A DNA stretch of 64,000 nt, taken from Rhodospirillaceae bacterium (GTDB taxonomy: Bacteria > Pseudomonadota > Alphaproteobacteria > Rhodospirillales > UBA2165). The stretch spans positions 1 through 64,000 of the forward strand of contig JABIHH010000063.1 in NCBI GenBank assembly GCA_018649725.1, given 5' to 3'. Numbering within the stretch: the first letter of the stretch is position 1; each line of letters starts with the position of its first letter. Below are positions 1-64,000 of the stretch, one piece after another. Both the position numbers and the translations under genes were made by a program. The notes beneath the pieces are model-generated. The model worked only from the letters and a program-made list of their open reading frames with translations, was not told the DNA's origin and did not search any database.

Positions 1-963
1 ATGACCGCCGCCGATATGGCCGGCTATCAGGCCAAGAAGCGCTCGCCGGTTTGCTCGTTCTATCGCAAATGGCTGGTCTGCGGCATGCCGCCACCGACGT
101 CAGGCGGTATTACGACGCTGCAGATTTTGGGTCTTCTCCAAGGCACCGATCTCTCCCGCCTGATCCCGGGCTCAACCGAGACCGTTCATTTGATCGCCGA
201 AGCCGGTCGCCTGGCCTTTGCCGATCGCAATAAATATCTGGCGGACGATGATTTCGTCGCCGTGCCTAAAAGCCAGCTGATCGATCCCGGCTACCTCGCC
301 AAGCGCGCCAAGCTGATTTCCAAAACCAAAGCGATGGGAAAAGCGAAACCCGGCAAGATGAAACAGAAGACCGCCAATCGCCTCGGCTCCTATCAAGCCT
401 TTGAAGGTGAATCGACCTCGCATATCAGTGTCGTCGATGGCGACGGCAATGCCGTTTCGATGACCTCCAGTATTGAAAACGCCTTTGGCTCTCGGATGAT
501 GGTGCGTGGCTTTTTGCTCAACAATCAGCTGACCGATTTTTCTTTCTCGCCGACGTCCAAAGGCAAGAAAGTCGCCAATCGGGTTGAGCCCAAAAAACGC
601 CCGCGATCTTCAATGAGCCCGATGATGGTCGTCGATGGTAGCGCCAAACTGGTCATGGCCGTCGGCTCACCCGGTGGCTCACGCATCATCGGCTACGTCG
701 CCAAAACTTTAATCGCCGCCCTTGATTGGAAAATGGGCATTCAGGCCGCGATCAATCTGCCGCATTTCATCAATCGTAACGGCGCAACTGATCTCGAAAA
801 AGGCAGCCCCCTCGAAGCTCTCAAAGCACCGCTCGAAAAACTCGGCCACAAAGTTCGCATCCGTAAACTAACCAGCGGCCTGCACGGCATCCTCATCGGC
901 CAAAACGGCAAACTCTACGGTGGTGCAGACCCCCGGCGTGAAGGCGTGGCGATTGGGGATTAG
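1..963 (+). CDS. ggt: Gamma-glutamyltransferase, C-terminal part (5' end outside window)
   Basis: Gamma-glutamyltranspeptidase is an N-terminal-nucleophile enzyme that cleaves the gamma-glutamyl bond of glutathione, usually in the periplasm. The 320 visible residues hold the end of the large subunit and the whole small subunit. The autocleavage and catalytic threonine is expected at about residue 139, in GESTSHISVVD, which matches the TTHYSVVD site of the E. coli enzyme. The downstream signatures SMTSSIENAFGS, GFLLNNQLTDFS, RPRSSMSPMM and GSPGGSRI are all present. Family members are about 550-580 residues, so roughly 250 N-terminal residues lie upstream of the window. The ATG at base 1 is probably an internal methionine and not the real start. 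The gene ends at TAG with no close downstream partner. Confidence 0.92.
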   Translation: MTAADMAGYQAKKRSPVCSFYRKWLVCGMPPPTSGGITTLQILGLLQGTDLSRLIPGSTETVHLIAEAGRLAFADRNKYLADDDFVAVPKSQLIDPGYLAKRAKLISKTKAMGKAKPGKMKQKTANRLGSYQAFEGESTSHISVVDGDGNAVSMTSSIENAFGSRMMVRGFLLNNQLTDFSFSPTSKGKKVANRVEPKKRPRSSMSPMMVVDGSAKLVMAVGSPGGSRIIGYVAKTLIAALDWKMGIQAAINLPHFINRNGATDLEKGSPLEALKAPLEKLGHKVRIRKLTSGLHGILIGQNGKLYGGADPRREGVAIGD

Positions 964-1209
964 CTCCTTATCCACACTTTTTCGAGAAATGAATTTTTAA
1001 GGCGCGGGTGGAAATCTCCGGACCTGATCCCACGCGACATATGTCGGCATTGAGTTTTCCGGCGCAAGCAGCAAATTCAAAAACGCCTATCAATAGTTTT
1101 ATCAGTACTTCATGGTAACCAGATAAGTACTATCCGCAGTCCAGAATTCCGCACTCTGTACTTGGACTTAGTAATAATAATTTCCATCTAATACAGGTGG
1201 AGGTGACTA

Positions 1210-3714
1210 ATGGAATTTAAATTAGGTTCAAGAATTATAACGATTCTTGTATTCTGTCTGATTATTGTCGCGGGGATTATTTCCGTATCAATCTGGCAAA
1301 GTTATCGCGCTGTAATCGCGGGTGCTAAAAGCCAGGTTGAAAGTGAGACACAAATATTGACGGAGCACGCCGCACAATCCTTCAATGGTATTTCTATACT
1401 AATGGACGGAGCTCTTTCACGTTTAGAAAAAGATTCAACGGGAAATCCTGAATTAACCCCATTAAATGTGCAACATTTTAAGAATTTGGTAAGCGCCGTT
1501 CCCCAGGTGAAACATCTTGTTGCGATACGGCGCGATGGCTCGGATTCATTTTCGAGTATCGGTAAGTCGCGAGGAGTCAATCTCGCGGATCGAACCTATT
1601 TTAAAGAACAAAAAGCCAATAAACCCCATGGCCTATTCTTCGACGAACCTGTGATTGGGCGTGCTACGGGCAGTAACTTTGTACCCGTATCACATCGAAT
1701 TTCCGGTCCCGGCAACCGGTTCGACGGTGTTTTGATGGTGGTTATGGACCAGAAGTATTTTTCTAATTTTTATGCCGAAGTCGAGAAAGGAAAAGAAATT
1801 TCATCTGCTTTGGTTTCTTCGTCAGGCAAGGTTTTTGCGTGGTCTGGTGACTTTCTGAGGGGCCGATCTACAGAGAAACTACCCTCCATTCAAGGAACGC
1901 CGCTATTTGATAAAATTCGGAACAATAGTACCAAAGGAATAATTGTCGGGGAGGAGATCAAACCGGATTACGTAGATATAATTTCCTATTCAAAATTAGC
2001 GAATGCGCCTTACTTCATCGTATCGCGCATCGATAAAAATGTTGCTCTTGAAAAGTCTTGGAAACAACAAATGATCCTCTTCTTGATTTTGGGTATATTT
2101 GCCTCGATCACCTTGATTTGGATTTCACGGTCATCTCTAGTACAGGTTCGGCTTAGGGAAAAAGCTGAGGCTTCTTTAAAAGAGACAAATGAAAATCTTG
2201 AAGAATCGATTCACCAGCGAACACGAGAGTTAACTGAAAGCGAGTCACGCCTGAAAGAAGCTCAGTCGCTTGCACATCTGGGCAGTTGGTCATGGAATAT
2301 CGAGACCGGCGAAGAAAATTGGAGTAAGGAGCAGTTCAATATATTCGGCATGAACCCTGCAGGACCGGCTCCGACTTATGATGATTTTCTAAATGCTGTC
2401 GACCCAGATGACAAAGAGGATGTCTTGAATGCAGTTGACCAAGCGTTTAACCGAGAAAAAGACTATGATATTGAATTCAGGATAGTTCGATCTGATGGCG
2501 AGATTCGCTTCGTACGCGCTCAAGCTATCGTAAATAGAGATGAACAAGACTCTCCAATAGAAATGCTTGGAACGGTACTGGATACCACCACTCAAAAGCA
2601 GGTTGAGCAATTATATGACCATGTTTTGATCAATCTTGCGGACGGAGCCGTTACAATAAATACCGACGGTATCATCGAATATGTCAATCCCATGGCCGAG
2701 CAAATTTTCGGCTATTCCTCAGACGAAATGATTGGCCAGAATGTTAAAATATTGATGCCAGAGCCCGATAGTGGGCAGCATGATCAATATTTATCCAACT
2801 ATTTAGAGACCGGTAACTCAAGTATTATCGGCGTTGGGCGCTTGGTAAGAGCTCTTCGAAAGGATGGCAGCGTAATTCCCGTTGATCTAAATATTAGTGA
2901 AAGAACAGAGGATAATAAAACCACGTTCTTTGGCACAGTACGAGACATGACGGAACGGGTCAAAGCGGAAGAAGCACTCGTAGAAGCCAAGATAAATGCA
3001 GAAACCTCAGATCGGGTGAAAAGCGAGTTTCTCGCCAATATGAGCCACGAGATACGGACGCCCTTGAACGCGATATTGGGATTTTCGAGTACAATGATGC
3101 AGCATGTATTTGGCGAACTCGGGCACGAAAAATATGAGGAATATGTAATAGATATTAACAGTTCAGGGCAGCACTTACTTGCCCTCATCAATGATATTCT
3201 TGATGTTTCAGCTATTGAAGCGGGCAAGCTAGAATTGGAAGAAGAAAACTTAGAATGCAATGAAGTAATCGACTCGGTTTTACGGCTAATAAGTTCCCGG
3301 GCCGAAGAACAAAAAATAGAAATATCAAAAAACCTCAACCTCCAAGGATGCCAACTAAAAGCTGACGAACGCCGCTTTAAACAAATTCTATTAAACCTTT
3401 TATCTAATGCCGTGAAATTTACGCCGAGCGGAAAGAACATCGAAATTTCAGTTAGTCCACCAACCAGTCAGGGCATGGAAATTAGAATTGCTGACCAAGG
3501 CTGTGGCATGACTAATGATGAGATCGATATAGCCATGACGCCCTTTGGACAAGTTGGAGAGAAGAAAGAAACTAGAGTAGAGGGCACAGGACTGGGCCTA
3601 CCATTAACCAAAGCCCTCGTTGAGGCCCATGACGGAACACTGAGCATTGAAAGCGAGCCAAATGTTGGCACAATTGTCATCATCCGTTTGCCCAATGAGC
3701 GAATTGTTTGCTAA
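1210..3714 (+). CDS. Membrane sensor histidine kinase (Cache-like sensor, two PAS domains, HisKA, HATPase)
   Basis: Hybrid-free sensor kinase of 834 residues. A membrane segment lies near residues 8-30, followed by a roughly 255-residue extracytoplasmic region of the Cache type and a second membrane segment near 287-306. A coiled coil leads into two PAS/PAC modules at about 350-470 and 475-595. The phospho-accepting histidine is His613 in [18 protein letters not shown]-binding boxes follow: NLLSNAVKFTP, DQGCGM, FGQV and EGTGLGLPL. The start has a good ribosome site (GGAGGTG before ATGG). The transmitter resembles PleC-type kinases, which is inference. No response regulator lies nearby, so the partner is unknown. 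The gene is visibly more AT-rich than the preceding ggt gene. Confidence 0.93.
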   Translation: MEFKLGSRIITILVFCLIIVAGIISVSIWQSYRAVIAGAKSQVESETQILTEHAAQSFNGISILMDGALSRLEKDSTGNPELTPLNVQHFKNLVSAVPQVKHLVAIRRDGSDSFSSIGKSRGVNLADRTYFKEQKANKPHGLFFDEPVIGRATGSNFVPVSHRISGPGNRFDGVLMVVMDQKYFSNFYAEVEKGKEISSALVSSSGKVFAWSGDFLRGRSTEKLPSIQGTPLFDKIRNNSTKGIIVGEEIKPDYVDIISYSKLANAPYFIVSRIDKNVALEKSWKQQMILFLILGIFASITLIWISRSSLVQVRLREKAEASLKETNENLEESIHQRTRELTESESRLKEAQSLAHLGSWSWNIETGEENWSKEQFNIFGMNPAGPAPTYDDFLNAVDPDDKEDVLNAVDQAFNREKDYDIEFRIVRSDGEIRFVRAQAIVNRDEQDSPIEMLGTVLDTTTQKQVEQLYDHVLINLADGAVTINTDGIIEYVNPMAEQIFGYSSDEMIGQNVKILMPEPDSGQHDQYLSNYLETGNSSIIGVGRLVRALRKDGSVIPVDLNISERTEDNKTTFFGTVRDMTERVKAEEALVEAKINAETSDRVKSEFLANMSHEIRTPLNAILGFSSTMMQHVFGELGHEKYEEYVIDINSSGQHLLALINDILDVSAIEAGKLELEEENLECNEVIDSVLRLISSRAEEQKIEISKNLNLQGCQLKADERRFKQILLNLLSNAVKFTPSGKNIEISVSPPTSQGMEIRIADQGCGMTNDEIDIAMTPFGQVGEKKETRVEGTGLGLPLTKALVEAHDGTLSIESEPNVGTIVIIRLPNERIVC

Positions 3715-3866
3715 CTGCAATTTGAATCATGTCTACTTGGGACCAAAGGCTGACGCTATATAAACCCGATCTCGAATTCGATTGTTATCTGCATACCCTT
3801 GGTCTCCAGCTTCCTTCAATAAAACGGGCTGGGAGATCTTGAGAGCTGTCCGATGACGCACCTCTC

Positions 3867-5330
3867 CTAATACCAGAGCGAGGCACCTTCTTTGACTTTC
3901 TCGGGCAGCTCGATGCCGAAAATCGTGCCTTCTTTATTAGTGCGCAGCACATTGAGATCGCCGCCATGGGCGCGCATGACATCGCGGGCGATGACGAGGC
4001 CGAGGCCGGAGCCGTCTTTTTTGGTGGAGCCGGCGAAGGGGGTGAAGAGATTGTCGCGGGCCTTTGCTGGCAAGCCGGGGCCGTCGTCTTGAACTTTGAT
4101 ACAGACAGCATTTTGCGGCTTGGGCGAAACGGCGACAGTAATGAGCTTAGCGCCGGCCTGAACGGCATTACGGCCTATGTTATTCAGCACCCGGAACAAT
4201 TGCTCACGGTCGGCTTCAACCAATATTTCGCGGTCGACACTATTGACCCAATGCGCGCCATGGTCGGCGAGATCAGAGGATTGTACCGCAGCGTCGACCT
4301 CGTCAACAAGGTCTCTGAGCGAGAAACAGCTGGGTGCCAGCAGCGGTGAGCCTTGACGGGCAAAATTGAGCGTTTGGGAACAAAGATTAACGGCATTATC
4401 AATGGCGTTGAACAATTTGGGCAGCAGGCGTTTCACCTCAGGGTCCTCACTGCCGGTCAGGCGATCCGAAACCAGCATTGCGGTGGTCAACGAATTGCGG
4501 AGATCATGGTTGATCTTGGCGATTGACGCACCCAAGGCGGCCAGACGTCGGCTTTGGCGCATGGCGAGCCGTACTTCGCGCTGCATGACCCTAAGCTCGT
4601 GCTCGGCGATACCGATCTCATCACCGCGGTTGGAACGCTGAATATCGGCCCGCTCATCTTCGGGGTTAGAGCGGAAGTTTTGAATACTTTCGGTAATCCG
4701 GCGCATCGGGCGAACCATCAGCCATTGCAGGGATAAAAAGACCAAACTACCGGCGATCAGCGATATAAAAATCGAGAGGCCCAATATGCGCCAGGAGAAA
4801 TCAAGCATGGCCACCCGCATCGGCTGCTCATCGATCATAACTTCAACAATGACGGAGGCGTCTTTGGGGGACGAGCCGATAATCCGCAATATGCGATTTT
4901 CGCTTTGCAGCAGCACCTTAAAAGCATCGACAATCCAGCCGAAGAAAACCGGCTCCCTCAGATCAAAGGATTTATCAACGGCGGGTGGTTTCTCGGAGCC
5001 GAGAATAAACAAACGGCGGGTCGGCTGACGCAGAACAATGTTATAGGCGTCGGCATGTTGCAACAGGCGCTGGCGCATTTCAGCCCCGACGTTTCTCGAA
5101 CCCATATCCTCTAAAGCAAGGGTCGCCAAATGCGCCGCCGCTACGCGTTCCTCGAGATAGGCTTTGCGAAATCTGGCAACGGACGGGGCATAAATCAAAA
5201 CTTCGCCGACCATGACAAAAATCAATGTCAAAACAAGCAGCCGGGACGACATCGAACGCAAGAGGGGCTGGCGCGCATTATCGGTCGGAACATCCGTCGT
5301 GTTTTCAGCTTTATCTATCGTATCTGCCAT
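3867..5330 (-). CDS. Membrane sensor histidine kinase with HAMP domain
   Basis: Sensor kinase of 487 residues. Two membrane segments (about 31-50 and 182-205) flank a periplasmic sensor of about 130 residues. A HAMP linker follows (206-258). The dimerisation box is atypical, INHDLRNSLTTAM with His275, rather than the common HELRTPL form. The ATP-binding part has NNIGRNAVQAG, DDGPGLP and GSGLGLVIA. The short transmitter and HDLRNSL box are typical of an alphaproteobacterial kinase subfamily. No response regulator is adjacent, so its target cannot be read from context. It runs convergently toward the kinase at 1.2-3.7 kb, with about 150 bases between the two stop codons. Confidence 0.92.
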   Translation of the reverse strand: MADTIDKAENTTDVPTDNARQPLLRSMSSRLLVLTLIFVMVGEVLIYAPSVARFRKAYLEERVAAAHLATLALEDMGSRNVGAEMRQRLLQHADAYNIVLRQPTRRLFILGSEKPPAVDKSFDLREPVFFGWIVDAFKVLLQSENRILRIIGSSPKDASVIVEVMIDEQPMRVAMLDFSWRILGLSIFISLIAGSLVFLSLQWLMVRPMRRITESIQNFRSNPEDERADIQRSNRGDEIGIAEHELRVMQREVRLAMRQSRRLAALGASIAKINHDLRNSLTTAMLVSDRLTGSEDPEVKRLLPKLFNAIDNAVNLCSQTLNFARQGSPLLAPSCFSLRDLVDEVDAAVQSSDLADHGAHWVNSVDREILVEADREQLFRVLNNIGRNAVQAGAKLITVAVSPKPQNAVCIKVQDDGPGLPAKARDNLFTPFAGSTKKDGSGLGLVIARDVMRAHGGDLNVLRTNKEGTIFGIELPEKVKEGASLWY

Positions 5331-5390
5331 GAAATTAGCCTACACCAGAGGATGGATTGAGACTATAGCTAGTTGATATCAGGGGATAAT

Positions 5391-6830
5391 TTAGCCGAAC
5401 TTGCTCAGAAACTTAACAATTTTGCGGGTTTTGTCGCTGAACAAAGACTCTTTGAAAAACTCGCCCGCCGCCCGCTTATTGGCCTCACCCAAAGTCGGAT
5501 AAGGCGAGATCATGCCCGCGATTTTGCCGATCTTAAGTTTAGCGCTGATGGCGAGCCCCCAAATTTGGATAAGCTCACCTGCCTGTCTTCCAACAATGGT
5601 GACACCAAGGACATGGCCTTTGGGTGTTGCGATAACTTTGATAAAGCCGTCTGTGTTGCCTTCGGTAATGGCGCGGTCATTTTCCGAAAGCGGCCAGTTG
5701 ACGACGCGATAGTCCAGGCCTTTTGCCTCAGCGGCCTTTTCTGTCAGGCCAACTTGGGCCAGCTCAGGCGCGGTATAGGTTACCCACGGATAGGCTGATA
5801 GATTAACTTTGGCAGGCAAGCGGAACAATATATTGCGAATGACAATTCCCGCGTGATAACCCGCAATATGAGTGAACTGGTGGCCTCCAGCGACATCGCC
5901 GATGGCAAAGACTTTTTTATTGGACGTGCGGAGACGGGCATCGACCTTGATGCCTTGTGGCGCGTAGTCGATCCCGGCTTTCTCCAAATCAAGGCCGCTC
6001 AGATGGGGGCGCCGACCGGCGGCAACCAGCAAATGACTGCCGGAAATATTTTCAGAAATACCTTGTTTTCCATCCGTGGTCTCAATTGTCACCAAGACGC
6101 CGCCTTCGGTCTTCTCTGTTGCAACGACTTTAACGCCCTCTCGTAGATCCAGGCCCTCTTTGAGAAGCTGCGAGCGCACCACGGCGACGGCAGCTGGATC
6201 ATCATTGGGCAAAATCGAGGCCATCTCCAACACGGTTACTTTTGCGCCCAATTGACGATGCGCCTGAGCCAGCTCAATGCCGATTGGCCCGCCGCCCAAA
6301 ACGATCAAATGATCCGCTATGTCGGTTTGCTCAAAAACCGTCTCATTGGTGAAATGCGGGGTCTCGACCAGACCAGGGATCGGCGGCACAAAAGGGCCGG
6401 AACCGGTCGCAACAACAATGCGGCGCGCCGTGATAACTTGGTCGCCAACGGTAACTTCTCGCGGCCCGGTAAATTTACCTTCGCCCAAAATAACTTTAAC
6501 GCCGTAATCCTCGAAGCGCTCGACAGAATCATGCGGGGCAATGGCCTCGATCGCGCCTTGCACATGAGCGAAGACCTTGTGACCGTCAATATCCAATGCC
6601 CCGGCATTGAGGCCGAAGCGACCCGCAGATCGTATCGTTTCCGCCGCATGGGCTGCCGCCAGGAGCGCTTTTGAAGGTACACAGCCGTAATTGAGGCAGT
6701 CGCCGCCCATTTTGTCGCGCTCGATCAGGATGGTGTCGATGCCCAGCTGCGACGCCACAGCCGCAACCACTAGGCCGCCGGCACCGGCGCCAATGATACA
6801 GATATCTGTTTTAAGGCGCTCAACGGGCAT
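5391..6830 (-). CDS. Mercuric-reductase-like FAD/NAD(P) disulfide oxidoreductase
   Basis: Pyridine nucleotide-disulfide oxidoreductase of 479 residues. The FAD-binding motif IIGAGAGGL starts at residue 12. The redox disulfide is CLNYGC (Cys45, Cys50) in GGDCLNYGCVPSK. The NAD(P) motif is VLGGGPIGIELA and the second FAD motif is FAIGDVAGG. The C-terminal dimer interface reads SPYPTLGE where lipoamide dehydrogenase has HAHPTLSE, so the usual catalytic histidine is a tyrosine. No N-terminal heavy-metal-binding domain is present. The gene lies 8 bases downstream of a TVP38 gene in the same direction, a pairing that recurs in bacteria. True substrate unknown; mercury reduction is not supported because no mer genes occur here. 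Confidence 0.9.
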   Translation of the reverse strand: MPVERLKTDICIIGAGAGGLVVAAVASQLGIDTILIERDKMGGDCLNYGCVPSKALLAAAHAAETIRSAGRFGLNAGALDIDGHKVFAHVQGAIEAIAPHDSVERFEDYGVKVILGEGKFTGPREVTVGDQVITARRIVVATGSGPFVPPIPGLVETPHFTNETVFEQTDIADHLIVLGGGPIGIELAQAHRQLGAKVTVLEMASILPNDDPAAVAVVRSQLLKEGLDLREGVKVVATEKTEGGVLVTIETTDGKQGISENISGSHLLVAAGRRPHLSGLDLEKAGIDYAPQGIKVDARLRTSNKKVFAIGDVAGGHQFTHIAGYHAGIVIRNILFRLPAKVNLSAYPWVTYTAPELAQVGLTEKAAEAKGLDYRVVNWPLSENDRAITEGNTDGFIKVIATPKGHVLGVTIVGRQAGELIQIWGLAISAKLKIGKIAGMISPYPTLGEANKRAAGEFFKESLFSDKTRKIVKFLSKFG

Positions 6831-6838
6831 GAGTAAGC

Positions 6839-7687
6839 TTACTTCTTAAATTTACGATAGAGTACCGGCACCAGGGCCAGCAAGGCCAGCCCTAATAGAG
6901 GCAAGAGAATTTCCGGCGCCCAGATCGTTGCCAAATCCGGCATGCCGCCTTGATCAATGATATGGCCGAGACCATGGCCGAGGCTCGCATAAACAAACGT
7001 GCCGGGCATGATGCCGATAAAGGTGGTGATGACAAAAGTCCGGGTCGAGACGCCCAAAAACGCCGGCACCAGATTGACCAGCCAAAACGGAAAGAGCGGC
7101 ACGAACCTCAGCACCAGCAAATAGGAAAATGCATTTTCCTGGAAGCCCGCTTCCATTTTCTGGATCATAGCGCCGCATTTTGCATGGAAAAAATCCGCAA
7201 ACGCAAAACGGGCGGCAAGGAAGATAATTGTTGCGCCCAGGGTTGCACCAAAAACAACCAGCACACCCCCTTTTAGCGTACCAAACATAAAGCCGCCTGC
7301 AATGGTCAGCCAAATGGCGCCCGGAATACTAATCGCCGTCGCAAGGCCATAGGCGATGACATAGAACAGTGTCGAAACGGTATAATTTTCATGTTTCCAT
7401 TCAAGAATGGCCGTCCTGTTCTGCTGCAAGGTTTCAAAGGTCAAATAATGATGGAGATCCAGGTAAAAAGCTGTCGCCAAGCCAATAGCTAAAACAACCA
7501 TAGGAATCAGGCGCCCAAACGAAAGACGTGACGCTTTTTCAAGGGCGTCATCAGAAGCTTCAGAATAGCTTTCCAACTGATCCTTTGGAGAACCAGAACT
7601 TGCAGGGCTATCGATCATGAAATCCTTTTGAATATCAATAGGTACGCATTTATCATCGTGTATATTAGTATAAAATTTGGTTATCAA
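6839..7687 (-). CDS. TVP38/TMEM64 (DedA-like) family membrane protein
   Basis: Integral membrane protein of 282 residues with a soluble N-terminal extension of about 55 residues, then several hydrophobic segments. The family core is visible as SIPGAIWLTIAGGFMFG and the later motif LRFVPLFPFWLVNLVPAFLGV, followed by GIMPGTFVYASLGHGLG. TVP38/TMEM64 proteins belong to the VTT/DedA superfamily, thought to act in lipid scrambling or membrane homeostasis; the bacterial role is not settled. It is the first gene of a two-gene unit with the disulfide oxidoreductase that follows. The N-terminal 25 residues are poorly conserved-looking, so a later start at MIDSPASSG is possible. Confidence 0.88.
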   Translation of the reverse strand: MITKFYTNIHDDKCVPIDIQKDFMIDSPASSGSPKDQLESYSEASDDALEKASRLSFGRLIPMVVLAIGLATAFYLDLHHYLTFETLQQNRTAILEWKHENYTVSTLFYVIAYGLATAISIPGAIWLTIAGGFMFGTLKGGVLVVFGATLGATIIFLAARFAFADFFHAKCGAMIQKMEAGFQENAFSYLLVLRFVPLFPFWLVNLVPAFLGVSTRTFVITTFIGIMPGTFVYASLGHGLGHIIDQGGMPDLATIWAPEILLPLLGLALLALVPVLYRKFKK

Positions 7688-7797
7688 AAGCTTTGTTAGG
7701 CAAAGAAATGCCCTTTAACCAGTCACCATTGCGTGAAGAAAAATTGAACGGCATTTTTTCTCGTGTTCTTTATATGATTCTTTTAAGCGATGCATCG

Positions 7798-7826
7798 TTG
7801 ACTTATCGGTTTCAAGAACGTATACA
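7798..7826 (+). promoter_or_regulatory. Sigma70-type promoter for the rpmH operon
   Basis: TTGACT and TATACA hexamers are separated by exactly 17 bases (7804-7820), about 85 bases before the rpmH start. Each hexamer differs from the consensus by one base (TATACA against TATAAT differs by two). This is the best-looking promoter in the window and sits where the rpmH-rnpA-yidD-yidC unit needs one. Not experimentally supported. Confidence 0.65.
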
Positions 7827-7911
7827 CCGGGCCTTGCTTTTACCGGTTCAAAAAACCTAGCTATTCATTGAGGTTTTAAGGGCTGTAGAATAATTTTTTC
7901 GGAGAAGTTTT

Positions 7912-8046
7912 GTGAAACGCACTTTTCAACCGAGCAACCTTGTGCGCAAACGTCGTCATGGCTTCCGCTCCCGTATGGCTTCCGCTAACGGTCGTCGGAC
8001 TTTGGCCAAACGTCGTGCAAAAGGTCGCAAAAGCCTTTCAGCCTAA
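7912..8046 (+). CDS. rpmH: 50S ribosomal protein L34
   Basis: L34 is a 44-residue basic protein of the large ribosomal subunit. It is too short for the supplied ORF track. The translation begins [18 protein letters not shown], with GTG read as Met, and ends [12 protein letters not shown], the classical L34 sequence at full length. GGAGAAG sits 5-6 bases before the GTG start. It is first in the conserved rpmH-rnpA-yidD-yidC cluster, where a highly expressed ribosomal gene leads RNase P protein and membrane insertion genes. Identification is certain from sequence and context. Confidence 0.98.
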
Positions 8047-8067
8047 CCCCCCTTTTTAGGCGGGTTT
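8045..8067 (+). terminator. Hairpin between rpmH and rnpA (possible attenuator)
   Basis: The 22-base gap contains AACCCCCC, a short loop TTTTTA, and GGCGGGTT followed by TTG. The arms pair as AACCC/GGGTT and CC/GG with one C-C mismatch. The following T run is short, so it may be a partial terminator or a processing site that lowers rnpA output relative to rpmH. It overlaps the rpmH stop codon and abuts the rnpA GTG start. Confidence 0.4.
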
Positions 8068-8068
8068 T

Positions 8069-8458
8069 GTGGCGGTCCTTACGGTGGTCCATCCAATAGA
8101 ACGATTGAAAGAACGCCCCGAGTTCCTTCGGGTCGCAGCTACGCGCCTGCGTCATGTCACACCGGGCCTCATCCTGCAAATGCGGGAGCATAGCCCCCAA
8201 GACCCTTATTCAGAGAAACCGGCAACACTTCGGCTGGGCTTTACAGTCAGCAAAAAAGTCGGCAATGCGGTTGTGCGCAATCGCGTAAAGCGACGCCTGC
8301 GCGCCGTTGCTGAGGCGGTACTCCCAGATCATGCCCTCCCAAACCGAGATTTTGTTATCATTGGCCGCCAAAATGCTCTAAAGCGGTCATTTCCCGATTT
8401 GCAGGCTGATCTCAAAATTGCGCTCAAGAAGCTCAATGCCTATATGGAAGCGACATGA
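8069..8458 (+). CDS. rnpA: Ribonuclease P protein component
   Basis: Protein subunit of RNase P, which helps the catalytic RNA remove 5' leaders from pre-tRNAs. The 129-residue product has the family core [25 protein letters not shown], including the RNR motif, at about residues 66-90. Length is normal for alphaproteobacteria. The GTG start at 8069 is taken from the ORF track; it lies in the rpmH-rnpA hairpin and has no strong ribosome site, so a slightly later start is possible. The stop overlaps the next gene by 4 bases (ATGA), showing coupling with yidD. Confidence 0.96.
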
Positions 8459-8841
8459 CACTCTTAAGTCAGATATTCAAAGCTTTTTTGCTGATCCCGA
8501 TACGGGCCTATCAGTGGCTGATCTCACCGATCTTGCCGGGGGCCTGTCGACATCTGCCGACTTGTTCGCAATATGCCGTTGAAGCGCTGGAGATTCATGG
8601 GCCTTTTCTGGGGTTTTGGTTGGCCCTCAAACGAATTTTGCGCTGCCAGCCCTGGGGGACCAGCGGCTATGATCCGGTGCCGCAAAAAAGCTCAAACTCA
8701 CCAGACCATAAAAATTCCGAAAAGGCGGTTGCAGAAGAGCAAACTGACGGATATACCTCGCCGTCAAATCCTTCTGCAAATCCCTCTGGGAACTCAAATT
8801 CACAGCAGTCTTTTGTAACAAGCTCGTCGGAAGTGCCGTAA
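8455..8841 (+). CDS. yidD: Membrane protein insertion efficiency factor YidD
   Basis: Small membrane-associated protein that assists YidC-dependent insertion. The core [41 protein letters not shown] (about residues 12-55) and [17 protein letters not shown] (about 61-77) are diagnostic, including the conserved cysteines of [10 protein letters not shown] and RCQPWG. The family core ends near residue 80. The remaining 50 residues are low-complexity, rich in Ser, Asn and Pro, an extension common in alphaproteobacterial homologues. It overlaps rnpA by 4 bases and lies 27 bases before yidC. Confidence 0.95.
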
Positions 8842-8868
8842 AGAAATAAGGTCAGGATTACTCGAAAT

Positions 8869-10662
8869 ATGGAACAAAAGAACCTGCTTCTCGCCATCGT
8901 ATTATCGGCCATTATCATGGTTGGTTTTCAATGGTATAGCGCCAGTCAACGACCCGAACAGCCGGTGCAGACAGCTGAACAGAAAAAAGCTGCCGCAATT
9001 AAGCCCGGTACGGCGACATCGCCTGCCTTGCCGTCGACCAGTCCTGGAACAACTCTATCAGCGCCTTCAAGCGTTCCCGGCGCGCCCGGCGTCGCCGTTC
9101 CGCTGCCAGGCGTAAATGGCGCTGCTCAAAAAGCTGAGGAGCTCAAAAAAGCCCTCACCGCATCGCCTCGTTTGAGAATTGAATCAGACCGCGTCACCGG
9201 CTCTATTTCCCTAGTCGGGGCCCGGATCGATGATCTGACCTTGAAGGATTACCGCGAGACCATTGAGAAAGACAGTAAGAACATTTCGCTGCTCCTTCCC
9301 TTTGGCAGCTCCAACCCATATTACGCTGATTTCGGCTGGGTATCGGCTGACACCAAAGTGCCGGATGCCAACACTGTGTGGACGGCCAGCAATCAGACTT
9401 TATCACCTAAAGCGCCGGTTAATTTAACGTGGCAAAATCCGGCGGGCGTGAAATTTATTCAAGAATTATCGCTCGATGAAAATTACATGTTTTCCGTTAA
9501 TCAACGGGTTGAGAACAGCGGAAATAAACCGGCAACAGTTTTCCCCTTTGGTCGCATTTCCCGAACCGGCACGCCGGAAATTACTGATTTTTACATTCTC
9601 CATGAAGGTCTGCTGGGCGTCTTTGACGGTGTCCTAACCGAAATAGATTATGATGAGATTCAGGAAACCAAGCTGGTTCAAAACAAGACCAAAGGCGGCT
9701 GGATCGGCATCACCGACAAATACTGGCTGACCGCTTTAATCCCCGATCAGAAATCCGCCACCGACACGCGATTCTCCGATCAGATCCAAAAGAAGCTCGA
9801 TACCTATCAAGTCGATTTCAGAGGCGATGCGCAAACGATCGCACCGGGTGCCACAGCTGAGACCAGCAGCAAATTTTTTGCCGGTGCAAAAGAAGCTCAG
9901 TTGATTATCGACTATCGTGATCAGCATAATATCTCTCGCTTCGATCTGGCGATTGATTGGGGCTGGTTTGAATTCCTCACCAAGCCGATCTTTTTTGCGC
10001 TGGTTTATTTCACCGATTACCTCGGCAATATGGGTCTCTCAATCCTCTTGCTGACGGTTTTGATCAAACTCGCTTTCTTCCCGCTGGCCAATAAATCTTA
10101 CCGCGCGATGAGCAAAATGAAATTGCTCCAGCCGGAAATGGTTAAGTTACGCGAGCGCTTCAAAGACGACCGCGCGCGGATGAACCAGGAAGTTATGCAG
10201 CTCTATAAGCGCGAGAAAGCCAATCCGGCGTCTGGCTGCTTGCCCATCCTGCCACAGATCCCGGTGTTCTTCGCGCTCTATAAAGTGGTGTTCGTCACCA
10301 TCGAGCTGCGCCACGCGCCGTTCTATGGCTGGATCCACGATTTGTCTGCCGCCGATCCGTTGACGCCGTTCAACTTGTTCGGTCTGATCAATTGGACGCC
10401 GCCGGAAATTATAGCCATCGGTGTGTGGCCGATCATTATGGGCGTGACCATGTTCATTCAGCAAAAGCTGAACCCACCACCACCTGATCCGATGCAGGCT
10501 AAAATTTTCATGTTCCTGCCGATCATGTTTACTTTCATGCTGGCCCGCTTCCCGGCTGGTCTGGTGATCTATTGGGCCTGGAACAACGCGCTCTCGGTTT
10601 TGCAGCAATATGTTATTATGCGCAAAGCCGGTGCGCCAATTGGTAACCCAAAGAAAACCTAA
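8869..10662 (+). CDS. yidC: Membrane protein insertase YidC
   Basis: YidC/Oxa1 insertase of the inner membrane, acting alone or with SecYEG. The 597-residue length is typical of Gram-negative proteins. The N-terminal anchor is NLLLAIVLSAIIMVGFQWYSA, followed by a Pro/Ala-rich linker (about 35-85) and the periplasmic beta-domain to about residue 360. The conserved C-terminal insertase region includes FFALVYFTDYLGNMGLSILLLTVLIKLAFFPLANKSYRAMSKM, with a positively charged residue in the groove helix, and NPASGCLPILPQIPVFFALYKVV. The last segments are MFLPIMFTFMLARFPAGLVIYWAWNN. It belongs to the rpmH cluster. Confidence 0.98.
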   Translation: MEQKNLLLAIVLSAIIMVGFQWYSASQRPEQPVQTAEQKKAAAIKPGTATSPALPSTSPGTTLSAPSSVPGAPGVAVPLPGVNGAAQKAEELKKALTASPRLRIESDRVTGSISLVGARIDDLTLKDYRETIEKDSKNISLLLPFGSSNPYYADFGWVSADTKVPDANTVWTASNQTLSPKAPVNLTWQNPAGVKFIQELSLDENYMFSVNQRVENSGNKPATVFPFGRISRTGTPEITDFYILHEGLLGVFDGVLTEIDYDEIQETKLVQNKTKGGWIGITDKYWLTALIPDQKSATDTRFSDQIQKKLDTYQVDFRGDAQTIAPGATAETSSKFFAGAKEAQLIIDYRDQHNISRFDLAIDWGWFEFLTKPIFFALVYFTDYLGNMGLSILLLTVLIKLAFFPLANKSYRAMSKMKLLQPEMVKLRERFKDDRARMNQEVMQLYKREKANPASGCLPILPQIPVFFALYKVVFVTIELRHAPFYGWIHDLSAADPLTPFNLFGLINWTPPEIIAIGVWPIIMGVTMFIQQKLNPPPPDPMQAKIFMFLPIMFTFMLARFPAGLVIYWAWNNALSVLQQYVIMRKAGAPIGNPKKT

Positions 10663-10694
10663 CATCGCGTCTGACGACCACCTAGGATAGGTTT

Positions 10695-11336
10695 ATGGAA
10701 CTCAATGATCAGGATCTGGAGCAAGGCCGCGTTCTGTTTGCCCAGAACTGCGAGTTCCTGATCAGCGCGGCGTCGTTTGAGCAACTGCCCGATAGCGAAT
10801 TACCTGAGATCGCCTTTGCTGGGCGATCCAATGTCGGCAAATCCAGCCTGCTGAACGCCCTGACAGGACGCAAAAATCTCGCCCGCACCTCCAACACACC
10901 GGGCCGGACCCAGCAGGTTAACTTTTTTGACCTTGGTGGCCGCATGATGCTGACCGATTTGCCGGGCTATGGGTATGCCAGGGCAACCAAATCGGTGGTT
11001 GAAAAATGGACCCGCTTAATAAAAAGCTATCTCAAAGGCCGCGTCCAATTGCGCCGGGTTTGCCTGCTGATTGATTCTCGCCATGGCCTCAAAGCAACCG
11101 ACCACGAAGCAATGGATTTGATGGATGGGGCGGCTGTCGCCTATCAGATCATCCTCACCAAATGCGACAAGATCAAAGCCTCCGAGCTCGAGAAACTACT
11201 TGAGAAAACCCATAAAGAAATTGCCAAACATGTCGCAGCTCACCCGGAAATAATGGTCACCAGCTCGGCAAAATCCAAAGGGATCGAAGAATTGCGCGCT
11301 GCCCTGACAACGCTGGCCAATTCAGCGGCTGAATAA
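10695..11336 (+). CDS. yihA: Ribosome biogenesis GTPase YihA/YsxC (EngB)
   Basis: Small essential GTPase needed for 50S subunit maturation. The 213-residue protein has all GTPase motifs: G1 AFAGRSNVGKSSLLNAL, G2 NTPGRTQ, G3 DLPGYGYA, G4 TKCDK and G5 SSAKSKG. It starts 32 bases after yidC, with an AGGATAGG region before the ATG, so it is probably transcribed with the upstream genes. The yidC-yihA-argB order is the common alphaproteobacterial arrangement. Confidence 0.97.
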   Translation: MELNDQDLEQGRVLFAQNCEFLISAASFEQLPDSELPEIAFAGRSNVGKSSLLNALTGRKNLARTSNTPGRTQQVNFFDLGGRMMLTDLPGYGYARATKSVVEKWTRLIKSYLKGRVQLRRVCLLIDSRHGLKATDHEAMDLMDGAAVAYQIILTKCDKIKASELEKLLEKTHKEIAKHVAAHPEIMVTSSAKSKGIEELRAALTTLANSAAE

Positions 11337-11428
11337 GCCAGCAAATAAATTTATAAAATTATTGGCGATTTACAGATAGTTAGGCTAAAGTCGCGCGCCT
11401 TAAGGATAAATCTAGCTTAAAGAATAAA

Positions 11429-12352
11429 ATGATGAGTAATACAGAAGACAAATTGAAGGAAAAGTCCCTGGAAAGATCCATGGCGCAAGCCGCTGTGCTG
11501 AGCGAAGCGCTGCCCTATATGCGGCGCCACGCGGGTGAGACCTTTGTCGTTAAGTATGGCGGACATGCAATGGGCGACCCGGCTTTGGCGAAGCTGTTTG
11601 CCAATGACATTGTTCTGCTGGAGCATGTCGGCATTAATCCGATTGTCGTTCATGGCGGCGGGCCGCAGATCGCCGAGATGCTGGAGCGGCTAAAAATCCA
11701 AAGCTCTTTTGTCGATGGCCTGCGGGTCACCGATGCGGAAACTGTTGAAGTTGTCGAAATGGTTTTGGCCGGCAAGATTAACAAACAAATCGCTGCGGCT
11801 ATCAATGACGCCGGTGGTTTTGCAGTTGGGCTTTCCGGCAAAGACGGTAATCTCATCAAGGCTTCAAAGGTTAGGCGGACCCAGCGCGACCCCGATTCCA
11901 ATATCGAGAAAATTCTTGATCTCGGTTTTGTCGGTGAGCCTAAAAGCATTACCACCCATGTCTTGGAAGTCTTTAAAGAGACCGACATGATCCCGGTTAT
12001 TGCGCCTATTGGTGCCGGTGATAAAGGTGAGACCTATAACATTAACGCCGATACGGCAGCCGGGGCGATTGCTTCAGCGATGACCGCCAAGCGGCTCTTA
12101 TTGCTAACCGATGTCGCTGGCGTGTTAGACGCCGATGGCAAGTTGATCCAGAAAATGGATGCCAAGCAGGCGCGAAAACTTATTGAAGACGGTACCATCC
12201 AGGGCGGCATGATCCCCAAGATCGAGACCTGCCTGAACGCGGTTGACGACGGTGTCGATGCCGCCGTCATTATTGATGGTCGGGTGCCGCATGCTTTATT
12301 GCTGGAACTCTTTACCGAGCACGGTGCTGGTACACTCATCGAAGCAAATTAG
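11429..12352 (+). CDS. argB: Acetylglutamate kinase
   Basis: Second enzyme of arginine synthesis; phosphorylates N-acetylglutamate with ATP in the cytoplasm. The 307-residue protein shows the amino-acid-kinase fold motifs [11 protein letters not shown] (phosphate-binding Lys), [47 protein letters not shown] and [14 protein letters not shown]. Two in-frame ATG codons, 11429 and 11432, follow each other and either could be used. It ends 8 bases from the convergent diguanylate cyclase gene. argG lies elsewhere in the window at 30.5-31.7 kb, so arginine genes are scattered. Confidence 0.98.
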
Positions 12353-12360
12353 AGCCGCCT

Positions 12361-14058
12361 TTATTCTGAAACTTCATCAAAGGCAAAACCGCCTTTGCCT
12401 TGGCGTTTAACCTTATACATGGCTTCATCGGCCCGGCCCATTAGTTGATCAAGCTGTTCATCGCTTCCCGAATTGTACATTGAGACACCAATCGAGAGCC
12501 CCAACGGATGATCATCATCGCCGGAATACTCTCTAAATATCAGGCTGTCTTCAATCATTGCCTGGGCGCGCGTTTCGGCGCTTACGACATCCATGCCATC
12601 AAGCCACACGGCAAACTCATCACCGCCGAACCTCGCCACCGCGTCACCGGGTCGAGAATGCTTTTCTAAAAAGCGCGCCAGGGCCATTAAAACTTCGTCG
12701 CCGCGATGATGACCATGCACATCATTAACCAGTTTGAAATTATCGAGGTCGACAAAAAGCAAGGCAGCCGTACCACCGGAATGTTGCAGCCGCTCCATCC
12801 GGCGTGGCAGTTCTTCTTCTAAGAAAGCGCGGCGGTTTAACAAGCCGGTGAGCTCATCGGTACGCGACAATCGCAAAATACGCTCATGATGCATCACCCG
12901 CTCAATCGCAATACCGAGTTGATCAGAGACCGTATCAATGAGCGTAAGTTCATCGGCTGACCAATCGGTGGTTTGATCGCCGCGCCAAACACAAATCGCG
13001 CCATTAACGTGTTGGCGATAACCGGTCGACGCAAGTAGACCGCTCCAATTGTCATCTGATATTGCCTGAGCCCCTTGAACGGTTTCGATCAGCTTAAATA
13101 CTTCATCATCTGGTGGCATGGCTTCTTCATCGCCGTATTTTGCCGTCATAACGAAATTTTTGCTGCCGCTGGAATATTCATCGCGGGTATAGATTTTGCA
13201 GCCAGCAAAGCCAGAAGCACGGACAATATATTTGATCGAGCCAGTCAGGGTTTTCAAAGGCTCAACTTCATCTCGAATAATACCAACGAGATGTTTCAGC
13301 AGTTTCTCCCGAATGCGTGCTTCGTCCAGAGCTGCTTTGCGAAGACTGTCTTCGGTAAAATCGCGGCACACGCCGCGGCTGCCCCGCCAGGCGCCGTGAT
13401 TGTCAAATAATGGCAAAGATGAGGCTCTTAATTGTGCAATGCTGCCATCCTGGCGGCGCATATTTACATCGATATCAGTGGCCGGCTCGGTGGCGGAAAA
13501 GGGGGAGGGCACACTTCGCTTGGTCGGCTCCAAACCAAAGGCAGCCGGATTCTGGCCCATAAAATCATCAGAGGCGTAATCCAATGCGCCGCCTGGCGAA
13601 ATAAAGATGAACGTGCCCTCGGGCCCGATCTCCCAGGCAAAGTCGCTTGAAACATCAACAAGGTCTTTATATCGCGCTCGTGAATCCACCAAAGCTGACA
13701 TCATGTTGCGCTCAAATGTTTGATCACGGGTCAGTAATAAAATGGCCTCACCATCTTGGACCGGCACGGCCGTAACATCGAGCTGCGTTTCATCACCAAC
13801 AACCACGCCATCGAGATTAGCCCCAACCCCGCTTAAGGCATTTTGGAGAAGATCATTGAGCGAATCTCGACTGCCATTAGAAACAAGGTCTGCCAGCACT
13901 TCACCTGCTGCATTACTTCCCAAAACAGTGCCGTCAGAGCTGACCAGGACAGCGCCTTCCGGATAGTTTTCCAGAAAGCTTGACGGTGCAGCATTCAGCG
14001 CGCCTAAGACCTTAGTCGATAATTCTTTAAGTGCTCCGTTAAGTGTTTGGCCAAACAT
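12361..14058 (-). CDS. PAS-GAF-GGDEF diguanylate cyclase
   Basis: Cytoplasmic protein of 565 residues without clear membrane segments. A degenerate PAS-like region lies near 15-110, a second PAS near 130-235, a GAF-like domain near 260-390 and a GGDEF domain from about 400 to the end. The active site is intact: FGGDEF with GGDEF at 478-482. The RxxD inhibitory site is also present as RPGD exactly five residues before it, so feedback inhibition by c-di-GMP is expected. The nearby motifs DLDNFKLVND and RADEAMYKVKRQGK are standard. It lies 80 bases downstream of the EAL gene on the same strand, suggesting a paired synthesis and breakdown module. Confidence 0.94.
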   Translation of the reverse strand: MFGQTLNGALKELSTKVLGALNAAPSSFLENYPEGAVLVSSDGTVLGSNAAGEVLADLVSNGSRDSLNDLLQNALSGVGANLDGVVVGDETQLDVTAVPVQDGEAILLLTRDQTFERNMMSALVDSRARYKDLVDVSSDFAWEIGPEGTFIFISPGGALDYASDDFMGQNPAAFGLEPTKRSVPSPFSATEPATDIDVNMRRQDGSIAQLRASSLPLFDNHGAWRGSRGVCRDFTEDSLRKAALDEARIREKLLKHLVGIIRDEVEPLKTLTGSIKYIVRASGFAGCKIYTRDEYSSGSKNFVMTAKYGDEEAMPPDDEVFKLIETVQGAQAISDDNWSGLLASTGYRQHVNGAICVWRGDQTTDWSADELTLIDTVSDQLGIAIERVMHHERILRLSRTDELTGLLNRRAFLEEELPRRMERLQHSGGTAALLFVDLDNFKLVNDVHGHHRGDEVLMALARFLEKHSRPGDAVARFGGDEFAVWLDGMDVVSAETRAQAMIEDSLIFREYSGDDDHPLGLSIGVSMYNSGSDEQLDQLMGRADEAMYKVKRQGKGGFAFDEVSE

Positions 14059-14138
14059 GATTTATTATCGTTCCGCGATTTAGGGTATACAGCTTATATA
14101 TGGGTGGTTTCGGCACAAATTAAACCGCTAATTCAAAC

Positions 14139-15824
14139 TCATAGGCTTGAGCGAACAATATGGCCGGATTCATCAAAGACCTCGATATCCGTCGATGGCT
14201 CACCGAACATGAATCCCTGAACGTAATCAACACCGCAATCCCTGACAAATTTCAAGGTATCATCGTCATCAATATATTCAGCAATGGTTTGAACGTCGAT
14301 ATCCTTGCACAAGCGCGCCAAAGCCGACAAGAAGGCCTTACCTTTGCGGGCCATGAGCGCATTTTTAACGGCACTACCATCAAGCTTCACGACATCTACT
14401 TCGAGACTGGCGAGGTATTGAAAGCTTGCTGCGCCGGCGCCGAAATCATCGAGGCAGACCTCATACCCTTCATCACGGAGCGTTTGGAAAAACCGATTGG
14501 CTGTCACCAGATCGGCAATTCGTGAGGATTCGGTTATTTCAAACAGCAACTTACCGCGCGCCCAAAAGTTTAATTTCAACAATTCCTGCAGGCCTTTGAG
14601 GTAATTCATATTGGTGATCGAGTTACCCGAGATATTCACCGCGATCGAATAGTCTTGGTCACGATGCTCAAACAGCCACTCAATGACTTTTTTCGCCATC
14701 GCCAGATCAAACTGCCAGATCAGACCAACTTCCTCGGCGAAGGTAATGGTTTCAAACGGGCTGACGCCTTCAGCTAAATTGTCGAACCGGACCAGCGCTT
14801 CATAGTGATGGATCTTACTGGTTGAAATATGAATGATCGGATGAAAAGCAACTTTGAATTTTCCGCCGGCAACGATGTCTCTAAATTCCTGCACCGAATG
14901 CATGGCTTCATCTACCATACCAGATAAATTCGAAGTAAAATCTTGGAGATTAAAATCACTGCCTTTGCCGGTTTTAAATTTGTTCATGGCGAACATCAGA
15001 CCATTGGCGAGATCTTCATCTTCGACATCATTGTCAGCGACGTCAAAAGTGGCCGCCTCGGCCTCAACACCTTCGCCGGTGGGATCAATTTCCTTGGTCG
15101 CTTGCGACAACTGATCTTGGATGTCTTGGATATCGACAGAGGCATCATGCACCAGGGCATATTTGCCGTCGGCAACTTCGGCTGCCGCATCGCCATTGAT
15201 CGAATTGGCCCGCAAAGAGGCACTCACCGTATCGACTAAAGATTTTTCAGCATCGTCGTCCAGACGATCTTTCAGCTTTTCCATATCCGGCATGGATACC
15301 AAGCTCACCTCGGCTTCAATACCGGCTTCTTTGGCCTCTTTCAGTTGCTGGCCGGCGAGTTCGGAAAAGGTCTCGGAGGTATAGAGACCGCTTTCGCCAT
15401 CGCGTGACAGGTTTTTTCCAGACGGCGTTGTTGTGCTGGTCGCCCCTGCCCGCAAAGCCAAAAAGAAGTGATCACTAAAATCGCCGAGACGATAGCCGGC
15501 GAAAGAAAGCGGCTGGGAGTCCCGTTGCTCAGAACTTAGCCGAATGGTGGCATTTTCAATGCGCCCGCGTTTTTTGGCAATATTGATCAGTTGTTGGGCC
15601 AGGGTCCGGTCACCTTCGGCGACCAGATCAATAAAATTTTTGCCCATCAGATCTGCCGGCGCACAACCGATCAATGCTTCCGTCGTCCCGGCAGCGAAAG
15701 TTACTTCCTGAGCTTCGTTCAACTCGATCAGCGCATCTGCCCAGCAAAATGCAAAGGCAACAAACCGGTCACGCTCCGAACGCGCATCGGCAACTTGATT
15801 TTCTGGTGTCGTGTCAGTTACCAT
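14139..15824 (-). CDS. PAS, degenerate GGDEF and EAL c-di-GMP phosphodiesterase
   Basis: Cytoplasmic protein of 561 residues. A PAS-like region spans about 22-125. Residues 145-235 look like a decayed GGDEF domain (LYTSETFSELAGQQL near the start, and EVADGKYALV where RFGGDEFAVW is expected). The EAL domain (about 315-550) keeps the catalytic set: Glu342 in YEALVRF, NISG, FEITES, DDFGAG, VKLDGS, AEYID and VQGF. It should hydrolyse c-di-GMP. The degenerate GGDEF could be a GTP-binding regulatory part, as in other hybrid phosphodiesterases; that is inference. It runs in tandem with the diguanylate cyclase that follows. Confidence 0.9.
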   Translation of the reverse strand: MVTDTTPENQVADARSERDRFVAFAFCWADALIELNEAQEVTFAAGTTEALIGCAPADLMGKNFIDLVAEGDRTLAQQLINIAKKRGRIENATIRLSSEQRDSQPLSFAGYRLGDFSDHFFLALRAGATSTTTPSGKNLSRDGESGLYTSETFSELAGQQLKEAKEAGIEAEVSLVSMPDMEKLKDRLDDDAEKSLVDTVSASLRANSINGDAAAEVADGKYALVHDASVDIQDIQDQLSQATKEIDPTGEGVEAEAATFDVADNDVEDEDLANGLMFAMNKFKTGKGSDFNLQDFTSNLSGMVDEAMHSVQEFRDIVAGGKFKVAFHPIIHISTSKIHHYEALVRFDNLAEGVSPFETITFAEEVGLIWQFDLAMAKKVIEWLFEHRDQDYSIAVNISGNSITNMNYLKGLQELLKLNFWARGKLLFEITESSRIADLVTANRFFQTLRDEGYEVCLDDFGAGAASFQYLASLEVDVVKLDGSAVKNALMARKGKAFLSALARLCKDIDVQTIAEYIDDDDTLKFVRDCGVDYVQGFMFGEPSTDIEVFDESGHIVRSSL

Positions 15825-16105
15825 TTAATATTGCAGGATGCTTTTGGAGTTGTCTCCAAAAACGACCAGCCTTCTGCTTTATTCTTTTTTTTGGGGCACT
15901 TTTTTCTAGTATAGCTGCTCTCATCGATTTGTTTAATCAATAATTGTCTTCACTGTATAGATGGTAAATAACTTACATTTTCCAAGCTAATGCACTCATT
16001 TATTTTGCTCAAGATGACCTGAATTAAAAAATTTCTTTGGTTTTTCTACGGATTTTATGGGGATTTTGCTGGGAATGTCTCAAAAAAATCGCGATATTCC
16101 CTGGT
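15825..16105. other. Intergenic region, AT-rich, between divergent genes
   Basis: About 280 bases separate the EAL gene (minus strand) from the HAD gene (plus strand). It is T-rich near 15890-15910 and must hold promoters in both directions. I find no convincing RNA gene, repeat or coding frame. If the HAD gene starts at 16037 instead of 16106, the gap is shorter. Confidence 0.5.
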
Positions 16106-16780
16106 ATGTCAAAACACCCCTCAGAATTACGTGACATAGAGACCTGGATTTTCGATCTCGATAACACGCTCTATCACGTCTCCGCCAATTTGTTTGATCA
16201 AATAGACCGGCGCATGTGCAATTACGTCGCCGAGTTCCTAAATATACCTGCCGCCGAGGCCTATAAGGTTCAAAAGAGCTTTTTCCGCGAACACGGTACG
16301 ACGCTCCGCGGCATGATGGAATGCCATGATATGGACCCAGGGCCCTATCTTGATTACGTCCATGAAATCGACTTCTCGCCGATTGAGACAGATGAGGTTA
16401 TGGCCAAAGCCTTAGCGGCGTTGCCGGGCCGAAAAATTGTCTTTACCAATGCCGCGACCGACTACGCCCTAAAAGTAATCGAACGGCTAGGTGTCGATCA
16501 TCATATGGAGGATGTTTTTGATATTGTCGATGCTGGCTATATCCCAAAGCCTGCGCCAGAGGTTTATACCCAGTTTGTCGAAAAATACGATATTGAACCC
16601 AGCCGGGCCGTGATGGTCGAAGATATGGCCCGCAATCTCATCCCTGCCGCCGCTCTCGGCATGAAAACTGTCTGGGTCCAAACCGACCGGCCCTGGGCTC
16701 ACAGCGATGAAGAAGCGGCCGAGCCTGATTTTACCACCGACAGCCTGTCAGATTGGTTGGCCGAGGTGGTTGGGTCCTAA
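16106..16780 (+). CDS. HAD-family pyrimidine 5'-nucleotidase-like phosphatase
   Basis: HAD-superfamily hydrolase of the SDT1/PHM8-like pyrimidine 5'-nucleotidase group. Motif I is IFDLDNTLYH, with both catalytic aspartates, motif II is VFTNA, motif III is the lysine in PKPAPE, and motif IV is MVEDMARNL. The ORF track opens at 16037, but the first 23 residues (MVFLRILWGFCWECLKKIAI) do not look like this family. The ATG at 16106 gives MSKHPSELRDIETWIFDLD, a normal beginning, and a protein of 224 residues. The gene sits between argB and dapD as in other alphaproteobacteria. Exact substrate not determined. Confidence 0.9.
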   Translation: MSKHPSELRDIETWIFDLDNTLYHVSANLFDQIDRRMCNYVAEFLNIPAAEAYKVQKSFFREHGTTLRGMMECHDMDPGPYLDYVHEIDFSPIETDEVMAKALAALPGRKIVFTNAATDYALKVIERLGVDHHMEDVFDIVDAGYIPKPAPEVYTQFVEKYDIEPSRAVMVEDMARNLIPAAALGMKTVWVQTDRPWAHSDEEAAEPDFTTDSLSDWLAEVVGS

Positions 16781-16865
16781 AACTCCGGGAATACCCATTG
16801 ACATAAGCGCCCTTTGCCACCACATTCCCGACCTTGTTTACACATATTAAAAGGTAGAATTTCAA

Positions 16866-17717
16866 GTGAGTGATCAAAATTTACAGAACGCCGTTGACGC
16901 CGCGTGGGACGCGCGCGACAGCGTAAATGCTGAAACCACGGGTGAGGTGCGCGATGCCGTTGAAACGGCGCTGGATCTGCTGGATTCAGGCCAGGAACGC
17001 GTTGCAGAACCTATCGCCGGCAGCAATTCAGGCTGGCAGGTCAATCAATGGCTCAAAAAGGCTGTGCTGTTGTCGTTCCGGCTCAATGATATGGAACTTA
17101 TCAATAACAGCGCCGGTGACGGTAGCTGGTGGGATAAAGTACCGTCAAAATTCTCCGGCTGGACTGAAAAAGAGTTTTCAGCGGCTGGTTTCAGAGCTGT
17201 CCCCAACTGCGTTGTTCGCCGCTCGGCCTTTATTGCACCGGGTGCCGTCTTGATGCCGTCTTTTGTCAATCTCGGCGCCTATGTCGATGAAGGCACGATG
17301 GTTGATACTTGGTCAACCGTGGGCTCTTGCGCCCAGATTGGTAAAAACTGCCATCTTTCAGGCGGTGTCGGCATTGGCGGCGTGTTGGAGCCGTTGCAAG
17401 CTGATCCGGTCGTCATAGAAGACAACTGCTTTATCGGTGCCCGCTCTGAAGTCGTCGAAGGCGTCATTGTTGAAACCGGCTCAGTGTTGTCGATGGGTGT
17501 GTTTATTAGTGCCTCGACCAAGATCATTGATCGCTCAACCGGCGAAATTCATATCGGCCGTGTGCCGGCTTATTCAGTTGTTGTGCCGGGCACCTTGCCG
17601 GGCAAAGATTTGCCGGACGGCTCGCCGGGCCCAAGTCTCTATTGTGCGGTGATCGTTAAAACGGTTGATGAACAAACCCGCTCTAAAACTTCTGTCAACG
17701 ATTTGCTCAGGGACTAA
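16866..17717 (+). CDS. dapD: 2,3,4,5-tetrahydropyridine-2,6-dicarboxylate N-succinyltransferase
   Basis: Lysine/diaminopimelate pathway enzyme that succinylates tetrahydrodipicolinate using succinyl-CoA. The 283-residue product starts at GTG and shows the N-terminal helical domain, then the left-handed beta-helix of hexapeptide repeats from about residue 110 ([34 protein letters not shown]). The motifs [27 protein letters not shown] and [17 protein letters not shown] follow, and the C-terminus ends with [25 protein letters not shown]. It is 6 bases upstream of dapE, clearly one operon. Confidence 0.98.
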
Positions 17718-17723
17718 CAGCCC

Positions 17724-18884
17724 GTGGCCGTACAGGTAAATGCTCTAGATCTCTCCCGTGCCCTGATCCAGTGTTCCAGTGTGACACCGGAAGACGGCGG
17801 CGCGCAAAAAGTGCTGCAAGCAGCGCTGGAGGATCTCGGCTTTACCTGCCACAGCCAGATTTTTTCGAATAACAACACGCCAGATGTCAGCAATCTCTAT
17901 GCCCGGCTTGGATCGGCAGCGCCCAATTTCTGCTTTGCAGGTCATACCGATGTTGTACCGGTGGGGGATCTTGAAAGCTGGATTGTTGATCCGTTCGGCG
18001 CGGAAGTGAAAGACGGCGTGCTCTATGGCCGGGGTGCCTCGGATATGAAAACAGCGATTGCCTGTTTTACCGAGGCAACAGCGCGGTTTATCGGAAAGCA
18101 TGGACCAGACTTTGGCGGCTCGATCTCGCTCTTGATCACGGGTGATGAAGAAGGCCCAGCCATTAACGGCACGCGCAAACTTCTGGAGTGGACCAAAGCT
18201 CAAGGCGAAGTGCTGGATGCCTGTTTGGTCGGTGAGCCGACCAATCCGACAAGCTTGGGCGAGATGATCAAAATCGGCCGCCGCGGCAGCCTCAACGGTA
18301 CGCTGACGGTTTTTGGTGTGCAGGGCCACACCGCCTACCCGCATCTGGCCGATAACCCAATCCACCGCTTGGTGAAAATGCTGGATGTTCTGACGTCAGA
18401 AAATTTAGATGACGGCTCGGACCATTTTCAGGCCTCTACACTTCAGGTTTCAACCGTCGATGTTGGCAACCCGGCGACCAATGTGATCCCAGCCAAAGCA
18501 ACAGCGGTGTTTAACGTCCGCTATAATGATCACCACACCTCTGCGACGCTTGATAAAATGCTGCGCGAGAAACTCGACGCGATGGGCGGCGATTATGAGC
18601 TCGATATTTATGTCTCCGGCGAAAGCTTTCTGACACCGCCCGGCCCGCTTAGCGAGATCATATCTTCTGCCGTTCAGGCAGTGACCGGTGAGGTGCCAGA
18701 GCTCAGCACGACCGGCGGCACGTCGGATGCGCGCTTCATTAAAGATTACTGCCCGGTCGCCGAGTTTGGCCTAATTGGCCAGACCATGCACAAATCAAAT
18801 GAAGGCGTGGCGGTTAAGGATCTAGAAGCCCTCACTGATATTTACACCGACATACTCGACCGATATTTCGAAAAGAACGGTTAG
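17724..18884 (+). CDS. dapE: Succinyl-diaminopimelate desuccinylase
   Basis: Dinuclear zinc amidase (M20 family) that removes succinate from N-succinyl-LL-diaminopimelate. Metal ligands and catalytic residues lie in [42 protein letters not shown] and a final metal-binding His in [10 protein letters not shown]. The C-terminal [21 protein letters not shown] motif is also diagnostic. Length 386 residues is normal. The GTG start follows dapD by 6 bases, and a membrane protein gene follows by 4 bases. Confidence 0.98.
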
Positions 18885-18888
18885 CCGG

Positions 18889-19485
18889 ATGGCATCTATT
18901 GCGGCTCCGCTAAGCGAGATTATCTCCTCTCTCTATGGAACATTGCGGCTTGCCCGGGGCGATACCGGGGGGATGAATTTTTTCAACATTTCGCCAGAAG
19001 GGTTTTGGCGATCCTTCACCGCGGCGGTTCTCATCGCTCCGCTGTTTTTCATTTTATTGAGCGTGCGCTATCTGGTTAGCGATAGCGACATCCCGCTCGC
19101 CCGCTACACATCGATCCACGCAATTTCTTACATCATCGGCTGGGTCGCCTTTCCACTGCTGTTTTTTCACCTCGCCGACATTCTGGGTATCGGTCAGCGA
19201 TTTATTCGCTTTATCGTCAGCTACAACTGGGCATCTGTCCTGCAAAACATCGTTTATCTGCCCTTTGCCCTGCTGGTCGAGGCGCAGGTTCTGCAAGGCC
19301 CGGTGGCGAACTTCATTGGCATTTTGCTGCTCGGCTTGGTATTTTTTTATATCTGGTTTGTCACCCGCACGGCGCTAGAGATTTCCAATTTTCTCGCCAT
19401 CGGCTTTGTCGTGATTGATTTCATGCTCAGTGTTTTTATTAATTCAGTTACGCAAGGCATGCTTCGCATCCCGCAAACTGGATAA
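18889..19485 (+). CDS. Conserved membrane protein of unknown function, downstream of dapE
   Basis: 198-residue protein with about four to five hydrophobic segments (near 45-65, 82-103, 120-140, 146-165 and 168-188). No catalytic motif is visible. An N-terminal stretch of about 40 residues is soluble-looking. It starts 4 bases after dapE, so it is translated with dapD-dapE. I do not recognise a named family. The Yip1-like layout of packed helices is only a loose resemblance. Its operon position suggests a cell-envelope link, but this is inference. Confidence 0.75.
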   Translation: MASIAAPLSEIISSLYGTLRLARGDTGGMNFFNISPEGFWRSFTAAVLIAPLFFILLSVRYLVSDSDIPLARYTSIHAISYIIGWVAFPLLFFHLADILGIGQRFIRFIVSYNWASVLQNIVYLPFALLVEAQVLQGPVANFIGILLLGLVFFYIWFVTRTALEISNFLAIGFVVIDFMLSVFINSVTQGMLRIPQTG

Positions 19486-19629
19486 ACGATGACCACCGCA
19501 TCTGACTTCGAGAATTCACCTCACACCTTCACCACCTATCGCGGCATTAAGCGGAGCGATATGCCCCCATGTCGGAAAACTTACGCGAGATCGTTGCGGC
19601 GCATATTGTTGAATAGGCCAGGATTTGGG

Positions 19630-20913
19630 TTAGGAAAGGGCGAGGGTAAAGCTGAACGTAGAGCCTTTGCCAATTTTGCTTTGAACGTCGATCTTACCTT
19701 CATGCATGTCGATAAAGTCTTTGCACAGCAATAGACCAAGCCCGGTTCCTTTTTCGCCCTTGGTTCCTTTGGTCGAATTGCCGGAACCGATATTGAAAAG
19801 ATTCTCGATCTGTGCGACATCCATACCGACACCACTATCGTCAACCCTGAGCCGAACACGCTCGTCTTCGGTCTCAGCAGAGATTTTAACCGAGCCCCCA
19901 TGATCGGTAAATTTAATCGCATTGTTGATGAAGTTGCGAATGACCGTATCGATCATGGCTCGGTCACAAATTGCCTCCAAATCGCCAACCGCCGCACTCA
20001 CGGATATTTCTTTCTCAGCCGCAACGGCTTCCAGCGGCGCCATGCTTTCGGCCACTAATTCCGACAAGGCAACTTTTTTGGGCTCAAACGGCACTTGATC
20101 CATTTGCAGACGCGCCCATTCGAGAAGATTTTCCAGCAACCGATAGACATTTTTTGCCGATGAATTAACCATCTCAGCTGAATTGGCCAGCGCCTCTGCA
20201 TCCATCATCCCCGCGCCGTTCGCCATAATTTGGGTCAGCCCCAGCAGAGACGTAAATGGGCTTTTGAGGTCATGCGCGATGATTGAGAAAAATTTGTCCT
20301 TTTCCTGATTTAATTGCTCAAGCTGTTCTCGGCTTTCCGACACCTCGGCCAATGTTTTTTGAAGTTTGTCCTGAGCGATCGCTAAATCTTCCGCCAATTT
20401 AACATGTTCGGCACTTTGGGCTTCGAAGCGCTCCCTGGAATCCTGCAAATCCATAACTTGACGGATCAACTCGTCCTGGTCTTGGCGGAGACTGCCTTCA
20501 TATTTCTTGCGGTCGATTGAAAGATGGATCAGGCGTTCGAGATAGCGGCTATCGAGCTGATCCCAGACCGCGAAAGAGGCCGCACCGAGATTAACCGCCT
20601 CCGAGAGATCATCTCTGGAATCATGCTCGTTGACGACAATTGCCGGCACCCTGGTATTTTGACTGGCAAGCTCCCAGACAATTTCAAGTCCCCGATCATC
20701 TTGAAAATGTTTGTCGACAATAAAAACATCACTGCCAAGGTTTCCTGTCCGGGATATCGCATCGTCGTAGCTATCGACGATATCAACCGAAAAAGCGGTC
20801 CCCCCCGTATCGGATAAAAGCGACTGAATGAGCTTCTGGCGCGCCTTTTGGTCGATAAACGCCAGCACGTTCACGTGGTTTGAACTCGCTACCTCTGCAG
20901 TTTCCATCAACAA
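19630..20913 (-). CDS. Histidine kinase with N-terminal receiver-like domain
   Basis: Soluble kinase of 427 residues. Residues 12-130 resemble a response-regulator receiver: VNVLAFIDQ, then DVFIVDKHF with Asp67 at the phosphorylation position. The acidic pair is incomplete and the conserved lysine region reads AASFAVWDQL, so the lysine appears lost. A coiled coil (about 140-205) leads to the HisKA box IIAHDLKSPFTSLLG with His214. ATP-binding boxes follow: NFINNAIKFTDHG, DDSGVGM and KGTGLGLLL. This receiver-first arrangement allows phosphorelay or switching by a partner. No partner kinase or regulator is adjacent. It converges with the dap operon. Confidence 0.9.
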   Translation of the reverse strand: MLMETAEVASSNHVNVLAFIDQKARQKLIQSLLSDTGGTAFSVDIVDSYDDAISRTGNLGSDVFIVDKHFQDDRGLEIVWELASQNTRVPAIVVNEHDSRDDLSEAVNLGAASFAVWDQLDSRYLERLIHLSIDRKKYEGSLRQDQDELIRQVMDLQDSRERFEAQSAEHVKLAEDLAIAQDKLQKTLAEVSESREQLEQLNQEKDKFFSIIAHDLKSPFTSLLGLTQIMANGAGMMDAEALANSAEMVNSSAKNVYRLLENLLEWARLQMDQVPFEPKKVALSELVAESMAPLEAVAAEKEISVSAAVGDLEAICDRAMIDTVIRNFINNAIKFTDHGGSVKISAETEDERVRLRVDDSGVGMDVAQIENLFNIGSGNSTKGTKGEKGTGLGLLLCKDFIDMHEGKIDVQSKIGKGSTFSFTLALS

Positions 20914-21009
20914 TCCGAATTTCTTAGTTTGGGGCTAATTTTTATTTATAGCTAATAGATTGGAACTATTGGTTTGATAGACAAGTTATTGAATACAGAT
21001 TTCGATGCA

Positions 21010-22404
21010 TTAACTACCGTTAAGGCTCGTAAACATGCCGATATACTGGCCCCAAAGAAAATGCAGCGGCAGGACAATCAAGACGCCAAAAATCATATAA
21101 GTGAGCAGCATCTTGGTAACATCGGTGATACTGAGGTTGCCAAGTGCAACTGCAACAACAACCGGCGGCGCTTGGTAGAAAAAAGGCATCACACCCCAAG
21201 CCGTCATCGACGCCATGATAACGCTTAGTTGTGACCAACCCGTTGCTTGTGAGAGCGCCTCGGCCATCGGTACCATGATCGACGGCTGTGCCGGCATCGT
21301 CGTAATGAGCCCGACGATCATGCCGGAAATAGAGATGGAGGCAAAATTTTGGAAATCGGCACCCGGTTTGAACTCAAAAACCTCCATTAATTTCTCGGCG
21401 ATAAGAGAGCCTAAATCAGCGTGACTGGCGACAGCGCCGAGACCGATAACACCGACCAGGAATAACAAAGGTGAATAATTTATCTCACCGCTAAGCACGC
21501 TTGGCGGCAACATGCCCGTCCGCGGAAGCAGGCAAAGGATGGCGGCGCCCAATGAGATCCAGGCCGGAGAAATGCCGTGCAGGCTATCCGTCACCCATAG
21601 AATGAGGGCGGCTAAAACAATCACGAGCAATCTTTTTTCATCACCGCCCCAGGCAGCGCTTTCCTGCTCATGTGTCGGATGCCGGGGCGTGTCTTTAAAC
21701 AAAGTGGCGATGATGGCCGGATAGACCAACAAAGCAGCACCGCCGACGATTGGGAAATTCAGTATGAAATATTCAGCATAGGTCAATTGGATGCCGAGAA
21801 TACTATCGGCAGCGCCATAGAGCGCCATATTCGGCACATTGGCCGGCAGTATATTGAAGGCCGGTATCATGGTGCCCATGGAAGCTGCCAATACCAGGCC
21901 AGTGCGTCCTTTGCTGTCTTTCTCGAAGCCCAATTCATCCGCCAAAGCGAGCATGATCGGCACCAATAAGGCGACCCGGCCTGAGGCTGAGGGGACAATA
22001 AAGGCGAGCACCGTTGATATCCAAAAGATGCCATAGATCATGGCAAAATAGGTTTTAGGGAAATGGGTGAGCAAAGACCGGACCAAGCGGACATCAAGAC
22101 CAGAGCGCTTAACGCCGAGGCCAATAACCAAACCGCCAAACACCAACCAGGTTGCCCCGGCATGAAATCCTGAAAACACCACTTTTGCCGGCGCGACGGA
22201 TAAAATCACAGTCATGAATAAGAAAATTAAGGAGCCGAAATAAGACGGCACAATGGCCGTGGCCCAGAGCCCGATCGCCAGCACAATAACCGCGCCGGCT
22301 TTCATAACTTGAGGTTCAACACCCGCTGGCGCTGGCATGAAAAATAAAAATACACTCAAAAAAAGTGCAAGGGCGAAAATTACTTTTGAAGGATGTGCGA
22401 GCAA
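21010..22404 (-). CDS. SLC13/DASS-family anion permease
   Basis: Polytopic membrane protein of 464 residues with about 11-12 hydrophobic segments, matching the divalent anion:sodium symporter (SLC13/CitT) fold. Two-fold pseudo-symmetry is visible as the conserved regions FIVPSASGRVALLVPIMLAL with FNILPANVPNMAL, and IVGLITTMPAQPSIMVPMAEAL later. These stand in the places of the substrate-binding motifs. The substrate could be a dicarboxylate, sulfate or another anion; the sequence does not say which. It stands alone between two kinase genes. The C-terminal half matches the length of the family. Confidence 0.82.
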   Translation of the reverse strand: MLAHPSKVIFALALFLSVFLFFMPAPAGVEPQVMKAGAVIVLAIGLWATAIVPSYFGSLIFLFMTVILSVAPAKVVFSGFHAGATWLVFGGLVIGLGVKRSGLDVRLVRSLLTHFPKTYFAMIYGIFWISTVLAFIVPSASGRVALLVPIMLALADELGFEKDSKGRTGLVLAASMGTMIPAFNILPANVPNMALYGAADSILGIQLTYAEYFILNFPIVGGAALLVYPAIIATLFKDTPRHPTHEQESAAWGGDEKRLLVIVLAALILWVTDSLHGISPAWISLGAAILCLLPRTGMLPPSVLSGEINYSPLLFLVGVIGLGAVASHADLGSLIAEKLMEVFEFKPGADFQNFASISISGMIVGLITTMPAQPSIMVPMAEALSQATGWSQLSVIMASMTAWGVMPFFYQAPPVVVAVALGNLSITDVTKMLLTYMIFGVLIVLPLHFLWGQYIGMFTSLNGS

Positions 22405-22602
22405 AATGGACCTTTGGGTTATAATAAAATTATTACAAATTACACAAAATTTTATTTTAGCTGTTCGATTAACACTAAATGATTGAAAATTGTTTCCTCG
22501 CCAACCATATATCTTGAGAGTGAGTTTGTAATAAATTCTATCTTATTTTACAGATACTTAAACACCTTTATTTAGTATGAATTAGCGCTGCACAAGGGAT
22601 CG

Positions 22603-24369
22603 ATGAAAACTTTTGCACCAATTTTAAAGTCTATTTTTATTGTCTCAATCACCGAGATTGCGATCATGGTGGGCTTTGTCTTGCTGCCGCCAATTCAAGA
22701 CTTCCGGATTGAGGCAATTGTCGATGTCGTTGTTCTTACCGTCATTTCGACGCCGGTTATCTATTTCTGGATCATCCGCCCTTATACGATCGAGCAGCGA
22801 GAAGTGGCTACCGCCCTCTTAAAAAGTGAAGAACGGTTTCGCGATTTTGCCATAAACAGCGCGGATCGACTGTGGGAAACCGATGAAGAGCACCGCTACA
22901 CCTATAATTCACCCGGCACCAGCGGTATGGCTCTGGTCACCGGCGAAGTCATTGGAAAGACCAGGTGGGAAGTTGCAAATCAAGATCCGGAAGACCCTAT
23001 TTGGCGAGAATACAGAGCCATGTTGAAAGCCCATGGGCCAATTCGGGATTTTAAATATGGTTATGTTGGCAATGATGGGCAGCTTCATTATCGGCGGGTA
23101 AATGCAACGCCGATGTTTGAGCCGGGTGGTGAATTTATCGGCTACCGGGGAGCTACCTACAATGAAACCCCGCAACACCAAGCTGAAGAAGAAAAAGACA
23201 AAATTGAAAAACTCATGCTGGAAGCTATCGAAAACGCGCCAGCCGCAATTATACTTTGGGATCCTGAAGAGCGATTTGTTACGTGCAATTCAGCCTATCG
23301 TGCAAATCACCACCCCGTCAAAGACATCCTTAGACCGGGGATTTCTGTCGGAGAGTATATTCGCGCCCAGGCTTTAACCAAAGCCGCACAAATTACCATC
23401 GATAATATCGACCAAATCGTTGAGCAAAAGCTTATCAATTTCCGCAAACTCAAATCGACTTCTGTTCAATCCAGATTTAGCGAGAACTGGATAAACATTT
23501 CTCGCCACCGGCTTGCAGATGGCAGCACAATCTCCTTTCACACAGATATTACCAGGCTCAAGGAAAGAGAAAATGAACTTGAGCTCGCCCATCAGGAAAT
23601 GGAGGGACGCGTGGAGGAAAGAACGCAAGAACTTCAATCTGCCAAGGAAGAAGCCGATACAGCCAACCGGGCAAAATCCGATTTTCTCGCTAATATGAGC
23701 CATGAGCTCCGCACGCCCCTCAATGCGATTATTGGCTTTTCGGATGCGCTCCTCCACAATATTTTTGGTGCACCTTCCAACGAGAAGCAAGAAGAGGCTA
23801 TTGGACACATAAAGGAATCAGGCTCGCATTTATTGAACTTGATAAATGACCTGCTCGATCTTTCGGCAATTGAAGCGGGCGAGTTAACCCTCAATGAAAC
23901 CAAGACCGACCTCTCCGAATGCCTGACCTCGGCGCTTAATATCGTTTCAACCCGCGCCGGTGACAATCAGATCACAATTGAAAATCGCGTGCCAACCGAT
24001 TTGCCGGAACTGTTTGTTGATTCCCTTCGCATGAAGCAGGTTTTGGTCAATCTGTTGTCAAATGGGGTTAAATTCACGCCCCGTGGCGGCAACATCACGA
24101 TTAATGGACAAGCCAATTCCGGTGGCGCCATTTCAATTTCCATTACGGATACCGGCATTGGTATGACGGAAGAAGAAATCGAGATCGCCCTTACGCGCTT
24201 TGGCCAAATAGACCGAGATCTCGCAACCGAACAAGAAGGGACGGGTCTTGGCCTACCGCTGAGCGAAAAGCTTATCGCCGCCCATGGTGGCTCACTTGTA
24301 ATCGATAGTGTCAAAGACCAAGGTACAACGGTCACCGTCAATCTGCCGGATAATCGTGTTATTACTTAA
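22603..24369 (+). CDS. Membrane sensor histidine kinase with two PAS domains
   Basis: Sensor kinase of 588 residues. Two close membrane segments (about 9-30 and 38-61) have almost no periplasmic loop between them, so sensing is likely in the membrane or cytoplasm. PAS domains lie near 75-195 and 205-325. A coiled coil follows (about 325-355). The phospho-accepting residue is His367 in [23 protein letters not shown]. The ATP-binding part has [23 protein letters not shown] and EGTGLGLPL. Its transmitter closely resembles that of the kinase at 1210-3714, including the end of the protein. No regulator is adjacent. Confidence 0.93.
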
Positions 24370-24390
24370 GGCTTATGCTATATCTCGCCA

Positions 24391-26019
24391 ATGTCTGATG
24401 CCATAGCAACACCCTCATCCAGCGTGTCTCCCACCGCATCACCATGGGCGCCTTTTCGCCACAAAATGTTCACGCTGCTTTGGGTCGCCATCGTTGTCTC
24501 GAACGTGGGGACCTGGATGCATGATTTGTCCGCCGGCTGGCTGATGGCAACGCTCACGCCCTCGCCCCTGCTTGTCGCCTCGGTTCAAGCCGCTACGACA
24601 TTGCCGGTATTTTTATTTGCCCTGCCCGCCGGCGCTTTAGCCGATATTGTCGATCGTCGGCGCTTGTTGTTAATCGTCAAAATCATTTTGACCATCGTTG
24701 CCATTGCGATGAGCCTTAGCGTTTATCTCAATTTTATGAACCCCTGGCTGCTTTTAATTTTCACGCTTTTGATGGGCACCGGGGCGGCTTTTATTGCCCC
24801 GGCCTGGCAGGCGATCGTGCCACAACTCGTGCCGCGCCCGGAACTTCAACAAGCCATTGCGCTAAACTCTGTCGGCATCAATATCAGCCGCGCCATCGGC
24901 CCAGCCGTCGGCGGATTGGTCATTGCGGTTGTCGGATTGTGGGCACCCTTTATGCTCAACGCGATCAGTTTTATCTTTGTGATCGGCGTCTTGATCTGGT
25001 GGAAAGCCGGCTCCGGTGAGGCCCGAGCCCTACCGGCAGAGCGTTTCACCGGCGCCATCCGAGCCGGGCTGCGCTACACCAGAGAAAGCGGGCCGGTGCG
25101 AAATACGCTTTATCGGGCGATTGGTTTTTTCCTCTTTGCGACCTGCTATTGGGCATTGCTGCCCCTGATTGCCAGAGATTTACTCAAAGGGGGGCCGTCT
25201 TATTACGGGCTATTGCTCGCCAGCATTGGCGGCGGCGCGGTACTGGCGGCCCTTGGTCTGCCAAAACTCAAAAAGATTTTAGGACCAAATAAAGTTGTCG
25301 CTACGGGCTCCGCCGGAACCGCTTTGGTGTTGGTTATTTTCGCCATGTCTTCCAATCAGATTGCTGGTCTTGGGGCCAGTATGCTGGCCGGCGCTTCTTG
25401 GCTCGCGGTACTTTCAAGTCTCAATGTATCCACCCAACTGGCCTTGCCGGAATGGGTGCGGGCCCGCGGCCTCTCGATGCTGCTGACGGTTTATTTTGGC
25501 GCCATGGCTGGCGGCAGTGTGATTTGGGGCAACATCGCCGGGCAAATTGGTGTGCCCACCACCCTACTCATTGCTGCGGGCGGCGCGGCGTTGGCTATTC
25601 CGATCACGTGGCGCTGGAAAATTATTGCCGATCCCAGCATTGATCTGACACCCAGCTTTCATTGGCCCGTGCCGGTGATGGCGAGCGAGATTGAAGAGGA
25701 CCGGGGACCCGTCATGGTCACGGTTGAATACCAAATTGATCCAAAAAACCGCGAGGCCTTCCAATCTGCGATGGAAAATTACGGCCATACCCGCCGACGG
25801 GACGGCGCTTTTTCCTGGGGCATTTTCGAAGACGTTTCAGCGCCTGGACGCTTTCTCGAATATTTCCTGGTCGATTCCTGGCTTGAGCATGAGCGCCAGC
25901 ACCACCGGGTCACCGAGGCTGACATCGAGATTGAAAAACAAGTGATGCAATATCATCTGGGCGAAACCCGCCCCATCGCCCGACACCTCATCGCCCCGAC
26001 GCCACCAAAAAGCCAATAG
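24391..26019 (+). CDS. MFS exporter of the MFS_3 / EntS-like family with C-terminal monooxygenase-like domain
   Basis: Major facilitator of 542 residues. The first 410 residues have about 11-12 membrane segments, with SNVGTWMHDLSAGWLM near the start and the loop motif LADIVDRRRLL between helices 2 and 3. From about residue 430 the protein becomes soluble: VMVTVEYQIDPKNREAFQSAMENYGHTRRRDGAFSWGIF resembles an antibiotic-biosynthesis-monooxygenase (dimeric alpha-beta barrel) domain. This combined layout is known for the PF05977-type transporters. The exported substrate is not evident. It starts 21 bases after the kinase at 22.6-24.4 kb and converges with truA. Confidence 0.88.
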   Translation: MSDAIATPSSSVSPTASPWAPFRHKMFTLLWVAIVVSNVGTWMHDLSAGWLMATLTPSPLLVASVQAATTLPVFLFALPAGALADIVDRRRLLLIVKIILTIVAIAMSLSVYLNFMNPWLLLIFTLLMGTGAAFIAPAWQAIVPQLVPRPELQQAIALNSVGINISRAIGPAVGGLVIAVVGLWAPFMLNAISFIFVIGVLIWWKAGSGEARALPAERFTGAIRAGLRYTRESGPVRNTLYRAIGFFLFATCYWALLPLIARDLLKGGPSYYGLLLASIGGGAVLAALGLPKLKKILGPNKVVATGSAGTALVLVIFAMSSNQIAGLGASMLAGASWLAVLSSLNVSTQLALPEWVRARGLSMLLTVYFGAMAGGSVIWGNIAGQIGVPTTLLIAAGGAALAIPITWRWKIIADPSIDLTPSFHWPVPVMASEIEEDRGPVMVTVEYQIDPKNREAFQSAMENYGHTRRRDGAFSWGIFEDVSAPGRFLEYFLVDSWLEHERQHHRVTEADIEIEKQVMQYHLGETRPIARHLIAPTPPKSQ

Positions 26020-26023
26020 TCAG

Positions 26024-26773
26024 TTAGTAAACCACTTCGACGAAATAGAGGCCTTCGGGCGGGGCGGTTGGGCCGCCTTTACGGCGGTCGGCGGCTTCGA
26101 AGGCGCGCTTAAAATCATCGACCGACCATTTGCCTTCACCGACCAGTTTGAGCGAGCCGGCAAAGTTGCGGACTTGGTGATAGAGAAATGATTTCGCCCG
26201 GACATGGATATGGATCTCATCGCCCCAAATATCCTTAGCCTGCACAACCTCAATGGCATCCAGCGTTTTTACCGGGCCATCAGCCTGACATTCTGCGGCC
26301 CTAAATGTCGAGAAATCGTGATTGCCCAACAGCACCTGCGAGGCTTCGTGCATCGCCGCCATATCAAGCTTCACCGGCACCCACCAGACCCGGCCACGGT
26401 CCAAAGTGACGGGGCCGCGGCGGCTGACAATGCGGTAGACATAAGCGCGCTGCTGGGCTGAAAAGCGCGCATGAAAATCTTCACCGACGGCTTCTGCCGA
26501 TAGCACGGAGACAGCAACATCTTTGAGATGATGGTTTAACGCATCACGGACGGTATCGCTGTCGGTGGCTTTTTCAATATCAAAATGGGCGATCTGAGCC
26601 AGCGCATGGACACCCGCATCTGTGCGGCCTGCGGCAAACACCGTCACGCGCTCGCTGCAAAATTTTTCAATCGCCTGTTCCAGGCATTGCTGAACACCGA
26701 GGCCATTTTTCTGGCGTTGCCAACCGACAAAGCCGGCGCCATCATATTCGATTGTCAGCTTGTAGCGCTGCAT
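26024..26773 (-). CDS. truA: tRNA pseudouridine(38-40) synthase
   Basis: Pseudouridine synthase that modifies the tRNA anticodon stem. The start [21 protein letters not shown] is typical, and the catalytic aspartate is in AAGRTDAGVHALAQ. The later motifs are DFSTFRAAECQ, FLYHQVRNFAGSLKLVGEGKW and APPEGLYFVEVVY. The 249-residue length is normal. The start overlaps the fmt stop codon by one base (TAATG), so translation is coupled in the def-fmt-truA operon. Confidence 0.97.
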   Translation of the reverse strand: MQRYKLTIEYDGAGFVGWQRQKNGLGVQQCLEQAIEKFCSERVTVFAAGRTDAGVHALAQIAHFDIEKATDSDTVRDALNHHLKDVAVSVLSAEAVGEDFHARFSAQQRAYVYRIVSRRGPVTLDRGRVWWVPVKLDMAAMHEASQVLLGNHDFSTFRAAECQADGPVKTLDAIEVVQAKDIWGDEIHIHVRAKSFLYHQVRNFAGSLKLVGEGKWSVDDFKRAFEAADRRKGGPTAPPEGLYFVEVVY

Positions 26774-27699
26774 TAGCTGAGCCTGCTACCCGCAGGTATT
26801 TCAAAGCCCCGCAAAAAATCAGCCACTGCCATTGGCCCTTTACCCGCACGCTGCACCCGGGTGAGACGAAGCGCGCCTTCGCCGCACGCAATGTTCAGCG
26901 CGTCGTCCAGGACCGCTCCAGGCTCACCACCCCCTTTGGCGAGCTCAGCCGTTATAATTTTGATGCGCTCGCCGTGATGTTCAAACCATGACCCTGGCCA
27001 AGGTGTGAAGGCCCGCACCAAACGTTCGATTTCCTCGGCTGAGTCAGACCAATCGATGTGACCTTCGGCGCGTTCTAATTTGGAAGCATAGGTGACACCG
27101 TCATCCGGCTGGGGCGTTGGCGACAAGGTTTTTGCCGCCAAGCCTTCAAGTGCTTCGACAATTAACTTGGTCCCCATTTCAGACAACGCATCGTGCAAGC
27201 TCTCGCCCGTTGTCTCGACTGTCAGAGGCACCTGATCGATGAGCAACATAGCGCCGGTGTCCAGACCTTCATCCATTTGCATGATGGTGACACCGCTCCT
27301 CTCATCGCCGGCCAAAATCGCGCGCTGGATCGGCGCCGCGCCCCGCCACCTTGGCAGCAATGACGCGTGAATGTTCACGCACCCCAATCGTGGCGCATCA
27401 AGAATAGCTTTCGGCAGGATCAAGCCATAAGCGACAACCACCGCACAATCGAGATCGAGGGCAGCAAAGGCCGCCTGTTCATTCTCTGACTTCAGGCTTT
27501 TAGGTGTGCGAACTTCAATGCCAAGCGCTTCTGCTTTGGCATGAACCGGCGTGAGCTTTTCTTTCTGCCCGCGCCCCGCTGCCCGGGGAGGCTGCGCGTA
27601 AACGCAAACAACCTCATGACCCGCCGCAATCAACGCTTCCAGCACCGGCACCGAGAAATCTGGTGTCCCCATAAATGCGAGACGAAGTTTTGCAGCCAT
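26773..27699 (-). CDS. fmt: Methionyl-tRNA formyltransferase
   Basis: Formylates initiator Met-tRNA using 10-formyltetrahydrofolate. The 308-residue product begins [20 protein letters not shown] and carries the folate-binding and catalytic region [27 protein letters not shown], with conserved Asn and His. The motif [15 protein letters not shown] appears as [17 protein letters not shown]. The C-terminal OB-fold domain follows from about 205. It starts 4 bases after the def stop and overlaps truA by one base. Confidence 0.98.
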
Positions 27700-27703
27700 G
27701 GCT

Positions 27704-28234
27704 TTAGGCCTCTAATTTTTCTGGCGGTAGCGAGGCTTTATATTTTTTGAGCTTGCGAATAATGAGGTCGCGCCGGAGCTTGGAGAGATGATCAACAAAT
27801 AACACGCCGTCCAAATGGTCCATTTCATGCTGGATGCAGGTCGCCAAAATTCCGCTGGCTTCAATCTCCTGCGGCTGGCCTGTCAAATCCAAAAAACTGA
27901 CGCGAATTTTCTCCGGCCGGGTTACTTGGGCGTAATGTTCAGGCAGCGACAGACAACCCTCCTCATAATCGAGCAGTTCATCCGAGGCCCAGCTGATCTC
28001 CGGATTAATCATCTGGTAGGGATGTGGTTCATCTTCGCCTTTAGCAACATCAACGACGATCAGGCGCTTAGGAACACCTACTTGCGGGGCGGCGAGGCCA
28101 ATACCGGGCGCATCATACATGGTCTCCAGCATATCTGCTGCGAGTTTGCGGAGGTCCTTCGTCACCTCTTCGACGGCCTCACATTTGATTTTCAAACGGG
28201 GGTCGGGCGCGACAATTATAGGTAAAAGTGCCAT
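27704..28234 (-). CDS. def: Peptide deformylase
   Basis: Metalloenzyme that removes the N-formyl group from new polypeptides. The three family motifs are present: [19 protein letters not shown] (metal-binding Cys) and [12 protein letters not shown] (HExxH with two His ligands). The product is 176 residues, normal length. It is the first gene of the def-fmt-truA operon; together they form the initiator-formylation cycle plus a tRNA-modification enzyme. Start [14 protein letters not shown] is standard. Confidence 0.98.
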
Positions 28235-28395
28235 GATTCGGGTGTGTTTCCTTTAAATCTTCGTTGGAAATAGGACAAGCGGGCACTCCCGTCAAGATAA
28301 CCCGTCAAGATAACCGGGGCTTTCGGTAACTTGATTGCTATTTAGGCGCCACTCGGGCTAGATTCAAATTCAGAAAATGGGGTGATGACAGACTT

Positions 28396-29499
28396 ATGGG
28401 CATAAATTTTATACTGATCGTTTTGGTCGTGGTGCTGCTGATCGCGGTAATTTTTTTGTTTCTGAAAAGCGCCGGTAGTCAGGCCGAACTGAACAACCGC
28501 TTGGCGCAATTTGTTGATAATACTGAGCGCCACAATCAAACGCTCGCAACCACGCAAGCTACCGCCCAGGCTGAGACCAAAGTGCGGATGGAGCAAAATC
28601 AGACCGCCATAGATAAACTCACCAAACAGCTCGGCGAAGGTCTCACTCAACAGACGGAAAAGACCGGCCAGACCTTGAAACAACTCCATGAACGTCTGGC
28701 GGTGATCGATACCGCGCAAAAAAACATCACCGGGCTTTCCGAACAAATGGTCGGCTTGCAGGATATCTTGTCTAACAAACAAGCCCGCGGTGCGTTTGGC
28801 GAAATCCAGCTCAATGATCTCGTAACCTCGATCCTGCCGCCCTCGGCTTATGGCTTTCAGGTGACACTCACCAACGGCAAGCGGGCCGATTGCGTGCTTG
28901 ATCTCCCCAACCCCCCCGGGCCGATTGTGATCGATTCTAAGTTTCCGCTTGAGGCTTATCATGAGCTTCGCAATGCCCAAGACGAGGCCGATCAAAAAGT
29001 GGCGCTACGGGCACTTGGGGCAGCGATCCTCAAACACATCCAAGATATTAAGGAGAAATACATCATCCCGGGCGAGACCGCCGAATCAGCCCTGATGTTT
29101 CTACCCTCCGAAGCCATCTATGCAGAACTGCATGCGAGCCTGCCGGATATCGTCGAGAAATCCTATCGCTCCAAGGTTTGGATTGTTTCCCCGACAACCC
29201 TAATGGCGACCCTCAATACCGTCCGCGCCGTGCTCAAAGATGTTCATATGCGAGAGCAAGCCAGCGTCATTCAAGCCGAGGTCCTAACCATGCTGGAAGA
29301 CGTCAAACGCCTCGACGACCGGGTCGGCAAACTACATACCCATATGCGCCAAGCCGACAAAGACCTCACCGACATCACGACCTCGACCGGCAAAGTCATC
29401 AAACGCGGCGAACGCATCACCGAAATTGAAGTTGGCGAAGAGATCGATGCTGACGACATCGCCGCCACTGCGCAGCCTCAGGCGATTGAAGAGGGCTGA
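28396..29499 (+). CDS. rmuC: DNA recombination protein RmuC
   Basis: RmuC family protein that limits inversions at short repeats, with a predicted nuclease-like core. It is anchored by an N-terminal membrane segment (residues 4-22, NFILIVLVVVLLIAVIFLFL) and then a long coiled coil to about 120. The conserved core includes RGAFGEIQLNDLV, ILPPSAYGFQVTLTNGKRADCVLDLPNP, VIDSKFPLEAY and SALMFLPSEAIYAEL, with SPTTLMATLNTVRAVLKD near residue 260. The 367-residue length is on the short side of the family. It is divergent from the def operon. Confidence 0.95.
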   Translation: MGINFILIVLVVVLLIAVIFLFLKSAGSQAELNNRLAQFVDNTERHNQTLATTQATAQAETKVRMEQNQTAIDKLTKQLGEGLTQQTEKTGQTLKQLHERLAVIDTAQKNITGLSEQMVGLQDILSNKQARGAFGEIQLNDLVTSILPPSAYGFQVTLTNGKRADCVLDLPNPPGPIVIDSKFPLEAYHELRNAQDEADQKVALRALGAAILKHIQDIKEKYIIPGETAESALMFLPSEAIYAELHASLPDIVEKSYRSKVWIVSPTTLMATLNTVRAVLKDVHMREQASVIQAEVLTMLEDVKRLDDRVGKLHTHMRQADKDLTDITTSTGKVIKRGERITEIEVGEEIDADDIAATAQPQAIEEG

Positions 29500-29524
29500 G
29501 CCTAACAGAACTTGCACCTGATAG

Positions 29525-29655
29525 CCCTCCCCCTTGATGGGGGAGGGTTGGGTGGGGGTGATTTAACTGGTTCCATAAATAAGCCCCCCTCCTTAATCCT
29601 CCCCCACGAGTGGGGAGGAAAATGCAGCTGGATTCTGGCCTTCGCCAGAATGACG
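29525..29655. repeat. Intergenic repeat block with G/C-rich hairpins and a REP-like palindrome
   Basis: The stretch between rmuC and the KdsB-like gene contains a perfect 9-bp hairpin (CCCTCCCCC, loop TTGAT, GGGGGAGGG at 29525-29547). A second imperfect one is at 29598-29618 (CCTCCCC... GGGGAGG). A REP-like palindrome at 29632-29651 has 8-bp arms ATTCTGGC and GCCAGAAT around CTTC. A relative of the last element lies at 55147-55166. Such blocks are typical of extragenic palindromic repeats or non-autonomous mobile sequences. Both flanking genes end here (convergent), so the hairpins may also end transcription. Confidence 0.75.
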
Positions 29656-29662
29656 GGCAATT

Positions 29663-30454
29663 TTAAAGCGTCGTATCCAGATCTTCGCGCACTTGGTCCA
29701 AATCTGCCTCGGATTGCACTTTAAACGGGGCGCTGTCTACCAGACAGACATCCATGCGGATGCCGGCGTCCAGCACGCGGAGGCTTTCGATGTTTTCTTC
29801 GAGCTCCCGGTCGGTCGGCGGCATGTTGACGAAGCGGTCGAGGGCGGCGCGTTTATAGGCGTAGATGGGGACGTGACGATAGAGCGGGCGGTCGCCGAGA
29901 ATTTCGAGGTCGCGGGAGAAGTCGACGATGGTGCCGACTTTGGAACTTTTCATGACATAGACCATGCGGCCTTCATTCCAATCAACACTGGTTTTGACGA
30001 TGGAGCGATCGTTAAGCTCATCCCCTTCAAGCGGACAGACCATGGTTGCCATACCAACTTCGCGGTCGACCAGGGCATACATCAAAGCGCGGATATATTT
30101 AGGCTCCAGCGTCGGCATGTCTTCGTGGACGTTGATGATGAGATCATGGGTATAAAAGCGGTCGAAGCGATTAACCGTTGCCTGAATGCGCTCAGCACCC
30201 GATTCGGTTTTGTAATTATGATTTTTCGGTAAATCTTCCGGGTTGGTTTTGACCGTATAGGCCCCGGCTTCGCCCAATTCTTCGGCAACGCTGTCATCGA
30301 TGCAGTCGACAATGATGCTACCGATGCCGGCTTGTTTGACGCGCTTATAGGATTTCACCACCATCGCCTCGCCATTGACGTCGGCAAGCTGTCTTTTTGG
30401 CTCGCTGAGCTCGTTCAATTGCGAGGGGATAACGATGAGAGGGTTAAGGATCAT
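29663..30454 (-). CDS. KdsB-like cytidylyltransferase, divergent
   Basis: Resembles 3-deoxy-manno-octulosonate (KDO) cytidylyltransferase, which makes CMP-KDO for lipopolysaccharide. The length (263 residues), the SGAERIQATV motif (family SGTDRIAE), NVHEDMPTLEP (family NVQGDEPLI, keeping the metal-binding Asp), VDFSRD, YRHVPIYAYKRAALDRFV and the C-terminal LRVLDAGIRMDV all fit. The N-terminal signature is lost, however: where family members read IPARYxSTRLPGKPL this one has IPSQLNELSEPKRQL, removing the CTP-binding Arg/Ser/Lys set. It may use another substrate or be a non-catalytic relative, and a canonical kdsB probably exists elsewhere. It follows argG by 15 bases in the same direction. Confidence 0.75.
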   Translation of the reverse strand: MILNPLIVIPSQLNELSEPKRQLADVNGEAMVVKSYKRVKQAGIGSIIVDCIDDSVAEELGEAGAYTVKTNPEDLPKNHNYKTESGAERIQATVNRFDRFYTHDLIINVHEDMPTLEPKYIRALMYALVDREVGMATMVCPLEGDELNDRSIVKTSVDWNEGRMVYVMKSSKVGTIVDFSRDLEILGDRPLYRHVPIYAYKRAALDRFVNMPPTDRELEENIESLRVLDAGIRMDVCLVDSAPFKVQSEADLDQVREDLDTTL

Positions 30455-30469
30455 GCCGGCAGGTAAATA

Positions 30470-31690
30470 TTATTTCAGCTTACCAGCGAGCCGTAGCCGA
30501 AGCGCGTTCAATTTGATGAAGCCTTCCGCGTCTCTTTGATCATAGACCGTATCCTCTTCAAAGGTCGCGACATCTTCATCATAGAGACTGTTCGGCGATT
30601 TCCGGCCTTCGACAATGACGTTACCCTTATAGAGTCTCAACCGCACGGTGCCGGTTACGTTGGCTTGCGACTGGTCGATCGCGGCTTGCAGCATTTCGCG
30701 CTCGGGCGAGAACCAGAAACCGTTATAGACCAGCTCAGCGTAACGCGGCATCAACTCGTCTTTGAGATGAAGCGCGCCCTTATCCAGCACCAGGCTTTCA
30801 ACCGCGCGTCTGGCTGGCAGTAATATCGTGCCGCCCGGCGTCTCATAAACGCCCCGGGACTTCATGCCGACAAAGCGGTTCTCAACAATATCGATCCGCC
30901 CGATGCCATTGGCTCCAGCGAGTTCGTTGAGCCGGGTCAGCAAATCGGCGGGGCTCAGTTTTTCGCCATTAACCGCGACCGGATCACCGGCTTCAAAATC
31001 AATCTCGATTGTCGTTGCTTCATCCGGTGCATTTTCCGGCGAGACCGAACGGGTGAACATGCTCTCATCCGGGCCGGTCCAGGGGTCTTCCAGCGCTTTG
31101 CCTTCATAGGAAATATGCAACAAATTGGCATCGGTTGAATAAGGTGGCTCACCCTCTTTGTCTTTTGGCACCTGAATTTGATGCTTCATGGCGTATTCGA
31201 TTAGCTTGGTCCGGGAGTTCAAATCCCATTCCCGCCACGGTGCGATAACCGTAATGTCTGGATTGAGGCCATAATAGCCGAGCTCAAAACGCACTTGATC
31301 GTTGCCCTTACCGGTCGCGCCATGCGAGACCGCATCGGCACCCACCTCTTTGGCAATTTCAATTTGCCGCTTGGCGATCAAGGGCCGGGCGATTGATGTG
31401 CCGAGCAAATAGACGCCTTCATAGACTGCGTTGGAGCGGAACATCGGAAAAACGTAGTCGCGGACAAATTCTTCCCGCAGATCTTCGATATAGATTTCCT
31501 TGATGCCCATCGCTTCGGCTTTGGCCCGGGCAGGTTCGATCTCTTCACCTTGGCCGAGATCAGCCGTGAAGGTCACAACCTCACAATTATATTCGTCTTG
31601 CAGCCAACGTAAAATTACAGAGGTATCCAGACCACCTGAATAGGCCAGCACCACTTTTTTAACGTCACCACTTTTCCTGCCGCTCGGCAT
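30470..31690 (-). CDS. argG: Argininosuccinate synthase
   Basis: Condenses citrulline and aspartate using ATP in arginine synthesis. The N-terminal [18 protein letters not shown] contains the P-loop-like PPi-binding motif. Other motifs are [30 protein letters not shown] and VNRFVG-like [21 protein letters not shown]. The 406-residue length is normal. ATG at 31690 follows GAAGGAAGAG, a good ribosome site. A KdsB-like gene follows 15 bases downstream, so they may be cotranscribed; the two functions are otherwise unrelated. Confidence 0.98.
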
Positions 31691-31896
31691 AAGGCTCTTC
31701 CTTCATTTCAACAAATGTAACAATAGGCGGCGCAGTATAGGCAAAAGTCCCGTCACTTCAAGAATAAGCAGGGTTTTATGCGTTAATAAATTGCCACAGC
31801 CTTACTAGATAGAATAATTTTAGCATCTTTCTCTTATTAGTAATTCTACTAATTATTTTTATGTTGAATAGGTGATAAATTTGAGTTGAAATATAG

Positions 31897-31914
31897 GTCT
31901 CTCTATTGAGAGAC
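31897..31914 (+). promoter_or_regulatory. Perfect hairpin in the leader of the 31.9 kb gene
   Basis: GTCTCTC, loop TATT, GAGAGAC is a perfect 7-bp stem lying 23 bases before the chosen TTG start. No T run follows, so it is not a terminator. It could be an operator or an mRNA structure near the start. The second paralogue's leader contains CTCTCTA but not the full hairpin. Confidence 0.45.
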
Positions 31915-31937
31915 AGATTGATTTGAGGACAAGGGTT

Positions 31938-32843
31938 TTGGCTAAAAAATCTGGTAAAAAATCGGCAAAGAAAAAGCCGGCAGGTGGATTCTTAGATCGG
32001 ATTAAAAAAACCGTTGCTGGTGATGGTAATGGCGGCATGAACGGCGTCGTCGAAGATGACGGTATTGATCTGGAAACCGGCACCATTAAAGTCGATGATT
32101 CGCCCCCTGAAGTGGTAATTTCGACCGCTGAGGTCCTCCGTGAAAGCACCGAAAGCGAAAGCGACGTCGTACGCGGCAATGAAGGCAAAGTCTTTGTTAT
32201 CGATTTAGGTCCGTTTTTCGAAGTAATGGGTACAGATCCTGCCAGCAAACTTGCCCGCTCTCTCATTACCTTTGGTGAAAACCTATTGGCCCGGATAATT
32301 GGTCGGAGCGGTACTTATACGCTGCATGGTGATACAGCTTTTCTGTTCCGCCTAACGGTTGACGATGTCGCAGGTTGGAAAATGGCATCAAAAATCGTCA
32401 ATGAATTAGGGGTTCAATTCCTTAGAGACGGCTTTAAGCCGGAAGAGATTCTACCGGAAGTTTTGGCCATGGTTGATGAAAAAGATGCCTATGATGCCGA
32501 TGGTAATATCAATGTCGAAAAAGCTCTGGAAGCACGCATCCCTTATATGGAGATAAAAATCGTCAAAGATGAAACTGGAGCTGAATGGTTCTACGAAGAG
32601 GGTTTCGATCCTGAAAAAAAGAAAGTTGATCCTGAGTGGCAGCATGACCCGAACGTTGATCCGGACGCCGAGTACAATCCCGAATGGGACGTCGATGCCG
32701 AAGCCATTCGATCGGCCACTTCACGGGTCGAGCGTGGCCAGGAACGCCGTAAATTAAAATTGAAAATCCAACCAGAGAAAAATCGCCGCAAAAATAACCA
32801 TGGCCGCCGCGATTCGGATAATCCCAATACGTCTGTATGGTAG
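31938..32843 (+). CDS. Unknown protein, paralogue A, with degenerate GGDEF-like core
   Basis: A 301-residue protein without a recognised name. The basic N-terminus (MAKKSGKKSAKKKP) is followed by a motif shared with the 38.7 kb paralogue: DGIDLETGTIKVDD...VVISTAEVLRE. The central region reads like a GGDEF fold: VFVIDLGPFFEVMG aligns with LLFVDLDNFKLVND, and YTLHGDTAFLFRL with ARFGGDEFAVWL, but the catalytic signature is replaced by HGDTAF. No cyclase activity is expected. The charged tail ends GRRDSDNPNTSVW. I chose TTG at 31938, preceded by GAGG at 9 bases, over the track start at 31923. It is convergent with the FAD monooxygenase (3-base gap). Confidence 0.8.
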   Translation: MAKKSGKKSAKKKPAGGFLDRIKKTVAGDGNGGMNGVVEDDGIDLETGTIKVDDSPPEVVISTAEVLRESTESESDVVRGNEGKVFVIDLGPFFEVMGTDPASKLARSLITFGENLLARIIGRSGTYTLHGDTAFLFRLTVDDVAGWKMASKIVNELGVQFLRDGFKPEEILPEVLAMVDEKDAYDADGNINVEKALEARIPYMEIKIVKDETGAEWFYEEGFDPEKKKVDPEWQHDPNVDPDAEYNPEWDVDAEAIRSATSRVERGQERRKLKLKIQPEKNRRKNNHGRRDSDNPNTSVW

Positions 32844-32846
32844 CGC

Positions 32847-34490
32847 CTACCTACCGATAATCGCACCTAATATTGCCGATATATCTTCCGGCACCGCATT
32901 ACTGCGCCAAGCGACATGTTGGTCAGGCCGAACCAATAGAAGCTTGGCCTGATAAAGCTCCTGAGCAGCCGTTTTTTCTACGTCCACGACATTTAGCGGC
33001 ATATTTAAATCACGCGCCACCTGTTCAATGGCGGTTGATTCTGGTGCCTCCGGTCCGATCCGCAATAGATTGAACCACGGTCCCAAAAGATCAAAAATAC
33101 TGTCTTTGTCGCCGATCCAATAATGCGGCAACCGCCCGCCCGGTGTGGCAGAGGGAATATATTTAGCCGGGTCATCCGGCGGTGGCTGGGAGCCATCACT
33201 GACGATCAAGGGGGAGCCGTCATAGCGCGCGCCCAAAACAATACCGAGGCTCGCAAACTCTTCCTTAAAGCTCGCCAAATCAACCCGCAAGACATCGCGG
33301 GCGGCCTTGCCACGGCCACTGTCTTCCTCAATGAAATCTGGAAATTGCAGGCTGCCGATTTTATCGGCGTATTGGCCGGACGTCGCCGTATTGCGAACCC
33401 CGATCGGGCGGCGTTCGATCTCATAGCTGTCGATGAGGTTCTCACCGCCAAAGCCTTCAACCATTGCCGCCAACTTCCAGCCGATATTTGCTGCGTCATC
33501 AATGCCGGTGTTAAAGCCAAAGCCGCCCGACGGCGTAAACAAATGCACGGAATCGCCGGCCAAAACTACCCGGCCTTTCTGATAGTGGTCTGTCACCATC
33601 GCGAGCCCGGCCAGCCACTCCTGCACCGAGATAATTTCCACATCAATGGTTGCGCCGACCGCGATCCTAAATATCTCCTCGGCATCGACCTGATCAAAGG
33701 GCAGATCAGGCGGCACCTCTGATAACAACAGAAACTCATCATCGCCGTTGAGCGAAATAAAATCCGTGCGGCCTTCGGGGTTAATCGTCCAGTAATGCCA
33801 GGAATCTTTCATATTCCGCACTTCTTTGACCATCGGCGAGCGGGCATATATCGAGGCCATGCTGCCGTCATAAAAGCGATCACCGGTACTTTGACGACCT
33901 TCATATTTAAAGCCCAATTGCCGGCGGATCATGCCTTGCGCACCATCGCAGCCAGCCAAATAATCTGCGGTCACGGCCTCGGTTTCCCCTGAGCTGAGAT
34001 TTTTAATCTCAGCCACAACTTGATCACCTTGATCTTCAAAGGACACCAGCTCCCAGCCAAAACGAATATCGGCTTGATCGAAACTTTCTGCGTGGCTCTT
34101 CATCACCGCTTCAAAATACATCTGGTTAGAGCGATGGATCGGCTCCGGCGTTAAGGTGGTCTCGCCCCAGGGTCCTGGATTGGACGTTTTCTCTTTCAAG
34201 GTCGGCATCGGGATGCGGCCAAGCTCATAGCCGGAAACGCGCGACACGTAGGTGCTGTCACAACTCGCATTTTCCGGCAGTCCCGTTTGCCGAATGACCG
34301 GCCCCGCCCCATAGCGGCGCAAATGTTCCATGGTCCGGCTGTTAATCGTACTGCCCTTGGGATGCTTCGGTGTTTCGGAGCGCGCATTCACCAACAGATG
34401 CGGTACGCCGCGGGTCGAAAGCTCCATTGACAAGCACAAACCGACCGGTCCGCCGCCGGAAATAAGTACGGGAAAATCAGATTTTGACAT
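32847..34490 (-). CDS. FAD-dependent aromatic-type monooxygenase (PheA/TfdB family)
   Basis: Flavoprotein hydroxylase of about 547 residues. FAD-binding motifs are VLISGGGPVGLCLSMELSTRG at the N-terminus, the DG motif GCDGAQGMIRRQLG near residue 190 and the GD motif VVLAGDSVHLFTPSGGFGFNTGIDDAANIGWKL near 300. A C-terminal thioredoxin-like fold follows, as is usual. The ORF extends to 34514, but ATG at 34490 with GCGGAG before it gives the better start, MSKSDFPVLISGGG. It starts one base after the DsbA-like gene's stop codon, so they are cotranscribed. The substrate is unknown; phenolic or polyketide substrates are typical for the family. Confidence 0.88.
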   Translation of the reverse strand: MSKSDFPVLISGGGPVGLCLSMELSTRGVPHLLVNARSETPKHPKGSTINSRTMEHLRRYGAGPVIRQTGLPENASCDSTYVSRVSGYELGRIPMPTLKEKTSNPGPWGETTLTPEPIHRSNQMYFEAVMKSHAESFDQADIRFGWELVSFEDQGDQVVAEIKNLSSGETEAVTADYLAGCDGAQGMIRRQLGFKYEGRQSTGDRFYDGSMASIYARSPMVKEVRNMKDSWHYWTINPEGRTDFISLNGDDEFLLLSEVPPDLPFDQVDAEEIFRIAVGATIDVEIISVQEWLAGLAMVTDHYQKGRVVLAGDSVHLFTPSGGFGFNTGIDDAANIGWKLAAMVEGFGGENLIDSYEIERRPIGVRNTATSGQYADKIGSLQFPDFIEEDSGRGKAARDVLRVDLASFKEEFASLGIVLGARYDGSPLIVSDGSQPPPDDPAKYIPSATPGGRLPHYWIGDKDSIFDLLGPWFNLLRIGPEAPESTAIEQVARDLNMPLNVVDVEKTAAQELYQAKLLLVRPDQHVAWRSNAVPEDISAILGAIIGR

Positions 34491-34491
34491 G

Positions 34492-35154
34492 TTACTCCGC
34501 TGCCGTTTGATCACGTTCCAATTGGTTGCTTAGCCAAGCCTCGATGATCGGCTCAAGGTTTTCATAAGGCTGATAGCCAACGGTCAAATAAGCATAACCG
34601 TTCTTGTCATTAACGACGACGGTGGGAAAGCCGGAGACGCCCAGACGCTGAGCAAATTGAAAATCCATTTGAGTTTGTTGCTTCATTTCATCGGATGAAA
34701 ACAAAGTGGCAAACTCACCTCTGTCCAAACCAAAACCCTCTGCCAGATCAATCAGCACTTCGTCTTCGGTCACGTCCTGGTTTTCTGCATAAAATGCCGA
34801 TTGAACATGGGTGAAAAAGTTGAGCGCTGTCGCATTGCCTTTTATTTCCCGAGCCGTCACTGCGGCCCGGCACGAAGCTTCGGTGTTATAGACAAAGTCG
34901 TCGCGCTCTAAGATATCAAACTTAAATGGCTGGCCGGAGCGCTCGCCGATCTCGTGCCAATGTTCGTCGAGAAACTTTTTACGCTCGGCATCCTGTGGCT
35001 CGGTCCAATCAGTATGGAGCCCACCAACGACCAGCGACGTCACTGCGCGGCCGGCGCATTGCTCTTCCAATTTTCGTTTGGTCGGCGCAAAGCCATAACA
35101 CCAGGAACACATCGGATCACCGACATAGATCAATTCCTTATCGAGCGTCGTCAT
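34492..35154 (-). CDS. DsbA-family thioredoxin-fold protein (CSWC active site)
   Basis: Cytoplasmic DsbA/FrnE-like oxidoreductase with active-site CSWC in YVGDPMCSWCYGFAPTKRKLEE near residue 15 and the cis-proline region VSGFPTVVV near 183. No signal peptide. The ORF begins at 35169, but three in-frame ATGs lie near the start. AAGGA sits about 7 bases before ATG at 35154, which I prefer; 35157 and 35169 are alternatives. It is directly upstream of a FAD monooxygenase and probably in the same transcript. FrnE-type proteins occur in polyketide and aromatic metabolism clusters, but the link here is inference. Confidence 0.85.
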   Translation of the reverse strand: MTTLDKELIYVGDPMCSWCYGFAPTKRKLEEQCAGRAVTSLVVGGLHTDWTEPQDAERKKFLDEHWHEIGERSGQPFKFDILERDDFVYNTEASCRAAVTAREIKGNATALNFFTHVQSAFYAENQDVTEDEVLIDLAEGFGLDRGEFATLFSSDEMKQQTQMDFQFAQRLGVSGFPTVVVNDKNGYAYLTVGYQPYENLEPIIEAWLSNQLERDQTAAE

Positions 35155-35317
35155 CATTTTATCCTTCATCGAAGAAAAATTTAGACCGCACTATGCCATT
35201 GCCGGATAGGTAAAGAAAGCCCGCCTCCTGGCCGTCACCTCAAATGAGCAAGAGGGCGGCTAGAGACGGGCTTAGGAGTAGGACAGATCCAACTGTCCCG
35301 GGGAACCAGGTTAGAAA

Positions 35318-35581
35318 CTAATCGGTATTGCGCTCGATGATCGGAACCATTTGATCACCCCACGCACCATTGCCACCGTGATAACGGGACGCCCGCATCA
35401 ACTCGACAGTGAGGCCGGCATCGGCTGCTCTTACAATCGCTTCGTTCAAACGATGCAAAGAATTGGCAACCATCCGAAGTGCACTATCTTGGCTACCAGA
35501 GAAACTGCTCTCTGGATCGGGCGGAGCGGGCTGGAAGCCGCTTTGGGCTTCCAGTTCATTTTCAGGTGTTTTTGCATCCAT
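35318..35581 (-). CDS. Small protein of unknown function downstream of aceA
   Basis: 87-residue soluble protein. AAGGAGA lies about 6 bases before its ATG, an excellent ribosome site, and it begins 25 bases after the aceA stop on the same strand, so it is very likely real and cotranscribed with isocitrate lyase. The N-terminal 35 residues are Pro/Glu/Ser-rich and probably disordered. Residues 36-65 (LRMVANSLHRLNEAIVRAADAGLTVELMRASRYH) look amphipathic and helical. No motif names a function. Its position suggests regulation or stabilisation of isocitrate lyase, which is speculation. Confidence 0.75.
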   Translation of the reverse strand: MDAKTPENELEAQSGFQPAPPDPESSFSGSQDSALRMVANSLHRLNEAIVRAADAGLTVELMRASRYHGGNGAWGDQMVPIIERNTD

Positions 35582-35606
35582 AACAATTCTCCTTTAAAAA
35601 GCTGGC

Positions 35607-36911
35607 TTAAGCAGCTTCTGAATTGAACTGATCAGATTCGGTAGATTCTGACATTGCCGTTGTTGAGCTTGAGCCACCCGTGATGGCCATCGAGACGGCA
35701 TCAAAGTAGCCGGTGCCAACTTCACGCTGGTGACGGGTTGCGGTATAGCCATCTTCTTCACTGGCAAATTCAGCTTGTTGAAGTTCTGAGTAAGCCGCCA
35801 TGCCGCGTTCACCATAGCCTTTGGCAAGTTCGAACATACCGTGGTTGAGCTGGTGGAAGCCGGCTAAGGTAACAAACTGGAACTTGTAGCCCATCGCACC
35901 CAATTCCTGTTGGAAGGTGGCAATGGTCTCTTTGTCCAAATTGGCTTCCCAGTTGAAGCTTGGGCTACAGTTATAAGCCAGCATCTTACCTGGGAATTTA
36001 GCGTGAATGGCGTCAGCGAATTGCCGCGCTTCATCGAGATTTGGCTTGGAAGTTTCCCACCACAACAAATCAGCATAAGGCGCATAAGCCAATTGACGAG
36101 CGATGCAGGCTTCAACACCGCCGGTGACATTGAAGAAGCCTTCAGGAGTGCGCTCTTCAGTCTCAATGAACGGACGATCGCGCTCATCAATATCGCTGGT
36201 CAACAGTTTCGCACTTTCCGCATCCGTCCGGGCAACAATCAAAGTAGGAACACCCATAACGTCAGCGGCCAAACGTGCCGCTGTCAGATTGCGGATATGT
36301 TGCTGGGTTGGGATCAGAACCTTGCCGCCCAAATGACCGCATTTCTTTTCAGAAGCCAATTGATCTTCAAAGTGAACAGCCGCCGCACCTGCTTCAATGA
36401 AAGCTTTGGTCAGCTCGAACGCGTTTAGGGGGCCACCAAAACCGGCTTCGGCATCCGCAACGATCGGCGCGAACCAATCGCGCTTGGCACCACCTTCAGA
36501 ATGCTCGATCTGATCGGCACGTTGCAGGGTCTTATTAATCCGCTTAACCAATGCCGGAGCGGCATCAGCAGGATACAGACTTTGATCCGGATACATTGCA
36601 CTTGCCGTATTGGAATCGGCGGCGACTTGCCAACCTGAGAGATAGATGGCTTTCAGGCCAGCGCGAACTTGTTGCATTGCCTGGTTGCCGGTCATGGCAC
36701 CTAGGGAGTTGATATAGTCTTCCTTATGGAGAAGCTCCCAAAGTTTATTGGCGCCACGTTCCGCCAAGGTTTGTTGAACGACCACCGAGCCCCGCAGCTT
36801 TTCGACATCTGCCGGCGAATATGGCCGGTCGATACCATCGAACCGACCCTCAGGCGCTTGGGGGACCAGGTTGCTATAATTTTCTGTGTTGCTGCTTGTT
36901 GAGCTAGTCAT
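35607..36911 (-). CDS. aceA: Isocitrate lyase
   Basis: First enzyme of the glyoxylate shunt, splitting isocitrate into glyoxylate and succinate. The catalytic loop signature [13 protein letters not shown], the metal-binding region [19 protein letters not shown], and [10 protein letters not shown] are diagnostic. Product 434 residues from ATG at 36911, which has AAGGAAAA upstream. The track start at 36938 adds nine residues without a ribosome site. The gene is divergent from an ScfR/RamB-like regulator and is followed by a small protein of unknown function. No malate synthase is in the window. Confidence 0.97.
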
Positions 36912-37062
36912 GACCGGTTTTCCTTTCTTAAAAACCATCGTTTAAATAGATTTCATTAGAGTTTTATAAATCTTCACCTTTTGTGATGGACGCACTTTTT
37001 ACTAAATCGAACTAAGAGTCTATAACTTGTTGTAATTAACGGGTATAATTGATACAGTTTTG

Positions 37063-37079
37063 TGACAATAATTTTGTCA
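37063..37079. promoter_or_regulatory. Candidate operator between aceA and scfR-like gene
   Basis: TGACAA, spacer TAATT, TTGTCA is a perfect 6-bp inverted repeat in the divergent intergenic region, about 48 bases before the regulator start. A dimeric HTH regulator would suit such a site. It is within an AT-rich stretch, so chance is possible. No binding data. Confidence 0.5.
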
Positions 37080-37126
37080 AATTGTAATATTTGTAAATTT
37101 TTGAGTTTAAAGTAGGTCCCTATCCG

Positions 37127-38569
37127 ATGGCCACACGTCCGCAGAAAGTCTTCGCTGGCACCCGCATCAGACGAATGCGCCGCGACCTCAATCTCACTCA
37201 GGCGCAAATGGCAGATGACCTTGGAATATCAACAAGTTATCTGAATTTGGTCGAGCGCAATCAACGGCCCTTAAGTGCGCAGTTGTTACTGAGATTAGCT
37301 GATGCTTATGACATTAATCTCAAAGAATTTTCCGGCGATGATAGCAGTCAGGCCGCCGCCTCCCTCAAAGAGGTGTTTTCGGACCCGATCTTCGAGGGAC
37401 TTAATCTTTCCAACCATGAATTAACCGATTTGGTAGGCGCCAGCCCATCTGCCGCGCAATCTGTGGTGACACTTTACCGGGCTTACCGAGAAAGCCTGAC
37501 CAATAATTCAGCCATGGCCGAGCAACTTGCCAGCCAGGAAGGCACATCGCAGACCGAAGCCTTACGCTTTCCCATCGAAGAGGTTCGCGACTACTTCCAC
37601 GATACCAATAATCACTTTCCGGAACTTGAGAATGCGGCCGAAACATTATGGGCTGATGCTGAGCTAACGCTCGATGATCTCCACATTGGACTTCGTGATC
37701 ATCTCAAAGCAGCCCATGATATTTCCGTCCGCATCATGCCGATTGATGTCTTGCCGGGGACAACGTGGCGCCTGGATCGCCATTCCCGGCGCCTCTTCCT
37801 TTCCGAGGTTCTCAACGCACCGTCGCGTACTTTTCAACTTGCGCTGCACGCGGGCCTTTTAGGGTATCGCGGTCTCATTGATGAAATGGTATCGCGCACC
37901 GGTCTGCAGGGGGATGAAGCCAAGCAGCTTTGTCGGCTCGGGCTCGCCAATTATTTCGCCGGTGCGGTGACCATGCCCTATGAGCGCTTTCAAACTGCTG
38001 CCGATAAATTGCGCTACGACATCGATCTCCTTTGTCAGCGCTTTAGTGCCAGCTATGAGCAGACCAGCCACCGCTTAACGACTTTACAGCGACCCGGCTC
38101 CAAGGGCGTGCCGTTTTTTTTCCTGCGAGTCGACCACGCCGGCAATATCTCCAAGCGCTTTAGCGCATCCGGTTTTCATTTTGCCCGTTTCGGCGGCACA
38201 TGCCCGAGATGGAATATCCACGAAGCCTTTCGCACACCAGATAAAATCATCCCGCAGATTGTCGAAATGGAGGATGGCACGAGCTACTTCACAATCTCCA
38301 GAACGGTGCGTGGCATGGGGGCCGGCTACAAAATGCCAGAGCAGCAACTTGCCATCGGAATTGGCTGCAAGCTCGATTATGCCCGCCAGCTGGTTTATGC
38401 CGATGGCCTGGACCTCGCCGAAACCAGTGCAATTACGCCGATTGGCGTAAACTGTCGCCTGTGCATGCGCATGGACTGCAATCAGCGCGCCAATCCACCG
38501 CTCAACCGCCGGGTTGCGGTGGCAGAAAATCACCGCGGCCTGTCGCCGTTCACCTTTGCAGAACTCTAA
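37127..38569 (+). CDS. ScfR/RamB-like HTH regulator of C2/short-chain acyl metabolism
   Basis: 480-residue transcription regulator. Residues 10-70 are an XRE-type helix-turn-helix (GTRIRRMRRDLNLTQAQMADDLGISTSYLNLVERNQRPLS). The middle is an IrrE-like region in which the metalloprotease HExxH is replaced by LALHAGLLG, so it should not cut proteins. The C-terminus carries the family Cys motif NCRLCMRMDCNQRANPP followed by the ending LSPFTFAEL. RamB-type proteins in actinobacteria control isocitrate lyase and malate synthase. Here the gene is divergent from aceA, which supports the same job. Acyl-CoA binding is inferred from family knowledge. Confidence 0.92.
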   Translation: MATRPQKVFAGTRIRRMRRDLNLTQAQMADDLGISTSYLNLVERNQRPLSAQLLLRLADAYDINLKEFSGDDSSQAAASLKEVFSDPIFEGLNLSNHELTDLVGASPSAAQSVVTLYRAYRESLTNNSAMAEQLASQEGTSQTEALRFPIEEVRDYFHDTNNHFPELENAAETLWADAELTLDDLHIGLRDHLKAAHDISVRIMPIDVLPGTTWRLDRHSRRLFLSEVLNAPSRTFQLALHAGLLGYRGLIDEMVSRTGLQGDEAKQLCRLGLANYFAGAVTMPYERFQTAADKLRYDIDLLCQRFSASYEQTSHRLTTLQRPGSKGVPFFFLRVDHAGNISKRFSASGFHFARFGGTCPRWNIHEAFRTPDKIIPQIVEMEDGTSYFTISRTVRGMGAGYKMPEQQLAIGIGCKLDYARQLVYADGLDLAETSAITPIGVNCRLCMRMDCNQRANPPLNRRVAVAENHRGLSPFTFAEL

Positions 38570-38749
38570 ATTTGCACCTAATAATGCGATTTTAAATTAG
38601 TATAAAAACAGTGATCGGAAATTTTAAATTTGACCCTCTCTATGTCGCTCTCTAGTTGTAAATACGTATATTTTTTAAGGCTTCCGATTGGTATAGTTCA
38701 GCGAGTAAAAAAGAGTATAGTTAAAAAATTCTAGCTTGAGGGTCCCGAT

Positions 38750-39571
38750 ATGACGGGAGATGAAGAAATGAAGTCGAGTCTACTTAAGAAAATCAAAGAT
38801 TCCGTCATTGGTGAAGAAGAAAAAATCGACATTGATGGCGTTGATCTGGATAGCGGCACTATTATTATCGAAGAGACTGATCCGAGCGAGATCGTCAGTA
38901 CTGGTGCCGTCCTGCGTGAAGGCTTTGATCATGAAACGGATATTTTCTTCAAAGGCTATACCGGCACTGTTTTCGTTTTAGACCTCAATCCCTTCTTTGA
39001 AGCGATCGGCACGACCTCGACTTCTAGAATAGGTGAAAGCCTTGTCACTTTTACGGACAATATTTTAACTCGGGAATTAGAGGGCGTTGGCTCGTTTAAG
39101 AACTACAGCAATGAGCAATTCTTTTTCCGGCTCAACAAAGATGATGCCGAAGGCTGGGTTATGGCGGCCAAAGCGGTCAATGCGGTTGGCGAACATTTTC
39201 TCCGCGATTCTTATGAAGCCGATGACATGATTTCAGAATTATTGGCGGCGGTTAATCCGGAAGATCTTAAGGGTGCCGATGGTGTTTTTGATGGTGCCAA
39301 GGCGCTGGAAAATAAAATGACTTTTGGTTCCATCGCGGAAGCCATTAAGAAAACGGTAGAGCCCCTTTGGGAAACACTGAAGCACAATGGCGTTAAGCAT
39401 GTTGCAAGTACTGAATGGGAAACCGAAACCAAAGATATGCGCGATGCGCTTGAAAAAGTCGAACGCGGCCCTGATCGCCGCCAAAAATTAATCAAAGCGC
39501 CGGCTCATATGGAACGCCGTAAAACCACCGGTCGCCGTGACATCGACAATCCGAACAAGTCAGTCTGGTAG
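38750..39571 (+). CDS. Unknown protein, paralogue B, with degenerate GGDEF-like core
   Basis: 273-residue soluble protein, paralogous to the gene at 31.9 kb. Shared elements are DGVDLDSGTIIIEETDPSEIVSTGAVLRE near residue 29-57, the core VFVLDLNPFFEAIG (about 74-87), NYSNEQFFFRLNKDDAEGW (about 118-136), a region ending in VERGPDRRQK, and the tail RRKTTGRRDIDNPNKSVW. The core aligns with the GGDEF fold, with SNEQF where GGDEF would be. No membrane segment or signal peptide. The ATG has GAGGG about 6 bases upstream. It ends at a terminator shared with the convergent membrane protein gene. No function can be named. Confidence 0.85.
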   Translation: MTGDEEMKSSLLKKIKDSVIGEEEKIDIDGVDLDSGTIIIEETDPSEIVSTGAVLREGFDHETDIFFKGYTGTVFVLDLNPFFEAIGTTSTSRIGESLVTFTDNILTRELEGVGSFKNYSNEQFFFRLNKDDAEGWVMAAKAVNAVGEHFLRDSYEADDMISELLAAVNPEDLKGADGVFDGAKALENKMTFGSIAEAIKKTVEPLWETLKHNGVKHVASTEWETETKDMRDALEKVERGPDRRQKLIKAPAHMERRKTTGRRDIDNPNKSVW

Positions 39572-39590
39572 AAAATTTCAATCAAAATGA

Positions 39591-39628
39591 AAGGCGTTTA
39601 GCTCTTGAGAGTTGAACGTCTTTTTTTT
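39591..39628. terminator. Rho-independent terminator after paralogue B
   Basis: AGGCGTT and AACGTCT pair (one G-T) around AGCTCTTGAGAGTT-like inner pairs (CTC/GAG), followed by eight T. The structure lies just after the stop codon at 39571 and overlaps the stop of the convergent gene. Confidence 0.7.
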
Positions 39629-40442
39629 ATGAAAACTCGCGATTTTTTTGCTCAATGAGCAGTTTGTAGGCTATTGAGAGCGCCGTAATACCTATCGCCA
39701 TTCCTGCATAAGTTATAATAAATAGGGCCAGATTCGACAGCAAGTTCTGGGTTAAATCACCTACAATGCTCAATGAATTTGCTGCACCGGTTATTAACAT
39801 TCCAGCAATTTTATCAAAAACACCCGTGGCAATACTTGTAAATATCAATATGCCCACGAGTCTCCAGCCATTACCCCTCGTCAAATCCCAAATTCCCGGC
39901 AAATCCATTTTGTGATCAACAGCCGATGCCGGTAGCCAAAGTGAAAAACGGGCATAACACAAAATTAAAATTGCAATATTTGCAGGCATTAGAATTATGC
40001 CCAAGGGTGGTATCGCCGCGGACGTAATTCCAGTAATAAAAAAACCACCTATAATCACTGGGACCAAAAGCAACAACATTTTAAGGCTTGCCCATAAGAA
40101 AACCCAGTGCCGGTGTTGCCAGCGATAACACGCCCCAATAGTAATTTTTTCATTTGGGATTAGGTAACTGCGGTGCCAAGCAACCGTATAAAGTGGAAAA
40201 ATTATTAAGGTTGTTAAAAGGGTGATTAACACCAGCTCGATAGACCAAAATTCACCTGCTCCGGCTGATTTAAGTGTCGGAGAATAGTAATTCAAAAATG
40301 TTTTTGGACCGATAAGCGTAAATAAAACTGCCGAAATGACGACGGGTGGTAACGCGAGAAAGTAAAACTGAATGCGGTGCCGCCAAAAAAATTTAAATGC
40401 TAAACCAATTGTCGCAAATACCGGTAATTTCATCCTATCCAC
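39627..40442 (-). CDS. Polytopic membrane protein of unknown function
   Basis: 271 residues with about six hydrophobic segments (near 28-48, 70-95, 110-150, 155-170, 190-215 and 235-260) and no recognised catalytic motif. The gene is noticeably AT-rich compared with neighbours. The start may be GTG at 40442 or ATG at 40433. It lies 8 bases after the rlmN stop in the same direction, so it may be cotranscribed. I could not place it in a family. The loose pattern resembles DUF-type multi-pass proteins, but I give no name. Confidence 0.7.
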   Translation of the reverse strand: MDRMKLPVFATIGLAFKFFWRHRIQFYFLALPPVVISAVLFTLIGPKTFLNYYSPTLKSAGAGEFWSIELVLITLLTTLIIFPLYTVAWHRSYLIPNEKITIGACYRWQHRHWVFLWASLKMLLLLVPVIIGGFFITGITSAAIPPLGIILMPANIAILILCYARFSLWLPASAVDHKMDLPGIWDLTRGNGWRLVGILIFTSIATGVFDKIAGMLITGAANSLSIVGDLTQNLLSNLALFIITYAGMAIGITALSIAYKLLIEQKNREFS

Positions 40443-40450
40443 ACATTACG

Positions 40451-41545
40451 CTAAGCCACTGGTTGTTCAGATTTATTCTCTGAAAACTTCCTGGCCTTCT
40501 CACTCGCTGATTTCAGCTGACCGCAAGCCGCCATGATGTCGCGGCCGCGCGGCATACGAATCGGTGCAGAAAGGCCGCGCTCGTTCAAAATTTCAGAGAA
40601 CTGCTTGATCTTGTGATGTGACGAGCACTCATACTCGACGCCTGGCCATTTATTAAACGGAATCAGATTGATCTTGGCGGGGATGTCTTTCAGCAGGCGG
40701 GCGAGCTCTTTGGCATCAGCCGCCGAATCGTTCAAGCCATCCAGCATGACATATTCAAAGGTGATACGGCGGGCATTGCTGGAGCCGGGATATTTCCGGC
40801 ATGCCTCAAGCAATTCTTTGATCGGATATTTCTTGTTGATCGGCACCAGAATGTCACGAAGCTCATCTCTGACGGCATGCAGTGAGACCGCGAGACCGAC
40901 ACCCAACTCCTCGCCGCAGCGCTCCATCATCGGCACCACGCCTGAGGTCGAAAGCGTGATTTTACGCCGGGACATCGAAATACCTTCCTCATCCATAATG
41001 ATTTTGAGCGCTTTCGAGACTTCTTCATAATTATAGAGCGGCTCGCCCATACCCATCATGACGATATTAGTGAAATGGCGATCGTGACCATCCGACGGCC
41101 ATTCATCGTAAGTATCCCGGGCAACCATTATTTGGCCGACAATCTCGGCGGCCGTCAGATTACGCACCAGCTTTTGTGTGCCAGTATGACAGAAAGAGCA
41201 GGTCAGCGTGCAGCCGACTTGCGATGAGAGACACAAGGCACCCCGGCCTTCTTCAGGAATAAAGACCGTTTCCACTTCGTTGCGATCTTGCGTCCGGAGC
41301 AGCCATTTCCGGGTCGTGTCCTCTGACAATTGTTCGGTGACGACTTCCGGTTTCAGCAACACATAGGTCTCTTTGAGCTTTTCGCGGAGCGGCTTGCCGA
41401 GCGAGGTCATTTGATCGAAATCCATTTCACCCTGATGATAGATCCAATGCCAGAGCTGCTTGGTGCGAAAGGCCTTCTCGCCCATGCCGACAAGCTCAGC
41501 TTCGAGCTCTTCGCGGGAGAAACCAATAAGATTTTTCTTTGCCAT
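40451..41545 (-). CDS. rlmN: 23S rRNA/tRNA adenine-C2 methyltransferase RlmN
   Basis: Radical-SAM enzyme that methylates A2503 of 23S rRNA and A37 of some tRNAs. The iron-sulfur motif is [11 protein letters not shown] (CxxxCxxC). Family features include [48 protein letters not shown], and a C-terminal catalytic cysteine in [11 protein letters not shown]. The 364 residues are normal. It is 3 bases downstream of the IalB-like gene, in a run that includes the upstream methyltransferase. Confidence 0.97.
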
Positions 41546-41548
41546 AAT

Positions 41549-42055
41549 TTATTTTACACCACAGGCCTTGCCGATGGCTTTGTAAGCCGCAGTGAAGCCG
41601 CTTAAGGAATAGGTGTCTTCAGTTTTGGTGCCGCGCTTCGAAAAGCCGGTCACGATCATCGATTTGCCACGAATCATCATCCGAGAGATTGAGCGGTCGG
41701 CCTTGGCATCATGCGCCCAAGCTGTGCCGCGATCGGTAAAGAGCTTAAAGACCTGGCCATCGATATTAACGATCACTTCGCTGTCTTGGCGATAGACATA
41801 GCCGGCGCGGAGCTCAATTACGTCGCGGGTTTTTTCAGCCGGGCGATGGGTAACCAAAAGATAGGTATTGCCGCGCGATTTATATTTACCGGTTTCTTTT
41901 TTCGGCACGCTCGCAATATAGCAGGTCTTAGCTTTGCCTTTGCCATCCGAGAACGCACTCCAATCACCAAAATTATTGATCAGCGTTTGAGCCTCGGCTC
42001 CGCCGGTCAGCGAAAACACCAAACTCGAAAAAATTATCCCAAATACTTTCATCAT
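41549..42055 (-). CDS. IalB-family (invasion-associated locus B) protein
   Basis: 168-residue exported protein. A signal peptide (MMKVFGIIFSSLVFSLTGGAEA) ends near residue 22. The mature part has the family elements FGDWSAFSDGKGKAKTCYIAS and later SGFTAAYKAIGKACGV. The family name comes from Bartonella, but members are common in non-pathogenic alphaproteobacteria and are not virulence markers. It overlaps the upstream methyltransferase by 4 bases (ATGA) and precedes rlmN by 3 bases. Exact role unknown. Confidence 0.85.
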   Translation of the reverse strand: MMKVFGIIFSSLVFSLTGGAEAQTLINNFGDWSAFSDGKGKAKTCYIASVPKKETGKYKSRGNTYLLVTHRPAEKTRDVIELRAGYVYRQDSEVIVNIDGQVFKLFTDRGTAWAHDAKADRSISRMMIRGKSMIVTGFSKRGTKTEDTYSLSGFTAAYKAIGKACGVK

Positions 42056-42645
42056 TCTTCTTCATTTCCGTAATGTGTCTCAGGCGGCGTATCCAAATAT
42101 TTATACATTTGAGTCCGCAAGACCGGGCCACCATGGGCGTGCTCGGGCAGTGCTTCCGGCTCGGCGCCTGGCATTACCGGGCGCCTGGCAAACTTACCCA
42201 GCGACTTTACCCGATCATACATGACAATGGCACCGGCAAGTCCAACATTGATACAGAATTTTGTCGGAATTTTGATCGTATAGGCACATTTCTCAATCAT
42301 TTCTGGTGATAGTGAGCCCCGTTCCGGTCCTAGAATATAAGCGGCTTGGCGGGGGTGGCGAAAACTTGGCAGATCTACAGCGTCCTCGATCAGCTCAATG
42401 CCAACCAACTCACAGCCTTCCGGCAGGACCATGTCATTGATTGTCGGAAAACTATAAAATGGCACATGAGCCGGCGCATCCGACGTGTCAGTCTGACCAC
42501 CGCTGCGCCGCGAATAGTTAGCATTAACGGTAAACATAAAATCCGCACCAAAAGCATGGGCCGAGCGAAACAGGCTTCCCACATTCATAGGTTTTGAAAT
42601 TCTTTCCGCGCCAATGCCGAAATAACCGCGCACAACTTTCTCCAT
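42052..42645 (-). CDS. TrmH/SpoU-family RNA 2'-O-methyltransferase
   Basis: SPOUT-fold methyltransferase of about 197 residues. Motif 1 is KPMNVGSLFRSAHAFGADF, motif 2 YILGPERGSLSPEMIEKC, and motif 3 KFCINVGLAGAIVMYDRV. These form the knotted SAM-binding site. The track start is TTG at 42675; ATG at 42645 (MEKVVRGYFGIGAERI) gives a more typical beginning. The substrate could be tRNA or rRNA and cannot be set from sequence. It overlaps the IalB-like gene by 4 bases, in an operon toward rlmN. Confidence 0.9.
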   Translation of the reverse strand: MEKVVRGYFGIGAERISKPMNVGSLFRSAHAFGADFMFTVNANYSRRSGGQTDTSDAPAHVPFYSFPTINDMVLPEGCELVGIELIEDAVDLPSFRHPRQAAYILGPERGSLSPEMIEKCAYTIKIPTKFCINVGLAGAIVMYDRVKSLGKFARRPVMPGAEPEALPEHAHGGPVLRTQMYKYLDTPPETHYGNEEE

Positions 42646-42761
42646 CGCAAATAATTTAAGTGTAATTGGCCTCAAAATTAGTCAAAATCAACCGATAATA
42701 TAGACCGAGTAACGGTATAACCTAACTTCGTTAAAAGAATACAACTGGAAAGCTCGACGAC

Positions 42762-44435
42762 ATGTGGGAAAGAAGAATAAGAATGTGGTCGGGGATTATC
42801 GTTGCCTGCTATGTTATTCCCCATGTTATCAACCACGCGCTTGGCCTAATTTCCTACGAAACTATGGAAACCATGCGCTATGGCATGAAGGTTATCTGGG
42901 GGCCACCGATTGGTGCAACACTCCTGGCGCTCGCCTTCCTGACCCATTTTTTCTCGGCGTTAATTTCGCTCTATCGACGCAGTTCGCTGAGAATGCCGCT
43001 TTGGGAAGCAGCCCAAATTGCTCTCGGCATCCTGATTTTCCCAATGATTCTCATTCATGTTATTGGTTCAGGCATTGCCGGTTCCATCATTGATTTTGAT
43101 GTCACCTATGAATATATGATCACGGTGCTTTGGATAGCCAAACCTCTGCGTGGACTTCAACAAAGCTTTATGCTGATTATTGTATGGGGCCATTTATGGG
43201 TTGGCTTGCATTTTTGGCTACGCCTCAAATCCTGGTATCAAAAATGGTTCACCCTCATTTACGCCTTTGCCATCGTGACGCCCGTTCTGGCTTTATTGGG
43301 TTTCGCTCGAATTGGTCGGCAGTTGGAGCAAACCGCGGCAAATGACCCCGCATTTCTTACCCGCGTCTTTAAACCGGTGAACGACTATGGTGCAGAAAGT
43401 CTGAGCAATCTCCTGGGCCTAGAATTTATTGGCTGGTATGTCTTTGGTGGATTGGTGATCTCAGTATTTATCGCCCGCTTTATCCGCCGCCTCTATCGCA
43501 ATCGTCACGGTATCTACCGTCTTCACTTAACCAACAATATGACCCTCCGGGCACCCGTGGGACAAACAATCTTGGAGACTCTTCGTATTGCAGGTCTGCC
43601 ACTCGCGTCAGTTTGCGGCGGGCGCGGACGTTGTACGACCTGCCGGGTTCATGTCGGAGAAGCTTATCACGACCTTCCCGCGCCGGAGGAGTTAGAACGC
43701 AAAGCCCTAATACGCGTGAACGCAGAACCCGAAGTTCGTCTCGCCTGCCAGGCAAGGCCGCGGCGCGATTTATCCATCACACCGCTACTTCCGCCAACCG
43801 CCACAGTGAGAGATGCCAATCGTCCGGGCGGCATTCAAGGCCGCGAGCAAAAAATCGCTGTTATGTTTATCGATCTTAGGGGGTCAACTAAATTGGGCGA
43901 AGAAAAGTTGCCCTATGACGTATTGTTTATTCTCAATCAGTTTTTTGCCGAAATGTCGGAAGCCTTAACCGAAACCGACGGGCATTATGCGCAGTTTTCC
44001 GGGGACGGTTTAATGGCGCTTTACGGACTTGAAACAGATGTCGATCAAGGTTGCCGAGATGCAATCCAAGGGGCCATCGCAATGGTGGATAAACTAGCTG
44101 CCCTGAACGAAAGGCTCGTCCAAGAAGTCAAAGAACCTTTACGAATGGGTATCGGAATTCATTGCGGCGAAGTCATCGTCGGTACCATGGGACCGCCAAC
44201 AGCGCAAAATTTCTCGGCCATTGGTGACGACGTCAACGTGACGGCACGGCTTGAAAGCCTAACCAAAGAATATGGCGTTCCGTTGATTATTTCAAAGGCC
44301 GCAGCTACCTGCGCCGGTCTTGATGTGACAGGTTTGTCGCAACATCAAGCCGATGTTCGGGGCCGCGACGGTGACATTACGATTTACACCATCGCAGAGC
44401 CTGACAAGCTCATCAGCGATTTAGTTTCGAGCTAG
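42762..44435 (+). CDS. Membrane-anchored adenylate cyclase with ferredoxin domain (CyaC-like)
   Basis: 557 residues in three parts. The first 250 residues have six hydrophobic segments with many histidines (VIPHVINHALG, FLTHFF, ILIHVIG, WGHLWVGLHFW), resembling the heme b cytochrome anchor of succinate dehydrogenase. A plant-type [2Fe-2S] ferredoxin domain follows, with Cys285, Cys291, Cys294 and Cys329. The class III cyclase domain starts near residue 362 (IAVMFIDLRGSTKL) with a second metal-binding Asp in FSGDGLMALYG and IGDDVNVTARLES. A redox- or quinone-controlled cAMP synthase is the likely role, as described for CyaC of Sinorhizobium. It lies alone on its strand. Confidence 0.9.
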   Translation: MWERRIRMWSGIIVACYVIPHVINHALGLISYETMETMRYGMKVIWGPPIGATLLALAFLTHFFSALISLYRRSSLRMPLWEAAQIALGILIFPMILIHVIGSGIAGSIIDFDVTYEYMITVLWIAKPLRGLQQSFMLIIVWGHLWVGLHFWLRLKSWYQKWFTLIYAFAIVTPVLALLGFARIGRQLEQTAANDPAFLTRVFKPVNDYGAESLSNLLGLEFIGWYVFGGLVISVFIARFIRRLYRNRHGIYRLHLTNNMTLRAPVGQTILETLRIAGLPLASVCGGRGRCTTCRVHVGEAYHDLPAPEELERKALIRVNAEPEVRLACQARPRRDLSITPLLPPTATVRDANRPGGIQGREQKIAVMFIDLRGSTKLGEEKLPYDVLFILNQFFAEMSEALTETDGHYAQFSGDGLMALYGLETDVDQGCRDAIQGAIAMVDKLAALNERLVQEVKEPLRMGIGIHCGEVIVGTMGPPTAQNFSAIGDDVNVTARLESLTKEYGVPLIISKAAATCAGLDVTGLSQHQADVRGRDGDITIYTIAEPDKLISDLVSS

Positions 44436-44453
44436 ATCTAACAAGAGCTATAT

Positions 44454-45701
44454 TTACTCGGCGGCGGCTGCCGGCTCTGGTGCGGGCTCGGTTGGCTTTT
44501 CGTTGATCGGTAGATGCAACAGCGCAGCGACTATGCCGAGCACGACCGCAATCTGCCAGACAATGGTATAGGATCCGGTCGAATCGAACAGATAGCCGCC
44601 CAGTAAAATCGACGCAAACGATCCCAATTGGTGTGAACAAAAGACGATCCCGGCGAGAGTCGCGAGATATTTCAAACCGAAAAGCTGCCCAACCAAAGCA
44701 TTCGTCAATGGCACGGTTGCCAGCCATAGGAAACCGATCAGGAAGCAGAACACCAGAACGGAGGTGACCGAAACCGGAAAGATTAAAAAGATCGAAATGA
44801 CGATGGAGCGCAAGAAATACAACGTACTTAAAAGATACTTTTTACTGTATTTGTCGCCAAGATAACCAAACGTAAAGGTGCCGATTAAGTTGGTTATGCC
44901 GATCAGGCTGATGGCTGTACCAAACAACCAGGGCGGCATGTCATGAGATTTCAAGAAGGTCGGCAAATGCGCCATGACAAACATGACGTGAAAGCCGCAA
45001 ACAAAAAAACCTGCTGTCAAATAGAGATAGCCAGAATGCTGGCGCGCCCGGTTAAGGATTTGCAGCAAGGTCTCGGCTTGCTGACGACCGGCTGAGTGAT
45101 CCTCGGTCTTGCCTCTGAGGACATAAGCGAGCGGCACGATCAAGGAGATTAACACGCCGAGAATAAGCAATGCGTTCACCCAGCCAAACTGACTGATATT
45201 AAATTGGTTGAGCGGTGCCAGCAGAATTTGACCGCCGGTTCCGACCGAGCCGCCAATGCCAAAAAACAAAGTGCGCTTGCTTTCCGGCACATTGCGCGCA
45301 ATTACCGAAAGCAGCACCGCCCAGGTTGTGCCTGACCCGGTGATACCAATTAGAATACCGGCACTGGCATGCAGCTCCCAAATTTGATCCGCATTGGCGA
45401 GCCAAAACAAACCCAGCGCCTGAAAGAACGCCGCAATCGCGATAACGCGGCCCGAGCCAAACTTATCGGCAATCGCGCCTACAAAAGGCTGCGTGATCCC
45501 CCAGATTAAATTTTGCAGTGCCAGCGAAAATGAAAAAGCTGAAATGCCGACACCAAAGGCTTGCGAAATCGGTGACTGAAACAGACCAAAACTCTGCCGC
45601 ATGCCCATCGAGAACAACAGCACCATACTGCAGCAAAACACGATGAGGATCGCCCGGCTGGTAACTTTATCCTTATCGGCTTCATTAACGGCTTCTGGCA
45701 C
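44454..45701 (-). CDS. Major facilitator transporter, OFA-like
   Basis: 415-residue MFS permease with about 12 membrane segments. MGMRQSFGLFQSPISQAFG near the N-terminus and the loop QPFVGAIADKFGSGRV resemble the oxalate/formate antiporter and monocarboxylate group. Loop between halves and the second GYLGDKYSKKYLL motif are as expected. The GTG start has CAGGAGAA upstream. Substrate likely a small organic anion (inference). It follows the acetoacetyl-CoA synthetase gene by about 178 bases on the same strand, so uptake of acetoacetate or another carboxylate is possible. Confidence 0.86.
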   Translation of the reverse strand: MPEAVNEADKDKVTSRAILIVFCCSMVLLFSMGMRQSFGLFQSPISQAFGVGISAFSFSLALQNLIWGITQPFVGAIADKFGSGRVIAIAAFFQALGLFWLANADQIWELHASAGILIGITGSGTTWAVLLSVIARNVPESKRTLFFGIGGSVGTGGQILLAPLNQFNISQFGWVNALLILGVLISLIVPLAYVLRGKTEDHSAGRQQAETLLQILNRARQHSGYLYLTAGFFVCGFHVMFVMAHLPTFLKSHDMPPWLFGTAISLIGITNLIGTFTFGYLGDKYSKKYLLSTLYFLRSIVISIFLIFPVSVTSVLVFCFLIGFLWLATVPLTNALVGQLFGLKYLATLAGIVFCSHQLGSFASILLGGYLFDSTGSYTIVWQIAVVLGIVAALLHLPINEKPTEPAPEPAAAAE

Positions 45702-45841
45702 GACGTTCTCCTGAAACTATATTGTTTGTCCCCCAAACGATTACGCAAACTCTATCCGCCATTTGTCAGAAGCGCAAACGTGCCTATTTATCGGCCTCCT
45801 TAGGGACCATCATTAAATTAAGGAAGTTGTGAACACGTGTG

Positions 45842-45864
45842 AATTAAGTGACTTTCACTTAATT
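45842..45864. promoter_or_regulatory. Perfect 10-bp inverted repeat upstream of the MFS gene
   Basis: AATTAAGTGA, CTT, TCACTTAATT is a perfect palindrome, 140 bases before the MFS start and 15 bases after the acetoacetyl-CoA synthetase stop. ACACGTGT lies a few bases away. No T run follows on the minus strand, so an operator is as likely as a terminator. Confidence 0.5.
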
Positions 45865-45878
45865 ATTATTGTTTGAAA

Positions 45879-47855
45879 TCAATGCTGTAGCTCGGTGAGA
45901 TTTTCGAAATACTGCAAGGCGCCGGCATTGGCGAGGGCTTCTTTATTTTTAATGGGACGGCCTTCGATGATGTCGCGGACAGCGAGTTCGGTGATCTTGC
46001 CGGATTTGGTGCGCGGGATATCGGGCACAGCGATGATTTTTGCCGGTACGTGCCGGGTCGTGCAGTTCTCGCGGATGCGTTTGCGGATTGCGTCCTGGAG
46101 GTCTTCGGTAAGCTCGCGGCCGTCGCGCATGACGACAAACAGCACGACACGGGTATCACCGTCCCAGCTTTGACCAATGCAGAGACCTTCGATGACGTCA
46201 TCGAATTGTTCCACTTCGCGGTAGATCTCAGCCGTGCCAATTCTGACGCCGCCCGGATTAAGCGTCGCGTCAGAGCGGCCATAGATGATCATACCACCCC
46301 GCTCGGTCAGCTCGACCCAATCGCCATGACACCAGACATTTGGGTACACGTCGAAATAAGCCGCTTGGTATTTTGCGCCGTCTTCATCAGCCCAAAAGCC
46401 AACCGGCATCGACGGGAAGGGTTTGGTGCAAACAAGATCGCCGGCCTCTTCGACGAGCGCGTTACCAGCGCCATCAAATACGTTAACCGCGAGGCCCATC
46501 GCGCGGGCTTGAATTTCGCCCCGCCAAACCGGGCCGACCGGATTGCCGAGCACAAAACAGCCGACAATATCCGTGCCGCCCGAAATTGAAGCCAGATGCA
46601 TATCGGCTTTGATGTGTTCATAAACATAGTCAAAGCTTTCCGGCACTAAGGGCGAGCCGGTCGACATCATCGCTTTGAGCTTTGAGAGGTCATGAGTTTT
46701 AGCCGGCTCAAGCCCGGCCTTCTTTACCGCATCAATATATTTGGCCGAGGTGCCGAAATGCGTCATGGCTTCGGCTTCAGCAAAATCAAACACCGCATTA
46801 CCGTCGGGATAAAATGGCGAGCCGTCATAGAGCAGCAAAGTTGCCTGACAGGCGAGGCCAGAGACCAGCCAGTTCCACATCATCCAGCCACAGGTCGTGA
46901 AATAAAACACCCGGTCACCCGGCTTCTCATCGCCATGCAAGAGATGCTCAGAGAGATGTTTCAGGAGCGTGCCGCCCGCGCCGTGGATAATACATTTCGG
47001 CTGACCTGTGGTGCCAGAGGAGTACATGATATAGAGCGGGTGGTTAAAGGGCAGCCGGTTGAAGTCAATATCCTGAGCTTCAAAGTCTTGGATAAAATCA
47101 TCCCACATTATGGCCTTAGGCAGATCGGCAATTGGCGGGTTTAAACGTGAATATGGCACGACGATGGTCACCTCGACAGAGGGCAGTTGGCTCAAAATCT
47201 CGGTCGCTTTTTCGATAACATCGTGCGCTTTGCCGTTGTAGAAATAGCCATCACAGACGACGACCATCTTGGGCTCAATCTGGCCAAAGCGGTCCAATAC
47301 GCCTTGCACGCCAAAATCCGGCGAACACGAAGACCAAATGGCGCCAATGCTGACAGCAGCCAACATCGCGATAATGGTCTCCGGCATATTGGGCATATAG
47401 CCGCCGACCCGGTCACCTTCTTGCAAGCCTGCCGCCCGCATCGCCTGGGCCAGACGAGAGACCGCGTCATAGAGCCCTTTGTGGCTAAGTCGGGTTTTTA
47501 CCTGATCCTCGCCCCAGAAAACCAAGGCGTCTTTATCGTTGCGAATCCTGAGTAGATTTTCAGCATAATTGAGCCGAGCATCCGGAAACCACACGGCACC
47601 CGGCATCTGATCCGAATTTTCGAGCACGGTCTGGCCCCAGGTCTCGGCACTCACACCGGCAAAATCGATCAGCGACTGCCAGAAGCGTTCTTTTTGGTTG
47701 ATTGAGAAATCATAGAGGCCCTGGAAATCTCCAATATCGACGTTCCAATCATCTTCGGTGGCCTCGATGAAAGCCGTGATGTTGGATTGCTGAATGCGCT
47801 CGGGTGAGGGTTGCCATAATATTTTTAAATCTGGATCGTTTTGGTCTATGGGCAC
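45879..47855 (-). CDS. Acetoacetyl-CoA synthetase
   Basis: ATP-dependent ligase of the acyl-AMP-forming family, 658 residues. It converts acetoacetate to acetoacetyl-CoA. The N-terminal ACAS domain (FIEATEDDWNVDIGDFQGLYDFSI) and the ATP motif IMYSSGTTGQPKCIIH are clear. YGRSDATLNPGGVRIGTAEIYRE and the catalytic lysine in RTKSGKITELAVRDI are also intact. The GTG start follows AGGTAGG. This fits use of acetoacetate from polyhydroxybutyrate or ketone bodies. The MFS carrier follows downstream. Confidence 0.95.
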   Translation of the reverse strand: MPIDQNDPDLKILWQPSPERIQQSNITAFIEATEDDWNVDIGDFQGLYDFSINQKERFWQSLIDFAGVSAETWGQTVLENSDQMPGAVWFPDARLNYAENLLRIRNDKDALVFWGEDQVKTRLSHKGLYDAVSRLAQAMRAAGLQEGDRVGGYMPNMPETIIAMLAAVSIGAIWSSCSPDFGVQGVLDRFGQIEPKMVVVCDGYFYNGKAHDVIEKATEILSQLPSVEVTIVVPYSRLNPPIADLPKAIMWDDFIQDFEAQDIDFNRLPFNHPLYIMYSSGTTGQPKCIIHGAGGTLLKHLSEHLLHGDEKPGDRVFYFTTCGWMMWNWLVSGLACQATLLLYDGSPFYPDGNAVFDFAEAEAMTHFGTSAKYIDAVKKAGLEPAKTHDLSKLKAMMSTGSPLVPESFDYVYEHIKADMHLASISGGTDIVGCFVLGNPVGPVWRGEIQARAMGLAVNVFDGAGNALVEEAGDLVCTKPFPSMPVGFWADEDGAKYQAAYFDVYPNVWCHGDWVELTERGGMIIYGRSDATLNPGGVRIGTAEIYREVEQFDDVIEGLCIGQSWDGDTRVVLFVVMRDGRELTEDLQDAIRKRIRENCTTRHVPAKIIAVPDIPRTKSGKITELAVRDIIEGRPIKNKEALANAGALQYFENLTELQH

Positions 47856-48000
47856 GTTTACCTACCTGGTCATCTAAATTTCCGCCAATTATATCTCATA
47901 TAACCGCTGACACCATCCTTAGATATATTCCGGGATAAGCTCCGGGATAAGTTCCGGCAAGTTGCTGGTTTTTAGCGGGCGTGTAGCGTAAACCAGAATA

Positions 48001-48942
48001 ATGCCTCAATTAGAAATTATAAAAGAAAAATGGCTCACCCTACCCGGCACCATGCGCGGGGCGATCTGGATGTTGGCGTCAGGCGTGCTGTTTTCCGGCC
48101 TCGGCATGTCCATCCGGATGGCATCACGCGAAATTCCAACTTTCGAAGTGGTGTTTTTTAGGAATTTTATCAACCTGGTCATCATGCTGCCCTGGCTGTT
48201 CAAAATTGGCCTGGCCGGTTTAAGGACCGAGAGACTGGGTCTTCATTTTGTGCGCTCGACGAATGGTTTAATTTCGATGTTTTTTTGGTTCGCCGGATTT
48301 GCCGTGTTGCCTTTGGCAGAAGCCACCTCACTCGGCTTCACGGCGCCGCTTTTTGCCACTTTGGGCGCCGCGCTGATTTTGGGAGAGGTGGTTCGGCTCA
48401 GACGCTGGATTGCCTTATTGATCGGCTTTATCGGTACGCTCATTATTTTGCGTCCAGGTCTGCAAATCATCACCCCAGAATCGCTTTATATTCTTACCGG
48501 TGCTGTGTTTGTTGCAAGCACTATTTTAATGTTGAAGGTATTAAGCCGCACCGAATCGCCGACCACTATGGTGCTGTTTATGGCTCTGTTCTTAACGCCC
48601 TTGTCGTTCATCCCCGCACTTTTTGTCTGGGTGTGGCCGAGCCCCGAAGCCTGGTTTTGGCTGATCTGTGTCGGCGCCGCAGCGACCGGTGGACATTTAT
48701 TGTTCAACCGCGCCTTCGCCGTAACGGATGTGACAGCTGTCTTGCCTTTCGATTACTGCCGCTTGATCTTCATGGCGATTATCAGCATCTATGTTTTCAA
48801 TGAAGTGCCGGACATCTGGACCTGGATCGGCGGATCGGTGATTTTCGGCTCGACCGTCTATATTGCGCACCGGGAGGCAAAGAGTAGTCGCGATGCAGAA
48901 AAAGTCGCGACCACCAAATCCTCCGCCGAAGAAATGAGATGA
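48001..48942 (+). CDS. EamA/DMT-family exporter, copy 1
   Basis: 313-residue drug/metabolite transporter with ten hydrophobic segments and two EamA repeats. The start region MRGAIWMLASGVLFSGLGMSIRMAS and the motif LPLAEATSLGFTAPLFATLGAALILGE are typical. The second repeat includes FNEVPDIWTWIGGSVIFGSTVYIAHRE. It is followed 9 bases later by a paralogue at 48952. They share SIRMAS/MIRMAN-type beginnings and PLAEAT...PLFATLGA. Substrate unknown; amino acids or metabolites are typical for this family. Confidence 0.9.
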   Translation: MPQLEIIKEKWLTLPGTMRGAIWMLASGVLFSGLGMSIRMASREIPTFEVVFFRNFINLVIMLPWLFKIGLAGLRTERLGLHFVRSTNGLISMFFWFAGFAVLPLAEATSLGFTAPLFATLGAALILGEVVRLRRWIALLIGFIGTLIILRPGLQIITPESLYILTGAVFVASTILMLKVLSRTESPTTMVLFMALFLTPLSFIPALFVWVWPSPEAWFWLICVGAAATGGHLLFNRAFAVTDVTAVLPFDYCRLIFMAIISIYVFNEVPDIWTWIGGSVIFGSTVYIAHREAKSSRDAEKVATTKSSAEEMR

Positions 48943-48951
48943 TACCATAAT

Positions 48952-49878
48952 ATGCTAAAGCGTTTTAAAACCTGGTTTCAAAAACTGCCGGTAAACATCC
49001 GGGGCGGGTTGTGGATGATATTTGCCGGTGTGTTTTTCACCTTTTTGGGGGTCATGATTCGCATGGCCAATAAAGAGGTTCATGTTCTGGAGATCGTATT
49101 TTTTCGCTACTTCATCAGCTTGCTCATCATGGCACCCTGGATGATGCGGCTCGGCTTAAACGGGCTCAAAGGTAAAAACATAAAACTGCTCTTTGCCCGT
49201 AGTGTGTCGAGCTATATGGGAGCGATGCTGTGGTTTGCCTCAATCATCTATTTGCCCTTGGCTGAAGCAACTGCGCTCGGCTATACAACGCCGCTGTTTG
49301 CCACTTTGGGGGCCGTTTTGTTTCTCGACGAGGTTGTGCGCAAACGCCGCTGGTGGGCTTTGTTTGCAGGCTTTGCTGGCACCATGATCATTCTCCGACC
49401 CGGCTTTGAGGCGATCACGCTGCCGGCGCTCTATGCCATCGGTGGAGCCATTTTTATTGCCACTTCAGCGCTTTTGGTAAAAGTTCTGAACCGCACCGAC
49501 TCGCCCGATACGATCGTGCTTTATATGGCGGTGTTTTCGACGCCACTTTCCTTGGTGGCCGCGCTTTTCGTCTGGGTCACACCGTCTCTCGAGACGCTTT
49601 TTTGGCTGACTGGCATCGGCCTTTTCTCGACGCTGGCACATCTCGCTTACACGCGCTCTTTCGCCATTGCCGATGCCTCGGTGGTCTTGCCCTATGATTA
49701 CATTCGCTTGTTGATGGTCGCTGCTGTCGGCTTCGGCATCTACGGTGAAGTACCAGATATCTGGACATGGGTCGGTGCTGGCGTCATTATTGGCTCAGCC
49801 TTTTACATTGCCAGACGCGAAGCAATCGCTGCCAAGAAAAAGCCAGGCCAGAAAACCGCCCCGTCTTCCCTACAGTAA
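48952..49878 (+). CDS. EamA/DMT-family exporter, copy 2
   Basis: 308-residue paralogue of the preceding gene, with the same ten-helix layout. Matching motifs are GVMIRMANKEVHVLEIVFFRYF, PLAEATALGYTTPLFATLGAVLFLDEVVRKRRWWALFAGF and YGEVPDIWTWVGAGVIIGSAFYIARRE. The pair sits 9 bases apart and clearly arose by tandem duplication; they may form a heterodimer. The last 9 bases overlap the convergent UDG-fold gene. Confidence 0.9.
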   Translation: MLKRFKTWFQKLPVNIRGGLWMIFAGVFFTFLGVMIRMANKEVHVLEIVFFRYFISLLIMAPWMMRLGLNGLKGKNIKLLFARSVSSYMGAMLWFASIIYLPLAEATALGYTTPLFATLGAVLFLDEVVRKRRWWALFAGFAGTMIILRPGFEAITLPALYAIGGAIFIATSALLVKVLNRTDSPDTIVLYMAVFSTPLSLVAALFVWVTPSLETLFWLTGIGLFSTLAHLAYTRSFAIADASVVLPYDYIRLLMVAAVGFGIYGEVPDIWTWVGAGVIIGSAFYIARREAIAAKKKPGQKTAPSSLQ

Positions 49879-50451
49879 GGCTTTTACACGTTGCCGCAAA
49901 TTCGGCACGAGCTCGGCCTCAAACCAGGCATTTTTCTTAAGCCATCCTGTCGTCCGCCAGGAAGGATGCGGCGTCGGTATAAAATCAGGTCCAAACTCCG
50001 GCCACTGGCGCACCGTCTCAGTGAGCGTCTTTTTCTTCGTCGATTTGAGATAATAATTTTGCGCATACATCCCGACCAAAAGTGTCAACTTAATATTGGG
50101 CAAAGCAGCCAATAGAAGGTCATGCCAGGCCAGCGCACATTCCGGGCGCGGTGGTTTGTCACCTCCTTTTTCAAGCCGACCGGGATAACAAAAACCCATC
50201 GGCACAATGGCTATTTTCGCTGCGTCGTAAAAAACATCACGTTCTACCTGCATCCAATCTCGCAAGCGATCTCCCGATGGATCATTCCAAGGAATGCCCG
50301 TTTCATGAACTTTGGTGCCGGGCGCTTGACCAATGATGAGTATTTTTGCCGCTGGATTTACTTGCACGACCGGGCGTGGGCCAAGTGGCAAATTGTCAGC
50401 GCAAATATTACATTCTTGAACGTCTTTAAGTGTTTTGGCGAACGAGACCAT
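49870..50451 (-). CDS. Uracil-DNA glycosylase superfamily protein
   Basis: 193 residues with the UDG fold. The motif LIIGQAPGTKVHETGIPWNDPSGDRLRDWM corresponds to motif A and the water-activating region; the C-terminal TPHPSWRTTGW is motif B. Two cysteines in ECNICADNLPLGPRPV sit where other members bind an Fe-S cluster or form part of one. It is not a family 1 Ung. It could act on uracil or other bases, or bind DNA without activity. Its start overlaps the sirtuin gene by 26 bases, so translation is coupled. Confidence 0.85.
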   Translation of the reverse strand: MVSFAKTLKDVQECNICADNLPLGPRPVVQVNPAAKILIIGQAPGTKVHETGIPWNDPSGDRLRDWMQVERDVFYDAAKIAIVPMGFCYPGRLEKGGDKPPRPECALAWHDLLLAALPNIKLTLLVGMYAQNYYLKSTKKKTLTETVRQWPEFGPDFIPTPHPSWRTTGWLKKNAWFEAELVPNLRQRVKALL

Positions 50452-51175
50452 TGGTCAATAATTCCTCTACATAAGACGGAATCAAATCGCTTGCCCGGCC
50501 GTAGCGAGCCTCGGCAAAAAACGTTGCGCCCTCGGAAGGCTCTAAATTCAGCTCAATGGTATGGGTATCAGCATTGCCGCCAGCAAGTTGAACAAAACCC
50601 GCTGCCGGATAGACATTGCCAGATGTGCCGATTGAGATAAACAAAGTACAGCGATCGAGTAGGCTGTGGATGCGCTCCATCTCCAACGGCATTTCGCCAA
50701 ACCAGACAACGTGCGGGCGAAGTGTGTTGATCTCTCCACAATCCGGGCAGGCCTCGCCCTGGCCGAGATCTCCCCCGCAGATTGACACTTCCCCACAATC
50801 CCCGCAGCGCGCTTTTAATATTTCGCCGTGCATGTGGATCAGATTTTCAGAGCCTGCCGCCTCATGGAGGTTATCAATATTCTGCGTCACAATGGAGACG
50901 CTACCGCCGGTCACCGAGGGCCACTCTTTTTCCAGCAGGGCCAAAGCAGCATGGGCGGCATTGGGCTTAATGTCACCGTCGAAATGTCTCCGACGCCGCA
51001 TATTGTAGAATTCCTGAACCCTCTCTGGGTCGCGGGCATAGGCTTCGGGCGTTGCAACATCTTCGATGCGGACTTTGGACCACAGTCCTCCCTTGTCGCG
51101 AAACGTATCGAGGCCGGATTCCTGGCTGATACCTGCACCGGTTAAAATAACAATGTTTTGTTTGCTCTCTTCCAT
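50426..51175 (-). CDS. cobB: NAD-dependent protein deacylase (CobB sirtuin)
   Basis: Sirtuin that removes acyl groups from lysine using NAD. The NAD-binding motif is LTGAGISQESGLDTFRDKGGLW, the catalytic His is in HMHGEI after TQNIDNLHEAAGS, and a zinc site is formed by CGDCGE and CPDCGE. The FYNMRRR sequence preserves the Tyr-xx-Arg pair found in class III sirtuins (E. coli FYNARRR), so desuccinylation and demalonylation are expected. PHVVWFGEMPL and GTSGNVYPAAGFV are also conserved. It overlaps the UDG-fold gene; the phosphatase gene is divergent, 28 bases away. Confidence 0.95.
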   Translation of the reverse strand: MEESKQNIVILTGAGISQESGLDTFRDKGGLWSKVRIEDVATPEAYARDPERVQEFYNMRRRRHFDGDIKPNAAHAALALLEKEWPSVTGGSVSIVTQNIDNLHEAAGSENLIHMHGEILKARCGDCGEVSICGGDLGQGEACPDCGEINTLRPHVVWFGEMPLEMERIHSLLDRCTLFISIGTSGNVYPAAGFVQLAGGNADTHTIELNLEPSEGATFFAEARYGRASDLIPSYVEELLTNGLVRQNT

Positions 51176-51203
51176 ATAGACTAAGGTCTAGAAGGAGGCG
51201 TTT

Positions 51204-51677
51204 TTGGTCAAGGTTCTTTTTATCTGCACCGGCAATATTTGTCGCTCACCGACCGCCGAGGGCGTGTTCCGTGCCTTGGTGCAGGAAAATCAACTAGAGC
51301 AGGAGATCGAGATCGATTCCGTTGGTACCGGATCCTGGCACGTCGGCAATCCGCCGGATCCGCGCTCCCAAGAGGCCGCGGCCAAACGCGGTTTTGATCT
51401 CTCTTATATGCGCGCCCGACTGATTGACAGCCAAGACATCTTAAATTCTGACTATTTGATTGCAATGGATGCCACCAATGTGGAGAGCCTCCATTTGATA
51501 GTGCCAGCGAAAATGCGAGGCAAGCTGTCGCGGTTTTTGGAATTCGTCCCCAAGCTCGGGCAGAAAGATGTCCCCGATCCCTATTATGATGGCGGAGCGG
51601 GCTTTGACCTGGTGCTCGATTTGATCGAAGAGGCCTCACAGGGGTTGTTGAGGCATATTCAAAAATCGGATCTTTGA
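51204..51677 (+). CDS. Low-molecular-weight protein tyrosine phosphatase
   Basis: 157-residue cytoplasmic phosphatase. The P-loop is LFICTGNICRSPTAEGVF (C-x5-R) at the N-terminus, and the general-acid Asp is in VPDPYYDGGAGF. The TTG start is supported by AAGGAGG five bases upstream. The gene is 1 base before a fructosamine-kinase-like gene, so they are cotranscribed. The bacterial target may be a tyrosine kinase or an arginine-phosphate protein; undetermined. Confidence 0.95.
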   Translation: MVKVLFICTGNICRSPTAEGVFRALVQENQLEQEIEIDSVGTGSWHVGNPPDPRSQEAAAKRGFDLSYMRARLIDSQDILNSDYLIAMDATNVESLHLIVPAKMRGKLSRFLEFVPKLGQKDVPDPYYDGGAGFDLVLDLIEEASQGLLRHIQKSDL

Positions 51678-51678
51678 G

Positions 51679-52524
51679 ATGCCGCCCGATCTGAACGCGA
51701 CAATCGCTGAACTTATCGGCCAGGAGCCGCTGGAAATAACGCCTTTGACCGGCGGCAGTGTTGCCGAGGTCTACAAGGTCACGTTCACAGATCGCCCGAC
51801 ATTGGTTGCTAAGCTCGGGGAGGGTCTCGAATTAGAGGCCCGGATGCTCGGCTATCTTGGCGAAAAGTCCAACCTACCGGTGCCAGAGGTCCTTCACACT
51901 TCAGACGAGCTGTTGCTGATGAGCTATATTTCTTCCCGCAGCAGTCTGTCTGCAGCCAGCCAGACCCACGCCGCTGATCTGCTGACGGAGCTTCACAGTA
52001 TCACGGCCCCGCAATTTGGCTTCGCATGGGACAGCGTGATCGGCGGTCTGGCCCAACCCAATCCGACGACTGATAATTGGTGTGAATTCTTCCGAGATCA
52101 TCGTCTGCTCTATATGGCCGGGCAAGCTCACCGCCAGGGACGGTTGCCGGACGCTGTGCTGGGCCGGATAGAAGAATTCTGTGGGCACCTCAGTGACTGG
52201 ATTCCCGGCAGCGCCCAGCCATCGTTGATTCATGGTGATATGTGGGGCGGCAACATTCTTTGTCAGGGCGATAAAGTCGCAGGCTTTGTCGATCCGGCGA
52301 TCTATTTTGCCGACGCTGAAATTGAGCTCGCTTTCTCAACCCTGTTTTCAACCTTCGGCGAGGCTTTTTTCGCGCGCTATCAGGAGCACCGCCCGATTGC
52401 GCCAGGGTTTTTTGAAGAGCGCCGCGATATCTATAATCTCTATCCGCTATTGGTTCATGTAAATTTATTTGGCGGCTCATACATCACCTCGGTCGAGACC
52501 ACGCTAAAACGGTTTGGCTACTAG
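51679..52524 (+). CDS. Fructosamine-kinase family protein
   Basis: 281-residue kinase-fold protein (APH-like). The N-terminal LTGGSVAEVYKVTF and the ATP-binding lysine in LVAKLG are visible, and the catalytic loop is SLIHGDMWGGNIL followed by the metal-binding VDPAIYFADAEIELAF. These are typical of fructosamine-3-kinase relatives, which act on glycated amines and are involved in protein deglycation. It begins one base after the phosphatase gene stop. The true substrate is unknown, but protein-repair context with LMW-PTP recurs in bacteria. Confidence 0.9.
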   Translation: MPPDLNATIAELIGQEPLEITPLTGGSVAEVYKVTFTDRPTLVAKLGEGLELEARMLGYLGEKSNLPVPEVLHTSDELLLMSYISSRSSLSAASQTHAADLLTELHSITAPQFGFAWDSVIGGLAQPNPTTDNWCEFFRDHRLLYMAGQAHRQGRLPDAVLGRIEEFCGHLSDWIPGSAQPSLIHGDMWGGNILCQGDKVAGFVDPAIYFADAEIELAFSTLFSTFGEAFFARYQEHRPIAPGFFEERRDIYNLYPLLVHVNLFGGSYITSVETTLKRFGY

Positions 52525-52589
52525 ACGCTTGCTATTGAGCACTTGATCAGTAATCTGGCGGCGGCTTAAAACTTTCAGGTTAAATCTAA

Positions 52590-53579
52590 ATGTCGGACAC
52601 CGCCGCCCAATCTGTTGAGCAATCCTGGCTCGCTTATTTCCCAACAACTTTTTTTGGTGCCGTTATGGGCATTTCTGGCCTCGGCCTTGCGTGGCGGCAA
52701 GCTGAAGTAAGTCTGGGTTGGTCAGATTTACCGGGCGATGCGATTTTACTGATCGGGGCGGCGATCCTTATCCTCGCCACACCTCTTTATCTAATCAAGA
52801 TCCTGCGCCTGCCAGAGGCCTTTCAACGCGATGTTGACCACCCGGTTAAAAGTGCTTTTTTATCTGCCTTTCCGGTTGGACTTAGCCTCCAAGTATCAGC
52901 TCTGGCACCCTTGCATATGGAAGCGGCGACCCTGCTCTGGCTTTTTGCCGCACCGGCCAGCCTGCTGGTTAATTTTTTCGTGTTTTCACGTTGGTATCTA
53001 ATCGGCGAAGGGACGGCCCGGATAAATGCACTCTGGATGATCCCGGCAGCCGGTAGTTTTCTAATTGCACTCGCGGGCCAGCAAGTGGGTTTCAATGAGG
53101 CGGCCTGGTTTTTCTTTGCCATCGGCGTGGTCTTTGGCGGCAGTATACTCATCATCACTATCTACCGCTATATCTCAGAACCACGCCTGCCAGACCCGGT
53201 CGTGCCAACCTATTTTGTGCCCCTCGTGCCGCCCGGACTGATGTCGATCATTTACCCGATGATCACAAATTGGCAGCCCGGCGATGACATATCGAGCTTC
53301 GTCCGCATCACCTTTTATTTCTCGCTTTTCATCTTCTTGTTCAATCTGTCGATGATTAAGATTTTCTGGCGACTGAAATTCTCCATGGGCTGGTGGGCCT
53401 ACACCTTCCCCTTGGATACGATCTCCATCGCACTGCTCGCTTACGGCACGGCGACTAAAAATGCATTCTTATTGCAATTTGGCGGCGGCGTCTTGGCGAT
53501 TTCCACGATCCTAATTCTCTACATCCTGCTCCGCACCGTGGTTGAGATAACCCGCGGCACGGTGTTGGTGGCGGATTAA
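52590..53579 (+). CDS. TehA/SLAC1-family anion channel-like protein
   Basis: 329-residue membrane protein with about ten hydrophobic helices, matching the TehA/SLAC1 fold. Notable regions are LAYFPTTFFGAVMGISGLGLAWRQAE at the N-terminus, VPLVPPGLMSIIYPMIT in the middle and WWAYTFPLDTISIALLAY later. The family includes tellurite resistance TehA and plant anion channels. It starts 65 bases after the kinase gene; an operon is possible. Function is likely anion efflux, but the substrate is unknown. Confidence 0.88.
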   Translation: MSDTAAQSVEQSWLAYFPTTFFGAVMGISGLGLAWRQAEVSLGWSDLPGDAILLIGAAILILATPLYLIKILRLPEAFQRDVDHPVKSAFLSAFPVGLSLQVSALAPLHMEAATLLWLFAAPASLLVNFFVFSRWYLIGEGTARINALWMIPAAGSFLIALAGQQVGFNEAAWFFFAIGVVFGGSILIITIYRYISEPRLPDPVVPTYFVPLVPPGLMSIIYPMITNWQPGDDISSFVRITFYFSLFIFLFNLSMIKIFWRLKFSMGWWAYTFPLDTISIALLAYGTATKNAFLLQFGGGVLAISTILILYILLRTVVEITRGTVLVAD

Positions 53580-53634
53580 ATCCGACGACGACCCAAAGCG
53601 GACATTTGCGGGTGAGTAGAGTTACCGACTCTTG

Positions 53635-53655
53635 CACCAGTGATCATTGCTGGTG
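53635..53655. terminator. Hairpin between SLAC1-like and RidA-like genes
   Basis: CACCAG and CTGGTG arms with a 9-base loop lie in the convergent gap, with TTG and CAA flanks nearly extending the stem. A run of nine A follows about 44 bases later. Termination on either strand is possible but not strong. Confidence 0.35.
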
Positions 53656-53713
53656 ACAAGCCGGTTTGGAATACGTGACCAAGGGTACGACCACCTTAAA
53701 AAAAAATAATTCC

Positions 53714-54982
53714 CTATCGCACTGCCGTCACGTCGATCTGAAAAAGAGCGCCGGGGCGCGTGATGGCAGGTAGCTGAACAAAAGTACTGACGGGTGGGTG
53801 AGTGACCAAATGAGGTGCATGCTTTTCATAATACTCAACCTCGACCTTGCGCATTGTTGGGTAGTCTTCGATATGGCGGAGCATCATCAGGGTCTTGACG
53901 ATATTATCCATTGAACTTCCGGCCTCGGTTAATGTCTCGCGAACCTGATCAAGGGCAGCGATGATCTGACCTTCAACCGCCTCCGCCGGATCTCCACCAT
54001 CACAGCCGGATAGAAACAGCAGATTGCCAGCCCCAACGCAGGCCGCTGCATTAGGCGTACCAGGGTAAAATTCAACTCGCCAATCTGGTGATGGAAGACC
54101 GCCAACGCCAATTGCCTCGACCTCTACCAAAAATTCCGGCCGCGGTAATTCATCGACGATAATAGCTGTGCTGGCAGGCATATTTCTGCCGATTTCCGGC
54201 ACGTATTTCTCATAAAACGCGCGCTCCACCTCGCGATAGCGCTGCAACTCATTGAGGTCTTTGAGAAATACATTTGTTTTGACCACGCTGGCGAGAGAGC
54301 CGCCGGTCTCTTCCATGCCGATTTTAATTTTTTCCAGGACAATCTCACTTTGCTCGATGAAGTCCGAGGTTTCTATCTTGACCGTGTCATGATCCAATGC
54401 CTGGCAGCCTGACACGATCACCAGATTTCCCACCATTTGAGTACGGGCAAACTTCGCGTGCTCCTTCGGCACATGGGGATAGGCGAGTTCCTTACCACCC
54501 CAATATTCGGGATAATATTTGACGTTCCAATCAGGCGCATTGCGGTCGATCGCAGCAATAACTTCATATTCAACAAGATACTCGGGCCGTGCCAGCTCCG
54601 GCACGACCATCAAAGTTGCCGCCGGTGGTTTGCCGATTAGGTGCGGCGCATGTTTTTCGTAATATTCGGTCTCGGATTTACGCACGGCCTGATAGTCATC
54701 CAGGCTGCGTACCAGGAAAAAAGTTTTGACGATGTTTTCCATGGAACTACCGGCATCTTCCAAGGCCTTCCTGGCTTTATCAAGTGCCACAGTCACCTGA
54801 TCGCCGGCATTGTCCGGGGCCGGTTGGCCGGAAAGCGTGTCCTGGCCGCCGCAGCCCGATACAAAAACGAGATTGCCGATGGCAATGCTTTGGGCGAATT
54901 TAGGATGTTCCTTTGGCACTTCCGGATAAGCCAGCCGTTTTCCTTCCCAGTAAGCCGGGTTATAGGTGATGTTCCAATCCAT
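53714..54982 (-). CDS. Triple-domain RidA-like protein
   Basis: 422-residue protein made of three tandem RidA (YjgF/UK114) domains, about 1-140, 150-285 and 290-422. Each has the PDWN-like start, GNLVFVSGC or similar, ALDKARKALEDAGSSMENIVKTFFLVRSLDDY-like core and a C-terminal strand. RidA proteins are normally 130-residue homotrimers, so this is a single-chain version. The catalytic Arg (PARS in E. coli RidA) is replaced in each repeat: PPAAT, MPAST and PPVST. Imine deaminase activity is therefore doubtful. GGAGGGGG precedes the ATG. Stands alone between convergent and intergenic regions. Confidence 0.9.
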   Translation of the reverse strand: MDWNITYNPAYWEGKRLAYPEVPKEHPKFAQSIAIGNLVFVSGCGGQDTLSGQPAPDNAGDQVTVALDKARKALEDAGSSMENIVKTFFLVRSLDDYQAVRKSETEYYEKHAPHLIGKPPAATLMVVPELARPEYLVEYEVIAAIDRNAPDWNVKYYPEYWGGKELAYPHVPKEHAKFARTQMVGNLVIVSGCQALDHDTVKIETSDFIEQSEIVLEKIKIGMEETGGSLASVVKTNVFLKDLNELQRYREVERAFYEKYVPEIGRNMPASTAIIVDELPRPEFLVEVEAIGVGGLPSPDWRVEFYPGTPNAAACVGAGNLLFLSGCDGGDPAEAVEGQIIAALDQVRETLTEAGSSMDNIVKTLMMLRHIEDYPTMRKVEVEYYEKHAPHLVTHPPVSTFVQLPAITRPGALFQIDVTAVR

Positions 54983-55146
54983 GTGTCCCCCTCCATCAAA
55001 ATGAATTTACCTTCCATAGTAGGATACTTATGCACGAAACCCCACTAAAAGGTGACGTTTCAGAGGCAGCTACAAAGCGTCTGTTATACCCCCGAAAGCC
55101 GACATTCTTAGCCCAAACCGAAAACTCGCATTTTTGGCGAGGCTGG

Positions 55147-55166
55147 ATTCTGACCGACGTCAGAAT
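55147..55166. repeat. REP-like palindrome, second copy
   Basis: ATTCTGAC, CGAC, GTCAGAAT with perfect 8-bp arms. It lies in the 219-base gap between the RidA-like and FIST genes. The flanking GCTGG and GAC(A/G)G bases match the copy at 29632-29651. One stem pair differs in a compensating way (A-T here, G-C there). Confidence 0.7.
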
Positions 55167-55201
55167 GACAGTGGGGTTGATAAAACTTAGGTGCCTGATC
55201 T

Positions 55202-56323
55202 TTACGTAAACAGCGTCAACACGCCAGTATAGCTGTAGAGGCGGTTGTTGGAAATTTCGCCATTGGCGTAGAGGCCGATGATGGGGATGTCGCCGAGGAT
55301 GCTTTCGATGATTTGCATTTCGGCATTGGCTTCACCGAACATGTGCGGGCCGCGGGCGATGCAGGATATATAGATCCCACCTTTGATGTTGGTGCCTGAA
55401 CGTTTCTTTAATCCAGCAACCATTTCAGCCAAATCTTTTTGCGCCGCATTGGCATCGCGGCTGACGAACATCAAATGGTCACCGTGTTCAACGGGGGCTG
55501 CTATTGCAATCACGCCTTCTTCGGGGTCAACGCCAATTAGATTGCGCACCACATAATCGCCGGTGTCAGAGCCAACCACCGGCAGCGCCGCATGAATGAA
55601 GCCGCCGACTTTTTGTAGATCGCGGGCGAGTATCTCGCCAATATCTTCTTGAAAAACCTCAACGGCTTTTTTGCCGTCTAGGCCAATGACAAAATTCTCG
55701 GCACATTCGGTGATTTCGTGGACCTCGCCGATCGGTCGGCAGCCTTGGCTGAGCGCGGTCGCCACCGTTATCTCTGGATTAAAGACGATGCCCGAGACGC
55801 CGCCGCCGGTGACCTCACCCGCAATATGATGCTTAGGCGTATCACTGATGGTCAAACCGCCAATAAGATAGCCTTCCGATTCAATCGCAATGTCGTCAAT
55901 GATCTCGAGGACCTCTTCATTGGCGCAATCGGCATGCAAGAGGACTAAGGGCGGTCCGGTCATAAAATTATCGTTCACCGGATCGCTGTCATATTCCAGC
56001 GAATCTACCGCATCAATCGTCGGCAATATTTCGAACCCGTCTTCGGGCAGGGCGGCTGTCATAACTGCAATGGCCGGTACTTCGAAATATTCATGCGCGC
56101 CGGTGCTACCGAGCGCGCAAACGCCAAGCCCAGCACTGCCGACCCATTTATCGATCCCGGTCTCTTCTTTCAAAGCCTCCAGGATCGGAGCGAGGTAGGG
56201 CGCAATAACGTCCGTTACATAGACAAAGCCCAAATTGGCATTTGGATTATCGGCAAGCTCGTGCAGGCAATCAGTGAGGGTGGATTGCCAATCGACATTT
56301 TGGGCGTGCGCAGCTTGAAACAT
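55202..56323 (-). CDS. FIST-domain sensory protein
   Basis: 373 residues comprising FIST N and FIST C domains. The N-terminal domain includes ANLGFVYVTDVIAPYLAPILEAL, WVGSAGLGVCALGSTGAHEY and AIAVMTAAL. The C-terminal domain includes IALPVE-like sections GDYVVRNLIGVDPEEGVIAIAAPVEHGDHLMFVSRD and CIARGPHMFGEANAEMQIIESILGDIPIIGLYANGEISN. FIST proteins are proposed to bind small ligands, such as amino acids, and to signal through partner domains. No kinase or cyclase is fused or adjacent here. Confidence 0.9.
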   Translation of the reverse strand: MFQAAHAQNVDWQSTLTDCLHELADNPNANLGFVYVTDVIAPYLAPILEALKEETGIDKWVGSAGLGVCALGSTGAHEYFEVPAIAVMTAALPEDGFEILPTIDAVDSLEYDSDPVNDNFMTGPPLVLLHADCANEEVLEIIDDIAIESEGYLIGGLTISDTPKHHIAGEVTGGGVSGIVFNPEITVATALSQGCRPIGEVHEITECAENFVIGLDGKKAVEVFQEDIGEILARDLQKVGGFIHAALPVVGSDTGDYVVRNLIGVDPEEGVIAIAAPVEHGDHLMFVSRDANAAQKDLAEMVAGLKKRSGTNIKGGIYISCIARGPHMFGEANAEMQIIESILGDIPIIGLYANGEISNNRLYSYTGVLTLFT

Positions 56324-56351
56324 TAAACTTGGGTTTCCTAATAAACGAGCT

Positions 56352-57041
56352 CTATCTTACTAGCTTCATCACCATCGGCAATATGCGTTTTACAATTTCA
56401 TCGACACCTTGGGCGTTGGGATGAATACCGTCCTGCTGGTTTAACCTAGGATTGGCAACAACGCCGGCCAGAAAAAAGGGATAAAGCGGGACGTCAAATT
56501 GCCGCGCGAGCTCTGGATAAATTTGATTAAATTCCCGGCCATACTCTTTACCGAGATTGGGCGGCGCCATCATACCGGCGATTAGCACACGGGTACCCTT
56601 GGCTTTTAGGCGGCGCAGGATTTCTGCGAGATTTTGCCGGGAGCTGGCAGGCTCAATACCGCGCAAGCCATCATTGGCACCAAGTTCCAGCAAGACGGCA
56701 TCTGGTTTATCCGCCAAGGCCCAAGCCAGCCGTGCTTTGCCGCCAGCCGTGGTGTCGCCCGACACAGAAGATGAGATAATGCGAACGCTCAGACCCTTTT
56801 GTTTCAGCGCCTGGGATAGTTTTTCAGTAAACGAATCTGGCTGTTGCAAACCATAGCCCGCTGCCAAACTATCGCCAAAGACCATAAGTTTTACAGGCTC
56901 TGCCGCATATGATGGCAGCACCGCCCCACTCATCGCCGATAAAAAGATCGCGAGAATGACGCCTAAATGACAAAAACGCCTTGCCCGGTGGCGAGAAAGC
57001 CTTTTATGAACTAAATGAAAATGAACGGTCCAATACATCAT
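56352..57041 (-). CDS. tesA: GDSL-family esterase/thioesterase (TesA-like)
   Basis: SGNH/GDSL hydrolase of about 229 residues, likely periplasmic acyl-CoA thioesterase/lysophospholipase-type. The signal peptide is FCHLGVILAIFLSAMSGAVLPSYA. Catalytic blocks: VFGDSLAAGYGL (Ser), SSSVSGDTTAGG (Gly), LELGANDGLRG (Asn) and DGIHPNAQG (Asp/His). The track ORF runs to 57371, but its first 110 residues read antisense to the ABC gene, so I start at 57041 (57038 is equally possible). It is divergent from the ABC pair with a 10-base gap, the same tesA-ybbA-ybbP arrangement as in E. coli. Confidence 0.93.
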   Translation of the reverse strand: MMYWTVHFHLVHKRLSRHRARRFCHLGVILAIFLSAMSGAVLPSYAAEPVKLMVFGDSLAAGYGLQQPDSFTEKLSQALKQKGLSVRIISSSVSGDTTAGGKARLAWALADKPDAVLLELGANDGLRGIEPASSRQNLAEILRRLKAKGTRVLIAGMMAPPNLGKEYGREFNQIYPELARQFDVPLYPFFLAGVVANPRLNQQDGIHPNAQGVDEIVKRILPMVMKLVR

Positions 57042-57051
57042 GGGATAATAT

Positions 57052-57783
57052 ATGTCTGATCCGCAGCAAAATTCAAAGCAGATTTCCGAGCAAGTGTCCG
57101 GGAGGGGCAAATCTATTAATTTGCAGGATGTGCATTTGTCACTCACCAGCGACGCCGGCGAGGTTAATATTTTGCGCGGCATCTCGCTTGGTGTGGAAAG
57201 CGGTGAGGCAGTTGGTGTGATCGGGCCTTCCGGCGGCGGCAAGTCAACCATGATGATGGTGATCGCCGGATTAGAGCGGGCGTCCTCCGGCACGGTCGAG
57301 ACGGCAGGATTTGATTTAACCAATTTAAATGAAGACGAACTGGCACTGTTCCGGCGCGACAATGTTGGCATTGTGTTTCAAGATTTTCACCTCATCCCAA
57401 CCATGACGGCGCTCGAGAACGTTGCGGTGCCGCTGGAGTTTGCCGGTATTACTGATGCGCCCGAGCGCGCCCGCGATCGCCTTGATGCGGTCGGCCTCGA
57501 TCATCGCCTAGCCCATTATCCCGGCCAGCTTTCCGGCGGGGAGCAACAGCGGGTCGCCCTGGCCCGCGCTTTCGCTGCCCGCCCGGCCATTCTACTAGCC
57601 GACGAGCCGACCGGAAATCTCGATGGTAAGACAGGCGGGGCCGTTATGGATTTGCTGTTCGAACTTCATGATACGGCGGGCACAACCATGATGTTGATCA
57701 GCCATGACCGCGTTTTGGCGGATCGGTGTGATCGCATTATTACTCTCGCAGACGGGCAAGTAACGGAAGGCGCAGAAGCTTAA
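57052..57783 (+). CDS. ABC transporter ATP-binding protein (YbbA-like)
   Basis: 243-residue ATPase of the LolD/MacB-like group. Walker A is GPSGGGKST, the signature LSGGEQQR, Walker [14 protein letters not shown], and the switch His in SHDRV. A short N-terminal extension ([20 protein letters not shown]) precedes the domain. The stop codon directly abuts the permease start. Divergent from tesA. Likely energises extraction of lipids or lipid-like products from the inner membrane, by family analogy. Confidence 0.95.
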
Positions 57784-60303
57784 ATGAACAATGAGCTCTC
57801 CCTTGCCAGCAAATTTGCCCGCCGTGAGTTGCGCGGTGGCCTCAAAGGCTTTCGCATCTTTGTCGCCTGTTTGGCGTTAGGTGTGGCAGCAATTGCCGGG
57901 GTTGGCTCACTCTCGCAATCGATTGAGGCCGGGCTGCAACGGGATGGCAAAAAACTACTCGGCGGTGACGTTGCGTTGCGCTTACTCCATCGCCCGGCTG
58001 ATGAAGAACACCTTCAGCATTTCAAAAGCAGTGCCACCTATTCTGAAGTCATTGAGATGCGCGCCATGGCCAAAAGCTCCGGCAGCCGTACGCTGGTTGA
58101 GTTAAAAGCGGTTGATGACGCCTATCCCCTGGTCGGCACCATGGCCTTAAAAAACGGGCTTAATTTACGATCAGCGCTGGCTCAAAAAGCGGGCGTCTGG
58201 GGGGCCGTCGCTGAGAGCAATTTGTTGGTCAAATTAAAACTCAAACTCGGCGACCAGGTGCAAATTGGCGAAAGCCGGTTTCGCCTGACCGGCATTGTCG
58301 AAAAAGAGCCGGACCGGGTTGCCAATGTGCTGAGCTTTGGCCCCCGGCTGATGATAGCCAGCCAAGGCCTAGCGGCAACAAAATTAGTACAGCCCGGCAG
58401 TCAGATCCGCTATCGCTATCGAGTGTCTCTTAAAGACGACCGAAGTGCGACAAACTGGATCGAGACTCTCAAAGAAAAATTTCCCAAAGCTGGATGGCGC
58501 ATTCGCAACACCGAACAAGCAGCCCCTGGCCTGCAACGCTTCATTGATCGGATGACCTTGTTTTTGTCCTTTGTTGGACTGACAACATTATTGGTTGGCG
58601 GTGTTGGGGTCAGCAATGCGGTGGCAAGCTATCTCGACAGCAAGGTTAAAATCATCGCGACCTATAAATGTTTGGGTGCGGCGAGCTCGCTGGTTTTCCG
58701 AGTTTACTTTATCCAGATTGCCGCGCTCGCCGGATTGGGCGTGCTCATCGGTCTGATATTCGGCGCCATCCTGCCGACCGTTGCCATCATTGGCTTAGAG
58801 GGTGTGTTGCCGGTTAATCCCGAGGCCGGGCTCTATCCTGTGCCGATAATTACGGCGGCAATATTTGGCATCCTCATCGCGCTGACCTTCGCGCTCTGGC
58901 CGTTGGCCCGGGCGCGGGAAATCCCGGCGGGAAATTTGTTTAGAGATAAAGTTCAGCCGGCCCATATCCGCCCGCAACGTAAATTTCTGTTTGCTGTCAT
59001 TTTAGGCGGGCTTGCGTTGGCAGCGCTCACCATCGCCACCGCCAATGATCACTGGTTTGCGATTTGGTTTGTTTTGGGGACCGGGCTTGCCTTGGTTTTA
59101 TTGCGGGGCTCAGCCTCTTTGATGACCCGGTGGGCCCGAAAAGTTACCGGCATTCGCAATACCGAGCTGCGCCTCGCCCTCGCTAATTTACACCGCCCTG
59201 GGGCCGTGACCTCCAGCATTGTGCTCTCACTCGGCCTTGGCCTGACGGTCTTGATCGCCATCGCTTTAATAGAGGGTAATCTCAGCCGCCAAGTAAACGA
59301 GCGCCTGCCGGTGATGGCGCCGGCATTTTTCTTTATTGATATTCAACCGGACCAAACTGCCCGTTTTGACCGGGCCGTAAATTCGGTGCCGGGCTCTGGT
59401 GACTATAAACGGGTCGCTTCGCTGAGGGGCCGCATTGTCAAAATTGCCGGCGTGCCGGTTGAGAAAGTCGATATCTCGCCCGGTGTGCAATGGGCAACCC
59501 GCGGCGACCGCGCACTTACTTATGCCGCAAGCCCTGCGGAGGGCACCGAGATCGTTGCCGGGAAATGGTGGCCGGCAGAATATAGCGGGCCGCCGGTGAT
59601 ATCTCTTGATGCCAATCTCGCCCGAGGCTTTGGCGTTGGCCTTGGCGATAGTTTGACGCTGAACATATTGGGCCGGGAGATTGAGGCCAAAATCACCTCA
59701 CTCCGGAAAATTGATTGGCGGTCTTTGCGCTTTGATTTTGCCATTATTTTTGCCCCTGGCACCCTTAACAATGCGCCGCATAGCCATATCGCCGCCCTGC
59801 AAGCGCCAAAGGAACTCGAAGACAAGATCGAGAAAACCGTCAGTGATCGTTTTAATAATATCTCCATCATCCGGGTGCGCGAGGCGCTTCAAGCCGCGGC
59901 GACGATGTTGGACGGCATTGGCGCGGCCATTCGCTCAACTGCCGCGGTGACAATTTTAGGTGGCTCATTGGTTTTGGCAGGCGCGGTTGCAGCCGGCCGG
60001 CGGCGGCGGATTTATGATGCAGTGGTGTTTAAAGTTTTAGGGGCCACCCGGCGCACCATTCTCAAGGCCTTTTTGCTCGAATATGGCATGCTCGGCATTG
60101 CGACCTCGATCATTGCTGCGCTAATCGGCACGCTAACGGCCTGGGGGATTGTTGTGTTTCTGATGGATATGGCCTGGGTCTTTATCCCCGCTGCCGTCTG
60201 GACGACCGTCTCAATTTGCCTGATCGTCACGATGATTATCGGTTTTGCCGGCACCTGGCGGGCGCTGGGCCAAAAGGCCGCACCGCTTTTGCGCAATGAA
60301 TAA
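57784..60303 (+). CDS. ABC transporter permease, FtsX/YbbP family
   Basis: 839-residue permease with two FtsX-type domains and large periplasmic regions. N-terminal KFARRELRGGLKGFRIFVACLALGVAAIAGVGSL is the first membrane segment. Membrane clusters follow near 255-380 and 400-490, and again near 715-830. The DEHI-like YDAVVFKVLGATRRTILKAFLLEY motif near residue 745 is the FtsX coupling helix. ATG starts immediately after the ATPase stop. Paired with YbbA-like ATPase and tesA as in E. coli. Substrate not defined. Confidence 0.95.
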   Translation: MNNELSLASKFARRELRGGLKGFRIFVACLALGVAAIAGVGSLSQSIEAGLQRDGKKLLGGDVALRLLHRPADEEHLQHFKSSATYSEVIEMRAMAKSSGSRTLVELKAVDDAYPLVGTMALKNGLNLRSALAQKAGVWGAVAESNLLVKLKLKLGDQVQIGESRFRLTGIVEKEPDRVANVLSFGPRLMIASQGLAATKLVQPGSQIRYRYRVSLKDDRSATNWIETLKEKFPKAGWRIRNTEQAAPGLQRFIDRMTLFLSFVGLTTLLVGGVGVSNAVASYLDSKVKIIATYKCLGAASSLVFRVYFIQIAALAGLGVLIGLIFGAILPTVAIIGLEGVLPVNPEAGLYPVPIITAAIFGILIALTFALWPLARAREIPAGNLFRDKVQPAHIRPQRKFLFAVILGGLALAALTIATANDHWFAIWFVLGTGLALVLLRGSASLMTRWARKVTGIRNTELRLALANLHRPGAVTSSIVLSLGLGLTVLIAIALIEGNLSRQVNERLPVMAPAFFFIDIQPDQTARFDRAVNSVPGSGDYKRVASLRGRIVKIAGVPVEKVDISPGVQWATRGDRALTYAASPAEGTEIVAGKWWPAEYSGPPVISLDANLARGFGVGLGDSLTLNILGREIEAKITSLRKIDWRSLRFDFAIIFAPGTLNNAPHSHIAALQAPKELEDKIEKTVSDRFNNISIIRVREALQAAATMLDGIGAAIRSTAAVTILGGSLVLAGAVAAGRRRRIYDAVVFKVLGATRRTILKAFLLEYGMLGIATSIIAALIGTLTAWGIVVFLMDMAWVFIPAAVWTTVSICLIVTMIIGFAGTWRALGQKAAPLLRNE

Positions 60304-60429
60304 GGCTTCTTAACCGTTTTGACCTTCGCGTTACATTACCAAGATTTAATGCAGTTTCACTTGATCTTAAGGCTCTTCCTGACATATTAAGGGCATAAGG
60401 TGCGAATTTAATAAATAAAAGGGAATATC

Positions 60430-61185
60430 ATGGCTTTTGGACAAAATGACGACCAATCGATGCGGCTCTCCGGTGTTGCCCAAGCGCAAGAATCAGCGCT
60501 AGACGTTGGCCTGCGTCAACATATGCTCAAAGTATACAATTACATGACATCCGGTCTCCTATTGACTGGTATTGTTGCCTATGCCGGCGTTCAAATCCCG
60601 GCACTTTTGAACTTGATGTATGCCGCTGGACCGGGTGGCGCGCTACAGCCAACGATGTTTGCCTATATCGTTATGTTTTCACCGCTAGCCTTTATTTTGG
60701 TTTTGAATTTTGGCATCCAGCGTATGCAAGCTTCTACAGCGCAGTTGGTATTTTGGGCCTTTGCAGCGATCATGGGCCTTTCCATGACGCATTTGTTTTT
60801 GGTCTATACCGGCACAAGTATCACACGCGTGTTCTTTATCACCGCCGCGACGTTCGCCTCGATGAGTCTTTATGGCTACACCACCAAACGAGATCTGTCT
60901 AAATTCGGCTCCTTCCTAATGATGGGCCTGATCGGCATCATCATTGCTTCGGTGATTAATATATTCATGCAATCTTCTGCCATGCAGTTTGTGATCTCTG
61001 TCGTTGGCGTCTTGGTCTTTGTTGGCCTGACGGCACATGACACACAAAACATCAAACGCATGTATGTTGAAGGGGAGCATTCAGAAACCGCTTCCAAGAA
61101 AGCAATTATGGGCGCTTTAAGCCTTTATCTCGATTTCTTAAACCTCTTTATCATGTTGATGCATCTGCTGGGCGACCGCAGATAA
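60430..61185 (+). CDS. Bax inhibitor-1/YccA-family membrane protein
   Basis: 251 residues with about seven hydrophobic segments. The family is recognisable in RQHMLKVYNYMTSGLLLTGIVAY, SLTHIFLVYTGTSI-like SMTHLFLVYTGTSITRVFFITAATFASMSLYGYTTKRDLSKFGSFLMMGLIGIIIASV and the C-terminal GALSLYLDFLNLFIMLMHLLGDRR. Members may act as pH-dependent Ca2+ leak channels or regulate membrane proteases. A rho-independent terminator follows. No partner gene is apparent. Confidence 0.95.
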   Translation: MAFGQNDDQSMRLSGVAQAQESALDVGLRQHMLKVYNYMTSGLLLTGIVAYAGVQIPALLNLMYAAGPGGALQPTMFAYIVMFSPLAFILVLNFGIQRMQASTAQLVFWAFAAIMGLSMTHLFLVYTGTSITRVFFITAATFASMSLYGYTTKRDLSKFGSFLMMGLIGIIIASVINIFMQSSAMQFVISVVGVLVFVGLTAHDTQNIKRMYVEGEHSETASKKAIMGALSLYLDFLNLFIMLMHLLGDRR

Positions 61186-61205
61186 AACAGCAAGAATAAA
61201 ATTTC

Positions 61206-61241
61206 AAAAGCCCGGTTGTTGTTGCAGCCGGGCTTTTTTTT
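61206..61241 (+). terminator. Rho-independent terminator after the BI-1 gene
   Basis: AAGCCCGGTTG, loop TTGTTG, CAGCCGGGCTT followed by seven T gives a strong GC stem (one G-T pair) and T tract, about 20 bases after the stop codon. A clear intrinsic terminator. Confidence 0.88.
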
Positions 61242-61365
61242 GCTTCAGAAATTACTTTAACCAGCTCAGATTATTCCACCGCGACAAGGCTTTAGACATA
61301 AAAAGAGATGTGATTTGCGAGCCAGATCAGCTACGCTTGGCTTCTCAAGCAAGGGATTCCTTAAA

Positions 61366-62823
61366 TTGGCTGACACAATCTTAGTCGCTCCAAAATACAA
61401 AATCGATCTCAAAAGGGCTGCCGTTGATGTAAAGCGCCTGGCCGACGGCAATCTGATCCTGCGCTCGCCTTATGATCTTCCCCCCTCAAAGGAAAATATT
61501 GGCGATTGGCTGCGAAAATGGGCGGCCGCTGACCCGAAACGGCTGTTTTTAGCTAAGCGAGCCCAAACACAGGCACAATGGGATGAAATCACCTATGGCG
61601 ACGCCCTCAAGCAAGTGCGCTCAATCGCCCAAGCTCTCGCCAGCCGGGAATTATCCCCTGTCAGACCGGTTTTGCTGATCTCTAAAAACGGTATTGATAA
61701 TGCGCTGCTGCAATTGGCCGCGATGGATATCGGCGTGCCGGCCATTCATGTTAATCCGACACTGGCTTTAAAGCCTGAACAATTCGAAGGCTTCAAACAC
61801 ATTATTCAACAAACCACGCCGGGCCTGGTGTTTGCCGCCGAGGGCGCGCCTTTTGCGACCGCGCTCAAATATGCCGCGGATCAGGGGGCAGAGATTTTGC
61901 TGTCGAGCGATCCGGTTGCCGGGCTCCCGTCGACTGAATTTGGTAAAATCACCAAATCCTGGCGCAAGGGAGCGGCCGTCAAAGCGCGCGCCAAGAATAC
62001 GCCAGAGACAATTGCCAAAGTGCATTATTCCGGCACTCAGCCGAGCGAAATGGTCGGTATTGTGACGACGCAGGTCACCATGTCGATCAATCAGGATGCC
62101 CTTGCTGTCGTTATTCCCCAGCTGGGCGCCCGCCCTCCGATCATTGTCGATGATGCGCCCTGGCATCACGCCAGCGGCGGCAATCTTATTTTCAATGCCG
62201 CTTTACGAAACGGCGGTACACTTTATATCGATCGCTTTGGGCCAGAAAACCAAAATGAAAACCAAAATGTAAATCAAAAGGGTGATGAGGGTGCAGCGCT
62301 TGAGACGCCGTCTCCTTCCATTCATTTTACCGAAGCCATGCCGTTTTATGGATTGGTCAGCCGATTGGAAGAAAATATCCTGCTCAGAAAGGCCTTTTTC
62401 CGTAATCTCGACCTCATTTGGATTGTGAATGGGACCATCAGCCATGAAATTAAGGGCCGTCTCCAAGCTCTGGCCCGCGAACAGACTGGCTTTGAAATTC
62501 CGATCCTTGCCAGTTTCAGCGGTGTCGGCACAGCCGCCATCAATACCGCCCTCTACTTTGAAAGCGATTCTGACGCAAATATCGGTCTACCGGTTCCGGG
62601 AACCTTTATTAAGCTGGTTAGAATTGGCGCTGAACAAGACGATAATTGGGGAATAATGGTCAATACGCCCGGCCTCAATCCGGCGATTTGGCAAAACGGC
62701 GGGCCGATTAAAGCCGAAACTGATGAAGACGGCTATTTCACCGTCTATGAGACCGTGCGCCTGATCGATCCAATGCGGCCCTTCAAGGGCATTGAGCGCC
62801 AAAGCCGCGTTACTGAAGCGTAA
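61366..62823 (+). CDS. Degenerate feruloyl-CoA-synthase-like protein
   Basis: About 485 residues resembling feruloyl-CoA synthase, with ADGNLILRSPYDLPPSKENIGDWLRKWAAADPKRLFLAKR and DDAPWHHASGGNLIFNAALRNGGTLYIDR. The ATP-binding A3 motif, normally TSGSTGxPKGV, is YSGTQPSEMVGIV, without its Lys. The A5 motif (TETA) reads GVGTAA, and the A7 motif ends FTVYETVRLIDPMRPFKGIERQSRVTEA at the hinge, with the whole C-terminal domain (catalytic Lys) missing. It is probably catalytically dead. The track start is TTG at 61315; I prefer TTG at 61366, preceded by AAGGGA. It could be a pseudogene or a ligand-binding protein. Confidence 0.75.
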   Translation: MADTILVAPKYKIDLKRAAVDVKRLADGNLILRSPYDLPPSKENIGDWLRKWAAADPKRLFLAKRAQTQAQWDEITYGDALKQVRSIAQALASRELSPVRPVLLISKNGIDNALLQLAAMDIGVPAIHVNPTLALKPEQFEGFKHIIQQTTPGLVFAAEGAPFATALKYAADQGAEILLSSDPVAGLPSTEFGKITKSWRKGAAVKARAKNTPETIAKVHYSGTQPSEMVGIVTTQVTMSINQDALAVVIPQLGARPPIIVDDAPWHHASGGNLIFNAALRNGGTLYIDRFGPENQNENQNVNQKGDEGAALETPSPSIHFTEAMPFYGLVSRLEENILLRKAFFRNLDLIWIVNGTISHEIKGRLQALAREQTGFEIPILASFSGVGTAAINTALYFESDSDANIGLPVPGTFIKLVRIGAEQDDNWGIMVNTPGLNPAIWQNGGPIKAETDEDGYFTVYETVRLIDPMRPFKGIERQSRVTEA

Positions 62824-62839
62824 CGACTTAGATTTAGGC

Positions 62840-63553
62840 TCAAGCGTTCAAAAAATCCATCGCCGCGTTCAATTGGCTCATACGCTGATGATTGCCATAA
62901 TTGCTATCTGGATGATGAATGGTGGCCAGCATTCTGAACCGCGATCGGACCGCGCTGCGATCGGGCATTTCGGAGGGTGCAAACCCCAAAACATGGAGCG
63001 CATCAGCCCTGGAGGTCACGCCGCCGTTTAAAGGCGCAAATAACAGGACCGAAACGATTGCCTGGAGGCGCTCCATCTCCGCTTTCATTTCACCGTTCAT
63101 CTTGGCATTGTCTTTGGCTGTGTCGGTAGCTGCGGCTTTTTGCTCTGCCTCAGCCTTTAGGGTCGCTTGGGCGGCTTTTTCTACTTTTTCGGTCTCAGGG
63201 TTGTGAATTTTGACCGAATGCTGCCCATCATCCAAAATAAGCGCCAAATTCAGCGCTCGTCTCACAATCGAAACGTCATAGCCGGGCGATAATCTGGCCT
63301 GCAAACGGGGCTTGCGCCGCCATGGACGTCCCTCTGACGGACCGGATTTTAAGACAGTTTCTTCGCGGTCTCCGGGGGGTGGGCCACCCGGATCGGGAAA
63401 GGTTTTGATGACATCCTCCGGGATGACCAAAAGGACCGAACGCGCTAGGTCAGCAACATTGACCGATCGCCTTTCAGCCAGCTTGGTAACCATATCTCTA
63501 AACACCGATGAGCAAGGAATTGTATAAGACTGTTTACGTGCTTTGGTTGTCAT
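62840..63553 (-). CDS. J-domain-like protein with basic N-terminal region
   Basis: 237-residue soluble protein. The C-terminal 45 residues contain RFRMLATIHHPDSNYGNHQRMSQLNAAMDFLNA, a J-domain-like helix and the HPD motif, the site of contact with Hsp70. The N-terminal 50 residues (SYTIPCSSVFRDMVTKLAERRSVNVADLARSVLLVIPE) look like a short helical DNA-binding-type region, but I cannot assign a family. The middle is Ala/Lys-rich and coiled-coil-like (about 115-165). It may recruit DnaK. It is convergent with the Fcs-like gene, with a 16-base gap. Confidence 0.7.
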   Translation of the reverse strand: MTTKARKQSYTIPCSSVFRDMVTKLAERRSVNVADLARSVLLVIPEDVIKTFPDPGGPPPGDREETVLKSGPSEGRPWRRKPRLQARLSPGYDVSIVRRALNLALILDDGQHSVKIHNPETEKVEKAAQATLKAEAEQKAAATDTAKDNAKMNGEMKAEMERLQAIVSVLLFAPLNGGVTSRADALHVLGFAPSEMPDRSAVRSRFRMLATIHHPDSNYGNHQRMSQLNAAMDFLNA

Positions 63554-64000
63554 TCTTTATTCTTTGTGCTTTCAGAACGGTTTCAACATTTATCCCTCGG
63601 GGATCCGCCTCAATCGTTTCTGATACCCCCGGGGCCCTCAGCTAAATCTAGGTGTTGGGGGTAAACCCCCAAAAAGCACAGGACCTTGGGCACTATATAT
63701 AGAGTTGCGTAACGAACTGTCAACTACCAATGTTGTTTTGTTGTTTTAGAGACATAATTTTTGCAATTTAGATCGCGAATTGCTCACATTAAACCTAAAG
63801 ATACTTGACTTAACACATTGTTATTAAATGATTATTCCTATAGACAGAATTTAACTCACGCATCACCTGAGGCCGTTGAATTTTCGGTTGGATGCCGATC
63901 AGGTTATGGAATTCTAACGCCTAGATCTTCAGATTGCTTACAGTTTGTTACATAATCAATCCAAAATAGGGTGTTTTTGACTATATATGCCTACAAATGC
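63554..64000. other. Gene-free right edge with GC-rich palindromes
   Basis: No ORF in any frame is convincing here. The first 120 bases upstream of the J-domain gene hold three inverted repeats: ATCCC-TCG-GGGAT (63592-63604), CCCCGGGG (63627-63634) and TTGGGGGT-AA-ACCCCCAA (63655-63672). The rest is AT-rich, with no tRNA or terminator recognised. Promoter elements for the minus-strand gene must lie here. The end of the window cuts off whatever follows. Confidence 0.6.

Follow-up and report, generated by a model that had tools for sequence, protein, structure and literature searches.

Degenerate GGDEF-like proteins with a Cle-like arginine-rich tail: a paralogous pair of possible c-di-GMP adaptors from a Rhodospirillaceae genome

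Background

Inactive GGDEF domains are known from several signalling proteins. The receptors and regulators LapD, FimX and CsrD combine such a domain with a second, inactive EAL domain after it, and in LapD and FimX c-di-GMP is bound within the EAL domain, which carries an ExLxR motif (PMC3032553, PMC10333796). In PopA, PelD and CdgI the GGDEF domain is dead and no active domain accompanies it; these proteins bind c-di-GMP at an intact RxxD I-site and have been proposed to act as receptors or adaptors (PMC10333796, PMC5635695). C-di-GMP is also bound by the arginine-rich region (ARR) of the Cle proteins, a C-terminus of the YFGPDRR type that is carried by receiver domains and whose motif is a tandem [YF]xGP[DE][RK]R. 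In CleD, R156 is essential for c-di-GMP binding and R169 contributes to it, and the Cle ARR was still able to bind c-di-GMP when grafted onto other proteins (PMC10333796; PMC5677366). Five percent of the ARR hits in the Cle paper were without a known domain, and whether the family described below was included there is not stated (PMC5677366).

The two genes analyzed here, called gene 1 and gene 2, are encoded in a stretch of 64,000 nucleotides, referred to as the window, from a Rhodospirillaceae bacterium. Like LapD, FimX and CsrD, their products have an inactive, GGDEF-like domain, and in long relatives an inactive EAL-like domain follows it as well. Unlike in those proteins, the domains are not recognized by Pfam, the pair in the window has no EAL domain, and the ExLxR motif was not found in the long relatives examined. 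The pair resembles PopA, PelD and CdgI in lacking an active partner domain, but its I-site has been lost, which leaves a C-terminal tail as the candidate binding site. As in the Cle peptide (PDB 6sft), this tail is arginine-rich, with two repeats ending in RR and key arginines 13 residues apart. It differs from Cle in that the carrier is a pseudo-GGDEF domain rather than a receiver, no aromatic residue is present, and GRRxxDNPNxSVW has been added. Degenerate GGDEF-EAL proteins and Cle peptides are each known; their combination appears undescribed in the sources searched.

Results and discussion

A conserved pair of paralogs

The two genes and their parts are as follows, with the basis of each assignment in brackets.

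31938..32843, + strand: gene 1, 301 aa, a pseudo-GGDEF protein ending in an arginine-rich tail (ORF; TTG start as in orthologs)
32055..32144, + strand: gene 1, N-terminal conserved peptide DDGIDLETGTIKVDD...VISTAEVLRE (alignments)
32181..32549, + strand: gene 1, pseudo-GGDEF domain, with GDTAF (32328-32342) at the GGDEF position (domain profile bounds, hhalign register, site counts)
32718..32840, + strand: gene 1, arginine-rich tail, weakly matching the Cle peptide profile (profile and tail comparisons)
38750..39571, + strand: gene 2, 273 aa, the paralog of gene 1, also a pseudo-GGDEF protein ending in an arginine-rich tail (ORF; paralogy)
38834..38920, + strand: gene 2, N-terminal conserved peptide DGVDLDSGTIIIEE...IVSTGAVLRE (alignments)
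38960..39325, + strand: gene 2, pseudo-GGDEF domain, with SNEQF (39107-39121) at the GGDEF position (domain profile bounds, model, Foldseek)
39449..39568, + strand: gene 2, arginine-rich tail, Cle-like, with R244 and R257 13 residues apart (profile and tail comparisons)

The start of gene 1 was set at the TTG at 31938. The protein that begins there, MAKKSGKKSAKKK, agrees with the starts of its orthologs (MAKSAKKRAKK, MAKTAKKKAAK), and a GAGG sequence precedes this codon; the alternative ORF start, 31923, probably lies too far upstream.

The original prediction was of a paralogous pair at 31.9 kb and 38.7 kb sharing three ordered blocks, and this was borne out. Both ORFs were found, and their proteins are 36% identical across 285 residues (E 7e-61), a similarity far above chance, so they are paralogs. 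The blocks are an N-terminal motif with the consensus DG(I/V)DL..GTI...(V/I)ST..VLRE, a domain containing VF(V/I)(I/L)DL.PFFE, and a charged tail, RGxxRR...RRK..GRRDxDNPNxSVW. The genome (88% complete) yielded no further paralog. Both paralogs were present in identical gene order in two further genomes of the genus (L152; L082 with L005), one of them after argG and the other after a gene for a helix-turn-helix regulator. Values of dN were 0.15-0.26 and those of dS 1.85 or more, near saturation, indicating that both genes are under purifying selection.

The middle domain and the GGDEF fold

The middle block had been aligned by eye with the GGDEF domain. Pfam and NCBIfam models gave no match above noise for either protein, and PF00990 gave no hit to the pair, so the Pfam cut-off was not reached. 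A profile was built from 54 middle domains of the wider family and compared by hhalign with 23 local GGDEF domains. The match was 90.5% with a score of 42.0, as against 3.2% for the reversed profile and 15.8% (score 24.7) for the best of 30 column shuffles. This result depended on widening the family: the 12 closest members alone matched GGDEF at only 9%, and the alignment made by eye is therefore unprovable from the pair by itself. The register that hhalign chose was the one read by eye: DLxPFF falls on DLDRFK, and GGDEF is matched by GDTAF or SNEQF. The HGDTAF of the earlier reading begins one residue early.

GGDEF was the commonest weak Pfam hit among individual family members (3 of 32, best E 0.083), and a profile search of PDB sequences returned eight weak hits, four of them GGDEF. 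AlphaFold2 models, built from an alignment of four sequences, were of low confidence for both proteins (mean pLDDT 52-56). In the gene 2 model (mean pLDDT 55.7, core mostly 65-79) the order of strands and helices was that of a GGDEF domain, and Foldseek, run against the PDB, placed 18 GGDEF domains at the head of its list, the best being 5euh at E 0.029, with no hit reaching E 0.001. The gene 1 model was poorer; mixed folds came first and GGDEF entries appeared only from rank 29. Descent from GGDEF has good support in the family as a whole, and in the pair by way of its homology to the family; we regard it as highly probable for both proteins.

A wider family with long GGDEF-EAL relatives

Family members were found in 19 of 60 related genomes with a single-sequence search and in 105 of 317 genomes of the order with a profile search. 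Close relatives are 260-320 aa long and contain all three blocks; in a species-level genome collection, two Rhodospirillaceae MAGs were the only near relatives with a name. Extended to the class, the domain-profile search gave hits in 66 of 385 genomes, and several of these proteins begin with PAS-PAS or receiver domains. Comparison of relatives with plasmids (tblastn) and a scan of viral contigs gave no match.

Longer relatives, of roughly 410-740 aa, carry the middle domain N-terminally. Their C-terminal part matched local EAL domains at 93% over 226 columns in hhalign, compared to 0.1% for the reversed profile and 1.3% for the best of 15 shuffles. One long relative (L074) has a weak PF00563 match (E 0.016), and in a distant bridge relative (L216) a single protein matched both PF00990 (E 1e-4) and PF00563 (E 3e-4); its PF00990 score of 22.6 bits was the best among the relatives and still below the Pfam cut-off of 23.8. 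The EAL-like domain that follows the GGDEF-like domain in the long relatives is absent from the pair in the window, which ends in the tail.

These relatives bear on whether the core might instead be an unrelated ferredoxin-like domain whose similarity to GGDEF is convergent. The low score of the core clade by itself and the mixed folds that head the hits of the gene 1 model would be expected of such a domain. The canonical GGDEF-EAL order of the long relatives, and the detection of both domains by Pfam in L216, would not, and we consider convergence very improbable.

A tree of the 54 domains, read without a fixed root, requires that EAL-bearing and EAL-less forms interchanged at least three to four times, and the pair fell in a clade made up entirely of EAL-less proteins. 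The simplest reading is that the EAL domain may have been lost more than once. No named alphaproteobacterial family of this kind was found in the literature searched, which included few subscription journals, and a family of doubly degenerate GGDEF-EAL proteins that extends across the Alphaproteobacteria appears undescribed in those sources. No partner gene shared throughout the family turned up in the 20 loci inspected; there were local patterns only, such as a family gene after sdhB in two genera. DUF2336-like genes, recognized by eye, were located near family members in L142, L083 and L152. In three relatives (L116, L062 and L126) the linker after the pseudo-GGDEF domain contained repeated Trp-containing units, e.g. 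QWTTLERGEKK, and gene 1 has a weaker unit of this type, PEWxxDP; these units are possibly a short binding motif.

Loss of catalytic and nucleotide-binding residues

GGDEF enzymes that have lost the residues considered here lack ordinary cyclase activity, and canonical binding of GTP, or of ligand at the I-site, is unlikely in them. In place of GG(D/E)EF and two metal-binding aspartates, the pair has GDTAF or SNEQF and the first Asp only. That first Asp was retained in 20 of the 54 family domains, gene 1 and gene 2 among them, and the second was replaced in at least 53, including both window proteins. At the fourth GGDEF position none of the nine most frequent residues was Glu. Every one of the 54 domains has I, L, V or M instead of the guanine-binding Asn; the Asp that comes next was Gly in 51, and the I-site Arg was present in just 3. 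With catalytic, guanine-binding and I-site residues lost, the two proteins are almost certainly devoid of cyclase activity, and canonical binding of GTP or of an I-site ligand by the core is unlikely.

It had been proposed that the proteins sense GTP or c-di-GMP, and a core that binds GTP, c-di-GMP or another nucleotide in a remodelled site would allow this. Some residues are kept: of the 54 domains, 48 have D or E at the third GGDEF position and 52 an aromatic residue at the fifth, and both window proteins retain the first metal Asp. Set against the universal replacement of the guanine-binding Asn, the loss of the second metal Asp and the near absence of the I-site Arg, these features leave sensing through the core an unlikely explanation, and GTP sensing by this route was judged improbable.

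An arginine-rich tail resembling the Cle peptide

The last 40 residues of the pair form a conserved unit, RVxRGPxRR...RRK..GRRDxDNPNxSVW, in which the arginines are the most conserved residues. When genomes were searched with the tail, a recurring set of CheY-like receivers ending in YFGPDRRRR...Y.GPERRK was also recovered, aligned at tail positions 7-27 only; this C-terminus is the Cle ARR of the literature (PMC10333796; PMC5677366). The corresponding receiver peptide of a genus-mate gave E 7e-4 against the CleD peptide of known structure (6sft).

A profile built solely from Cle-like receivers gave the gene 2 tail 14.8 bits, matched by none of 200 shuffles, and the gene 1 tail just 1.3 bits, matched by 7 of 200; 11 of 28 short proteins scored above all 200 shuffles, a null that does not preserve the clustering of arginines. 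Among 2622 ORFs scored, nearly all of those at 9.4 bits or more were Cle-like receivers or family members, the exceptions being two ORFs, in L183 and L216, with receiver-like peptides. A profile of 15 tails matched a profile of 19 Cle-like peptides at 95.7% (score 34.4) in hhalign, and the 50 shuffles used as a control reached at most 3.9% (best score 12.5). The spacing of R244 and R257 in gene 2 equals that of R156 and R169 in CleD. Relative to the tandem Cle motif, gene 2 has GPDRR and then ERR at the Cle spacing, and gene 1 has GQERR and then NRR; in both tails the second repeat is incomplete and the aromatic residue absent. No Response_reg hit was obtained in either protein, the carrier of the tail being the pseudo-GGDEF domain. 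A PilZ identity for the tail was rejected, with neither a PilZ domain nor a DxSxxG motif present after the arginines.

Judged from these similarities, binding of c-di-GMP by the tail is plausible, with a chance that we would put just short of even. Alternatively, the proteins may be structural adaptors that do not sense c-di-GMP, in which the pseudo-GGDEF domain pairs with real GGDEF or EAL proteins or with other partners, and the target of the basic tail is nucleic acid, a membrane or a partner. The lost nucleotide sites of the core and the missing aromatic residue are in keeping with such a role; isolated degenerate GGDEF domains of E. coli contact other GGDEF domains specifically (PMC5635695), and an arginine-rich tail may have nucleic acid or a membrane, rather than c-di-GMP, as its ligand. 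A purely structural tail is harder to reconcile with a likeness to Cle that is specific in repeat and spacing and with arginines that are its most conserved residues. We regard this alternative as somewhat less probable than sensing through the tail.

Two observations concern other carriers of such peptides. In a genus-mate (L154:1064-1687) a small protein with two predicted membrane helices has the full tail of the pair and is encoded beside a gene for a Cle-like receiver. Cle-like receivers, with a CheY fold and an arginine-rich C-terminus, are widespread in the order (L194, L197, L199, L202), and typical ones occur in the window's own genome (L189; G000:C20:47975-48037). Several of them end in LSQAEVEALL. 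The N-terminal motif of FliM that binds CheY is LSQxEIDxLL, which this peptide resembles, and a receiver bearing it could be self-inhibiting.

Proposed function

The reading that we tentatively prefer, and to which we give slightly less than an even chance, is that the pair are adaptors with a dead GGDEF domain that sense c-di-GMP through the Cle-like tail. Both would be catalytically dead GGDEF-fold members of the doubly degenerate GGDEF-EAL family in which the EAL part is missing and the arginine-rich peptide stands in its place. The tail would bind c-di-GMP produced by the real diguanylate cyclases of the cell; binding would alter the docking of the pseudo-GGDEF domain, or of the N-terminal peptide together with the Trp-ending tail, on a partner protein, and the pair would thereby relay c-di-GMP levels. 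The GGDEF-like core, undescribed family and adaptor role of the original prediction fit the evidence, and sensing of GTP through the core is not supported by it; c-di-GMP sensing stays plausible, but by way of the charged tail, a route that had not been foreseen. More tentative still is the broader proposal that a short branch of this undescribed family has swapped its EAL domain for a c-di-GMP-binding Cle-like peptide and acts beside Cle receivers in one circuit.

If this is correct, a dead cyclase homolog receives the signal made by its enzymatic relatives, and current domain libraries miss a c-di-GMP effector architecture in Alphaproteobacteria, the class of the family, in which motility and attachment are under c-di-GMP control. 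An output would then be assigned to many proteins of this class that have PAS or receiver input and none annotated so far. The c-di-GMP-binding peptide would then occur on carriers as varied as receivers, pseudo-GGDEF domains and a small membrane protein, an arrangement whose possibility was proved by grafting in the Cle work.

c-di-GMP signalling in the genome and the order

As had been noted, the window encodes a true diguanylate cyclase (12361-14058, PF00990 E 3e-38) and an EAL protein (14139-15824, PF00563 E 4e-56); the decayed GGDEF domain suggested for the latter was not detected by Pfam. The genome contains six strong GGDEF domains, FliM and PilZ, so c-di-GMP signalling is likely. Fourteen genomes of the order are devoid of a strong GGDEF domain. 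The protein family was absent from 13 of them, and the copies in the remaining one are interrupted by internal stops. Fisher's test for co-occurrence of the protein family with GGDEF, in which kinship is ignored, gave p = 0.04 across the order and p = 0.03 within the taxonomic family.

In four genomes from two genera (L135, L137, L138, L139) sdhB is followed by a third family member, and past the opposite end of the sdh operon lies the gene of a Cle-like receiver. The window's genome has a Cle-like receiver at this position of the sdh operon, with the family gene missing there.

Two other genes in the window were examined by eye. One (42762-44435, + strand) probably encodes a nucleotidyl cyclase of class III that has membrane helices at its N-terminus and, in addition, a ferredoxin-like domain of the 2Fe-2S type, and the other (53714-54982, - strand) a 422 aa protein resembling three tandem RidA-like domains.

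Follow-up and report, generated by a model that had tools for sequence, protein, structure and literature searches.

RidA, TdcF and UK114 are the archetypal, homotrimeric Rid proteins. Crystallography of TdcF has shown the residues Tyr17, Gly31, Asn88, Arg105 and Glu120 lining the cleft between subunits (PMC1884159; also PMC5979572, PMC6435465) and has revealed a bidentate contact from Asn88 to Arg105 (PMC1884159). The RidA and RutC proteins assayed so far cannot do without Arg105 (PMC4433059, PMC8113886). Deaminase activity was undetected in Salmonella Rid7 and in RutC R104A, both of them lacking Arg105 (PMC4433059, PMC8113886). About 10% of the RidA-subfamily proteins carry Ser in place of this Arg, and Rid5 and Rid6 are variable at position 105 (PMC4433059). 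The Rid proteins that lack Arg105 are mostly of no known function and are usually taken as non-deaminases. Fused versions have also been described, namely 3x-RidA (E. faecalis EF_0115), in which three fused Rid domains are presumed to form covalent trimers and whose function is unassigned (Niehaus et al., 2015, PMC4433059).

We have analyzed a triple-Rid gene found in a stretch of 64,000 nucleotides from a Rhodospirillaceae bacterium (hereafter the window). Its product resembles 3x-RidA in having three tandem Rid domains in a single chain of ca. 422 amino acids. However, the three repeats of the E. faecalis protein (L039) carry at position 105 Lys, Arg and Arg and at position 88 Glu, Asn and Asp, with SAQ where the protein studied here has SGC. 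With RidA, TdcF and UK114 it shares the predicted fold, the cleft (between subunits in those homotrimers), the positions of Ser30 and Gly31 and, in two of the repeats, Glu120, but it differs from them in being covalently fused and in the replacement of Arg105 by Ala or Ser, Asn88 by Arg, Tyr17 by Phe and Gln32 by Cys. Arg105 and Asn88 are among the criteria of the RidA subfamily, and the triple-Rid protein has neither of them.

A single gene with three Rid repeats

The open reading frame has an ATG start and no internal stops, and its GC content (52%) is close to that of the window (51%). Three stretches of the protein matched the Rid model PF01042 of Pfam, with 188.4 bits over a cut-off of 27.3 (whole-protein E value 4.8e-56), and the NCBIfam model TIGR00004 (Rid family detoxifying hydrolase) was passed with 133.1 bits, the curated cut-off being 106.25. 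The first-pass annotation of this DNA had described three fused Rid repeats in one chain, and this is what we found. The gene and its repeats (the boundaries between repeats are approximate) are located as follows:

53714-54982, minus strand: triple-Rid gene, single ORF of 422 amino acids (translation; three PF01042 stretches)
54536-54982, minus strand: repeat D1, residues 1-149, with the N-terminal motif WxGKxLAYPxVPKExxKFA (alignment A1 and repeat alignment)
54089-54535, minus strand: repeat D2, residues 150-298, the most conserved repeat (alignments)
53717-54088, minus strand: repeat D3, residues 299-422, without the N-terminal pocket-loop motif (alignments)

That the gene is genuine and under selection, and does not come from contigs wrongly joined, is shown by 14 further genes with the same architecture at 54-85% identity to the window protein. 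A chance or assembly artefact was thus ruled out, the architecture being common to 15 genes. The conservation differs among the repeats, and when 12 family members were compared the invariant positions amounted to 37% in D2, 29% in D1 and 12% in D3.

Arginine is lost at position 105 and present at position 88

We have used E. coli RidA, its sequence verified against 1qu9, as the alignment reference for residue numbering. The position of Arg105 corresponds to these codons:

54617-54619, minus strand: Ala122 (D1), Ala or Ser in orthologues (alignments)
54170-54172, minus strand: Ser271 (D2), Ser or Thr in orthologues (alignments)
53786-53788, minus strand: Ser399 (D3), Ser or Cys in orthologues (alignments)

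No Arg was found at position 105 in any of the 45 repeats of the triple-Rid family, where a small residue appears throughout, and the Trp105 of Rid4 and Rid7 was missing as well. The alignment thus confirms the earlier claim that the catalytic Arg is missing from all three repeats. The replacements had been given as Ala, Ser and Val, of which the first two are correct and the third is Ser399 (in PVST), with Val398 lying one residue too early.

The picture changes at the position of Asn88, occupied by Arg in 44 of the 45 repeats and by Lys in the remaining one. When the protein was aligned directly with E. coli RidA, the helix had no gaps around this position. The codons involved are:

54680-54682, minus strand: Arg101 (D1), RidA Asn88 equivalent, Arg in 15/15 members (alignments)
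54233-54235, minus strand: Arg250 (D2), RidA Asn88 equivalent, Arg in 14/15 members and Lys in one (alignments)
53849-53851, minus strand: Arg378 (D3), RidA Asn88 equivalent, Arg in 15/15 members (alignments)

Because position 88 contacts Arg105 in TdcF and is Arg in nearly all these repeats, a guanidinium group is probably still present in the pocket. The first-pass annotation had named an alternative pocket Arg as the observation that would speak against its own reading, and by homology position 88 appears to provide one.

The rest of the pocket was conserved unequally, and the most informative codons are listed here:

54569-54571, minus strand: Glu138 (D1), RidA Glu120 equivalent, invariant (alignment A1)
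54122-54124, minus strand: Glu287 (D2), RidA Glu120 equivalent, invariant (alignment A1)
53738-53740, minus strand: Gln415 (D3), Gln replacing Glu120 in 10/12 aligned members (alignment)
54404-54406, minus strand: Cys193 (D2), in SGC where RidA has SGQ (alignment)

Glu120 is therefore retained in D1 and D2 and replaced by Gln in most D3 repeats. Among the 12 aligned members the Cys of SGC was invariant in D2 and present in 11/12 of D1 (one orthologue has Ser) and 10/12 of D3. The Phe at the Tyr17 position was invariant in D1 and D2, D3 lacks that loop motif, and several orthologues have lost Ser30/Gly31 from D3. These differences support the earlier suggestion that the three pockets would be non-identical. 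Judging from the aligned residues, each of the three repeats would retain the 88/105 face, but just two of them the 17/31/120 face, so that probably two of the clefts work and the third is degenerate.

Distribution and phylogeny of the family

Looking for the same triple fusion in other genomes, we have found a family of 15 members, the window gene included, spread over at least two phyla. They come from the window genome, from 12 close relatives out of 60 (in one case split between two contigs) and from three genomes of deltaproteobacterial lineages. In the class sample around a Desulfobacterota genome the gene was present in 2 of 46. The samples of 399 genomes of the phylum and 385 of the class contained no orthologue beyond the window's own, and a widespread family was thus ruled out. 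A viral or plasmid origin was discarded too, no relatives having been found on viral contigs; the only near-full-length plasmid matches were a distant triple of the E. faecalis type and two Rid genes lying side by side.

We have also built a tree with 109 Rid domains, 36 of them the repeats of 12 triple-Rid members; the search was a quick one, and support for the deeper branches was weak. All 36 repeats fell in one clade (SH-aLRT 99), within which D2 splits from D1 plus D3. The repeats of E. faecalis 3x-RidA, the only sequence of the EF_0115 type sampled, formed a separate clade near E. coli RidA (SH-aLRT 99), so that common descent of the two fusions finds no support with this quick method. 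Since the repeats of each triple protein form separate clades, the two fusions look independent in origin, and the triple-Rid family is an independent variant of an already known architecture.

Predicted structure

The whole chain was modelled with AlphaFold2 on a 12-sequence alignment, giving a pLDDT of 90 and a pTM of 0.90. Foldseek searches with the whole chain gave as top PDB matches the chorismatases 4bps, 5a3k and 5ag3, single chains of ca. 333 residues, over about 290-394 columns with TM values of 0.59-0.61 by target, E values of about 1e-12 and 15-17% identity. Chorismatases are themselves Rid-like pseudo-trimers. RidA chains matched the single repeats with TM values of about 0.8 by target. 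The model and these matches indicate that the protein is likely a single-chain Rid pseudo-trimer, in agreement with the covalent trimer originally suggested. The likeness to the chorismatases FkbO/Hyg5 consists in the single chain with Rid-like fold; the identity is low, and no chorismatase model was among the Pfam or NCBIfam matches of the triple-Rid protein.

In the viral structure library the sole significant matches were giant-virus YjgF proteins. One of them, the 387-amino acid YjgF-family protein A0A2U7UCQ5 of Pandoravirus neocaledonia, aligned with the triple-Rid model across 347 columns and may thus be a multi-domain Rid as well.

Gene neighbourhood

In the window the neighbours of the triple-Rid gene are unrelated to it (FIST, SLAC1, Sir2 and fructosamine kinase families). 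A gene with FIST_N and FIST_C domains (55202-56323, minus strand) lies directly upstream on the same strand, a pairing absent from the relatives. We have therefore dropped the idea that the window gene belongs to a conserved operon, the nearest neighbours being unrelated and not common to the relatives. In three relatives of the window's own genus a PNPOx-like gene adjoins the triple-Rid gene.

Outside the window we have found more suggestive surroundings. In three genomes belonging to two phyla (G020, G001 and G846) an NMT1-type ABC importer lies within about 4 kb of the triple-Rid gene, and in G020 the importer genes run straight into it on the same strand. The NMT1 binding proteins of these loci (L041, L045 and L125) are mutually orthologous, 52-57% identical. 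These three genomes have 3-6 NMT1 proteins each, and over nine genomes 0.2 such neighbours would be expected by chance within 10 kb (P about 0.001, computed post hoc). In most triple-Rid orthologues the importer does not adjoin. Among the 60 relatives a close copy of it elsewhere was detected only in G011, next to a Mo-hydroxylase scoring above the cut-off of the 4-hydroxybenzoyl-CoA reductase model; no triple-Rid gene was found in this 78%-complete genome.

Genes of aromatic compound degradation appear in other cases. A 4-hydroxybenzoate 3-monooxygenase, above the curated cut-off, is located downstream of the triple-Rid gene in two syntenic loci (G022 and G023), and in G010 the neighbours include a cupin resembling gentisate and 5-aminosalicylate dioxygenases, a Mo-hydroxylase and an amidase. 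In G001 they include an ammonium transporter with P-II, cupins and a FAD hydroxylase. Of 7 genomes, 3 had a FAD hydroxylase of the PF01494 family no more than about 10 kb away, 0.44 being expected; like those for the importer, these statistics were computed after looking. The context points to the catabolism of small molecules, often aromatic, and is not uniform. The literature on aminobenzoate pathways offered no decisive case of a Rid deaminase taking part.

Proposed function

The reading that we prefer, with a probability of roughly 0.45, is that of a covalent Rid pseudo-trimer with a re-tuned Arg88 site, an enzyme of catabolism whose substrate would be a small molecule with a carboxylate and probably an amino group. 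The three repeats would fold into the RidA barrel inside one chain, and each cleft between repeats would be formed by the 88/105 face of one and the Phe17/Gly31/Glu120 face of another. Arg88 would supply the positive charge for the substrate carboxylate, reaching into the space left by the small residue at position 105. Repeat 3 would keep its 88/105 face and lose the loop-Glu face, leaving two clefts working and one degenerate, and the protein would speed the hydrolysis (deamination), or a related step, of a catabolic intermediate of this kind. Because its key Arg seems to have moved to a neighbouring position of the pocket, the triple-Rid protein is probably a re-tuned rather than a dead enzyme. 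This interpretation of Arg88 has to be taken with caution, mainly because Rids without Arg105 have been reported inactive as deaminases (PMC4433059, PMC8113886). A more specific proposal seems doubtful to us, namely that these are independently arisen single-chain Rid enzymes in which the substrate-binding Arg has passed from position 105 to position 88 in the helix, with two working and one degenerate inter-repeat sites, and that they are specialized for an aromatic or heterocyclic compound that contains nitrogen and is imported into the cell.

Another possibility, unlikely in our opinion, is a Rid-fold enzyme with a chemistry other than imine deamination, a single-chain pseudo-trimer comparable to the chorismatases that would hydrolyse or isomerise an intermediate of an aromatic pathway, perhaps with participation of the SGC Cys. 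The whole-chain Foldseek matches would agree with it, as would the presence of SGC for SGQ in the three repeats, its Cys nearly always conserved in D1 and D2, and the aromatic catabolism genes found next to several orthologues. However, the sequence searches matched Rid families only, the match in fold may reflect the shared pseudo-trimeric fold alone, and the Cys of D1 is replaced by Ser in one orthologue.

The first-pass annotation had gone from the loss of Arg105 to the loss of deaminase activity, and hence to ligand binding or chaperone-like functions. A silent pseudo-trimer of this kind, be it a metabolite binder, a holdase chaperone or a regulator, fits the absence of Arg105 from all repeats and the lack of deaminase activity in the assayed Rids without it (PMC4433059, PMC8113886), and E. 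coli RidA treated with HOCl is reported to act as a chaperone (PMC4284807). Nevertheless, the presence of Arg at position 88 leaves that line of reasoning unsupported. Besides, position 88 and, in D1 and D2, positions 17, 31 and 120 are near-invariant, something that chaperoning driven by the surface does not need, and several orthologues adjoin transport or catabolic genes and not stress genes. Chaperone or binding-only roles received no positive support here and are not favoured; we consider this explanation rather unlikely. Finally, a standard imine/enamine deaminase like 3x-RidA, with a broad detoxifying role and little affected by the Arg change, is improbable in spite of the similar gross architecture and the TIGR00004 score. 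In the tree its repeats are grouped apart from both E. coli RidA and the EF_0115 type, the assayed RidA and RutC require Arg105 (PMC4433059, PMC8113886), and many other Rid genes of the window genome, some with Arg105, could serve that purpose.

If the more specific proposal of an Arg relocated to position 88 is correct, the rule by which Rid subfamilies are sorted (no Arg105, no deaminase) would fail in a large part of the Rids. A conserved family with Arg at the position that contacts residue 105 provides a simple test of inactive versus re-tuned proteins, and unlike in a homotrimer each site can be mutated separately, because the three are in one chain.

Arg88 in other Rid proteins

The window genome has 19 PF01042 matches, three of them in the triple-Rid gene and two in a double-Rid gene, and most of its single-domain Rids lack Arg105, with Ser, Met, Val or His in its place. 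This genome (G000) and its relatives have unusually many Rid domains, with 15-21 PF01042 matches each, most of them without Arg105. Neither the triple fusion nor the loss of the Arg is remarkable alone, since 3x-RidA and Ser variants have been published and many Rids of the window genome lack Arg105. Both features are thus less unusual than was initially thought (PMC4433059 for 3x-RidA).

We have also examined position 88 outside the triple-Rid genes, in 69 further Rid domains taken from seven genomes of the bacterial family to which the window belongs. Of these domains 49 lack Arg105, and 15 of them have Arg88; among the 20 that possess Arg105 none has Arg88 (Fisher p = 0.0035), and 19 have Asn88. 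The single Rids with Arg88 belong largely to one clade, a weakly supported sister of the triple-Rid family (SH-aLRT 80). The p value thus overstates the independence of the events, and the association may reflect a single evolutionary event. Some of these single-domain proteins (e.g., in L008, L094 and L103, with His, Asn or Ser at position 105) combine Arg88 with the absence of Arg105 as the triple-Rid protein does, but have one domain, SGQ or AGQ, Tyr17 kept and mostly His at position 105. Single Rids linked to DUF1028 were examined as possible functional relatives and gave no lead.

Other multiple arrangements were noticed. In G000 an ORF of 290 amino acids at C5:3280-3972 (L017, L019) has two fused Rid domains with PCRT and PPMT at position 105, and a further single Rid gene is located nearby at C5:6564-6938. 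The locus L110 (G010:C127:36000-39500) contains two adjacent ORFs with a series of ca. six degenerate Rid domains, most of whose footprint positions are occupied by unusual residues, and is possibly one long gene split by a frameshift. In a plasmid of Sphingomonas paeninsulae (L129, 3971-4786) two adjacent single Rid genes, which may code for a two-subunit Rid within an aromatic-degradation cluster, are found beside a glyoxalase gene and components of a Rieske oxygenase.
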